IMG/VR virus record: IMGVR_UViG_3300022413_000021
Location: 1-40,948 of that record
Source: a virus
Length of the DNA: 40,948 nucleotides
Direction: 5' to 3' (one strand)
Positions 1 through 40,948 of the stretch are shown piece by piece. The notes under the pieces are model-generated. The model saw only the letters and a list, made by a program, of their open reading frames with translations. It ran no database searches and had not been told where the DNA came from. Position 1 is the first letter of the stretch. The number at the start of each line of letters is the position of its first letter. The position numbers and the translations under genes are program-made.

Positions 1-236
1 AAGAGTTGTTTTTTGGTGCCATCCGGCAAGATTACTGTGATGTTTTGAATTTGATCGGCATCCATTCGATCAGGGATTATTTGACGGGTTAACATGCAAA
101 CCGCGTCCCACGCTGCAGCAGTTTTTGCCTTCATATCCGCGTGGTTTTGTTGGAGTTGTAGCATAGACGCTACGAGTTCATTGTAAGACTTACCAGCGAA
201 GTATTCACGCATGGCGTCCCGTTCATTATCTTCCAT
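1..236 (-). CDS. Hypothetical protein, N-terminal part (gene cut by window end)
   Basis: The ATG at 236-234 follows an ACACAGGAG ribosome site at a good distance. The frame stays open for 78 codons to the left window edge, beginning MEDNERDAMREY. The two bases left over at the edge (positions 2 and 1) plus base 40948 make a Leu codon. The frame then continues without a break into the open frame at 40947-40798. The joined protein would be about 128 residues. It is mostly helical and charged, and I recognise no family. It is the first gene behind the promoter at 281-309 and probably the first gene of the replication operon once the circle is closed. Confidence 0.8.
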   Translation of the reverse strand, partial: MEDNERDAMREYFAGKSYNELVASMLQLQQNHADMKAKTAAAWDAVCMLTRQIIPDRMDADQIQNITVILPDGTKKQL

Positions 237-280
237 CGTCGTCTCCTGTGTTAAAGGGCCGGGGATCGACCCGGCCTACC

Positions 281-309
281 AGTATACCACACCCGGCGCT
301 GTCTGTCAA
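281..309 (-). promoter_or_regulatory. Sigma70-type promoter, leftward
   Basis: On the minus strand TTGACA (309-304) and TATACT (286-281) are separated by 17 bases, with TG just before the -10. It lies between the helicase stop at 318 and the start of the gene at 236. The predicted transcript begins near 274 and opens with a perfect 7-bp hairpin (arms 257-263 and 270-276). With the circle closed it would feed the whole replication operon. Confidence 0.85.
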
Positions 310-317
310 GTATCTGT

Positions 318-1727
318 TTATGACAGAGATTCCTCAACCTCCTCAGCCAAGCTTCTTTTCTTGCGGACCGCATTCATTATCATGCGGTCTTGTGGTACAG
401 CCATTTCAATATCTTGGTACGTGACGTGATGCGATTGTCCCTTTCGATGAGAGCGACTTTCGCTTTGGTACCTATCCTCGTATGAAAACGTATTGGAATA
501 GTATACATTATAGGTAGCAGCCGTCCAAGTCTGTCCATATCCCCCGACCGTCTGGTTGCTGACGATAAAACGTCTCCGTATGTCCTCTTGGAAGAGACGA
601 CTGTTCTGTTTACGCTGTTCATGATCTGTGGCACCATAGAACTCCAACGTAGACTCTTCTCCAAATTCGGCCCTAAGGGCATCGACAATATATCTGATCT
701 CTGGTACAAACCTAGCCCATATGATAACTTTGGCGTCCCTTGGGAGGTCTCCGATATATTCCAATAGCGCTTCGAGTTTAGGATTTCTACCGCTAATCGG
801 TTGTGTGTCATAACGTCCATCCTCTTCAAATGGAAACGTCCCGCCTATCACTTGCTGATAACGTAGGGTCCGCTCCAAAATCGTACTAATCGTGATTTCT
901 TTATCTCCATCCTCCATCGCAAATTCTAGGCGTAACTGCTCCATTACGCGTTTCTGCTCGTTAGTGGGTCTTACCTCAATAGCTGCCGGGTACACTTGTT
1001 CAGGTAGATCAAGGCATTGCTCCTTGGTTACATAATCGACGTAAGGAGCCACTCGGGCGAGCAAATCCTCTTTAAACTGGTACCCCAGGATTTGCTTATT
1101 TTGAAACCCGCCCATCACACAGTATTTGTTGCGGAAGACGAAGTAGTTTTTGCAGCCGATTATATTAGCGTTCAAGAAGAGAAATTGACCAAAGAGGTCT
1201 TCCATTCCTTGAGTGATCGGTGTTCCAGTGAGGATAAGTCTAAAATCTGCCCATCCACCGATTTTAATAACGTTCTCGGTACGCTTAGCTTTCCAGTTTT
1301 TGATTCGACTGCTCTCATCAACAACAGCCATGATATTGTGGAATCGTTTAAAGTATTCGACTGTCTGAATGGACTTACCATTCTGGATGGAGAGGCTTTC
1401 AACTCCAATAACAAGGACTTTGAGTTCATCACGTTTTTCCCGTGACCAGATTGATGGTTGGTCCCCTGATTGATAGACCCAGCATGAGTAGTCAACAGGG
1501 CAAAATTTTTCTAGCTCGGTTTCCCAAACGGATTTAATTGGCGTGGGACAAATCACCACCAGCCCTTGAATTAATCCGCGCTCGTAACGTCGAGCGGCTA
1601 GGAGGATTGTTTCATAGGTCTTGCCTGTCCCCATTTCGTGAAAGAATGCAAATTCACGGTGGGGCCAAGCCTTCCGCAGGGCCACCAACTGGTGGCCCAT
1701 TGGAGGGACTTTGTACTCGAAAGGCAC
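318..1727 (-). CDS. SNF2-like superfamily 2 DNA helicase
   Basis: An ATP-dependent SF2 (SNF2/DEAD-like) translocase of 469 residues. Visible motifs in order are the Walker A MGTGKT at residues 32-37, the Walker B box VVDESS near 135-140, LTGTP near 165-169, and the C-terminal RecA-lobe signature SRSHRKGQ near 424, the counterpart of the SNF2 motif VI. Such helicases are common in phage replication modules and are thought to remodel forks or recombination intermediates. The start is GTG at 1727, three bases after the stop of the upstream gene. No clear ribosome site is seen, so translation is probably coupled. The gene is co-transcribed with the MNxxNxIRG protein from the promoter at 2249-2277. 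Its exact substrate cannot be told from sequence. Confidence 0.93.
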   Translation of the reverse strand: MPFEYKVPPMGHQLVALRKAWPHREFAFFHEMGTGKTYETILLAARRYERGLIQGLVVICPTPIKSVWETELEKFCPVDYSCWVYQSGDQPSIWSREKRDELKVLVIGVESLSIQNGKSIQTVEYFKRFHNIMAVVDESSRIKNWKAKRTENVIKIGGWADFRLILTGTPITQGMEDLFGQFLFLNANIIGCKNYFVFRNKYCVMGGFQNKQILGYQFKEDLLARVAPYVDYVTKEQCLDLPEQVYPAAIEVRPTNEQKRVMEQLRLEFAMEDGDKEITISTILERTLRYQQVIGGTFPFEEDGRYDTQPISGRNPKLEALLEYIGDLPRDAKVIIWARFVPEIRYIVDALRAEFGEESTLEFYGATDHEQRKQNSRLFQEDIRRRFIVSNQTVGGYGQTWTAATYNVYYSNTFSYEDRYQSESRSHRKGQSHHVTYQDIEMAVPQDRMIMNAVRKKRSLAEEVEESLS

Positions 1728-1730
1728 CGC

Positions 1731-2201
1731 TTAGGCTGCGGCTTTCTTGCCCTTCGCGGCTTTAGCTTCATCAGCCTTCTTCTTGGCTGCTTTAGCTTCG
1801 CGCTCTTCTTTAGCCTTAGCCGCTGCATCGCGACGTTTGGCAACTGCCGCCTGACCCTTCTCGCAGTTGATTGCGAGAGTCTTCAAGCCCGGGACAACGG
1901 CCTTATCGGCCTCGTGGGCTTTGTCAAGCTTGGTGACCGCACCCCGAATCAGGTTGGCGATGTTCATTTTCTGCATGCCAACGTTCAGGTGTGCGTACTT
2001 CTCGAGCAATTCAGCTGCTTTCGCAATGCCCATGCCCTGTGCAACCTGTGCAGTTTCCTGGACTGTAAAACCGTCCAGTGCTTCTGACACTGGGTTATCG
2101 GCCCGTTTGGTGCGCTTGCCTGAACCGCTTACACCGTTAACGTACTTCTCCAGATCGGGTTTGATCCGGACCTCTTTTACCTCGTTTTCTTCTTTTGCCA
2201 T
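1731..2201 (-). CDS. Conserved small phage protein with MNxxNxIRG motif and Lys/Ala-rich tail (paralogue 1)
   Basis: A 156-residue protein. The ATG at 2201 has an AGGAG site five bases upstream; the open frame extends further but lacks support. The middle part carries NPVxxAL, LLEKYAHLN and MNIANLIRG. The last 50 residues are almost only Lys, Ala, Glu and Arg, which suggests nucleic-acid binding (inference). The NPV to NxIRG segment aligns with the protein at 5702-6088, so the two are paralogues in the same genome. I do not recognise a named family. It is transcribed from the promoter just upstream and followed directly by the helicase gene. Confidence 0.88.
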   Translation of the reverse strand: MAKEENEVKEVRIKPDLEKYVNGVSGSGKRTKRADNPVSEALDGFTVQETAQVAQGMGIAKAAELLEKYAHLNVGMQKMNIANLIRGAVTKLDKAHEADKAVVPGLKTLAINCEKGQAAVAKRRDAAAKAKEEREAKAAKKKADEAKAAKGKKAAA

Positions 2202-2248
2202 TGGTTTCTCCTTCTGGCGTTGTGGTGATAGCCCTCTAGGGGACCCCC

Positions 2249-2277
2249 AGTATACCACATCTGAGGGTCCCTGTCAA
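2249..2277 (-). promoter_or_regulatory. Sigma70-type promoter, leftward
   Basis: TTGACA (2277-2272) and TATACT (2254-2249) on the minus strand are 17 bases apart, with TGTGG before the -10 as in the promoters at 281 and 11936. It starts nine bases after the stop of the gene at 2286 and drives the MNxxNxIRG protein and the helicase. Confidence 0.85.
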
Positions 2278-2285
2278 GTACCTGT

Positions 2286-2558
2286 TTATTCGTCCAACAC
2301 TACGTCTGCAGAGACAATCGCAACTTCGCGTGTACAATCGACATAGGACAGTTTACCGGTCCGCAGATTTGTGACCGGTACCTTGTTATGGTAGCCATCA
2401 CGTTCAGGCCTATAGCTTGAACTTACAATGTTTATGATGAAAACATCGTTGGGTTTACAATCTTGGTGAAATGTGTGTCTAAACTCCACTGATTCACCTT
2501 TGGCGACTTCATTCACTCGCCCCCAATATCGTCGTTGGTCATTTCTTACGATTCTCAT
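2286..2558 (-). CDS. Hypothetical protein, 90 aa
   Basis: The ATG at 2558 has an ACACAGGAG ribosome site. The product is 90 residues, basic in its first third (RIVRNDQRRYWGR) and beta-rich and acidic towards the end. I recognise no family. It is the last gene of the leftward unit that begins at 4482. A GC-rich inverted repeat lies just upstream at 2578-2595. The gene is called real because of the ribosome site, tight packing and balanced composition. Confidence 0.8.
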   Translation of the reverse strand: MRIVRNDQRRYWGRVNEVAKGESVEFRHTFHQDCKPNDVFIINIVSSSYRPERDGYHNKVPVTNLRTGKLSYVDCTREVAIVSADVVLDE

Positions 2559-2577
2559 ACCTTGCTCCTGTGTTTAA

Positions 2578-2595
2578 GGTCCCGACGTCAGGACC
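2578..2595. repeat. GGTCC/GGACC hairpin at a gene boundary
   Basis: An inverted repeat with arms GGTCCCGAC and GTCAGGACC that overlaps the stop codon of the gene at 2588 and precedes the ribosome site of the gene at 2558. No T-run follows on the minus strand, so it is more likely an RNA processing or attenuation structure than a full terminator. It resembles the hairpins at 12996 and 39683. Confidence 0.5.
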
Positions 2596-2914
2596 CTCCT
2601 TTAATGACAACCTTCTTAGTTTTCTTCTGAACGAACCTGACCACCATTTGTTCAAGGTCATTCATATGAACTAGGTGTTCAGCCCGGGTGTATTTACCCG
2701 AGGGCATTTCTTCGAAGGTTTGTAATTCCATCGCATCGATGTTAGCCTGTACTAGATATTTTAGTACAAACATCGTGGTAATTGGATTCATATCCAACTC
2801 GATGGACCGATTTGCCGCCAAAGAAAGAGCAGATGTAGCAATTGTTGCTGAATCATTAATCTGCTCTGTCATTGTCTTGGCAAGTTCTTCAATTTCCTCT
2901 ACCGATGGTCCCAA
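2588..2914 (-). CDS. Hypothetical protein, 108 aa (TTG start)
   Basis: A 108-residue, largely helical protein with no recognised family. The start is TTG at 2914-2912, preceded by an AGAGGAG site that lies inside the end of the upstream gene; the two genes overlap by 16 bases. The N-terminus is acidic and the C-terminus lysine-rich (KKTKKVVIKGG). It belongs to the leftward unit 4482 to 2286. Confidence 0.78.
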   Translation of the reverse strand: MGPSVEEIEELAKTMTEQINDSATIATSALSLAANRSIELDMNPITTMFVLKYLVQANIDAMELQTFEEMPSGKYTRAEHLVHMNDLEQMVVRFVQKKTKKVVIKGGS

Positions 2915-3699
2915 TTTTTGAACTCCTCTTTTACTCGACCGTACGAATCTTCAATTGCTCGTTTTTCGTCTGGGTCGTCAGTTTCAGCTAACCATAGATC
3001 GCAAATCGCGTCTAGGAGTATTGGGTGACAAGGACACTGTGGGTCTGGGTCCATTCCAAGGATCACGTAATCGCCCATGATGTCCTTAATCCCACGCTTC
3101 ACTACTTCTTGAATGCGTAGGGTTAGGGCCATTTGCACTACAGCGTTAACTGGCGCATTTGGTGAGTCCATCGGTATTACTTTCATTTTGCCCGATAGTT
3201 TTAAGGCCTTCTTGCTGGTCCCTTTTGGCGCTAGTCGTTCGGCCTGGGTTTGCTTGACTTTGTGCCTTACCTCAACCACTGTGGGCAGTTCTTCGCCCGC
3301 GTCAATTTTGGCTTCGACCCACTCGATGTCGCTTTGGTCGGCTAACACTAGCTCCTGCAAGACGCTGTAATTAGCGCCCTCTATGAGCTTTGGTGCGTCT
3401 CCAAACCGCTCCGCCACCTGCATTAGGTAGTGAGCGTGTTGCTTGGACTGCACCATCGTGTTCTCTTTCCGCCACTTGCCAAACGCCTGATCCTCAACGA
3501 ACATGGACCGCGCTTCGAGTAGCAGTTTGCCAACTTTGATCTTTCCTCTGGCGACTTGCTTGACAGTTTGATCTACTGCCTTATCGATGTCTCTGGCAAG
3601 CGCATTGAGTTGGCCCATATCGGCTGAATCGATGCCATGCCACCATTTCCCCTTACCGGGGTCAATCGGCTCTAAAGAACCGGCGGATTTCTCTCCCAT
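2899..3699 (-). CDS. DUF3102-like phage protein
   Basis: A 266-residue protein. Residues about 55-110 have the arrangement seen in DUF3102-type phage and plasmid proteins: a helix reading KVGKLLLEAR, then FGKWRKEN, then a helix-turn-helix-like stretch ending in MQVAERFGD, then a leucine-rich helix. The family's role is unknown; it is sometimes compared with ParB-like DNA-binding proteins. The C-terminal part holds a CPC pair (near residue 222) and an acidic end. The ATG at 3699 has a GGAG site eight bases upstream. The family assignment is by eye and moderately sure; that it is a gene is nearly certain. Confidence 0.85.
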   Translation of the reverse strand: MGEKSAGSLEPIDPGKGKWWHGIDSADMGQLNALARDIDKAVDQTVKQVARGKIKVGKLLLEARSMFVEDQAFGKWRKENTMVQSKQHAHYLMQVAERFGDAPKLIEGANYSVLQELVLADQSDIEWVEAKIDAGEELPTVVEVRHKVKQTQAERLAPKGTSKKALKLSGKMKVIPMDSPNAPVNAVVQMALTLRIQEVVKRGIKDIMGDYVILGMDPDPQCPCHPILLDAICDLWLAETDDPDEKRAIEDSYGRVKEEFKNWDHR

Positions 3700-3773
3700 A
3701 CTTTCTCTCCACTATTAAGACCCCGTCCGTTAACAGCCACAGGATCGCCAAAGCACCCCAAAAGGGTGCCCAC

Positions 3774-3986
3774 TCAATTATCCAATTCAGCATTTTGGTA
3801 CTCCTCTTCCTCTAACACTGCGTCTTCGATCATCATTATCAAAGACTCAGGGTTTGTAATGTGTGCACCGCCCACTTTGTTTAGCTTTAGGTCCAGTTCG
3901 GTGACTAAATAAGGGGACCTGTCGGCCCCCTGATGTTTGAATACGCTGATTGTGTAGCCCTTGATCGGGCTTGCTAGATTGCTCAT
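3774..3986 (-). CDS. Hypothetical protein, 70 aa
   Basis: A 70-residue acidic protein. Its ATG overlaps the stop of the upstream gene (ATGA at 3986-3983), which implies coupled translation. No family is recognised. The C-terminus is very acidic (EEEE). A hairpin with arms GCACCC/GGGTGC at 3753-3769 lies just after its stop and could weakly terminate the transcript. Confidence 0.78.
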   Translation of the reverse strand: MSNLASPIKGYTISVFKHQGADRSPYLVTELDLKLNKVGGAHITNPESLIMMIEDAVLEEEEYQNAELDN

Positions 3987-4204
3987 AACACGCTATCCAC
4001 TTCGTACGGCCCAACAGCCTGAGGCGTAACTGACTCCTGTGTGGGTCCGTACATGTTGATTAAAACTTCATCGCCCCAGTGATCAACGATTCTTATTGCA
4101 GCTGTCCATGTTCCTTCACCGTCGTCCATTTGATGCGGGCGTTCGACTTTGTACGTTTCTAACCCATGCATGTTTTTTATAACTCTGCGTTCGTTAATTG
4201 GCAT
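3983..4204 (-). CDS. Hypothetical protein, 73 aa
   Basis: A 73-residue product with a strong ACACAGGAGG ribosome site before the ATG at 4204. No family is recognised. It is beta-strand rich in prediction by eye, with a TWTAAIRIVDHWGDEVLI stretch. It is coupled by ATGA overlap to the next gene, 3774-3986. Confidence 0.8.
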   Translation of the reverse strand: MPINERRVIKNMHGLETYKVERPHQMDDGEGTWTAAIRIVDHWGDEVLINMYGPTQESVTPQAVGPYEVDSVL

Positions 4205-4218
4205 TGCTGCCTCCTGTG

Positions 4219-4482
4219 TTAATTGAGCTTATTAGCCCGGGCGGTGACTCCGCTGTTGTACGCCTGAGTTATTAGCCCTCCCATTAGCCCCAGTTCTTTG
4301 CAGGCTTCCTCGTACTCCGTTGGGTGCAATTTGTCCGTGCTTACAGAAGACAGGCCATCAAACACGTAGCCTTCAACTGCCAGCAGCTTATCTAACACAC
4401 CCAGTAGAACTAGTGATTTAATCTCCACCAGTTCCTGTTCGCCGTCTTCATTAGACAGCCCTACTACTAGCTTTAGTTCCAT
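4219..4482 (-). CDS. Hypothetical protein, 87 aa
   Basis: An acidic, leucine-rich protein of 87 residues with an AGGAG site before the ATG at 4482. It is the first gene after the promoter at 4506-4534, with a leader of only about 17 bases. No family is recognised. It heads the leftward unit that continues to 2286. Confidence 0.8.
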   Translation of the reverse strand: MELKLVVGLSNEDGEQELVEIKSLVLLGVLDKLLAVEGYVFDGLSSVSTDKLHPTEYEEACKELGLMGGLITQAYNSGVTARANKLN

Positions 4483-4505
4483 TTCTCTCTCCTACTGTGC
4501 CCCCC

Positions 4506-4534
4506 ATTATAGCACACCCGGGGCCTCCTGTCAA
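4506..4534 (-). promoter_or_regulatory. Consensus sigma70 promoter, leftward
   Basis: Both elements are perfect on the minus strand: TTGACA (4534-4529) and TATAAT (4511-4506), with 17 bases between them. It is the strongest-looking promoter in the window and reads into the gene at 4482. Confidence 0.9.
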
Positions 4535-4542
4535 GCCCTAGT

Positions 4543-4707
4543 TTACTCGGGGCATTCGATTCTGTGACCGTATTGATTACGGCACGGGCTTCGTGGGTCT
4601 ACTTCGATTGCGGCCGAATAAGCGGTCCAAACTACTGTGCCTGTTAGGATTGCTCCGCCCATTAGAATGCCGATCAACGTGATTGTTACTTTGGTTGATT
4701 GTCGCAT
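4543..4707 (-). CDS. Small single-span membrane peptide, 54 aa
   Basis: The ATG at 4707 has an ACACAGGAG ribosome site at the usual distance. The 54-residue product starts MRQSTK, then has one hydrophobic helix at about residues 7-29 (VTITLIGILMGGAILTGTVV), then a short polar tail with two cysteines (positions 42 and 52). It could be an inner-membrane peptide with the tail outside, or an uncleaved signal anchor. Small membrane peptides in phage early regions often interfere with host envelope functions or exclude other phages, but nothing specific identifies this one. Its stop lies eight bases before the -35 of the next promoter. Confidence 0.72.
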   Translation of the reverse strand: MRQSTKVTITLIGILMGGAILTGTVVWTAYSAAIEVDPRSPCRNQYGHRIECPE

Positions 4708-4765
4708 TTTGCTTCTCCTGTGTTGATCTCAAGTTACCCCCCGCAGGGGGCAACCGGTGAGCAAC

Positions 4766-4942
4766 TCAGACCTTGCGGTAGACGTTCAGTCCGATCATTG
4801 CATCTGTGCCTGGGATTTTAGCGTTGCCCCCGGTTGATGCGATCTTTCGTGACTTCTCAGATTTGGTCAGACCGAAATCTTTAGTCATATCTACCTTGAT
4901 TACAAGGATGTCTCCTTCCATTGTCATTTCGATGTTTTCCAC
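4766..4942 (-). CDS. Small hypothetical protein, 58 aa (GTG start)
   Basis: The GTG at 4942 lies three bases after the stop of the upstream gene and six bases after a GAGGAG site. The 58-residue product (ENIEMTMEGDILVIKVDM, then a Lys/Ser-rich stretch SEKSRKIASTGG) has a plausible beta-strand start and a basic middle. The TKSEKSRKIASTGG stretch is familiar from small phage proteins of unknown function. A hairpin (GTTGCCCCC/GGGGGGTAAC, 4733-4754) follows the gene and may weaken read-through. Confidence 0.72.
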   Translation of the reverse strand: MENIEMTMEGDILVIKVDMTKDFGLTKSEKSRKIASTGGNAKIPGTDAMIGLNVYRKV

Positions 4943-4945
4943 TTC

Positions 4946-5137
4946 TTACTCCTCGTTAAATTTGCCAACTAGGCCGGTAAAGACGTGCTCAACCCAGTCA
5001 GCTTTCTCATTGTCGTACGTTCCGTCAGGTTCGTACATGTTTAACTGTTCATAAATTGACAAACAGCTACGTGTCTCGTCGGCGTTGTTCAACAACCGAC
5101 GAAGCAAGTCTAATTCTTCGTTCGTTAGCTCTGGCAT
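4946..5137 (-). CDS. Small acidic hypothetical protein, 63 aa
   Basis: The start is ATG at 5137, with AAGGA about nine bases upstream and inside the transcript from the promoter at 5189-5217. The longer open frame reaching 5284 would start upstream of that promoter and is not used. The product is a 63-residue acidic, helical protein (MPELTNEELDLLRRLLNNAD). No family is recognised. It is coupled to the next gene, whose GTG follows its stop by three bases. Confidence 0.75.
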   Translation of the reverse strand: MPELTNEELDLLRRLLNNADETRSCLSIYEQLNMYEPDGTYDNEKADWVEHVFTGLVGKFNEE

Positions 5138-5188
5138 GTTGGCCGGTCCTTCTCGTGTGTTGCGCCCGGTGCCCCGGGCTGGACCCCC

Positions 5189-5217
5189 ATTGTAGCACAG
5201 CCGGGTGCCGCTGTCAA
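5189..5217 (-). promoter_or_regulatory. Sigma70-type promoter, leftward
   Basis: TTGACA (5217-5212) and TACAAT (5194-5189) on the minus strand, 17 bases apart. The predicted transcript starts near 5182 and opens with a 6-bp hairpin (arms 5164-5169 and 5174-5179). It drives the small genes 5137 to 4543. Confidence 0.82.
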
Positions 5218-5701
5218 GCCCTTGTTTACTCTGGGAGTGCAACGTGGGAGAAGGACAGGCGAGACCGGTCCCGCTTGATTTCATTGTTCGAGGCCCCGAA
5301 CGACGCGGTGGGTCTTCCCGGTCCCTCTGGTCCTTCTCTGAAGAAGTCGAGAGAAGAGAGAAGGAAGGGGGAGGGGTTTTTTAAAAACCTCCTCCTCCCC
5401 CTCGGGAGGTCAAGAACCGACCTGACCGGTCCTGAGGACCGCTTCGTTCTGTGGGTCTGGATTTAGGGCCGTGGAAGCCCGCGCCTCCGTCCGCGATTGA
5501 CGTGCCGCGTTCCCCGCGCCGTTGGTCCACTTCTCAATGCCTTAGGTCCACTTAGGAACCGATTCGCTGACCTCGAAACGTGTTCCACGGCTATGTCGCC
5601 CGCAGTCGGCCCTCCAGAAGTTGAACTGGTTCCCGGTGATTCCTAGCGTACTGTGCCCTCCTGTGTCGCCCCTTAACAATCCAGCCCCGTTCCCAGTGGT
5701 G
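5218..5701. other. Gene-free stretch with a purine/pyrimidine hairpin
   Basis: About 480 bases with no convincing gene on either strand. The clearest structure is an inverted repeat at 5367-5401: GGGGGAGG pairs with CCTCCCCC around an inner GGTTTTT/AAAAACC stem. It has T and A tracts on either strand and could terminate transcription in both directions. GGTCC and GGACC words recur here. A leftward ACACAGGAG site at 5663-5671 has no start codon in reach, which suggests a lost gene. The stretch is transcribed, if at all, as the 3' tail of the gene at 5702. No tRNA or ORF with start is seen. Confidence 0.5.
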
Positions 5702-6088
5702 TTACTTAGTGACCGCGTTCAGCTTCTTGCTTACGGCCTTGAGTGTTGCGGCGACGTCCTTCGCTGTGCAATCGCCGCGCTTCACGCAACCCCGGATGAT
5801 GTTCCCGGCGTTCATGCGCTTGGCTCCCGGGTTACGATCGACGTAACGCTTAGCCAGTGTTCCCGGGTCGAGCTTCTTGAGCTTCTCGGCTGCCGCCATC
5901 ACGGCTTCCGGGCTGCTTCCCCTGAGAGCCAGTGCAACGGGATCGCCGTTGTCCATGCTCAGGTTTCCATTCGCTGCTTGGTACGTCTCGTAACCTGACT
6001 TGTACATTCGCAGCTGTTCACTCTTGGTTCGCTTGGGTGTTCCCTCCACTTCGGTCGCGTCAGCGACTTGTTCCACTTGGTCGTTCAT
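5702..6088 (-). CDS. Conserved small phage protein with MNxxNxIRG motif (paralogue 2)
   Basis: A 128-residue product. The ATG at 6088 has an ACACAGGAG site; the much longer frame to 6502 runs through GC-rich non-coding DNA and the promoter, so it is not used. Residues about 48-108 (DPVALALRG, LAKRYVDRNPG, MNAGNIIRG) match the paralogue at 1731-2201. This copy has a lysine-rich end but lacks the long Lys/Ala tail. Function is unknown. Placement next to the GC-rich divergent region fits a DNA-binding role at that site (inference). It is the only gene of its transcription unit. Confidence 0.87.
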   Translation of the reverse strand: MNDQVEQVADATEVEGTPKRTKSEQLRMYKSGYETYQAANGNLSMDNGDPVALALRGSSPEAVMAAAEKLKKLDPGTLAKRYVDRNPGAKRMNAGNIIRGCVKRGDCTAKDVAATLKAVSKKLNAVTK

Positions 6089-6185
6089 GGTTGTACTCCT
6101 GTGTGAGCGGGAACGGGGCCGGATTGTTAAAGAGCGAGCGGCGTGGGCCGCGTGGCAACGCCGCGCTGGCCGCCACCACACCGCC

Positions 6186-6214
6186 ATTGTAGCACAGCGC
6201 CGCCGCCGTGTCAA
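6186..6214 (-). promoter_or_regulatory. Sigma70-type promoter, leftward
   Basis: TTGACA (6214-6209) and TACAAT (6191-6186) on the minus strand, 17 bases apart, with TGTGC before the -10. It drives the gene at 6088 through a leader of about 90 bases that is rich in GC and can fold strongly. It is the left arm of the divergent promoter pair with 6543-6572. Confidence 0.82.
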
Positions 6215-6542
6215 CCCCCGGTTGCCGCTGTAGGAACCGTGGGCGCGCGAAACGCGTGCGCGCAACGCGTGGGCGCTGGCGACGCAGCGGCATTCCTTGA
6301 CGCGGGCGCGCGGGCGACGCGTTCCCATGCGCGTGGTTGTACAACCGCGGGCGTTGGGCGTGGCGTGGTTGTTGTTGCCTCGCGCGGTTACTACCGGGGG
6401 TATGCGCGGTTCCGAATAGGGGTACCCCCCGAAGCGAGGGACCCGCTGTTCCGCGTTTATAGGGGTCGCACACGGGCTTTGATATTCTCCGCTCCGCGCC
6501 ATTGTGATTCTTCTTTTTTCCGCGCCCGCGCGTTACGGGTAC
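6215..6542. other. GC-rich divergent intergenic region, possible origin or control region
   Basis: About 330 bases between divergent promoters with no supportable gene. Composition is sharply more GC-rich than the rest, with dense CGCG and GCGC words. ACGCGT occurs three times between about 6250 and 6320, and there is a GGGGTACCCC palindrome at 6419-6428. Long open frames here come from the lack of AT-rich stop codons. It is a candidate replication origin, packaging signal or regulatory hub, because it marks the switch between leftward early and rightward late genes. No DnaA box or classic iteron array is visible. Confidence 0.5.
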
Positions 6543-6572
6543 TTGACAGAGATACCCGGAGCGTGGTATACT
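6543..6572 (+). promoter_or_regulatory. Sigma70-type promoter, rightward (late genes)
   Basis: TTGACA (6543-6548) and TATACT (6567-6572) are separated by 18 bases, with GTGG before the -10 as in the other promoters. It is the entry promoter for the terminase and head genes. The predicted start of transcription is at about 6579. Confidence 0.83.
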
Positions 6573-6578
6573 CCCTGA

Positions 6579-6767
6579 ATGAGAGAGTCATTCTTCCGAA
6601 ACCTTCCGGCTTTAACAGCGGAGGAGGCCGCAAAGCCGATGTCATTGGAGGAACGTACTTATATACTCAATGAGAGGATGAAGCAAATTGGCCAAGCAAG
6701 AACTCGAATCGACGGAAGGATCATTAGGGCAGAAAAGCGAACTGCTATTGGCCGAAGAACAACTTGA
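6579..6767 (+). CDS. Doubtful 62-aa ORF at the late promoter, possibly leaderless
   Basis: An ATG sits at the expected transcription start, seven bases after the -10, with no ribosome site, so translation would have to be leaderless. The first 36 codons read like protein (MRESFFRNLPALTAEEAAKP). The rest overlaps the terminase small subunit in another frame. It may be a genuine small protein or just the leader of terS. Confidence is low. Confidence 0.3.
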   Translation: MRESFFRNLPALTAEEAAKPMSLEERTYILNERMKQIGQARTRIDGRIIRAEKRTAIGRRTT

Positions 6768-7230
6768 GCCACAGGAACGAATGTTCTGCTATGAATACCT
6801 TATTGACTACGATCATCGTAGGGCAGCTACTGCTGTCAAGCGGTCTGCTGATTCTGGTTCTAAACTCCTCCGAAAACCCGCTATTGCCCGTTTTCTCAAG
6901 CTTCTGTCTGATGAGTTGGCTGCTGACTCTCTTATTACTCGTGATATGGTACAGTACGAATTACTACACCGGTTCCTCCCGCTCGCAAGAGGTGAGGAAC
7001 CAATCCACGCCCTTGATCGAGACGGTGCCCAAGTCACTGGAAAAGTCACAAATATGGCAGCTTACGGCAAGGCGATCGAACTTATGTCTAAGCACAGTGG
7101 GTTTACCGTGCCCGAAGTTGTTAAGGGTGGCTTGACGATCAATATCAATCATGAGGCCATGGGAATAACCATTGAAGGGGAATACAGTGAGCAAAGAGAA
7201 AGTTCAGAAGAAAGTTCAGAGACTGGCTAA
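6688..7230 (+). CDS. terS: Terminase small subunit
   Basis: A 180-residue protein that recognises phage DNA and loads the large subunit for packaging. The N-terminal third has the Terminase_2-like pattern: a glutamine/phenylalanine helix, a tyrosine helix, an AA-rich HTH (RRAATAVKRSADSGSKLL), then KPAIARFL. A coiled and acidic C-terminus follows, rich in Glu and Ser. The start is TTG at 6688, preceded by AGAGGA. Position just before terL supports the call. The first gene after the late promoter. Confidence 0.85.
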   Translation: MAKQELESTEGSLGQKSELLLAEEQLEPQERMFCYEYLIDYDHRRAATAVKRSADSGSKLLRKPAIARFLKLLSDELAADSLITRDMVQYELLHRFLPLARGEEPIHALDRDGAQVTGKVTNMAAYGKAIELMSKHSGFTVPEVVKGGLTININHEAMGITIEGEYSEQRESSEESSETG

Positions 7231-7345
7231 ACGTCGTGCGGCACGAAAGTTACCAGTGGCCGAAAAATCAGAAGAACCACCCGTAGAAGAATCAACGGGT
7301 GAGGAGGAATCAACCCCAACCCCAACAGGAGATCAAGATGGCTGA
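7187..7345 (+). CDS. Small two-sided charged protein, 52 aa (GTG start)
   Basis: The GTG at 7187 lies inside the end of terS with AAGGGG upstream. The product is 52 residues: a basic N-terminal half (KEKVQKKVQRLAKRRAARK) and an acidic Pro/Glu/Thr half. It ends at 7345, eight bases into the next gene. The clean fit between terS and the next gene, on its own ribosome site, argues for a real gene. Function is unknown; charge separation suggests a DNA- or capsid-associated peptide (inference). Confidence 0.6.
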   Translation: MSKEKVQKKVQRLAKRRAARKLPVAEKSEEPPVEESTGEEESTPTPTGDQDG

Positions 7346-7514
7346 AACAGTACTCGTAGTGGATAAGTCTAATGGGTCGCGCATTCGGATGGCTAAAGAA
7401 ACATTCGATGGTCACGCTGCCGTCGCTGCAGAAGCGAAAGCAGAATGTCGTTACGCAGTAGAACCTGATCAGAAATGTGAAGGTGGTTATCCCGACGAGA
7501 AAGAACCTGGCTAA
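7338..7514 (+). CDS. Small hypothetical protein, 58 aa
   Basis: The ATG at 7338 has an AGGAG site seven bases upstream; the longer frame from 7299 is not needed. The 58-residue product begins MAETVLVVDKSNGSRIRMAK and carries two cysteines (near 41 and 50). It lies between terS and terL and is followed two bases later by the terL GTG. Family unknown. Confidence 0.72.
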   Translation: MAETVLVVDKSNGSRIRMAKETFDGHAAVAAEAKAECRYAVEPDQKCEGGYPDEKEPG

Positions 7515-7516
7515 TT

Positions 7517-8938
7517 GTGGCGCTGAACCTTCCAAATGAATGGGAAGCCCGTGATTATCAATCCCCCCTCTTTCAATACATGTTTGAGGGGGGACTTGAA
7601 CGGAAGAGAGCAGCTGTTGTATGGCATCGACGCTGTGGTAAGGATTCCTGCTGCCTTCAGCTTTCGGCTGTGGCCTCCCAAATGCGCATTGGTACTATCT
7701 GGCATATGCTTCCCACGCTCAAACAGGGAAGGAGGGTAATATGGGACGGTATCGACAGGGAAGGCAGAAGAATGATCGATCAAGCATTTCCGCGCGAAAT
7801 GCGACAGGTCGAAAATCCGATAAACAATTCGGATATGCAGATAAGATTTCGGAACGGCTCTATTTATCAAGTAGTGGGGTCGGATAACTATGATTCTTTG
7901 GTTGGAACAAACCCCGTTGGAGTCATCTTTTCAGAGTTTGCGGTTGCAGACCCAAAAGCTTGGGACTATATACGTCCGATCTTGGCGGAAAACGGCGGAT
8001 GGGCATTATTTATATACACCCCTCGCGGAAAGAACCATGGCAAGAAACTTTTTGATATGGCTCAGGGTAATCCTCGGTGGTTCGATAGCATGCTTACAGT
8101 CGACGACACTTTCCGCCCCGATGGAACTCATGTTATTGGACCCGACATCATTGCAGAAGAACGCGCTGAAGGTATGTCTGAGGAGAAAATTCTTCAAGAA
8201 TATTTTTGCAGCTTTGAAGCAGGGATGGAAGGCGCATTTTACACCCTCGAACTTAATCTCGCTGAGGAAGAGGGACGGATTGGGGACTACCCACACGACC
8301 CCACAAAGCGAGTCCAAACATACTGGGACATAGGATTTAGAGATGCAACTTCTATTATCTTCACTCAACGGGGCGACGACGGAAAGCCTATTATCATCGA
8401 CTATCTCGAAGGGCGGAACAAAGCTCTCGACGCGTGGATTAGGGATGTCCGATCCCTCCCGTACGATTATGACGAACACTGGGGGCCGCACGACCTCGAA
8501 AACACCGATTTCACGACCGGAAAGACAAGAAGGGAATTCGCCTCTTCGCTTGACTTTGCGTTCGACATTGTACCGAAAATCCCGGTTCAGGATGGCATAG
8601 ATGCTGCAAGAGCCATCATCCGTGTTGCGCGTTTCAATGAATCGAAGGTTGGTCGACTCATTGACGGACTATATTCGTATCGCAGGGAATATGACGATCG
8701 CTTACAGATGTTCCGAGACAAGCCCCTCCATGATTGGGCCAGTCACCCCGCAGATGCTATGCGCTACCTCTCTGTTGGGTGGCGCGATTACGTCGGAGGA
8801 CATAAAGTTACCTCTGCCCAGTTCGGAGTTAAAAGATCAATAAAGGGCAAACAACAAAGCCAGAAGCAATCCGCCATGGACAAATACCCATGGATGTATA
8901 ATGACGACGGAACACTAAGGATACAAAATGGACGCTAG
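7517..8938 (+). CDS. terL: Terminase large subunit
   Basis: A 473-residue packaging motor: an N-terminal ATPase and a C-terminal RNase H-like nuclease that cuts concatemers. Seen are a Walker A-like box HRRCGKD (residues 37-43), a Walker B region GVIFSEFA near 134-141 in which the usual Asp-Glu pair reads Ser-Glu, and a coupling motif YTPRGKN near 173-179. Nuclease acids lie in YWDIGFRDAT near 271 and HPADAMRY near 412. Length is normal for podovirus TerL. The start is GTG at 7517, two bases after the previous stop, so translation is probably coupled. It overlaps the portal gene by 11 bases. Confidence 0.95.
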   Translation: MALNLPNEWEARDYQSPLFQYMFEGGLERKRAAVVWHRRCGKDSCCLQLSAVASQMRIGTIWHMLPTLKQGRRVIWDGIDREGRRMIDQAFPREMRQVENPINNSDMQIRFRNGSIYQVVGSDNYDSLVGTNPVGVIFSEFAVADPKAWDYIRPILAENGGWALFIYTPRGKNHGKKLFDMAQGNPRWFDSMLTVDDTFRPDGTHVIGPDIIAEERAEGMSEEKILQEYFCSFEAGMEGAFYTLELNLAEEEGRIGDYPHDPTKRVQTYWDIGFRDATSIIFTQRGDDGKPIIIDYLEGRNKALDAWIRDVRSLPYDYDEHWGPHDLENTDFTTGKTRREFASSLDFAFDIVPKIPVQDGIDAARAIIRVARFNESKVGRLIDGLYSYRREYDDRLQMFRDKPLHDWASHPADAMRYLSVGWRDYVGGHKVTSAQFGVKRSIKGKQQSQKQSAMDKYPWMYNDDGTLRIQNGR

Positions 8939-10601
8939 TGACATTGTAAAACGCTGGGACTATCTGGTATCCCAACGGAAAACCGTTGAAGATGTTTGGG
9001 AAGTTATCAATACGTTGGTTGTCCCATTTCGCGGTGATTTCTTTCGGGATGTTACCTCAGAGCATGCAGTCACATGGAGGGATAACCGTGAAATATTCGA
9101 CTCCACTGCTGTTGACGCTGCTGGTACTCTTGCTGCTTCTATTCATGGCTCTCTTACTAGTCCCGCTATTCGTTGGTTTGAACTGGCTTTCCGGGAAGAC
9201 GATTTAAATGATGATAAGGAGGCTCGAGGGTGGTTAGAAAAGGCCGCACACTTGTGTTTCATGGCCCTTCAAGATTCGAATTTCAACTTGGAGGCCAACG
9301 AGACGTATATTGATTTAGTCTCTTACGGCACGTCGATGATAATCGAGGAAGTGGAAGAGAAGAACGGAAAATTCCAAAAACTCAACTTCCAAAGCGTCCC
9401 AGTTGAAGAGACGTGGTTTGAACAAGACCACACTGGCCAGGCCAATCGTGCCTATCGTCGATTTATGTGGACTGTTGACCAAATAGCCACAAAATTTGGC
9501 AAAGATGCCTTACCAGAGTCTATGCGGGATATGGTGGGTAACCCACAATCCATGGATAAACGCATGGCGGTAATCATGGTTATTTATCCCCGTGAGGATA
9601 AGGCTAAAGCCAATATCACCAAAACATTAGCACCGAAAGAGCGCCCTTGGGGCATGAAATATGTCTTACACCAAGGTGCGCATCAACTCGGGGACGAAGG
9701 CGGGTATTATGAAAACCCAGCTTTTATCCCCCGGTGGCGTAAAACTTCCAAGTCGATGTGGGGACACGGCCCAGCAATGATAGCGTTGCCGGACATCTTA
9801 ACAATCAACTCTTTAGTCGAACTTATACTAAAGGCGACCGAGAAGGTTGTTGATCCTCCGACAAAAGTGACAGAAAGGGGTTTACTGTCCGACCTCGACT
9901 TGGAACCTGCTGGCCTAACCGTTGTGCGTACTATGGACTCGATGGAACCTTACGAGTCTGGTGCGCGCTTCGATGTATCCCAATTACAACGGGAGCAATT
10001 GAAACAGTCCATCCGAAGTATTTTCTACGTGGATCAGTTGGAGCTAAAAGAGTCTCCGGCAATGACCGCGACAGAGGTTCAAACACGCTATGAACTTATG
10101 CAACGCTTACTTGGACCAACACTCGGAAGACTTCAGTCTGACTATCTCGACCCACTCGTGCAAAGGACGTTTAATATACTGTATCGTGCGGGACAATTTG
10201 GAGAACTCCCAGCTTCGATCTCGGAACAGAGTGATGGCGAACTTGATATTATCTACACAGGGCCACTTGTACGAGCGCAACGAGCCGACATCGCTCAAGG
10301 TGTCGCGCGATGGGTGGCCAGTCTTGCCGAGTTGGGCGAGATTGAACCTGAGGTACTTGACATCCCCGATTGGGATGCTATTGGTAAAGAACTCGGGTCG
10401 TTGGAAGGAGTGCCAGCTAAGTTAATGCGGGCGGATAAAGAAATTAAGAATAGACGCGATCAACGCGAAGAACAACAAGAACGTACCGCACAAGGCCTTG
10501 AAGATCAAGAAGTTGGTGCAGGTATGAAGGCCCTTGGAGAGGGTGAAGCAGCCATAAGAGGAGTACCAACAGGTGGACAAGCAGGAGGAGAGGCCGCTTA
10601 G
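8928..10601 (+). CDS. Portal (head-to-tail connector) protein
   Basis: A 557-residue protein matching the podovirus head-to-tail connecting family (T7 gp8 type). It forms the dodecameric channel at one capsid vertex through which DNA enters and leaves. Recognisable stretches include the early RWDYLVSQRKTVEDVW, the IHGSLTSPAIRWFEL region and the SPAMTATEVQTRYELMQRLL clip/wing helix. The C-terminus is Gln/Glu/Gly-rich and probably disordered. The ATG at 8928 has AAGGA six bases upstream. It sits between terL and the Bbp19-like gene, the usual order. Confidence 0.95.
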   Translation: MDASDIVKRWDYLVSQRKTVEDVWEVINTLVVPFRGDFFRDVTSEHAVTWRDNREIFDSTAVDAAGTLAASIHGSLTSPAIRWFELAFREDDLNDDKEARGWLEKAAHLCFMALQDSNFNLEANETYIDLVSYGTSMIIEEVEEKNGKFQKLNFQSVPVEETWFEQDHTGQANRAYRRFMWTVDQIATKFGKDALPESMRDMVGNPQSMDKRMAVIMVIYPREDKAKANITKTLAPKERPWGMKYVLHQGAHQLGDEGGYYENPAFIPRWRKTSKSMWGHGPAMIALPDILTINSLVELILKATEKVVDPPTKVTERGLLSDLDLEPAGLTVVRTMDSMEPYESGARFDVSQLQREQLKQSIRSIFYVDQLELKESPAMTATEVQTRYELMQRLLGPTLGRLQSDYLDPLVQRTFNILYRAGQFGELPASISEQSDGELDIIYTGPLVRAQRADIAQGVARWVASLAELGEIEPEVLDIPDWDAIGKELGSLEGVPAKLMRADKEIKNRRDQREEQQERTAQGLEDQEVGAGMKALGEGEAAIRGVPTGGQAGGEAA

Positions 10602-10854
10602 TAAGGCAGAAAAACGACAACAAGTAATAGATACGGTTGTCAATAAATCAGGATATTTTTATCGTATTTTTACTTCGCCAGACGGTAAAAAAGTCCTAAA
10701 GTGGTTGGAAGAGGAGTTTGATAAGGACGAAATTTTCCAGCCGGGGGACCCCCATGCAACAGCGCACATGCTGGGTAAAAGGGATGTCATTGTTTACATA
10801 CGCCAGATGATAAGGTTGAAAGAAAATGCCAGACGAGCCGAATTGGAGGGATAA
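10573..10854 (+). CDS. Bbp19-like phage head protein
   Basis: A 93-residue protein. The middle (SGYFYRIFTSPDGKKVL, then GKRDVIVYIRQMI) matches the pattern of the Bbp19 family found between portal and scaffold genes of podoviruses, whose exact role in the virion is not established. The start is GTG at 10573 inside the end of the portal gene, with AGAGGAG nine bases upstream. It overlaps the scaffold start. The family call is by eye. Confidence 0.82.
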   Translation: MDKQEERPLSKAEKRQQVIDTVVNKSGYFYRIFTSPDGKKVLKWLEEEFDKDEIFQPGDPHATAHMLGKRDVIVYIRQMIRLKENARRAELEG

Positions 10855-11641
10855 CCTCCCAGATGATCTAAAGGATCATGCAAGTTTAAAAGACGTGAAA
10901 GATGTGGGTGGATTGGCAAAGCAATTTGTCGATACGCTATCAGCCCAAGGCCAAATGATCCGTATTCCAGGCCCCGATGCCGGGGATGATGCGTTAAAGG
11001 CTTTCCACACTAAACTCTCGGATAAAGTACCAGGCTTAATTCCTACGCCTGATATGGACAATGAGGATCAGATGAATGCCCTTTTCAAGACGATGGGGCG
11101 TCCAGAAGATGCTACGGGGTATGAACACCCCGAGGGTGTTGACCCAACTCAATACGCTGAATTTGCTTCTCTTGCCCATGGTCTAGGGTTAACCAAGTCT
11201 CAGTACAATAAGATGGTTGCTGCTGTCCATGAGTTTGGTACCAAGAAACAGGACGCTGCAAGTGAGGCATTTAGCGCTGCCCAACGTGCTCTGAAACAGG
11301 AGTGGGGCATTGTCTATGAAGATAACCTTCAGTTAGTCGATGCTGTTATGAAGGGTACCAATGCGCCTAAAGAAATGTTGGAATTGGCTGCTGATGGGAA
11401 GCTTCCAGCAGAGGCCACCAAGTGGCTCTATAACATTGGTCAACAGCTGGGAACCGAAGGTATTAACTTCACCAAGGATGAAACAACGACCCGTTTGGCA
11501 CCAGCCGAGGCGAAAGCCCGGGCGGATGAAATCATGAATGATCGAACAGGTCCGTATTGGGACTCTTCACACCCGCAGAATAAAGAGTATATCCAGCGGG
11601 TTGTTGATTTGCGTCGGGCAGCTGCTGCCGGGGGAAGGTAA
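10826..11641 (+). CDS. Capsid scaffolding protein
   Basis: A 271-residue, acidic, mostly helical protein placed directly before the capsid gene, as scaffold proteins are. It would guide procapsid assembly and then leave. The N-terminus MPDEPNWRDNLPDDLKD and the GLTKSQYNKMVAAVHE helix are typical of podovirus scaffolds. The C-terminus is basic (RRVVD-like, RRAAAAGGR), where scaffold proteins usually bind the coat. The ATG at 10826 overlaps the previous gene. Its stop (TAA, 11639-11641) overlaps the first base of the next frame. Confidence 0.85.
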   Translation: MPDEPNWRDNLPDDLKDHASLKDVKDVGGLAKQFVDTLSAQGQMIRIPGPDAGDDALKAFHTKLSDKVPGLIPTPDMDNEDQMNALFKTMGRPEDATGYEHPEGVDPTQYAEFASLAHGLGLTKSQYNKMVAAVHEFGTKKQDAASEAFSAAQRALKQEWGIVYEDNLQLVDAVMKGTNAPKEMLELAADGKLPAEATKWLYNIGQQLGTEGINFTKDETTTRLAPAEAKARADEIMNDRTGPYWDSSHPQNKEYIQRVVDLRRAAAAGGR

Positions 11642-11916
11642 TAGCTTTCGATTGTTGGCAATGTGGGGCTTGTTGTCGATTTGTTGGGTTTATCGATCCC
11701 TCCCTTGACCGGGGGGATCGAGCCTGCATTCATTTGGGTCAAAATGGCCATCGCTACTATTGCGATATCTATGATGATCGGCCTGATTTTTGTCGCCTTG
11801 ATCCTAAAGTACCGGAGGAACTGCAGGAGAAATGGTGCAAATTCCAGGAGAAAAATTGGCCTGTTCAGGTTGAGGAGCAGGAGATAAGACGGGATATCCA
11901 CCTTAGAAGGGGTTGA
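11641..11916 (+). CDS. YkgJ-like cysteine-cluster protein, apparent ATA start
   Basis: A 91-residue frame reading AFDCWQCGACCRFVGF and, further on, YYCDIYDDRPDFCR. This is the CxxCxxCC plus C-x-IY-x-x-RPxxCR pattern of the YkgJ family, predicted zinc or iron chelators. No ATG, GTG or TTG occurs upstream of the cysteines before an in-frame TGA at 11605. The codon just before AFDCW is ATA, and it shares its first base with the scaffold stop in a TAATA arrangement that mirrors the TAATG couplings elsewhere in this genome. Reinitiation at ATA is the simplest reading; a -1 frameshift from the scaffold gene or a sequencing change are alternatives. Its role in the virion is unknown. Confidence 0.7.
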   Translation: MAFDCWQCGACCRFVGFIDPSLDRGDRACIHLGQNGHRYYCDIYDDRPDFCRLDPKVPEELQEKWCKFQEKNWPVQVEEQEIRRDIHLRRG

Positions 11917-11941
11917 CAGAGAAGCCCGGGTGTGGTATACT
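11913..11941 (+). promoter_or_regulatory. Sigma70-type promoter before the capsid gene
   Basis: TTGACA (11913-11918) and TATACT (11936-11941) with 17 bases between, and TGTGG before the -10. The -35 overlaps the stop of the cysteine-cluster gene. It gives the capsid gene its own strong promoter. The leader of about 137 bases contains a small hairpin (AGGGC/GCCCT near 12000-12015). Confidence 0.85.
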
Positions 11942-12084
11942 CGTCGAGAATGAGATCGATGAGGGGTTGCCTATTCAGGTCCCTTATCACCTCCGGTTGA
12001 GGGCACGAACGCCCTAAGCTGCGGGTCCGGTTTCCGGGTTGCTCCAGGCGCAAACTTTTCTTATAATTTGTGTAGGAGCCAATC

Positions 12085-12969
12085 ATGGTTAACACAGTTG
12101 ATAATGTATTTGTCTCAACATTTGAGTCAATACTTCGACACCTTGCGCAACAAAAGCCATCGAGGCTTCGCGCAAAAGTCACGGAGCGTGGTACTAACTC
12201 CGAAGAGCACAATTGGGAACGTTTGGGTACAGCGGAAGCCGGTCTAAAGACTACCCGGTTACAAGCAACTCCCGTTGATGACTATCCCTGGTCAAGACGC
12301 GTTTCTGTTCCTCAAACGTACGATACCGGTGATTCCACCGAGCAAGAAGACATCGTACAGATGATCATTGATCCAAACTCTAACCTCGCACAGTCGCAAG
12401 GCTATGCAATGAGGCGAGCGTTTGATGATGAAATCATCGCTGCAGCAACTGGTACTGCTCTTGATGGTGCAGGTACACCACAGGCATTTCCCGCTGCACA
12501 AAAGGTGTTCGGCGTCACAGTTGACGTGTACGATACCAGTTTGAACTTCGATCTTGTAACTCAGGTAACCGAAAAGTTCCTGGATAACGACATCGATCCG
12601 GATGAACCCAAATGCATTGTCATTGGTCCGGTACAGGCCCGGAAGCTCTTGCAGCTGACGGAAGCAACATCTGGTGATTATGTCTACGCCAAGGCCCTCG
12701 GAGAAATGGGCTATGTTGACAACTGGATGGGGTATCAGTGGATTGTTTCCACTCGACTGAACCACCCAACAGCCCCTGGTACCGACATTGACTGCTTCGC
12801 AATGACGAAGAAGGCAATTGGCTTAATGGTCGATCGTGATATTACGTCGCGGATCGCAGAGGACCCGTCAATCAGTTTTGCCTGGAGGATTTACTCGTTC
12901 ATGACAATCGGTGCAGTACGCGTCGAGGACGAGCATATCGTTCAATTGCAGCTGGCTGATACGATTTAA
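12085..12969 (+). CDS. Major capsid protein
   Basis: A 294-residue protein in the place and size range of podovirus major capsid proteins with the HK97-type fold. The end (AIGLMVDRDITSRIAEDPS, then FMTIGAVRVEDEHIVQLQLAD) is typical of capsid families, where a Gly-x-x-Arg strand leads to a final beta hairpin. The ATG at 12085 has TAGGAG six bases upstream. A dedicated promoter upstream and a strong terminator just downstream fit high, separate expression. Confidence 0.92.
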   Translation: MVNTVDNVFVSTFESILRHLAQQKPSRLRAKVTERGTNSEEHNWERLGTAEAGLKTTRLQATPVDDYPWSRRVSVPQTYDTGDSTEQEDIVQMIIDPNSNLAQSQGYAMRRAFDDEIIAAATGTALDGAGTPQAFPAAQKVFGVTVDVYDTSLNFDLVTQVTEKFLDNDIDPDEPKCIVIGPVQARKLLQLTEATSGDYVYAKALGEMGYVDNWMGYQWIVSTRLNHPTAPGTDIDCFAMTKKAIGLMVDRDITSRIAEDPSISFAWRIYSFMTIGAVRVEDEHIVQLQLADTI

Positions 12970-12995
12970 CCCGTACTTCTGGCGAAGTGTGAGTT

Positions 12996-13023
12996 GGGGT
13001 CCCGACATCGGGACCCCTTTTTT
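12996..13023 (+). terminator. Rho-independent terminator after the capsid gene
   Basis: A 10-bp stem, GGGGTCCCGA pairing with TCGGGACCCC (12996-13017), followed by six T (13018-13023). It lies 27 bases after the capsid stop and just before the ribosome site of the next gene, so downstream genes would be reached only by read-through. Confidence 0.9.
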
Positions 13024-13036
13024 ACAGGAGAAAGCA

Positions 13037-13456
13037 GTGGATAAGATTACTGTAGGCAGCATTGCCGATTCTAAGCCAAGTATGGTTGTATCGACTCAAG
13101 CGGCTGCGGCACTTACTGTTGGTGCAGGTGAGCTTGTTGTTGCCGTAGGCACTAACATCAAGGACATTAACAATCAACGGGCAGTAAGTGGGATCAAGTT
13201 TGCAAAAGATGCTCTTCAAGAGGCCCAGTACCCAGTGGGGGCGGCACAATTTAATGTTGTCACTGGTGAACCACCGTCGCTTCACAGCACTTATGTGATA
13301 ACTAACCCTGCAACGATAGGTGTTCTTCACACCGAAGATGAGGTTGTAATCGCGTACGACCAAGCGTTTTACAGCGCTGGAAATTCCTCGAATATCGGCA
13401 ATATCATTGACCGAGCAATCGAGGTCTATCAGGAGCAAGTCCTGAAATTGAATTAA
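13037..13456 (+). CDS. Hypothetical virion protein, 139 aa
   Basis: The GTG at 13037 has AGGAG six bases upstream. The frame is open further back, but only across the terminator and the end of the capsid gene. The 139-residue product is beta-rich with alanine and valine repeats (STQAAAALTVGAGELVVAVG). Position directly after the capsid gene suggests a head decoration or fibre protein, but no family is recognised. Confidence 0.8.
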   Translation: MDKITVGSIADSKPSMVVSTQAAAALTVGAGELVVAVGTNIKDINNQRAVSGIKFAKDALQEAQYPVGAAQFNVVTGEPPSLHSTYVITNPATIGVLHTEDEVVIAYDQAFYSAGNSSNIGNIIDRAIEVYQEQVLKLN

Positions 13457-13485
13457 TTACCCACAATAAAGAGGAGTAAATCCCA

Positions 13486-13779
13486 ATGAGAGTAGGAGCA
13501 AACGTTCGCCAGTATCATCGGATTAAAAAGTGGCATGCGGAAGGTGTATCGCCGCGTGTAATCGCTCAAAGGATTCAAATGACAGATCAATCCTTGGAGA
13601 AGATACTGGCAAATCTGGAAGGTCGCGAGGAGAGAATTCTTGCGGCTGATGAAAATTCACAAGTGCAAGCTCTTCGTTTGCAGAATACGGAGTTAGCTGA
13701 AAAGTTAGCTAAGTATGAGGGCACATCCGATGGCGAGACGACAACCGACACCGAAGAAGAAGAAGCGCAAGAAACGTAA
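13486..13779 (+). CDS. Helix-turn-helix plus coiled-coil hypothetical protein, 97 aa
   Basis: The ATG at 13486 has GAGGAG upstream. Residues about 10-45 look like a small helix-turn-helix (YHRIKKWHAEGVSPRVIAQR), residues 55-78 a coiled coil (Leu-rich, QALRLQNTELAEKLAKY), and the end is Thr/Glu-rich. A protein of this shape is common between capsid and tail genes of podoviruses; its role is not known. Confidence 0.82.
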   Translation: MRVGANVRQYHRIKKWHAEGVSPRVIAQRIQMTDQSLEKILANLEGREERILAADENSQVQALRLQNTELAEKLAKYEGTSDGETTTDTEEEEAQET

Positions 13780-13792
13780 GAAGGGGTACTAA
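13730..13792 (+). CDS. Candidate 20-aa lysine/arginine-rich peptide
   Basis: A 20-codon frame (MARRQPTPKKKKRKKRKKGY) inside the end of the previous gene, whose stop TAA directly precedes the ATG of the next gene. A GAGGG word lies about nine bases upstream. Its composition resembles the basic mini-proteins at 32730 and 32843. Because the DNA is purine-rich GAAGAAG repeat that also encodes the acidic tail of the overlapping gene, it may be a by-product. Confidence 0.4.
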   Translation: MARRQPTPKKKKRKKRKKGY

Positions 13793-14083
13793 ATGCCTAC
13801 TCTTACTGATGCGCGCTTTGATGCGTTACGGATACTTGTACCTACCGCGCCCCCAACGACTAATGATATGTTATTTGCGTGGTTGGCAACAGAAGGCGGT
13901 ACTGGTAATACCTTAGACGATCGTTGGAATACTATGCTATTGGGCAAAGTAGCCATCGGCGGTGTTCAAGGTCATCGTAGCGATATGTGGAAAACGGTGT
14001 TGGCTGCTAATGGATTTACCCAGCCCCATATACAGGATGCTGAATTAGCATTTTGGGTTGCTGGGGGTGCGTTGATAGCATAA
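13793..14083 (+). CDS. Hypothetical virion-region protein, 96 aa
   Basis: The ATG at 13793 has AAGGGG upstream. The product is 96 residues with conserved-looking aromatic and glycine positions (RWNTMLLGKVAIGG, HRSDMWKTVLAANGF). This type of small protein occurs before tail genes in many podoviruses, with unknown role. Its stop overlaps the start of the nozzle gene (TAATG). Confidence 0.82.
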   Translation: MPTLTDARFDALRILVPTAPPTTNDMLFAWLATEGGTGNTLDDRWNTMLLGKVAIGGVQGHRSDMWKTVLAANGFTQPHIQDAELAFWVAGGALIA

Positions 14084-16440
14084 TGCCGCGCCCATCACCT
14101 ATTCAGGAATCCTTTAGCTCCGGTGAAATCTCGAAGAATGTACGGGGTCGAGTTTCAACGGATGTCTACAAAAAGGCCTTAAAATTCTGTGAGAATTGGA
14201 CTCCTCAGGTTCAGGGTTCTTTGCGGATGCGCGATGGTTTTCAATATCGTGATGATATTGATCCACGTAACAGCGTAGCGCGGCTATTCACATTTTCAGT
14301 AGGTCTTGATCAAGATTTCATTGTTGAGGTAGGTGATGCCTTTGTAATCGTCCGTGACGGGATAACTGGGTTACAGGCAACCGGTGGCCAATCCACTAAC
14401 CTAGTTACTGATCCAACATACCAGTCTGAACAGACGTTTTGGACGTTTGATAACAATTTCTATACACTTGGTACTCCCCCTACTCCGGGCGTTATAACTT
14501 GGCAGCATGCTGAAGATTCGTTTACTGAACAGAATATAACAAATCCCGATTTTACTATTGTTGTATTCTTTCCTGAGGGTTCAGTTGGCGGTGAATTAAG
14601 ACAGAATATTATCGTACCTGCAGGTACTGATATTTTAACCCATAATTTCTCTATTTCCTATTTGTTAACAATGACGGATTGTGATAAGGGGGATATGGGT
14701 GCACCGTCAATGGCCGATGCAGAGATTGTCATTCGAGTTGGTACTACGGAAACTGGTGCTGAAATCGCGGAGGATATTACTGCAATACTAGATGTTGGAT
14801 CAGGTACTATTAGCTTTGGCTTTGTGCCCGGTGCTGCCGTTACTGATTATTGGATTGGTATTGGTGTTCGGTGGAATGGTACTGGCATCCCACCAGTTGA
14901 TCCAACTGCATGTGGGGAGCTTATTGATACTTTTAATTATAAATTTGGCCCTGCATCAGTTACTACTGCTTTACCCGGTGGGTCTGGAACACCAGTTGAA
15001 TTTGCATCACCATACTCTGCCGAGGACTTAATTTGTATGCATAGTGCCATGGACCCGGGCGAAAGTGAACTATGGCTAACTGTAAATACAAATAACGTTG
15101 AACAGTACAGATTAAAATTTGATGGGGTTGTTTGGACATTTCTTGATATCACGTCTGTACCGGGGTTCTTATTTCCGTCTCCGGTCACTTGGGCAGCGGG
15201 CAGTTGGCCCTCAAAGTGTGCTTTTAGACACGGCAGACTGTGGTTTGGTAATATACCCTCCCAACGAGCCACTATATGGGGGTCTAGGGCTGGGGATTAT
15301 GTTGATTTTAACGGATCGGCCCCGGTTAATGCAGATGATCCACTTTTATTCCCGCTCTCGGTCGCGGGTATAATTACGGCGCTGTCGAACAAAAAACAAT
15401 TGGTTGTCAATACTGATGTATCGGAAGTTGTAGGTGAATCGACATTAGCGGGAAATGTCATAATCTTTAACGACTTTGGGTTTCCATTGCAGACTGAGTG
15501 GGGATCGAGTTGTGTACAACCGGTGGGCGTGGGACGTGAACTAATATACGTTAGTCCATCGGGCAAAAAGTTGCGCACTTTCTCGGATGAAGGTGGTACT
15601 AATTACGGGTGGGATGGTTTTGAACTCAATTTATTGGCTCAGGACCTGTTTGGTTCTAGGATAGTTGAGTTATGCTGGGCTGATGATCCAGCTTATCAAC
15701 TCATGTGTGTTATGGGCGATGGAAGTATTGTAGCTGCCACGTATTATCAGGAAGAAAAGGTAATTGGATTCTATCGGTTAACGACTAATGGATTAATTAA
15801 ATCTATTACGGTAACCAATACAATTCGGGGTGCTACCGTCTGGGCGCTTGTAGAGCGATCGGGAACATGGCGACTTGAAGAATTACCGTTTAATTCGGGG
15901 TGTCGTCATGCTCTTGATTCGTGGGTGTTTGAGGATGTAGGCTCTGCCGGTGTGATTACTGGTCTGGACCATCTTGATGGTCAAGAATGTCACGTTGTAG
16001 TTCAATCAGTGGACCCCAATACTGGTACAACTTATTGGGCTGTACAAAATGGTGTATTTACACCGGTTGCTGGTAGTATTACTTTAACTAACCCATCGTC
16101 ATTTAATCAACAGGCGTATGTTGGATTAATTTACGACAATAGTTGGCAGGTACTAGATTTAGAAGGAACTAGTGTTCGAGGAACGTCGCAATCGTCTAAA
16201 CGTCGCTGGAATAAGGTCTTTTTGCGTCTTGCCGATTCGGCTATACCACTAGTTGAGGGTGTACCAACCAAGGATCGTACCCCATCAACGCCTATGGGCC
16301 TTGGTGAGCCTTTTAAGACGGGCGATGTAGAGGTTGTAGACCTTGGATCGGGTGCGGGGGATATTGTTATATCACAGGATAAGCCACTAATTTCAGAAGT
16401 TTCGGCTATCTTTGGTAAGGTTACATCTACGGAAGTATAA
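14083..16440 (+). CDS. Tail nozzle protein (T7 gp12-like tubular protein B)
   Basis: A 785-residue tail tube protein. The start is the ATG at 14083, in a TAATG overlap with the previous stop; the frame back to 14053 is not supported. The opening (QESFSSGEISKNVRGRVSTD, then ALKFCENWTPQVQGSLRMRDGF) is the hallmark of podovirus nozzle proteins. So is RHGRLWFGNIP followed by WGSRAGDYVDF near residues 385-410. It would form the distal hexameric tube with the adaptor encoded next. The call is strong from motif and position. Confidence 0.9.
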   Translation: MPRPSPIQESFSSGEISKNVRGRVSTDVYKKALKFCENWTPQVQGSLRMRDGFQYRDDIDPRNSVARLFTFSVGLDQDFIVEVGDAFVIVRDGITGLQATGGQSTNLVTDPTYQSEQTFWTFDNNFYTLGTPPTPGVITWQHAEDSFTEQNITNPDFTIVVFFPEGSVGGELRQNIIVPAGTDILTHNFSISYLLTMTDCDKGDMGAPSMADAEIVIRVGTTETGAEIAEDITAILDVGSGTISFGFVPGAAVTDYWIGIGVRWNGTGIPPVDPTACGELIDTFNYKFGPASVTTALPGGSGTPVEFASPYSAEDLICMHSAMDPGESELWLTVNTNNVEQYRLKFDGVVWTFLDITSVPGFLFPSPVTWAAGSWPSKCAFRHGRLWFGNIPSQRATIWGSRAGDYVDFNGSAPVNADDPLLFPLSVAGIITALSNKKQLVVNTDVSEVVGESTLAGNVIIFNDFGFPLQTEWGSSCVQPVGVGRELIYVSPSGKKLRTFSDEGGTNYGWDGFELNLLAQDLFGSRIVELCWADDPAYQLMCVMGDGSIVAATYYQEEKVIGFYRLTTNGLIKSITVTNTIRGATVWALVERSGTWRLEELPFNSGCRHALDSWVFEDVGSAGVITGLDHLDGQECHVVVQSVDPNTGTTYWAVQNGVFTPVAGSITLTNPSSFNQQAYVGLIYDNSWQVLDLEGTSVRGTSQSSKRRWNKVFLRLADSAIPLVEGVPTKDRTPSTPMGLGEPFKTGDVEVVDLGSGAGDIVISQDKPLISEVSAIFGKVTSTEV

Positions 16441-17030
16441 TGGCTAATCCAACACAAATCGCGAATTTAGCACTGTCATGGATGGGGCAAGATTTGATTA
16501 ACTCTTTAGGGGATAATCAGACAGAAGCTAAAGTGATGAATGCTAATTATTCCTTATCTAGGGATAAAGTATTAAATGACTATGCCTGGACATTTGCGAC
16601 TAGGCGGGAGATTTTGGCTCCTGTACTACCCGCTCCTTCGTTTGGATTAGCCAATGCATTTAATATCCCCAGTGATGTTGTATTTGTTCATAGGGTATAC
16701 CGCCCAAGTACCACTGTCCAAACCAGCAAGTTAACAAACGCGAATTGGGTGAGGGAAGGCCAACAAATACTTGCTAATGAAGAACAAGTATGGGCACATT
16801 TCATTGTTCAGGTTACAAATACTGATTTATTCAGTGCATCGTTTGTACACGCATTGGCGGCTAGGCTGGCCGCTGATACAGCCATGACTTTTACTGAGAA
16901 TTCAAAGCTGGAGGAAAAAATGGAGGTCCGTTATGAGGCCAAGTTGGCTCAAGCTGCGTTTGCTGACGGTAGACAGGGTAGAACGGAAGTTGTTAGAAGC
17001 AGCAAGCTCACAGGCCCGAGGACGAGATAA
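16440..17030 (+). CDS. Tail adaptor protein (T7 gp11-like tubular protein A)
   Basis: A 196-residue protein opening with TQIANLALSWMGQDLINSLGDN and followed by SRDKVLNDYAWTFATRRE, the typical start of the podovirus adaptor that joins portal and nozzle. It is coupled to the nozzle gene by TAATG overlap at 16438-16442 and to the next gene in the same way. Confidence 0.9.
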   Translation: MANPTQIANLALSWMGQDLINSLGDNQTEAKVMNANYSLSRDKVLNDYAWTFATRREILAPVLPAPSFGLANAFNIPSDVVFVHRVYRPSTTVQTSKLTNANWVREGQQILANEEQVWAHFIVQVTNTDLFSASFVHALAARLAADTAMTFTENSKLEEKMEVRYEAKLAQAAFADGRQGRTEVVRSSKLTGPRTR

Positions 17031-17404
17031 TGGACCCAGTAACACTACTAGCAGGCTTTAAAGGCATAACTGGGATTTTCGGTGCCGGTGATCAACGAAA
17101 GTTGGAACGACAACGGGTCGAATTTGGGTATCAAGACGCTCTTGAGAAGATTCGTCGACGTAAATTTACGCAGGAGCAAACGCTCGGTCGGGCTAAAGCC
17201 ATTGGCGAGGCTTCTGGTGTTCGTCACACGGGTGGGTCTACCGCACAAGGTGCTATTGATTCGATGGCCTTAGAGTTCAAAAAAGAACTCGATTACATGA
17301 AATTGTACGCGACAACGGCCAGGAGGCTCGGTGTTAAAGGAGCAAAAGCGGATTATAACAGAAACGTTACAGATGCTCTTGGTGGTTTCTTCGGGAGTCT
17401 ATGA
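17030..17404 (+). CDS. Internal virion protein, gp14-like
   Basis: A 124-residue helical, basic protein (DALEKIRRRKFTQEQTLGRAKAIGEASGV) in the place of T7 gp14, the smallest of the three ejection proteins that build the DNA-entry channel. Similarity in sequence to gp14 is weak; the call rests on order and composition. TAATG overlap upstream, ATGA overlap downstream. Confidence 0.75.
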   Translation: MDPVTLLAGFKGITGIFGAGDQRKLERQRVEFGYQDALEKIRRRKFTQEQTLGRAKAIGEASGVRHTGGSTAQGAIDSMALEFKKELDYMKLYATTARRLGVKGAKADYNRNVTDALGGFFGSL

Positions 17405-19134
17405 TGGCTATTAAGATACCTGAAGTTGTACAGCAGCCGGTTGGGGAATTTGCCCTAGGGAATATTCCTACGCCCGATGTTGCCCAAAAGTCTAAGGCTT
17501 TGGGCAGACTTATCGATGCTATGGGGGATTCAGAATTAATCGGTGACGTTGATGAAGCCACCGGTGAAGCGGCTCGAGAATTAACTGAACTACGTTCAAT
17601 TTTGGTGAATAGCAATTCCTTGGATGCTGAATTTGTTGGGGATGATGCTTTGGCCGAACTACAAATTACTGTATCTGATGGTAAGGGTGGTAGGCAAGAG
17701 ATATCTAAACCTCGAGTATTCACACATGAGGTTGCCCAAGAAATATGGGATAAACGATCACAGGAAATTGTTGATAACTACTCTGGTAGAATATCAAATC
17801 CCACAGCCCGGGCTAAGTTCACAGAAGAAATAATGACCCGTTATGTCGTCCCCGGGGGATCGGCAGTTACAGGGGCCGCTGCTGTGAAAAGCAGAGCGTA
17901 TGGCCAAGCCCGGGCAGAACGGGGGATAGAGGGCGTATTATCCTCGGATGCGCCCACAGAGGTTAAAGAATCACAGGCCAAAGAGATTATCTCACGGCAA
18001 TTGATCCTTGGTGCTGATCCCGTGTGGGCTGAGAATCAGCTTGCGGCTATTGGGCCTATGGTTGATCAGATTGAAGTCCAAAATCAAATAATGGGCGCTC
18101 AGGACGCGGACCAGATTGACCAAATTGAAGAAAATATGTGGTCTGGCGAATTTCGTGGAACTCCAGCACAAATGCGCACCCTATCCGGTGTTATGGACCA
18201 GCGGCGACGGGATTTTATTGGCCAAAAGAAATTAGATCAGGATGCAAATGCCGATCAGTTGTTCGGTGAGTTTGTAGGTGGTGAATTAACGGCTCAGCGG
18301 GTATCTGAGCAAGTAACTTCAGATCAAATAACCAAGGAGGCTGGCTGGACTTTTATCAATGCACTAACTAAGGGCAGTACAACCCGGGCCTCACAGCCTT
18401 GGACACTTAGTAAGTATCGGGGTGAGATTCAAAGATTACAGTATACGGGCAATCGAATGCGCGTATCAGACAAGGCTAAGCTACTAAAGCTTATCGTCAC
18501 GCGTGGGTCTATGGGCTTAACACCTCAGGGATTACCCTCAGGTCAACCGCCCGAGATTACGGGTGAGGATGCGTTTAAGTTAACTAAGGATATTGATGCT
18601 GCAGTAAAAGCAGCCACTGAGAATCAGGCCTATATTGATGCCTACACGGCGGTTAAAACTCATACTGGTGTCACAAACGACATCTATGGGCAATTACTTG
18701 GTACTCAGGATCAACGGGAAGCGGCCATTGCATTTAAAACGGCTCTCGATAATTATATGGACCAATTTGGTATAGATGCCAATCCAGTGGAGTTTTTCGA
18801 GGCCAATAAATCTGCTTATGAGCCGCAGAAATTTACACGGGGTATTAATGCAGCATTCTTGAATGCAGTACCATCGGTGGCTGATTATATGACTCAGACA
18901 GGTACGGGTGTTGATATCAGTATGGAATTTACGAAAGCTAACCAAGAGAATTTTCTCCTATGGTTAGCTGGACCGGGTGCAGCTACAATGAGTCCTGATC
19001 GTTATGCACAAGTTGCAGCCCTGTATAAACAGTACTATCAAGGTCAGGGCATAGCCCCCAATAACGGGGAGCTTATGCTTGAAGATGATGACCCACTGTA
19101 CAGACAATTTGAAGCAGCAATACCGGAAGAATAA
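17401..19134 (+). CDS. Internal virion protein, gp15-like
   Basis: A 577-residue, mostly helical protein between the gp14-like and gp16-like genes. T7 gp15 in this place forms the periplasmic tunnel of the ejectosome. No transmembrane helix or enzyme motif is seen. The start is one of two adjacent ATG codons (17401 or 17404) preceded by GGGAG; the first overlaps the previous stop. Confidence 0.8.
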   Translation: MMAIKIPEVVQQPVGEFALGNIPTPDVAQKSKALGRLIDAMGDSELIGDVDEATGEAARELTELRSILVNSNSLDAEFVGDDALAELQITVSDGKGGRQEISKPRVFTHEVAQEIWDKRSQEIVDNYSGRISNPTARAKFTEEIMTRYVVPGGSAVTGAAAVKSRAYGQARAERGIEGVLSSDAPTEVKESQAKEIISRQLILGADPVWAENQLAAIGPMVDQIEVQNQIMGAQDADQIDQIEENMWSGEFRGTPAQMRTLSGVMDQRRRDFIGQKKLDQDANADQLFGEFVGGELTAQRVSEQVTSDQITKEAGWTFINALTKGSTTRASQPWTLSKYRGEIQRLQYTGNRMRVSDKAKLLKLIVTRGSMGLTPQGLPSGQPPEITGEDAFKLTKDIDAAVKAATENQAYIDAYTAVKTHTGVTNDIYGQLLGTQDQREAAIAFKTALDNYMDQFGIDANPVEFFEANKSAYEPQKFTRGINAAFLNAVPSVADYMTQTGTGVDISMEFTKANQENFLLWLAGPGAATMSPDRYAQVAALYKQYYQGQGIAPNNGELMLEDDDPLYRQFEAAIPEE

Positions 19135-22100
19135 TGCCACAAGCAGAAGACCAACAGGTAATACCTCTGCAGGAAGAGGCAGAGAAGATTAGACGTGAAA
19201 GACTGGAAGCTGCTGGTCTTGCGGATCAATATGATTTATGGCGTGAATCAATGCCTGAAACTCGCATGCCCGAACATGAAGTCTATGAGACATTTATGAA
19301 GGCTCAGCAAGTTGAGGGCGCTGCTATTGAGGGACGTGTCTCCGTGTCCACGGGAGGCGAGGAGGTCACAGCCGGTACCGATATGCCGACCCCCGGTCCC
19401 GATGACGAGGAGACCGGTCCCGATGAGGCCGGAGAGGTATCAGAAGGCGGGGACGAGGACACGACCGATCTGAAAGTTGTAGAGGGTATGTGGGTTCCAC
19501 CCGAAGAGGCCGAAGCAGAGAATTACATAGAGCCTACGACAGATCGAATGTCTAAGTCGAAAGACTGGATTGATAACGCCCGGATTGTGCACAAGTTTAT
19601 GGGGTCCCCTAAGCAGGAACCAATTGATAAAACAATGGGTGGGGGTGTATATTTTGCTCAGGCAGCACCACAACCTCGCGATATGACTGATGCGGAAATC
19701 GGTCATTGGGCACGTAATCAGCTATCTATGTTTAATTGGAATGTGATGGCGACAATGAATTACGCCCAGAAGATTATGAATGCTGATGATCCCAAGACAG
19801 CATTGGCCTTTTTAAACTTAATCAATATGTACGATCATTCAGATGGTGGTGCAGTAGAATTTCAAAAGGCCCTAGGTGGTGTTTCGTCTGATCCTACTAC
19901 CTATGTCGGTTTGGGTGTTGGCACTGCTGCTGCTAAGGGTGCGGCACTAGCAACGGCTAAAGCCGGGCTAAAGAAAAAAGCCACTGAAATGATGATTGTT
20001 GGTGCTACAGCCGGTGCTGTTGAAGGTGGTATGCTTGCGGGTGGCTACGACCTCACTGTTCAAAATGTAGAACAGGAGGCGGGTGCCCGAGAGGACATAA
20101 GTGCTGGCCGGGCTGCACTTGCAACTGGTGCTGGTGTAGCATTAGGTACACTATTAGGCGGTCTTGGTGGACGTTGGGCTGGTCATAAAATGGACAAATG
20201 GATGAAGGCTATCCAAGATGAATATGACCGCGTATCGGCTAATGCCGATGTATTGGCTGAAAGGCAGGGTGCCGAACTTGGTGAAGCTGAATTACTGGAA
20301 ATGTTACAAGCCTCTCAACGGGCTACGGATATGCCAGCCGGTGAAGGTCAAACTATCACTAAAGGTCAAAGGGATGAAGCGGCTCAAATGGCCGACGCGA
20401 TTTTAGGGGAGACGGGTGAAATTCCTCGACTTGAAGATGGGAGCATGGACTTCAAGAAAATCTACTCAATTCTTGAGGATGTAAAAGCTGAGAATGAGTT
20501 AGCTAGAATAAGGGCCATGACCGATGAGCAGAAGGCTGCAGCAAGACAAGATGTCTTCACCGGAATGGTTGATAATATGGTCGAAGATTTTAGGCAATCA
20601 TGGCTTGGTAAAACAGGACCAGAAGGGGATTCACCAACGCTAGTGCCCGAGGATGATATTAAAGTTAATGATGACGGGCTTGAATTTCCAGATTACATGT
20701 TCGATGAGCCTGAGGATTTTGCTGAGATAGAAAAATTTGCTAGCGATAATGGTGCACGTGCCATTCATCCTGAACAGAGCACCAGTGGAAGGGTAGAAAT
20801 TAAGGGTACTAAAGAAGAAATTTCGAAGGTAATGGCTGATATACTGGCTAACCGTAATAAAAATTACAGGGAAACTTTTAAATCTATCCACGGTGTTTAT
20901 CCAGATGAACCCATACCCGATAATGTTTTAACTTTTCCCACCGCTGAGGCTAGAGGTATTACGTCAACAGCCCGAGGTTTAGATGATTGGGTAGCCGGAA
21001 AATTTGACGAGGGTTGGGGCGTCCATGATGGAGAAACTGGTAAATTACTCGAGGTTTACCCGTCTGAGGAAGCTGCCGGAGCCGCTGCGGCTGGTAAAGA
21101 GCAGGTAATACAGCCAATGCCCTCATCAAATGATGTGGCAATAACAGATCGTCAGGGCTGGCGTGAACAAGGCGAATCTGCTGGCATGATTGCCCCAAGA
21201 AAATTTACGCCTAAGATTGCCAGCGAAGAGTCGCAGGCCCTAGTTCAGAAGATCATTGAACTAGATGAGCTTGAGAAGGGCGACGTCGTATTACGGGGTG
21301 ATCAACGCCCAGGAAGTCGGGTAGTTGACGAGCTTGGTAAAGAATTCGAGGTAGTGGGTCGAACTAAGAATGGTTGGTACCGATTACGTGATAGTCTTGG
21401 TCGAGAGCATAGTCTCCGTCGCAAACAATTCGAGGTAGTTGAGAAAGCACCGGCACCCCGCAAGGCGGGACCAATGGAGCTTGACCCATTTAGTAGCTCT
21501 GCTGCCAAAGTTATGGCGATGAATGAGCAAGTGGTGTCCGGTAAATTACAGGAAGTTAAAATTACCCATAGGGAACAGGCAGCAATTGTTGAAGACCTGC
21601 GTGATATGGGAATTGACATCACTGAAAAGCAGATGGCGTCTTATTGGACCCCGGCAGAGTTGATGTTTCTTAGGGACACGTACAATGCCCAAGCTAACGG
21701 GATCGCTGATCTTGCCCGTCGACTTGAGTCTAAGATGCGGAATGAAGGCAGGTTGCTTGATTCTGATCTAGCCCGGTTCAATAATGCACATTCTCAATTT
21801 GTAGCTACTCGGGACTTATTCTTTGGTACGTCTGGCAATGCAGCCCGGCAGTTGAATATTTTACGATCCAAACCTGCAGAAGGGGTGTACGAATTTAATC
21901 AAATGCTTATGGACTCTATCAGTTTACAAGGCGGTCGTGCCAACACTGAACGGGCCATTAAGATGATGTCCGATTTTGCAAAAAAAGGCGTCCGTGAAGG
22001 ACAAAGCACTACACACGGTGTTTCCAAGATGTCTGACAGTATTTGGGGCAACAAGTATGCCTCATGGCTGCTCAATGTTAGGTATAATATGATGCTATCG

Positions 22101-24029
22101 AGTTGGCGTACGCATGCGTTCAACTTTATGGGTAACTCAGCATCAGGTCTTTACCAGCATTTAATGGTTAGTCCGGTAAAAATGGGCATCAATAATATGG
22201 CCTATGCTCGTGATCTTGCATGGGGACAGATCAGTGGTAATTTGCCAGACCCAGCAGACAGGATAACTCGCCACCAATGGGTTGCCGAATTACGGGGTCA
22301 CTATGCCGGTTTCCGCGAAAGTTTATCCCTTGCTAAGGAAATTGCCCTAGGCCGGGATATTGGTGAGGGTAAAGTTTGGAACGAACTTGGTTTACGCTAT
22401 CATGTTGTGAATGTTCCGGATGGTTGGTTTGGTAAATTAGGTACTACCCCAGTTCGAGCACTTGAGGCGGGCGATGCCTTCTTCAAGAACCAGTACTATA
22501 ATTCCAAAATCCATGAACTAGCGAGCACGAAAGCGCGAACTGAGGAAGTTCATCAAGGGATGAACTTCGAGGCCCGGTATAATTTCTGGGTAGAAAATGC
22601 CGATGGGGCTATGCAACGGACAGCTAAAGAATTCGCTCAGAAACAAACCTACACCAATGATCCTAACGTATATGGTGGGGTATTGGCGGCTCTAGCTAAG
22701 GGCGTATCCACAGCACAAAACAAAAATATGTTTGTTAATATGTTAATCCCGTTTGTGCGTACCCCGGCTAATCTACTTAGCTATTCTATGGAAATGATAG
22801 GGGCTAATACGGTACTATCCCCGGGTAAGACCTATCATTCTATAATGAATGGTACTGCACAGGAAAGCCAGGAAGCATTGGCTCGCTTAACAGTGGCTAC
22901 CGGTCTATGGCTAGCAGTAGCTGAAATGTATGAAAATGGCGATATTACCGGTACTGGCCCATCTAACTTTGAAGAAAGGAAAGTGTGGGAGGCTGCTGGT
23001 TGGCAACCTAATTCCATCAAAGTTCGAGGCAAGTGGGTCGATATTTCACGCGCTGATCCGGCTGGTCAATCACTAGCAACTATTGCATCGGTATATGACT
23101 ATTATGCTATGACCCGACAGCAGGATAAACCCGCCATGGAGTGGATTGGTGCGGGGTTATTGTATACGTCTGATATGATCATTGACGAGTCCTATTTGTC
23201 GACGGTAAGTGATATGATTACGGCCATTCAGTCAAAGGAAACAGGTCGGGCGCAATCAGTAACTGCTAGTATGATCAACTCCATAGTAGTACCAAATTTG
23301 ATGCGCGACGTTCGTCGACCAGCGGATGAAACAATGCGCAGCGGCTCTAGTGTGAATCTTCTGGATTCAATGCAAAAACAGATGATGAATGCTTCGCCTT
23401 GGCATTCAGAGGATTTACCGCCCCAACGAGACTGGAAAGGCGATATTAAAAATTACTATGGTAATGTCTACGAACGGGCGCTGTTACCATTTAATGTGAA
23501 AGATTCTACAAAGCAGGATAAGGCTAGTATGGCCCTTTCATATGCTCGAATTCCGGTGGCTACGCCCAGCAAAACGATTTCTTGGCCGGGTGGTCTGGGT
23601 GATGCTATTGATCTGTTTGCCATGGATAATGGTGATGGATATGTTTACGATAGGTATCTTGAAACTATCGGTCGTAAGAGGGGCGAAGCGGTTAATGTCC
23701 TTTTGAATACCCCTGAGTGGACAGCACTGGTTAAAGATGAAAATGTTGGGCCAGGTTCTGAGGGTGAAACACTCCTTCGAAAAGCTCTGGGTATCGGCAG
23801 TAAAGCCGGTAGATTAGAAATGCTAAGTTTCCTAATTGAGCACAGCGGGGATAATAACACCTATCGACGCAGCGATGGTAAAACTTTCCAAATTCACCAC
23901 CAAGTTAGCGTGGATGAATACATAAGATTACGTAATATGGTCCGAAGCGAAAGGGTTGAATTACCCGAGGACTTCGAACAATACCGTATTAAGAAACGCG
24001 AGAAAGGTCCGGAGTTCTTTAAGCCATGA
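19134..24029 (+). CDS. Large internal virion protein, gp16-like
   Basis: The largest gene, 1631 residues, in the place of T7 gp16, which crosses the host envelope during DNA ejection. An acidic low-complexity section lies near residues 60-125. Gly/Ala-rich hydrophobic stretches near 250-345 (VGLGVGTAAAKGAALATAKA and TGAGVALGTLLGGLGG) could insert in membranes. The conserved-looking motif MLIPFVRTPANLLSYSMEMI near 1203-1222 is typical of this group. No lytic transglycosylase motif is seen at the N-terminus, unlike T7 gp16. TAATG start, ATGA end. Confidence 0.88.
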   Translation: MPQAEDQQVIPLQEEAEKIRRERLEAAGLADQYDLWRESMPETRMPEHEVYETFMKAQQVEGAAIEGRVSVSTGGEEVTAGTDMPTPGPDDEETGPDEAGEVSEGGDEDTTDLKVVEGMWVPPEEAEAENYIEPTTDRMSKSKDWIDNARIVHKFMGSPKQEPIDKTMGGGVYFAQAAPQPRDMTDAEIGHWARNQLSMFNWNVMATMNYAQKIMNADDPKTALAFLNLINMYDHSDGGAVEFQKALGGVSSDPTTYVGLGVGTAAAKGAALATAKAGLKKKATEMMIVGATAGAVEGGMLAGGYDLTVQNVEQEAGAREDISAGRAALATGAGVALGTLLGGLGGRWAGHKMDKWMKAIQDEYDRVSANADVLAERQGAELGEAELLEMLQASQRATDMPAGEGQTITKGQRDEAAQMADAILGETGEIPRLEDGSMDFKKIYSILEDVKAENELARIRAMTDEQKAAARQDVFTGMVDNMVEDFRQSWLGKTGPEGDSPTLVPEDDIKVNDDGLEFPDYMFDEPEDFAEIEKFASDNGARAIHPEQSTSGRVEIKGTKEEISKVMADILANRNKNYRETFKSIHGVYPDEPIPDNVLTFPTAEARGITSTARGLDDWVAGKFDEGWGVHDGETGKLLEVYPSEEAAGAAAAGKEQVIQPMPSSNDVAITDRQGWREQGESAGMIAPRKFTPKIASEESQALVQKIIELDELEKGDVVLRGDQRPGSRVVDELGKEFEVVGRTKNGWYRLRDSLGREHSLRRKQFEVVEKAPAPRKAGPMELDPFSSSAAKVMAMNEQVVSGKLQEVKITHREQAAIVEDLRDMGIDITEKQMASYWTPAELMFLRDTYNAQANGIADLARRLESKMRNEGRLLDSDLARFNNAHSQFVATRDLFFGTSGNAARQLNILRSKPAEGVYEFNQMLMDSISLQGGRANTERAIKMMSDFAKKGVREGQSTTHGVSKMSDSIWGNKYASWLLNVRYNMMLSSWRTHAFNFMGNSASGLYQHLMVSPVKMGINNMAYARDLAWGQISGNLPDPADRITRHQWVAELRGHYAGFRESLSLAKEIALGRDIGEGKVWNELGLRYHVVNVPDGWFGKLGTTPVRALEAGDAFFKNQYYNSKIHELASTKARTEEVHQGMNFEARYNFWVENADGAMQRTAKEFAQKQTYTNDPNVYGGVLAALAKGVSTAQNKNMFVNMLIPFVRTPANLLSYSMEMIGANTVLSPGKTYHSIMNGTAQESQEALARLTVATGLWLAVAEMYENGDITGTGPSNFEERKVWEAAGWQPNSIKVRGKWVDISRADPAGQSLATIASVYDYYAMTRQQDKPAMEWIGAGLLYTSDMIIDESYLSTVSDMITAIQSKETGRAQSVTASMINSIVVPNLMRDVRRPADETMRSGSSVNLLDSMQKQMMNASPWHSEDLPPQRDWKGDIKNYYGNVYERALLPFNVKDSTKQDKASMALSYARIPVATPSKTISWPGGLGDAIDLFAMDNGDGYVYDRYLETIGRKRGEAVNVLLNTPEWTALVKDENVGPGSEGETLLRKALGIGSKAGRLEMLSFLIEHSGDNNTYRRSDGKTFQIHHQVSVDEYIRLRNMVRSERVELPEDFEQYRIKKREKGPEFFKP

Positions 24030-24715
24030 CAGTACAAAATGTATTATCATCGACGACATTTGTCGGCACTGGAGCGGTAACTAGCTTTACCTTTAATTTC
24101 AGGGCTGATGACATTGCATGGCTAACTTTATCTTATCTCACCAATTTTGATCAAATCATACTGAACGGGAATCAAGATGACGCCCCCGGTGGGTCGGTTG
24201 AATACTTCGTTGCACCGCCTGTTGACCAGCAAATTCAACTTACGAGAAACGTTCCTTTAACCCAGTTGCTGGATTATGAGCGCTATGACCCATTTGACTC
24301 TGAATCGCACGAGGATGCCCTCGATAAGCTTACGATGGCTATTCAGGACAGGGATCGAAATACCTCGCTAAAATCGAAGTCTGCTACTATTGAGACCCCA
24401 TCGATCAGTGATAAGATAGTATTATTCTATACCCCGGTAGAGATAACTATTACGGAGATAATGAACCTCTCCATAGGGACATTTCCAACTATAACTTATT
24501 TTCTCAATTATGGCGATGATTTTAGCCAGTTTGGGACCCAAATAGTCATAGGCGGCATAACGAATGTTGATGAGGATTTTGGTGATCTGGTTACTGTACT
24601 TGATAATCCAGTAGTACCGGCTGGGTCATTTGTTTGGTTTGATACCTTTGCCATCGGGGCAGGGAGTGTATTACAGCAGCATCTAACAATAAGATACAGA
24701 GAGGAATTACCATAA
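24026..24715 (+). CDS. Tail fibre-like protein with T7-type N-terminal anchor (copy 1)
   Basis: A 229-residue protein. Residues 1-110 have the T7 gp17 N-terminal pattern: TFVGTGAVTSFTFNFRADDIAW, then a GGSVEY strand, PPVDQQIQLTRNVP, and a conserved YERYDPFDSESHEDALDKLT. This is the part that docks fibres to the tail. The remaining 115 residues are beta-rich and end early, so this is a short fibre or adaptor. The same anchor recurs in the protein at 29481. Confidence 0.82.
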   Translation: MTVQNVLSSTTFVGTGAVTSFTFNFRADDIAWLTLSYLTNFDQIILNGNQDDAPGGSVEYFVAPPVDQQIQLTRNVPLTQLLDYERYDPFDSESHEDALDKLTMAIQDRDRNTSLKSKSATIETPSISDKIVLFYTPVEITITEIMNLSIGTFPTITYFLNYGDDFSQFGTQIVIGGITNVDEDFGDLVTVLDNPVVPAGSFVWFDTFAIGAGSVLQQHLTIRYREELP

Positions 24716-24963
24716 TGTTAGTTAAAATTAAAAAGGGCGACCAAACCCTGGAGTTTAGTTCAACGGAGTGTGCAATTGCCATACTTCTGACGCCAAAAGA
24801 TCGGGAAGCCATCGATGGGTTACCCAAAGATGAGCAACTTATTTTGTCTGCGCCTTTCCAAGTGATGAAGGATAAGGCTGCTGAAACGTGGCAGTGGGCA
24901 ATGACAAATTGGCAGGGGGCACAATATGTCCCTAATGATGTAACGCAACTGAGGAAGTTTTAA
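24715..24963 (+). CDS. Hypothetical tail-module protein, 82 aa
   Basis: An 82-residue product in TAATG overlap with the previous gene. It begins MLVKIKKGDQTLEFSS and contains LTPKDREAIDGLPKDEQLI; no family is recognised. It sits directly before the next gene with no gap, so the two are co-translated. Confidence 0.75.
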   Translation: MLVKIKKGDQTLEFSSTECAIAILLTPKDREAIDGLPKDEQLILSAPFQVMKDKAAETWQWAMTNWQGAQYVPNDVTQLRKF

Positions 24964-25422
24964 ATGGCTACGACAACTGGGACTTTAATAGTCTATGACT
25001 CCTATAAAAGGGAGATGCAAAACAAGAACGTAGAGATTGACGCCGATACGTTCATCATGGGACTGAGTACAAATGCATATGTCCCTAATCGGTCAACACA
25101 CGAAGCGTTAGCGGACATCACCAATGAAGTTGTTGGTAATGGCTATGCCCGTCAGACATTGGCTGGTGTAACGCACACTGAGCCTGTTGCAGGTACATGG
25201 CGTTTTGATTCCAACAACCCGGTATTTACTGCGTCTGGTGGGTCTATCGTTGCTCGCTACTGGTGGGTGTTTAATGACACGTCAACCACACCGCTTGATA
25301 TGTTGTGTTTCTATGGTTTGTTGGATGTTACCCCGGCAGATGTTACAACCACAGATACTAACACGTTAACGGTTCAGGTTAATGCCAGTGGTTACACCGA
25401 ATTGTCAGGCGGTGAAACTTAA
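24964..25422 (+). CDS. Tail-associated structural protein, 152 aa
   Basis: A 152-residue protein, beta-rich (GTWRFDSNNPVFTASGGSIV). It resembles short virion proteins found in tail modules that carry a jelly-roll-like fold (inference). The ATG follows the previous stop directly. Threonine-rich end. A large hairpin follows at 25426-25465. Confidence 0.75.
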   Translation: MATTTGTLIVYDSYKREMQNKNVEIDADTFIMGLSTNAYVPNRSTHEALADITNEVVGNGYARQTLAGVTHTEPVAGTWRFDSNNPVFTASGGSIVARYWWVFNDTSTTPLDMLCFYGLLDVTPADVTTTDTNTLTVQVNASGYTELSGGET

Positions 25423-25425
25423 GAA

Positions 25426-25465
25426 TGTTTACGGCCTTGCTTGATTGCAGGTAGGGCCGTAAACA
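25426..25465. repeat. 11-bp inverted repeat before the methyltransferase gene
   Basis: TGTTTACGGCC (25426-25436) pairs perfectly with GGCCGTAAACA (25455-25465) around an 18-base loop. No T-run follows on either strand, so it is not a standard terminator. It fills the only sizeable gap in the tail module. Confidence 0.6.
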
Positions 25466-25483
25466 TGGTCGGAGTCGGAAATA

Positions 25484-26179
25484 GTGTATGATACAAAGGC
25501 AGATTTTGATGCTGCTTATGAATTTCGCGTGGAGCGATATTTAGGCGGGCACCCGAATACGCGTCCGGAAGTTATTGTTCACTACCATAAGAAGTTTATG
25601 GCTTCGATTCTGAGTAATATGTGGGCAACACTTCAGCCTATCCTACAAATAGGATCAACTGAGCAAGTTTGTGTCTTTGGTGCTGGTTTTGGTTGGGGTG
25701 TGGAGGCTATTACTGCAGAAACCGGTGCAACGGTTGTTGGCATTGATATTTCTCAGTATATTGCCGATGAACAAGGAACCACCGAAGAAGCCGAAATACG
25801 GGCTGAAATTGCAGCTGTCGGATTGGACCCAGATGGTGTGCGTGGGCAAGAAATTATTACCTTCCTTGAGGGCACTACACCTAGGGCAAATGTTATTGTC
25901 TTGCAGAATGACGCTTCAACAGGCCCACAGCGAAATGAAATTCGCACAGCGCTCGGGGGTAATAACCCCAGTGTTTGTATCGCGGAAGACTTGATCGATG
26001 ATACTTGGACTGATACCGATGTCGAAAATCTGCGAAATGCAATGAATGGATTTGGTGGTCCGCAGCGCTTGATATTTATCTATAGGGCAACGCCAACGCG
26101 GAGTCATCAAAACCTGTTTGATCTTCTGCCGGGCACTAAAGAAGTAATCTCACCCGATGGATCGGTATACCTAAGCTAA
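25484..26179 (+). CDS. SAM-dependent methyltransferase-like protein in the tail module
   Basis: A 231-residue protein with a class I methyltransferase core. VCVFGAGFGWGVE (residues 62-74) is the SAM-binding glycine loop, and VVGIDIS (84-90) is the strand ending in the acidic residue that would hold the ribose. Later strands are weaker, and a CIAEDLIDDTW stretch near 164-174 may be motif IV-like. The substrate is unknown: virion protein, host surface sugar or nucleic acid are all possible. The start is GTG at 25484 with GGAG about nine bases upstream. It overlaps the next gene at TAATG. A methyltransferase among fibre genes is unusual. Confidence 0.75.
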   Translation: MYDTKADFDAAYEFRVERYLGGHPNTRPEVIVHYHKKFMASILSNMWATLQPILQIGSTEQVCVFGAGFGWGVEAITAETGATVVGIDISQYIADEQGTTEEAEIRAEIAAVGLDPDGVRGQEIITFLEGTTPRANVIVLQNDASTGPQRNEIRTALGGNNPSVCIAEDLIDDTWTDTDVENLRNAMNGFGGPQRLIFIYRATPTRSHQNLFDLLPGTKEVISPDGSVYLS

Positions 26180-27381
26180 TGGCGCTTCCCGTTACAATTA
26201 TTTCTGCCGCTGGTCTGCCCGGACATAACCCACCGCACAGATCGAGTGACGGTGCATTCTATACGGTTGTTAGGGCATCCGCTACCGCTATTGATTGTTA
26301 CAAAGCCACGGACCCGACTGACTCATTTACCGTACAGGATGCTACTGGCAATCCAGCCGCTTTCACCGCCGTTGATTTTATTAACACACACCAAGATGGC
26401 GACGTTATCCATGTAGTGACACATGACGATGGTATCTACCAATATCACACGTTCAACATGGCCACGGATGCGTGGGTTATAACAGATGAAACGTTGTTAG
26501 CCGTTAGTGGAAACAGTACTCCGACCTTCATTTGGGCATCTACCACTGTCCGATCTGATGGCGATGTGGTTGTCGCCTACGCTGGTGCCCGCGATGCCGT
26601 TATGGGCGACCGGAAAGAGCGCGTCGACTACGCAAGGCGGGAAGGCGGATCTTGGACAACCGGCATTGCATTAGATGCCGGTGGTGATAATCACTATGGC
26701 AACCCGAATTGCCATATCGACCATGACAGTGATTTTGTGCACTGTATTTGGCAATTTCAGCCAAGTGCTCAAGACCCGCCGACAACATGGGAAACACAAG
26801 AGTCTCGCTCCATTGATCCATCAGATAATAGTCTCAGTACTCTTGTGCAGTACAGTCCGACCACCGACCGGGCCACTGAGCCTATTCTCGGTATGCCGAA
26901 CATCATTATTTATGAGGATGGCGCGACTGACCACATCAATCACTTCGGGTCGCGGCGCGATGACGGAACGTCGCTTATTGGTTTCAAAGGGCGCATTACA
27001 TCTGACGCGGTTGACTGGACGTTTGGTGCTACTTTCCCAACTCTAACCGGGGATGCGTATCATAACGGCGATCTGTTCGTCGGCACCCTTGCAGTTGAAA
27101 GCATTAATATGCACATGCTGTACGCCGGTGGTGGGACAAACGGAGCGGACCAAGACCTTTATTACGCGGTGTCCCTCGATAACGGTGACAGCTGGGCACA
27201 GAGTGAAGAAATAGACGCAATTACCGTCAACTTTATCGCCGCCAAAGCTATGAATATTGGTTATGATACAATACTTGCTTACCTGTATGATGATGGCGGG
27301 GTACAAAAATATAATCAAAAGATACTTCAACGTAGACAGCCTTATTTTCCAAACACGCAAAACACACTTTTGAGGATGTAA
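26179..27381 (+). CDS. Beta-propeller-like tail protein with Asp-box motif
   Basis: A 400-residue protein with repeating beta-strands and an Asp-box (SLDNGDSW near residues 334-341), the turn motif of sialidase-type propellers. Other degenerate blades include REGGSWTTG near 154. It likely folds as a propeller and acts as a receptor-binding or glycan-binding virion protein. Catalytic sialidase residues cannot be confirmed. TAATG overlap with the methyltransferase gene. Confidence 0.75.
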   Translation: MALPVTIISAAGLPGHNPPHRSSDGAFYTVVRASATAIDCYKATDPTDSFTVQDATGNPAAFTAVDFINTHQDGDVIHVVTHDDGIYQYHTFNMATDAWVITDETLLAVSGNSTPTFIWASTTVRSDGDVVVAYAGARDAVMGDRKERVDYARREGGSWTTGIALDAGGDNHYGNPNCHIDHDSDFVHCIWQFQPSAQDPPTTWETQESRSIDPSDNSLSTLVQYSPTTDRATEPILGMPNIIIYEDGATDHINHFGSRRDDGTSLIGFKGRITSDAVDWTFGATFPTLTGDAYHNGDLFVGTLAVESINMHMLYAGGGTNGADQDLYYAVSLDNGDSWAQSEEIDAITVNFIAAKAMNIGYDTILAYLYDDGGVQKYNQKILQRRQPYFPNTQNTLLRM

Positions 27382-27383
27382 AT

Positions 27384-27827
27384 ATGGGTAGGATTTATTA
27401 CGCACCATTCGACGATATTCAGGTCACTACTGACGCTGATCAGGACGTTTGGGAGTTGGGCGCAGTTACGAATAAGGTAATTCTACATGCGTTTCAAATG
27501 ACCAGCGAGTTAATTTCAGCCGAAGCGATTGATTTGCGGCTCGTACGTCGTTCAACAAGCGGAAACGGAGTTGCAGTAACAGAAGTACGAAGAAATGTTG
27601 ATGATGCAGCGCCACTCGCTTTGGTTGAACAACTTGCTACGGCACCTGGAGCCATCGGTGATATAATGATGGGTTGGAAGTGGGAGCAACTCGGACCACT
27701 GGACTTCTTACCAACACCAGAAATGCGACCAGTTATTGATGCCGGTACGTTCTTGTGCCTGAATATTCAATCAGCATTGGTTGCCACTACCGGTTGGTCT
27801 GGTTATCTTGTCTGGGAAGAAGTTTAA
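27384..27827 (+). CDS. Hypothetical virion protein, 147 aa
   Basis: A 147-residue beta-rich protein with GAGGATG upstream of the ATG at 27384. Sections such as ILHAFQMTSELISAEAIDLR and an aromatic end (GWSGYLVWEEV) are typical of small virion proteins of this type. The role is not known. It precedes the repeat protein by three bases. Confidence 0.78.
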   Translation: MGRIYYAPFDDIQVTTDADQDVWELGAVTNKVILHAFQMTSELISAEAIDLRLVRRSTSGNGVAVTEVRRNVDDAAPLALVEQLATAPGAIGDIMMGWKWEQLGPLDFLPTPEMRPVIDAGTFLCLNIQSALVATTGWSGYLVWEEV

Positions 27828-27830
27828 TCC

Positions 27831-29471
27831 ATGAGGTGGGTCTACCGCAGACCCGCTGATGTAATACCCCGAAAACTTCGGGCGCTGTTTTATGCGCCAC
27901 CGGGGGACAATAATGTATCCGAATTACCGAGTGATACATTAACAATTGCAGATTTTGTCCCCACTATAGTCACTACAGAGAATAATCTAAGCGTACTGGC
28001 AACAGCTTCGTTAATTCTCACAAATCTTGCGCCGACCACAGAAACTTTTGATCCGAACACTAGTCAACTGCCGAGTGATGCACTGACGATTAGTGATTTT
28101 GATCCGACTGTTGTTACAACTGATAATAATTTCAGTGAATTACCAAGTGATACATTAGTACTCGATGACTTTGACCCTCAGGCGGTTACAACTGAAAATG
28201 CGGTGTCCGAGTTACCAAGTGATACACTAACACTCGATGACTTTGACCCTCAGGCGGTTACAACTGAAAAACATATATCCGAATTGCCGAGTGATGTACT
28301 AACACTTGATGATTTTGATCCGACCGTTGTCGCGACTGATAATAATGAATCACAGTTACCGAGTGACACACTAACACTCGATGATTTTGACCCTCAGGCG
28401 GTTACAACTGAAAAACACATATCCGAATTGCCGAGTGATGTACTAACACTCGATGATTTCGATCCTCAGGCGGTCACAACTGAAAAACATATATCTCTAT
28501 TACCGAGTGATGTACTAACACTCGATGAATTTGATCCGACTATTGTTGTACCCGAGGATAATACATCACAATTACCGAGTGATACACTAACACTCGACGA
28601 TTTTGACCCAACAGTTGTTGCAACTGACAATAACTTCAGTGATTTGCCGAGTGATACACTAACACTCGATGATTTTGACCCTCAGGCGGTTACAACTGAG
28701 AACAGGGTATCCGATTTACCGAGTGATATACTAACACTTGATGATTTTGACCCTCAAGCGGTCACAACCGAAAAACACATATCCGAATTACCAAGTGATA
28801 CACTAACACTCGATGATTTTGATCCTCAGGCGGTTACAACTGAGAACAGGGTATCCGAATTACCATCCGATGTTCTTACATTAGATGACTTTGATCCGAC
28901 TATCGTTACCACTGAGTCGGATGTTAATGTCAGTGAGTTGCCGAGTGATACACTAACGCTCGATGATTTCGATCCGACCGTTGTTGCAACTGATAATAAT
29001 ATCAGTGAATTACCAAGTGATACACTAACACTCGATGATTTTGATCCAACTATCATCACTACCGGTGGTGAGTTTTCCGAGTTACCAAGTGATACACTAA
29101 CTGTAACTGGGTTTGATCCTCAGGCAATTACTACTGAGGTTGCTAATCCTAATACTAGTCAATTACCTAGTGATGCATTAACATTAACTAATAACGCCCC
29201 GGTGGCTAATGTTAGTGATCCTAATACTAGTCAATTGCCCAGTGATACTTTATCATTAGCCGATTTTGACCCACAAATAGACACTACTGAGGTTGCTAAT
29301 CCCAACACCAGTCAATTACCTAGCAAGGTATTGACGCTAACCAATAATGCTCCAGAAATCTTTGTGAGTGAAACCGATCAAAATGATGTGCTCTTGCCAG
29401 CGGCTAGTTTGACTTTAACAGCACACCCGATTTCAATAATTACTCAAAGACGAATAATCGTAATTTCATAG
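27831..29471 (+). CDS. Virion protein with about twenty 24-residue LPSDTLTL repeats
   Basis: A 546-residue protein made almost entirely of tandem 24-residue units with the core S-E-L-P-S-D-T-L-T-L-D-D-F-D-P, ending in T-T-E/D-N. A 29-residue basic N-terminus (MRWVYRRPADVIPRKLRALF) precedes the array. The last units diverge (LTNNAPV, PNTSQLPS). Hydrophobic positions alternate, which suggests a beta-rich stalk or solenoid. Related LTLTxxAP repeats occur in phage structural proteins of unknown function. It is probably a tail-associated or host-adhesion protein. No good ribosome site is seen; translation is probably coupled to the previous gene. Confidence 0.85.
   Translation: MRWVYRRPADVIPRKLRALFYAPPGDNNVSELPSDTLTIADFVPTIVTTENNLSVLATASLILTNLAPTTETFDPNTSQLPSDALTISDFDPTVVTTDNNFSELPSDTLVLDDFDPQAVTTENAVSELPSDTLTLDDFDPQAVTTEKHISELPSDVLTLDDFDPTVVATDNNESQLPSDTLTLDDFDPQAVTTEKHISELPSDVLTLDDFDPQAVTTEKHISLLPSDVLTLDEFDPTIVVPEDNTSQLPSDTLTLDDFDPTVVATDNNFSDLPSDTLTLDDFDPQAVTTENRVSDLPSDILTLDDFDPQAVTTEKHISELPSDTLTLDDFDPQAVTTENRVSELPSDVLTLDDFDPTIVTTESDVNVSELPSDTLTLDDFDPTVVATDNNISELPSDTLTLDDFDPTIITTGGEFSELPSDTLTVTGFDPQAITTEVANPNTSQLPSDALTLTNNAPVANVSDPNTSQLPSDTLSLADFDPQIDTTEVANPNTSQLPSKVLTLTNNAPEIFVSETDQNDVLLPAASLTLTAHPISIITQRRIIVIS
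27918..29390 (+). repeat. Tandem 72-bp coding repeats
   Basis: About twenty in-frame units of 72 bp (a few of 78-81 bp). Central units are nearly identical at the DNA level, with recurring words GAGTGATACACTAACACTCG and CCTCAGGCGGTTACAACTGA. Outer units diverge. The pattern is one of recent unit duplication and conversion. It is coding and not CRISPR: there are no unique spacers. Confidence 0.92.
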
Positions 29472-29480
29472 GATAGTAAA

Positions 29481-30185
29481 ATGACAGTTCAGGACGTACA
29501 AGGTTTCATTGACTATGTGGGCAACGGCTCCACCACATCGTTTGTTTTCAATTTTCGGGTTGATGACGTTGCCTGGGTCTCTGTTGATTTTACGGACGAT
29601 TTATCCGGCATTAGCCTCAATATCGACCAAGACGGTTCACCCGGTGGGTCGGTTGATTATTCAGTAGCACCACCAAACGGCACAGCTATCCACATTCAGC
29701 GGGCAATCCCTATTACCCAAGAAATGGATTATACTCGGTATGACCCATTTGATTCAAGGTCCCATGAAGACAATCTTGATAAATTGACCATGATCATTCA
29801 GGATTTGCTTGATGGTGTGGTGGCTGATTTACAATCGCAGATAGATGCCATTAATGCAACTATCACCGCAGCCTTGGCATGGGAATTTGTGACGTTCTCG
29901 GGCGATAGAACATTGGTGATTGAAGATGCATTTAAGATGCTTCAATCAACGGACACCGGTGGCACCCAGGATGTTACGATACCACCAAATACTGATGTAC
30001 CATTTGCGCTGGGAACACAAATATCGTTTGAACAAAAGGGTACGTCCACTTTAGGATTCATAGCCGGGTCAGGCGTTACCGTAGATGTTGCTGGCACGTT
30101 GGCAGTAAACGCGCAGTTTGGTACCGTAACTCTGGTCCAAGATGAAATCGATAATTGGGTCTTATTCGGGAACATAGCGCCATGA
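29481..30185 (+). CDS. Tail fibre-like protein with T7-type N-terminal anchor (copy 2)
   Basis: A 234-residue protein whose first 110 residues closely match the protein at 24026: VGNGSTTSFVFNFRVDDVAW, GGSVDYSVAPP and TRYDPFDSRSHEDNLDKLTM. After a coiled-coil segment (LQSQIDAINATITAAL) comes a beta-rich domain of about 90 residues (FSGDRTLVIED, GTQISFEQKGTSTLGF) of the kind seen at fibre tips. AGGATAG precedes the ATG. It overlaps the next gene at ATGA. Confidence 0.83.
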   Translation: MTVQDVQGFIDYVGNGSTTSFVFNFRVDDVAWVSVDFTDDLSGISLNIDQDGSPGGSVDYSVAPPNGTAIHIQRAIPITQEMDYTRYDPFDSRSHEDNLDKLTMIIQDLLDGVVADLQSQIDAINATITAALAWEFVTFSGDRTLVIEDAFKMLQSTDTGGTQDVTIPPNTDVPFALGTQISFEQKGTSTLGFIAGSGVTVDVAGTLAVNAQFGTVTLVQDEIDNWVLFGNIAP

Positions 30186-30913
30186 GTCCTTTCCCCTCCG
30201 GACAAATAGCACCAGCACAATTGGTACCACCCGATGCCAGTGATGCAATTGTATTTGTTGGGAAAGGTGCTGTATTTGAAACTGATATTAATACCGGAAA
30301 TGGGGCAACATTATTAGGTTCTCCTAGTGATGTGCAAGTTGGTGACTGGCTATTTTGTTTTAGTCTTGGTTATTCTGTACCAGTAACACCAACAGAAAAT
30401 CCCGGCCCATGGGTAGAATTAGGGACAACAACCATACGAGCAAGATTGTGGGGTAGAATCGCAACCGCTGATGCAAATGATAATTTTACTGTTCCGGTGA
30501 ATGCGGGTGACACTAGTTCATTCTTATTTAATATGCGCGCATCAAATGGAAACCCATACACAGAGGAAAACAAATCAGTACTAGTTAACACCACAGAAAT
30601 TGGCTGGAGCGTTAATAGTATCGCAGCGGGTGCTGCTAATGATACCATGCTAATTTACTGGGGTGGTCGTAACGTCCCAAATAACAACGGATCAACCGGA
30701 ATCGCCCCTGCCACTGGAAGTATGAGTGATTTCACGGTAATAGAATCAATTATTGCTGTACGTAGCGGTGGAATTCAACGTGAACGGTTAGGCTGGGTTG
30801 GTTACAAATTTCAATCGGGTGCAGGTGCGTTACTTGCCGCAACATCCATGGATGTTACACCCGGTCACTTTAATGGAGATACACGCGGACAAACTGCTAG
30901 GTATAAATCATGA
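30182..30913 (+). CDS. Hypothetical tail or fibre-tip protein, 243 aa
   Basis: A 243-residue product with the start ATG at 30182 in ATGA overlap with the fibre gene; the open frame from 30155 is not needed. It is beta-rich with Ala/Gly/Thr sections (SSFLFNMRASNG and AATSMDVTPGHF). It resembles proteins with a galectin-like or jelly-roll tip found after fibre genes (inference). It ends in an ATGA overlap with the secreted protein. Confidence 0.78.
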   Translation: MSPFPSGQIAPAQLVPPDASDAIVFVGKGAVFETDINTGNGATLLGSPSDVQVGDWLFCFSLGYSVPVTPTENPGPWVELGTTTIRARLWGRIATADANDNFTVPVNAGDTSSFLFNMRASNGNPYTEENKSVLVNTTEIGWSVNSIAAGAANDTMLIYWGGRNVPNNNGSTGIAPATGSMSDFTVIESIIAVRSGGIQRERLGWVGYKFQSGAGALLAATSMDVTPGHFNGDTRGQTARYKS

Positions 30914-31512
30914 AAAAGTTGTTAATAATCCTATTATTCATACCGATCGTATCCTTTGCTCAACACGAGTGTCAGGGTGGTCATAACTGCAACAAAGATG
31001 GGACTCCAATCGATATAAATAATGCCCTTACAGGCGGCTCAATCGCTGGCGATCGGTCCTACGCTGTGGGTCTATCACATTCATTGGGTGATGTTGATAT
31101 TGCCCAGTGTATCGCATCGACTCAATGGGGTACAATTATTGTATCCAAACAGGGAGTTATTCTTAACCTATGGTGTGTAGCTGAGGTATATGACCGAAAG
31201 GGTATGTTCGACAATGCGGCCAAAGCCAGATGCGATATCGGTGAAATAGCTCGATGGTACAGCGATAATAAAGAATGCTTAAAAGCAGAAACTTGGACAC
31301 CACCCCCACCTGAGGAACCTGATGAGCCGGAAACAACCGGTGTCCCGATATCGGGACTATCGGAACAATTCAGCCCTGAGAAGTTTGATGATTATGAAGA
31401 ACGTTTATCGGCAATTGAAAAACGTCAACAAGCGGCGGCAAGGGCGGCGGCTAAGCGGCTACAAGTTGCTCAGAAAACACTGGAGGCACTCGAAAATGAC
31501 CCCGAAAGCTAA
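30910..31512 (+). CDS. Exported protein with signal peptide, 200 aa
   Basis: A typical Sec signal peptide, MKKLLIILLFIPIVSFA, is followed by a short Cys/His stretch (QHECQGGHNC), a small globular part with further cysteines, a proline/glutamate spacer (PPPPEEPDEPET) and a charged helical tail rich in Ala, Arg and Lys. No lipobox is seen. It stands before the lysis genes. It could be a periplasmic lysis or spanin-like component, but no family is recognised. The helical tail is coiled-coil-like. A perfect 16-bp palindrome (GTCCCGATATCGGGAC) lies at 31342-31357 inside it. Confidence 0.78.
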   Translation: MKKLLIILLFIPIVSFAQHECQGGHNCNKDGTPIDINNALTGGSIAGDRSYAVGLSHSLGDVDIAQCIASTQWGTIIVSKQGVILNLWCVAEVYDRKGMFDNAAKARCDIGEIARWYSDNKECLKAETWTPPPPEEPDEPETTGVPISGLSEQFSPEKFDDYEERLSAIEKRQQAAARAAAKRLQVAQKTLEALENDPES

Positions 31513-31798
31513 AAAGATTTTAAGTTGGTCTGCCTCCATTTTTGTCGCATTGGGTGGATTAGTAGTTATAGGCATGGCTGCCCAATTTTGGATTTCCACC
31601 GAAGTTGCAGCACAGTTGGCATTGGTGCCTGCGGTAGTGGTTCCTGATACTGCTCAACTTACCACAGATGTGGAAGTTATTAAGGGTAGCATATCCAATA
31701 TTGAGGCCAATGTTGGCACGGCTCTTGCCTCTCAACAACGGTTCGAAGAAATATTCACACAGTACTTGATTGATCAGGGAGCAAACAGTGGAAATTAG
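31496..31798 (+). CDS. Single-span membrane protein of the lysis cluster, 100 aa
   Basis: The ATG at 31496 lies in the end of the previous gene with GGAGG nine bases upstream. The frame is open back to 31322 but only as overlap. The product is a short basic N-terminus (MTPKAKKIL), one membrane helix at about residues 12-32, and a polar helical tail that faces outward or inward. It could be an accessory holin or an inner-membrane spanin. Its end overlaps the DUF5675 gene by 11 bases. Confidence 0.75.
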   Translation: MTPKAKKILSWSASIFVALGGLVVIGMAAQFWISTEVAAQLALVPAVVVPDTAQLTTDVEVIKGSISNIEANVGTALASQQRFEEIFTQYLIDQGANSGN

Positions 31799-32231
31799 AC
31801 TCACCCGGTTCAGTGGGGGCGATGAGGCTACCCTTGGCCTTCTTCGCGTTGATGGTAAATTCTTCTGCTATACGTTGGAGGATCAATTCAACGAACCCAA
31901 GGTTCCGGGTGAGACCAGAATTCCTGCCGGTCGATACAAGATCGACTTACGCACCGAAGGCGGCATGACCCAACGGTATGAGAAAAGGTTCGATTTCCAT
32001 GCCGGTATGTTGTGGCTCCGTGAGATACCGGATTTTCAGTTCGTGTACATTCATACGGGCAATAATGACGATCACTCGGAAGGTTGTATCCTTGTGGGGG
32101 ATGGCCAAGTCCAAAATGTCACCGAGCGTGGGTCAGTGCAGAGTTCTGTTGCTGCCTACACCCGCCTATACAAGGCTATCATTAGGGCACTAGCTCTAGA
32201 GGAAGTTTGGATAACAGTGGAGGATGAATAA
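31788..32231 (+). CDS. DUF5675-family protein, possible lysin
   Basis: A 147-residue protein with the DUF5675 arrangement: early TRFSGGDEATLGLLRVDG, CYTLED, then ETRIPAGRYKI, and HTGNNDDHSEGCILVGD. The His...Ser-x-Gly-Cys spacing resembles the active site of L,D-transpeptidases, so a cell-wall role is possible; for the family it is not established. No other endolysin is recognised in the genome, and the gene sits among holin-like genes, so it is the best endolysin candidate. The start is GTG at 31788 with GGGAG seven bases upstream. Confidence 0.85.
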   Translation: MEIRLTRFSGGDEATLGLLRVDGKFFCYTLEDQFNEPKVPGETRIPAGRYKIDLRTEGGMTQRYEKRFDFHAGMLWLREIPDFQFVYIHTGNNDDHSEGCILVGDGQVQNVTERGSVQSSVAAYTRLYKAIIRALALEEVWITVEDE

Positions 32232-32332
32232 TGGAAGCATGGCAAGCAATCAAGGCCTTTGAGGCCAAATACAGGAGCGGGATTCATTACGTCCTATCGT
32301 GGGCGATTTTGGTCCTGATTCTACTTGACTGA
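32231..32332 (+). CDS. 33-aa single-span membrane peptide
   Basis: It starts by TAATG overlap with the DUF5675 stop and ends by TGATG overlap with the holin start, so it is exactly inserted between two real genes. The product is an amphipathic, charged N-terminal half (MEAWQAIKAFEAKYRSG) and a hydrophobic helix (VLSWAILVLILL) ending in Asp. It could be a pinholin-like or antiholin peptide (inference). Confidence 0.68.
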   Translation: MEAWQAIKAFEAKYRSGIHYVLSWAILVLILLD

Positions 32333-32730
32333 TGGGTATCTTCAGTAAAATCTTCGGTGCTAGTGACGCAGTTGCTGGTGTAACAGCGGTTGGTTCTATT
32401 GTTGATAATCTTTTCACATCAGAAGATGAGAGATTATCCCATGAAGAGGTACGGATTCGGCTCGCTCAACAGCCGGATATGGCTCAGATTGAACTTAACA
32501 AGATTGAGGCACAGCATCGTAATATTTTTGTTGCGGGCTGGCGACCGGCGATCGGTTGGGTTTGTGGCCTTGGGTTGTTTAACATGTTTTTAATCAATCC
32601 ATGGATTCAATGGATTACTAGTGCGCCGGGGCCAAATCTACCTAAGGACCTGATTATGGAGCTTGTGTTCGCGCTCCTAGGATTAGGTACCCTGCGGACC
32701 ATTGAAAAGATACAAGGGAAGGCAAAATAA
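32332..32730 (+). CDS. Holin, three-transmembrane GTA/phage type
   Basis: A 132-residue protein with the holin_3TM family pattern. It has an N-terminal hydrophobic segment (DAVAGVTAVGSIVDNLF), an acidic/Gln-rich middle, FVAGWRPAIGWVCGLGLF (residues about 68-85) and a last membrane helix (IMELVFALLGLGTL). This family forms membrane holes that release or activate the lysin. TGATG overlap upstream and TAATG overlap downstream. Confidence 0.87.
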   Translation: MGIFSKIFGASDAVAGVTAVGSIVDNLFTSEDERLSHEEVRIRLAQQPDMAQIELNKIEAQHRNIFVAGWRPAIGWVCGLGLFNMFLINPWIQWITSAPGPNLPKDLIMELVFALLGLGTLRTIEKIQGKAK

Positions 32731-32843
32731 TGGCTTATATGTGGACAGGTGAAATGGGACCTCCCCCTAAGAAGACAAAGAAAAAGAAGGCAAAGAAGAG
32801 GCCTAAGCGGCGTCCTAAGAAAAAAATTAAAAGGAAGAGATAA
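32730..32843 (+). CDS. Lysine-rich mini-protein, 37 aa
   Basis: A 37-residue product: MAYMWTGEMGPPPKK and then almost only Lys, Arg and Pro. It is locked to both neighbours by TAATG overlaps. Such small basic proteins are seen in other phage genomes near structural or lysis genes and may condense DNA or RNA or bind membranes (inference). Confidence 0.72.
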   Translation: MAYMWTGEMGPPPKKTKKKKAKKRPKRRPKKKIKRKR

Positions 32844-32992
32844 TGCCGTTTAAATCAGCCAAACAGCGGCGGGCAATGTATGCCGCCGCGAAGGGGAAGT
32901 CTAAAATCGGGATTTCTAAGCAAGCGGCCAAAAAGTTTATTGCTCACAGCAAGAAATCAAAAGGTCGTAAACGTAAGAAGAAATCCCGCTAG
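32843..32992 (+). CDS. Small basic phage protein of the MPFKSxxQRRAMYAAA type, 49 aa
   Basis: A 49-residue basic protein that opens MPFKSAKQRRAMYAAAKGK and contains ISKQAAKKFIAHSKK. This is a recurring small protein type in tailed phages, of unknown function. TAATG overlap with the previous gene. It is the last gene of the rightward block. Confidence 0.83.
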   Translation: MPFKSAKQRRAMYAAAKGKSKIGISKQAAKKFIAHSKKSKGRKRKKKSR

Positions 32993-33112
32993 AACAATAC
33001 ATCCCGTCAGCATAAGCGCCCACGAAGTGGGTCTTAAAGTTACCCATGTCCATTATCTCTATGACGATGCAAGGCTCAAATTGCTTGATCCACTCGCCGT
33101 AAATAATACCGG
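32993..33112. other. Convergent intergenic region with small hairpin
   Basis: The rightward late block and the leftward replication operon meet here. A 5-bp hairpin (CCCAC GAA GTGGG, 33019-33031) is the only structure, with no T-run. A leftward open frame without a start crosses the region; it is treated under rejected items. Confidence 0.45.
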
Positions 33113-33610
33113 TTAGGTTATCACTTCCTTTGAAGGTAATATTAGTTTTGAGGATTCGTCGGGATTCTGACCATTGGACTGCGGTGAGTCCACAATCAAG
33201 TAGGTCCCCAGGAATTGGACAAGTTCTCCAATGTCTATTTTGTCCTCCCATACCATTACTCCTGCTTCTAACCAATCGGTAATTTTAGTTGTGTGCACAA
33301 GGGCAGGTACGTTCGTACCCGCAACCAACACGTATCCCCGCTTTCCACGAATAAGAGCTTGTGCCAAGAGCCACGGCTGTCCAAGAGCTTTAACTCTTTT
33401 TCTGAACCATCCGGATTGAGCAGGACGGAGGCGTAATCCGCGCTTCTCACTATCCGTAAATTTGAGTTCAAGATGGTTCGAATATCCTCTAATACAATAG
33501 TTGACGTCAGGAGTTCCGACAGCTGTTTCATGACTTTCAATCCTCTCAAAATGGCCATAGGGCCTAAGTTTAGGCCCCAGATAATCCCACATTTTCTTTT
33601 CGCCGCTCAT
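33113..33610 (-). CDS. PD-(D/E)XK (VRR-NUC-like) endonuclease
   Basis: A 165-residue protein with a nuclease core near the N-terminus: an early acidic residue (ESHE, 24-28), GTPDV (residues 32-36) and LELKF (47-51), the D...ExK catalytic set of VRR-NUC and related phage nucleases. RPAQSGWFRKRVKALG (62-77) is the usual following helix. It probably acts as a structure-specific nuclease in replication or recombination (inference). ATGA overlap with datZ makes it the last gene of the Z operon, so it is expressed with the nucleotide enzymes. Confidence 0.86.
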   Translation of the reverse strand: MSGEKKMWDYLGPKLRPYGHFERIESHETAVGTPDVNYCIRGYSNHLELKFTDSEKRGLRLRPAQSGWFRKRVKALGQPWLLAQALIRGKRGYVLVAGTNVPALVHTTKITDWLEAGVMVWEDKIDIGELVQFLGTYLIVDSPQSNGQNPDESSKLILPSKEVIT

Positions 33611-34107
33611 ATTAAAAAATCCTCTGATAACATTTGCATCTGTACATCCAACGCAGCTTCGCGAATGTTGTCCGGTATGGATTCAGAGCGCACATATTCG
33701 TTGTACGCCTCGGCCATCGTTTCGTACACTCTATTCGAATGAGGCCCCAAGGCGTAAAGCCACAGCCAATAGAGGTCGGCCAGTTTGTCTGCCAATTGGA
33801 TAACAAGCGCCTCATCGCTCGTAATTTCTCGGCCTGTGACAGATTTGTAGAGTTCATTAAGTTCCCAGCCATTCTCCCTAGCCCGAGCTTTAGTAGGAGT
33901 TGGTATGTCTCCCGTAACGATTTCATCGAGGTCGTGCAAGAGGGCTGCTTTGATGATTTCATAATCGTCTATTCCCGCAACTTTGGCGATCGCCCGGGCG
34001 ATCATTACTACGTCGAACGTATGCTCTGCCAGTGACTGTGGCCGCACCATCCGGACTATGTGCCATCGGGTGACGCCGGATGCGCGTAAAATATCATTAA
34101 TCTTCAT
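33607..34107 (-). CDS. datZ: DatZ-like HD-domain dATP triphosphohydrolase
   Basis: A 166-residue HD-domain protein. The metal-binding set is visible: H29 in QSLAEHT, H58-D59 in LLHDLDE, and D107 in LADKLAD. R14-W15 precedes it, as in YfbR-like and DatZ enzymes, where the tryptophan region binds the base. DatZ from cyanophage S-2L removes dATP so that adenine cannot enter phage DNA. The close link to purZ and mazZ supports this over a general YfbR nucleotidase. The ATG at 34107 has GGAG upstream and overlaps the end of mazZ by 11 bases. The dATP specificity itself is inferred from context. Confidence 0.88.
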   Translation of the reverse strand: MKINDILRASGVTRWHIVRMVRPQSLAEHTFDVVMIARAIAKVAGIDDYEIIKAALLHDLDEIVTGDIPTPTKARARENGWELNELYKSVTGREITSDEALVIQLADKLADLYWLWLYALGPHSNRVYETMAEAYNEYVRSESIPDNIREAALDVQMQMLSEDFLI

Positions 34108-34411
34108 GTTGTAGTACTCCGTGTGTATATTTCCAAGTTCTCTGGCGATTTATGGCCATTTTTTCTTTTATTGCTGTAAGTGGGTCTATGCCAGACATTA
34201 CACATACATCCAGTGCAAGTATGAGTACATCGGCAATCTCTCCTGGGTCTACTTTGCCTGTTTCTCTAACACATCGCCACAATTCCGGCACTTCTTCCAT
34301 CGATAATTTTTTAATGGCATCAGCTGCAGTTCGATTGGGTATTACTTCATCCGCCCATTCCATTATTTCATTAGCGATCCTTGCCATATCATTAACTTCA
34401 AAGTCTGACAT
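34097..34411 (-). CDS. mazZ: MazZ-like (MazG family) (d)NTP pyrophosphohydrolase
   Basis: A 104-residue protein with the MazG metal-binding motif: E39-E40-x-x-E43 and E58-x-x-D61, spaced as usual, followed by LILALDVC. In Z-genome phages MazZ turns dGTP (or GTP) into the monophosphate and so supplies dGMP to PurZ. The start is taken as the ATG at 34411, which overlaps the purZ stop (TAATG); the frame extends to 34456, but without a ribosome site. Genes on both sides are of the same pathway. A housekeeping MazG is possible but unlikely here. Confidence 0.88.
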   Translation of the reverse strand: MSDFEVNDMARIANEIMEWADEVIPNRTAADAIKKLSMEEVPELWRCVRETGKVDPGEIADVLILALDVCVMSGIDPLTAIKEKMAINRQRTWKYTHGVLQHED

Positions 34412-35463
34412 TATACTAACCCCACATCGTGGTAACTTGGGCCAAAGCCGACCCAACGTACTTCACTAAATTCGTCAATATGGGCTACGATCTGTGTCAC
34501 ATAGTCCCTTTCAACGTAGTTGGCAAAGTTGAGGAAGACCAGATCAGGTTGGCACCACCAACAAGCCTCCTCTATCTGCATTTTACTGTAAGTAAAGATG
34601 CGGCGTTCGCGGTTGGTGACCGTTGTTCGTTCCGGTACTAAGTCTAATTCCTCCCAGCTTAGCTCGTCCTGATCCGCGTAACAGTCGCCACTACTTCCCC
34701 CAACTCTTATCGGAAGGGTTCTGCAAGTGCCGACAACCATATCAAGCATCCCAAGGGGTATGCCCATGTTAGAGAGAAAGGCCGCAGGTCCGCAATCACG
34801 ACTGGTGGTATAGGGATAGAAATGGGAGTTTATCCCGAGACTGAATCCCTGCGACCCTTCTGCAAGTATGCCCTGACTTGATTCAAGGCGGATTTGCCAC
34901 TCTCCGTGGCTACAAACGTACTGCTCAAATTCGGTGCCCTTAAGGATTTGTTTAGCGGTAACGGGCTTTGTCCGCATCATCTTATCACACACAGCGGCGG
35001 CTGAACCTTGTTTAGTACTGCCTATGTGGGTCAAATCACCCTCCGCTTGAATATGATCCGGTGCTAATACTGTGGCGTTAGGGTGGATACGTAATACTTG
35101 ATCCTGTCGAAGCCACGCCATTTCCTCAGTTAACCTACCGAGTCTAAATACTGACCCCGGGCCGATTAATACCTGCTTGATATTTGACCCGACAAAACTT
35201 GCTGGTAGTACCTTTGTGATGAACTTGGACCCACTGGAGTCGATATAAGTATGACCCGCATTTGGCATGTTCGCCGTGATGCAGGTATCGTAGTCTCCAG
35301 TTTCTGCCAAATACCCGCAGATAAGGCCCTTTCCTGTGCTGCCGAACTGTAGATCAAGGACTAGATCAACTTTCGGTTGTAAAGAGCTTGAGCGCCGGGA
35401 CTTTATAACGCCAGACTCTAACTCCACCCTGTTTTGGCCTTGGACGGTGCTTGATAAAACCAT
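34411..35463 (-). CDS. purZ: PurZ, adenylosuccinate synthetase-like 2-aminoadenine synthase
   Basis: A 350-residue PurA homologue, the length of PurZ and shorter than the usual bacterial PurA of about 430. The P-loop region reads QFGSTGKG (residues 39-46), where PurA has QWGDEGKG: the catalytic Asp is Ser and the following Glu is Thr. This change marks PurZ, which joins dGMP and aspartate to form the precursor of 2-aminoadenine nucleotide. The NAGHT motif with the second catalytic His is kept (near 67-71). The GSTKQGSAAAVCDKM stretch (about 148-162) is the nucleotide-binding part. The ATG at 35463 lies inside the PrimPol gene (98-base overlap) with AAGG upstream; GTG at 35427 is an alternative start. 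A clear call by motif and context. Confidence 0.94.
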   Translation of the reverse strand: MVLSSTVQGQNRVELESGVIKSRRSSSLQPKVDLVLDLQFGSTGKGLICGYLAETGDYDTCITANMPNAGHTYIDSSGSKFITKVLPASFVGSNIKQVLIGPGSVFRLGRLTEEMAWLRQDQVLRIHPNATVLAPDHIQAEGDLTHIGSTKQGSAAAVCDKMMRTKPVTAKQILKGTEFEQYVCSHGEWQIRLESSQGILAEGSQGFSLGINSHFYPYTTSRDCGPAAFLSNMGIPLGMLDMVVGTCRTLPIRVGGSSGDCYADQDELSWEELDLVPERTTVTNRERRIFTYSKMQIEEACWWCQPDLVFLNFANYVERDYVTQIVAHIDEFSEVRWVGFGPSYHDVGLV

Positions 35464-37564
35464 AACTTTCTACCTTTTTATAAAAATGTGCCACTCCCTT
35501 CGATCTTAAGCCCTTTTGATTGCCAAGCCAAGTGTCGTAGGATTCAAATAACGCCATTCTTTCGACGTCCGTTGGCCATCCCCCGTCACCATCAACGTCA
35601 GGGACCCCCAAATCTTGTTTAGCCAGGCATCGATCCATCCAAATATCAACTGAATCGCCGGTGGCTCTGTATATTGCACGTTGTTGCTCGAGGCCTTTTG
35701 TCTCGATCGCTTTGTTCAAGTTTGAAGTAATGCGGCGCTGCATTAGATCAAACATCATTGCTCCGTACCCTCCGGATTCCATTTGTTCATATAGCGCGTC
35801 GAAGTACGACCGTTTATTTGCATATTTATCGGAGACCTCCAATACAAGCCATCGTCTACTTTCCGGGCCAGCAGGTATGAACCAGTCCTCATTACTGGCC
35901 ACCACAAGCCGCGCTCTATTGTCATACATAAAGCTATCGACGCCCTTTCGTTCACATACAAGCTGCTTCTCCGTGACCATCGATTTAAGTATTCCAGCTG
36001 TGCTGCGCGAACCGCCATAAACTACCTCGTCTGCAAATACTAATAACCCATCCATTAGGTGATAGTTAAAATTGCCAGTTAAGTGACGGTCATTCGTCAC
36101 GTGTTTATAATGAGCTTTGCCCACCAATCGACCCACCATTTCGCAGAAGGTACCTTTACCGGTGCCCTCCTTGCCATGCATCACTATTGCGGTGCCCTTT
36201 GGCTCCATTGGGTCTTGCAGGATGTCGGCCACCCAATCAAGGACAAACGTGTACAATTTTTCATCACCCCCACACAATATCTCTTTGATGTGGTTGTCGA
36301 ACATTTGCCAATTGCCCTCTTTGGGTTCGCACCCCCAACCTTGCCATAAATTAACGTATCCATCGTGCCACAAATCTTCATTTGGGAAAAAGCCCATGCC
36401 CATAATGCACTCTCGGCGTTCAGGTGCTGCCATCCAAATATCGGCTTCTGTAACGGTTGCCACCCCTTTGCCCTTGGGTATAGTCACTTTTCGGTTGTAC
36501 ATTAGGGTGTTAAAATCCTGTGTCCCCATTATATGGATTCCACCCCTATCGTCCCTATGAACTATCCTAACCTTTCCTCCAGTAAGAAGTATGGCGTTGT
36601 TATGATTAAGCCGCTCGATGATTTCTTCGAAGTCGCCACTTCTTGCGGGGTCAGCAATTGAGTTATATCCGCCTTGCTTAGCGAAATATATAAGCGATCC
36701 CATTCGTATGGTACCAGCGGGAGAAAACCCTGTCCAACGCTTATGACACTCACCGGCAACATACCGCTCACCATTAGCCGACCAAGCGTCCCAACATTCG
36801 AGACCGTCTTTATTCGGGTGTTGGCTATTGATCGCTTGGCCGATAAATAACCACTCCTCGTAAGAGCAAATGTTGGGGTCAATATGGTCCAACATAGCGG
36901 TAATCTGTGTAATGGTGTATTGTCGTTCTTCATCGGTTTCCCCTACCTCTTCGTTGCCGCGCCCGGGTTTAGAAAACCAAGGTACCCCCATCGCGTCGGA
37001 CACCCACTGTGGTGTGTCGGGTACCTCACCCCCCTCCACCCAGCTATACGAACCATCCGGGGTTTCGCTGGGCCAACAGACGATGTGCGACCGGCCTATC
37101 CCGTCGCCTCCTCGGGTGTCGACACCCGGCCCGAGCTTCCCGGACGACGATGTGAGGTTTTCCCGCCACCCAGTGAGTAAATGTCGACCCCCAGTCGGGG
37201 TCTGCTGCGTGGGGCAAACTAGCTCCTTATCCTTAGTCAGTTCGGCCCAAGTTTCTAGCCCATTTGCCCGGCCATGCAGGTCAAGATCAACTGCAAATAC
37301 ACCTTCATCCCGCCCACATACAATGCCTAAGTTCCAACCCCGATACTTACCACCTTCCCCGAACCACTTATCCATGGTGCTAGGCTTACTACTACAAGAT
37401 TGGTAATTAATGCCTGATCGTTTATCAGGTAGGATTTTAGAATTTGGCCTTAAAGGCACCACGTGTATTCCTGCTCTTGCGTATAGCAAGGCGGCTTGGT
37501 GCATCCTTGTATTGAAATCTTCTATACGGTCAATGTCCCGTATCTCGTTAATCGGTAACAGCAC
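35366..37564 (-). CDS. PrimPol (AEP) primase-polymerase fused to SF3 helicase
   Basis: A 732-residue replication protein. Residues about 25-190 are a bifunctional primase/polymerase domain: VDLDLHG (near 93) gives the DxD metal site and TPTGGRH (near 122) the second motif. A PriCT-2-like linker follows near 215-300 (ITQITAMLDHIDP, SYEEWLFIGQAI). The C-terminal part is an SF3/D5-type helicase with Walker A GKEGTGKGT near 463-471, then a Walker B-like LLVFADEVVYGG, and a sensor ASNEDWFIPAG. It would prime and perhaps extend DNA. Cyanophage S-2L uses a PrimPol in its Z-genome system. The start is GTG at 37564 with GAGGGG upstream; it overlaps the polymerase end by 17 bases. Confidence 0.93.
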   Translation of the reverse strand: MLLPINEIRDIDRIEDFNTRMHQAALLYARAGIHVVPLRPNSKILPDKRSGINYQSCSSKPSTMDKWFGEGGKYRGWNLGIVCGRDEGVFAVDLDLHGRANGLETWAELTKDKELVCPTQQTPTGGRHLLTGWRENLTSSSGKLGPGVDTRGGDGIGRSHIVCWPSETPDGSYSWVEGGEVPDTPQWVSDAMGVPWFSKPGRGNEEVGETDEERQYTITQITAMLDHIDPNICSYEEWLFIGQAINSQHPNKDGLECWDAWSANGERYVAGECHKRWTGFSPAGTIRMGSLIYFAKQGGYNSIADPARSGDFEEIIERLNHNNAILLTGGKVRIVHRDDRGGIHIMGTQDFNTLMYNRKVTIPKGKGVATVTEADIWMAAPERRECIMGMGFFPNEDLWHDGYVNLWQGWGCEPKEGNWQMFDNHIKEILCGGDEKLYTFVLDWVADILQDPMEPKGTAIVMHGKEGTGKGTFCEMVGRLVGKAHYKHVTNDRHLTGNFNYHLMDGLLVFADEVVYGGSRSTAGILKSMVTEKQLVCERKGVDSFMYDNRARLVVASNEDWFIPAGPESRRWLVLEVSDKYANKRSYFDALYEQMESGGYGAMMFDLMQRRITSNLNKAIETKGLEQQRAIYRATGDSVDIWMDRCLAKQDLGVPDVDGDGGWPTDVERMALFESYDTWLGNQKGLRSKGVAHFYKKVESYGFIKHRPRPKQGGVRVWRYKVPALKLFTTES

Positions 37565-39389
37565 CCTCTATCCCCTCGTTCTTTAATGCGGACCACCAGT
37601 TCCGCCCAACTCCATTTAAATCAAGCAATAGCGGGACGCCTAAAAATTCCCGCTCTATCGCTCCCTTAATATTTTTCTTTATCTCCTCCAATGTATCGAT
37701 GTCAACCGATTGGCTATAGCTGTCATGTGTATTAAGGACTATTCGCCCTTTCCCATCTAATGCCTCGTCAATTAGGCACCAATTTTCTTTATTAATATCG
37801 GCTGATGTGGCTTGGATAAGGATGCCCGAAGCTTTGTAAGCTTTGTACTTTTTGGGGAATCGAATGTGGCGTCCATACTTGGTACGCAGGTATCCTCGTC
37901 GTTTAGCGATCTTAGTAGCCGTTTCAGCCAGTTTTCGTACCCCCCGTACTTTAGCATGGTACTGGTCGATAATTCGATATGCATCGTTACCTGCACGTTG
38001 ATATTTGATCGTTTCTCCCCACTCATCAGTAAACTCCGCATCTTCTGTCTTAAGGCCCATTTTAGCCGCTGTGGCTCCCGGGCCTTGGCTAAAAATCATG
38101 CTAAGATTTAATTGCTTAGCGTTAGGTTCGCCCCCATACTCTGCATTACGCTTAAGCCCAGTAAGTTCGGACACAAGCTCATGGAAATCTAGACTAGGGT
38201 CTTTCTGATAGAGTCTAACGAGATAGTCGTTATACATTCCGACCAAGGCCGCGAATACTCTAACTTCGAAGCTAGCCAAGTCGTAGTCCAACCAAACTTG
38301 CCCGTCGTCCGGTAAAAAGCATGGCTTAACAATACTCGCTGTAATCTTATCGCGTGAGGGTATTTGTTGCATAGCTGGGTCAACATAAGATAGCCGACCC
38401 CATTTAGTGCCACCTGTCTCGCGTACGGTTTGATTAATAGTGGGGTACACCCGATCGCCAATGGCATGTTCAAGGATGTGCTTGGCCAAAAACGTGTCAC
38501 GGGTCTTAAGAGCGGATCGAATGTTGGTAACCATGCGCGCCCGTGGGTCGAATTCGGCAAGTTCTTCAAGATACTCCTTTCGAAAGCTGGGCGCTCCCTT
38601 ATCTGTTGTCCCAATACGCATCTTACCGACCCACCAGCCTGAGTTGGTCTTGGTCGGGTCAAATAACTTAATCATCTGCGGGCCGGAGTTAACGTTAAAC
38701 TCCCACCCAGCCATTTTGTTCATTTCTTGCTTGAGGTTGTTGATATGGGGCGTCATTGCCACCATAGCCCGATGGGCCTCGTCTAAGTCAACTCGTATAC
38801 CCTCCATTTGGGATCGAATGATGACCGGCATGCAACGACGCTCGAGTCTTTCGATGCGCTCAAGTCCCATCCGATCAATTTCACTTCGCTGCCACTCCCA
38901 CAGTTCAAGCGTGAGCACAGCATCCTCCAATGCATACTCCGCTGCTTCCTCGTAGGGGAGTTCACTGATCTGTTCAATGTCAATCTCCAGTTTACCCTTG
39001 CCTAAGTATTTGCGGCAGAGATAGTCTAGATTATAGCCCCCAGGCTTTTTATGCTTATTCCATGGAAATTTGGACGCTTCATGCTCATTGATCAGACAAG
39101 CACGTACAACCGTGTCATCTAATAAATGCAGGGGGATGTTGATCCCGGCGACAGCCGACATACACGCGTCAAAAGGCGCGTTATGGCAAATGATCCTTAC
39201 ATCCGGTCCTAAGTGGCCCATGCTGTCATTCAGCCATTGTATCGCTTGCGGCTGCCGCCGGAAATCGAAGTACCACGAATCACCGGGTACGGCTATTGAG
39301 CAGGCAAATGCCTTATCAAGTGGATAGCGTAACCCGGTTGTCTCTGTATCGTACGCAAAGTACGGGTAACGAGACAGATCGGGGTACAT
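37548..39389 (-). CDS. Family A DNA polymerase with 3'-5' exonuclease (DpoZ-like)
   Basis: A 613-residue replicative polymerase without a 5' nuclease domain. Exonuclease motifs: YDTETTG (residues 13-19), HNAPFDA near 70-76 and YALEDAV near 150-156. Polymerase motifs: A is WLDYDLASFEVR (near 365-376), B is KQLNLSMIFSQGPG (near 420-435), C is NTHDSYS (near 552-558), where the usual His-Asp-Glu ends in Ser rather than Glu. In phiVC8-type phages the family A enzyme DpoZ favours Z over A; whether this one does cannot be told from sequence. ATG at 39389 in TAATG overlap with the SSB-tip gene. Confidence 0.93.
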   Translation of the reverse strand: MYPDLSRYPYFAYDTETTGLRYPLDKAFACSIAVPGDSWYFDFRRQPQAIQWLNDSMGHLGPDVRIICHNAPFDACMSAVAGINIPLHLLDDTVVRACLINEHEASKFPWNKHKKPGGYNLDYLCRKYLGKGKLEIDIEQISELPYEEAAEYALEDAVLTLELWEWQRSEIDRMGLERIERLERRCMPVIIRSQMEGIRVDLDEAHRAMVAMTPHINNLKQEMNKMAGWEFNVNSGPQMIKLFDPTKTNSGWWVGKMRIGTTDKGAPSFRKEYLEELAEFDPRARMVTNIRSALKTRDTFLAKHILEHAIGDRVYPTINQTVRETGGTKWGRLSYVDPAMQQIPSRDKITASIVKPCFLPDDGQVWLDYDLASFEVRVFAALVGMYNDYLVRLYQKDPSLDFHELVSELTGLKRNAEYGGEPNAKQLNLSMIFSQGPGATAAKMGLKTEDAEFTDEWGETIKYQRAGNDAYRIIDQYHAKVRGVRKLAETATKIAKRRGYLRTKYGRHIRFPKKYKAYKASGILIQATSADINKENWCLIDEALDGKGRIVLNTHDSYSQSVDIDTLEEIKKNIKGAIEREFLGVPLLLDLNGVGRNWWSALKNEGIEGAVTD

Positions 39390-39658
39390 TAGAAGGGTAT
39401 ATCGTCGTCGAAATCCTCTTCTGTCCTACCAACTGGACTCGAATGCTCTTTAGGCTGGTGTTTGCTGAACACCATGCCGAAGTATTTACCCGTACTGTTG
39501 GTCAGATCATTGATCCAAGCCGAGATTCGAAGCTCAGATGGCTTGCCACAATGCTCACAAACTATCTTGCAGCCGCCTTGGTGATCCGGGTGTTTCTCCT
39601 CTTTCTTATATGAGTTTTTAAAGAGAGACCCGGTATTATCTTTGTATTCAAATGCCAT
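39389..39658 (-). CDS. Small protein with SSB-type C-terminal tip (DDDIPF)
   Basis: An 89-residue product. The ATG at 39658 has an ACACAGGAG site; the frame further up is not used. It has a basic start (LFKNSYKKEEKH), a cysteine cluster (C30, C34, C37), a beta-rich middle (SELRISAWINDL, GKYFGMVFSKH) and the tail EDFDDDIPF. That tail equals the peptide by which bacterial SSB recruits its partners. It could be a compact ssDNA-binding protein or a bridge to host repair and replication enzymes. It lies directly before the polymerase gene, with coupled start. Confidence 0.85.
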   Translation of the reverse strand: MAFEYKDNTGSLFKNSYKKEEKHPDHQGGCKIVCEHCGKPSELRISAWINDLTNSTGKYFGMVFSKHQPKEHSSPVGRTEEDFDDDIPF

Positions 39659-39682
39659 TTCTAGCTCCTGTGTGAGTAAAGT

Positions 39683-39704
39683 GGGGTCCCGGTATCGGGA
39701 CCCC
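39683..39704. repeat. Perfect GGGGTCCCG/CGGGACCCC hairpin inside the replication operon
   Basis: A 9-bp perfect stem with a 4-base loop between the gene at 39712 and the SSB-tip gene. On the minus strand, the direction of transcription, no T-run follows, so it may be a processing or partial termination structure that sets the ratio of the first gene to the rest. Confidence 0.6.
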
Positions 39705-39711
39705 AAATCAA

Positions 39712-40485
39712 CTACATGTTGTCGTCGTCCTCTTCTTCTGTGGGACTTTGGGCATCGCGCTCTACGTCGCGTTTACCTGCCCTGACCGCATTATAGAGAC
39801 CTTCTGCCCGAGCAAAGACAGCTTCTGATACAAAGCCAAGCTGCTCGATTTTCCAGTTATAGTAATCTTGACCAGCCTGATTCTGATCTTCGACTGCCGA
39901 CAGCCTGTAATAGCGCTCCCAACGGTCTCCTTCAGCAATACGTATCATGCTGTTCATCTGGCGTGATGGTTTCAACTGCGATCTTGACATCGACACTACA
40001 ATTTCAGTAGCTTGTGGGTCTTCGGCGGATGAGTTGGGGTCCAACAACAGCCCGAACTGTTGGGCTGTATCTTGAACTTCGAGTACCGGCTCACCTTTAG
40101 CGGTTTCCTGGCCTGCAAGTGGGTGCTGCCCTACAAAGGCTACAGCTTCTTCTTGCGTTGCAAAGACACCCTGCAAACCACCACCGGCATCCCGATGCTT
40201 CCATACTAACCACTCAAGACGATAGTACACCGGGACAAAGATCACTGAGTTTCCGTAGAGTCTCATTGATACTGTGTCAAACAGCATACCAACCTCAGCA
40301 CCCTCAATGTACTCAGCTTTATTGCTCTTATGCTGAGGACTCAGGTCCTGTATAATTGATAGTCGCGGGATGGTGACATCATTTATGCCAACTTCTTCTG
40401 ACCCACGTGTGCCTTCGCCCATATATGAAGGCCTCTCCACCAATGCGGTGTCTTGCGCTACTGTTACTTCTTTACTTTTTGCCAT
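39712..40485 (-). CDS. Conserved acidic-tailed phage replication-region protein, 257 aa
   Basis: A 257-residue protein with GGAG about eight bases before the ATG at 40485. A probably disordered start is followed by a beta-rich core (DVTIPRLSIIQDLSPQHK and VIFVPVYYRLEWLVWKHRD), then a helix-rich end and the tail PTEEEDDDNM. Acidic C-terminal tails are typical of phage ssDNA-binding proteins such as T7 gp2.5, and the place before an SSB-tip protein and a polymerase fits. The core is not recognised as an OB fold with certainty. A single-strand binding or annealing role is an inference. Confidence 0.82.
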   Translation of the reverse strand: MAKSKEVTVAQDTALVERPSYMGEGTRGSEEVGINDVTIPRLSIIQDLSPQHKSNKAEYIEGAEVGMLFDTVSMRLYGNSVIFVPVYYRLEWLVWKHRDAGGGLQGVFATQEEAVAFVGQHPLAGQETAKGEPVLEVQDTAQQFGLLLDPNSSAEDPQATEIVVSMSRSQLKPSRQMNSMIRIAEGDRWERYYRLSAVEDQNQAGQDYYNWKIEQLGFVSEAVFARAEGLYNAVRAGKRDVERDAQSPTEEEDDDNM

Positions 40486-40797
40486 TCTACTATCTCCATT
40501 CTCGTTTTAACTACTTAGGTTCTGGCCGCTACAGGCTGTTGGCGTTTGGTCCAACTCGGGGCGGTTCCCCCTCCGATTTTATACCCTCTCCTGCTTGAGA
40601 TTCCCTGTGAGTTACCCGGAACTACCGGCACAGGTTGTATTCATACTAAAATTTGACGTGGCTCCAGCGGACGTGGTTGATGCTAGAGGATTCACCGCCG
40701 AGGCTAGCCTCATGTCTTCCATACTACCGTCAGTGACTCTTAATCCTAGCCACGGCCCTTTCCGATACTCAGAGGGCGACCCGAGCACACAGGAGTC
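40486..40797. other. Intergenic region of the replication operon
   Basis: About 310 bases between the junction gene's stop and the next leftward gene. No convincing gene is seen; a 36-codon leftward frame from the ATG at 40722 has no good ribosome site. A GC-rich inverted segment (CGGGGCGG and CCCTCCG, about 40558-40575) is the only structure. No near-consensus promoter is visible, so transcription probably comes from 281-309 across the junction. Confidence 0.45.
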
Positions 40798-40948
40798 TTA
40801 CGACGCCTTACGGAGTGATGCGGTTGTGTAGGTACTAACCTCACAAATATCATTAGGGTAATCATCACCCTCTTTCATTTGTTGTCGTACGTACGCCGCT
40901 AAGGTACTGGAGTTCACCGTCTCGGTGATTATATCAGCTGCGTCGTGT
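40798..40948 (-). CDS. Hypothetical protein, C-terminal part (gene cut by window end)
   Basis: On the minus strand the frame from 40947 reads HDAADIITETVNSSTLAAYV and runs 49 codons to a TAA at 40800-40798. Base 40948 completes a Leu codon with bases 2 and 1 at the other window end, so this is the in-frame continuation of the gene at 1-236. Family unknown. Confidence 0.72.
   Translation of the reverse strand, partial: HDAADIITETVNSSTLAAYVRQQMKEGDDYPNDICEVSTYTTASLRKAS

Follow-up and report, generated by a model that had tools for sequence, protein, structure and literature searches.

A Z-cluster predicted to make 2-aminoadenine DNA in an uncultivated podovirus related to phiVC8 and ZP6

The window analysed here is a stretch of 40,948 nucleotides (IMG/VR record IMGVR_UViG_3300022413_000021, positions 1 to 40,948). 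It contains a longer operon with the gene order DpoZ, PrimPol, PurZ, MazZ, DatZ and VRR-type nuclease, which matches the order found in phiVC8, ZP6, Vibrio phage 23E28.1 and BUCT555 (Table 1). The sequence-only reading had described a leftward, overlapping purZ-mazZ-datZ trio at 33607-35463, and the open reading frames, profiles, best solved structures and residues all bore this out. The extent given for the cassette held for these three genes but left out DpoZ, which lies in the same operon and strengthens the case for a Z pathway. The mazZ ATG shares one base with the purZ stop codon, and datZ and mazZ overlap by 11 bases. For each of the four enzymes (PurZ, MazZ, DatZ and DpoZ), the best solved structure was a Z-pathway protein. 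The primase-polymerase/helicase was 44.5% identical to phiVC8 p28, and the VRR-NUC-like nuclease occupies the same position in phiVC8, ZP6 and BUCT555; the corresponding name, VRR-NUC, has been given to ORF20 of ZP6 (PMC8515928). No promoter was found within the Z operon, where the scan scored no better than shuffles.

Table 1. Positions of the features discussed in the text (in the window unless another locus is named).
Feature	Locus	Position	Strand	Basis
dpoZ, family-A DNA polymerase with 3'-5' exonuclease	window	37548..39389	(-)	NF038380, best PDB 7pbk
Primase-polymerase/helicase between dpoZ and purZ	window	35366..37564	(-)	Prim-Pol PF09250, PriCT_2, DUF5906; phrog_1156
purZ	window	34411..35463	(-)	NF038379, best PDB 6fko/6fm1, pocket residues, tree
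mazZ, MazZ-1 (S-2L) type	window	34097..34411	(-)	best PDB 7ody, residues
datZ, HD phosphohydrolase	window	33607..34107	(-)	phrog_7076, best PDB 6zpa
VRR-NUC-like nuclease after datZ	window	33113..33610	(-)	phrog_2165 (E=2.7e-19); 36% identity to phiVC8 p23
Sigma-70-type promoter, TTGACA-N17-TATACT	window	281..309	(-)	no mismatch; part of a 52-nt intergenic repeat
Near-identical promoter-like repeats, TTGACA-N17-TATAAT/TATACT	window	281-309, 2249-2277, 4506-4534, 5189-5217, 6186-6214	(-)	
Near-identical promoter-like repeat	window	11913-11941	(+)	
ORF, probable tail or adhesion protein	window	27831-29471	(+)	72-nt tandem repeats at 27924-29353
Terminator-like hairpin GGGGTCCCGACATCGGGACCCC, inverted copies	window	12990-13022, 39678-39710		
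Small gene between mazZ and nuclease	L009	7310-7609		
Small gene between mazZ and nuclease	L015	7295-7549		
Small gene between mazZ and nuclease	L017	6401-6643		

Most of the window was collinear with phiVC8 and ZP6, from the terminase and portal to the capsid and helicase. The genes occurred in the same order, with identities of 64% for the terminase (ZP6), 49-52% for the portal, 46-52% for the capsid and 40-50% for the helicase, and the replication module was shared as well. The break in the contig separates the helicase from the remaining replication genes, and neither terminal repeats nor circular ends were found in the window. Given this collinearity and the break at the helicase, the window most likely represents a podovirus genome that is permuted and nearly complete. 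The perfect sigma-70-type promoter points left, out of the start of the contig; in a circularly permuted genome, transcription from it would run into the DpoZ-PurZ-MazZ-DatZ operon. The near-identical copies of this promoter-like repeat suggest the use of host RNA polymerase. Additionally, the probable tail or adhesion protein gene carries at least 11 tandem repeats of 72 nt (24 amino acids), and the strong GC-rich hairpin GGGGTCCCGACATCGGGACCCC is present in inverted copies after the capsid gene and beside an SSB-like gene.

The motifs that had been named for PurZ, MazZ and DatZ were all real, and the family matches were far beyond chance. PurZ matched profile NF038379 with 300.4 bits (E=1.2e-89), just reaching the cut-off of 300, while PurA profiles gave 129 bits at most; the best solved structure was phiVC8 PurZ (6fko/6fm1, E=5e-104). 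The important residues of the Z-pathway enzymes were taken from previous reports (PMC8342488, PMC8065100, PMC8599892) and compared in alignments with S-2L and phiVC8. In particular, the PurZ motif FGSTGKG places Ser42 at the position of E. coli PurA Asp13, and the dGMP/ATP pocket of S-2L and phiVC8 was kept throughout (N49, T132, Q190, R240, V241, T273-T276, R280, N305 and F306), with the exceptions of C204, which is Thr, and Q308, which is Asn, as in phiVC8. PurZ is thus predicted from its sequence to be a 2-amino-deoxyadenylosuccinate synthetase, which would convert dGMP, aspartate and ATP or dATP to dSMP.

A tree of 90 proteins placed the window PurZ within phage PurZ, apart from both PurA and PurZ0. 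As had been expected for a PurA homologue of the Z pathway, it fell outside ordinary PurA: together with IMG/VR loci, it formed a clade of 12 (support 99) in the part of PurZ that contains phiVC8, ZP6 and BUCT555. This tree was built by a quick method, with long outgroup branches and a small PurA outgroup (E. coli, one Acinetobacter record and two MAG copies) that contained no archaeal PurA; L109, a MAG row entered as PurA, failed to group with the other PurA. Is the protein instead an ordinary adenylosuccinate synthetase that raises the adenine supply, next to unrelated MazG and HD genes? PF00709 does match it, but the Ser in place of Asp13, the tree position, the score of the PurZ profile (300 bits, where the best PurA profile reached 129), and the presence of DpoZ in the same operon make this explanation extremely improbable, and residues, profiles and tree together rule out an ordinary PurA. 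We also looked for the PurZ0 type with its DutZ, DmtZ or DUF5664 helpers and found no match to PF18909, PF08761 or PF05014 in the window and six relatives; the absence of PF18909 is weak evidence, since this profile matched no control genome either. PurZ-like genes were also observed on contigs from MAG bins of Gottesmanbacteria, Verrucomicrobia and Alphaproteobacteria (L093, L090 and L092, respectively); these contigs are probably phage, and they hint at wider hosts.

The true start of purZ is uncertain. The PurZ core begins near 35370, and roughly 30 codons at the 5' end of purZ run through the primase gene. An ATG located 16 codons before GSTGKG is present in ten relatives of the clade (L008-L011, L013-L017 and L019), whereas the same codon (near 35391) reads TCA in the window. 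This leaves GTG 35427 and ATG 35463 as the only in-frame starts; both lie within the primase gene, and PurZ may have an N-terminal extension.

MazZ contained the motifs E39-E40-x-x-E43 and E58-x-x-D61, and its best solved structure was S-2L MazZ (7ody, E=2.5e-13), while the matches to general profiles were weak (PF04447, 1.1e-4; phrog_801, 4e-8). The protein was 42% identical to S-2L MazZ and 22% identical to phiVC8 MazZ-2. It was the same as S-2L at all 15 tabulated metal, base and phosphate positions, including the metal ligands E35, E38, E50 and D53, the guanine contacts I56 and D60, and R83, which identifies it as MazZ-1 and not as the phiVC8-type MazZ-2. The MazZ-2 type of phiVC8 and ZP6 was considered and rejected, with identities of 22-30% and no match of the MazZ-2 profile in the window. 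By sequence, MazZ is a predicted dGTP pyrophosphohydrolase that would yield dGMP. Relatives of MazZ occurred in 18 of 50,697 phage records, all from phages that also have a PurZ match (Acinetobacter, Klebsiella and Stenotrophomonas phages, Pseudomonas PSA28, Salmonella PMBT28, Providencia Kokobel2, S-2L and Burkholderia Bm1), and this confinement ties the MazG protein to the Z pathway. Neither MazZ profile matched at several related loci in which purZ, dpoZ and datZ are present (L030, L035, L037, L039, L046, L048, L049, L052, L064 and L076), and these may use a third dGTP hydrolase.

DatZ contained R14-W15, H29, H58-D59, E62, D67 and D107 and matched the profile phrog_7076 'dATP triphosphohydrolase' (E=1.2e-30). 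The best solved structure by sequence was S-2L DatZ (6zpa), which was also the first match of the AlphaFold model (pLDDT 92; E=2.9e-10, TM 0.80), followed by the dAMP phosphatase YfbR. The residues that bind metal or take part in catalysis (H34, H66, D67, E70, D75, D119 and R19) and those for base and sugar specificity (W20, I22 and P79) were kept. Among the phosphate-contacting lysines, K81 was kept and K116 was replaced by Gln104. An alternative reading is that the HD protein acts as a YfbR-like dAMP 5'-nucleotidase and not as a dATP triphosphohydrolase, so that adenine would be removed one step further down; Pfam's best name for it is YfbR-like, YfbR was the second structural match, and the γ-phosphate Lys is Gln. 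We regard this as improbable, as S-2L DatZ ranked first both by sequence and by fold, and W20, I22 and the second phosphate lysine, K81, were retained. Position 116 also holds Arg, Ala, Glu or Gln in some Z-phage loci outside the clade, which makes Lys at this site less general than the original alignment had indicated and neither essential to nor decisive for the family. DatZ is expected from its sequence to remove dATP, with the caveat that a phosphate-contacting Lys of S-2L DatZ is Gln here.

DpoZ matched NF038380 with 696.8 bits against a cut-off of 500 (E=2.2e-209), and its best solved structure was 7pbk (E=3e-182). Residues R440, L455, F459 and G548 were kept. A difference lies in the exonuclease helices E1/E2, where a 17-residue deletion leaves 18 residues in place of the 34-37 found in the other Z-phage DpoZ examined. 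The protein thus lacks the extended mobile helices that carry R161 and M165 in phiVC8-like DpoZ, and the model has a single short helix (138-143) at this site. Additionally, KWGR was found instead of TGR before motif A. Helix E2 of phiVC8 DpoZ contributes R161 and M165 to the exonuclease, and primer degradation by the R161A/M165A variant was not significant (PMC8599892). The mid-points of this variant were 342 μM dATP and 1.9 μM dZTP, compared with 449 and 15.6 before, so that Z-over-A selectivity went up in vitro (PMC8599892). Judged from its sequence, DpoZ would be expected to prefer dZTP.

These changes are among the distinguishing traits of the 12-member uncultivated clade. The cassette as such is conserved across a set of IMG/VR relatives. 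The E1/E2 deletion was present in nine of nine readable clade DpoZ and in none of the other Z-phage DpoZ examined, KWGR was found in eight of nine and KTGR in the ninth (L018), and, L019 apart, every clade DatZ had Gln or His at position 116. Three clade members (L009, L015 and L017) had neither DatZ nor any HD protein on their records of 29, 41 and 33 kb, respectively, and a search of these relatives for another HD dATPase found none. Here mazZ and the nuclease are separated by a gene for a small hydrophobic protein, which in L015 is DUF7220. Among the remaining loci that lack DatZ, all but two divergent ones (L041 and L092) stop too near purZ to be judged.

Alternatively, the Z pathway may operate with incomplete replacement: the changed DatZ and the loss of the E1/E2 helices from the polymerase would leave some adenine, and the genome would be a ZTGC/ATGC mixture. 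In line with this, DatZ of the window and nearly all clade DatZ carry the K116Q or Q/H change, three relatives have no DatZ or other HD protein on their records, the E1/E2 region of DpoZ is deleted, and substitution was lower in E. coli under partial expression of the Z cluster (PMC8342488). Such a mixture is nevertheless rather unlikely, given that DatZ keeps every metal ligand, R19, K81 and the residues that contact the base, that K116 varies in other Z-phage loci, and that R161A/M165A in helix E2 raised selectivity for Z in vitro. The clade traits suggest that choice by the polymerase weighs more here than clearance of the pool. A tentative and doubtful extension is that in this clade the polymerase has taken over the exclusion of adenine from the nucleotide pool, in which case E1/E2 loss would let DpoZ reject A while DatZ drifts (K116Q/H) and is lost or replaced in some members.

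With high confidence, we read the window as DNA of an uncultivated podovirus allied to phiVC8 (Enhodamvirus) and ZP6 (Mareflavirus), with a Z-cluster that has every gene known for the pathway and would give 2-aminoadenine DNA. Directly seen were the genes with their families and residues, the gene order and the phylogeny. The matches to Z-pathway enzymes, the PurZ tree, DpoZ, the shared gene order and the collinearity with phiVC8 and ZP6 make a ZTGC genome very likely, as predicted from the genes; Z itself cannot be read from a sequence. Counted against this reading were the PurZ score of 300.4 against 300, the DpoZ without E1/E2, and a nearest isolate, phiVC8, that is only ~51% identical in PurZ. 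By analogy with characterised homologues, MazZ would convert dGTP to dGMP, which PurZ would couple to aspartate to form dSMP, and host PurB and nucleotide kinases would carry dSMP to dZTP; DatZ would deplete dATP, and during genome replication DpoZ would place dZTP opposite T, so that 2-aminoadenine would take the place of adenine. Judging from S-2L, phiVC8 and SH-Ab 15497, virion DNA would contain Z and would be protected against adenine-recognising nucleases.

The Z cassette itself has been known since 2021, and the pathway, the operon and a MazZ-1 in a phiVC8-type operon (BUCT555) had been described. What is new is an uncultivated clade of Z-phages and its natural DpoZ and DatZ variants; no survey describing them was found in the open-access literature searched. 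The DpoZ without E1/E2, the altered DatZ and the DatZ-less relatives make Z-versus-A selectivity testable on natural variants. Since the DatZ-less relatives keep PurZ, MazZ and DpoZ, a comparison could tell pool clearance from polymerase choice.

Upon comparison with known systems, the window was similar to phiVC8 in gene order, in collinear structural genes and in identity (PurZ 51%, DpoZ 48%, portal 52%), but phiVC8 has the short MazZ-2, full-length DpoZ E1/E2 and Lys at DatZ K116, in contrast to the MazZ-1 and deleted E1/E2 of the window. The Alteromonas phage ZP6 likewise shares the order (terminase 64%, PurZ 49%, DpoZ 50%) and differs in MazZ-2, full-length E1/E2, TGR and K116. The Stenotrophomonas phage BUCT555 has the same order with MazZ-1 (DUF550) in a phiVC8-type operon, whereas its PurZ is 47% identical, its E1/E2 and K116 are as in other Z-phages, and its DatZ W20 is Tyr. 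In cyanophage S-2L, purZ, mazZ and datZ are adjacent and overlapping as in the window, and the MazZ-1 pocket is identical at the tabulated positions, although its PurZ is 37% identical and S-2L has a non-selective PrimPol and no DpoZ (PMC8065100, PMC8342488). The three S-2L genes were enough to place Z in E. coli DNA (PMC8342488).
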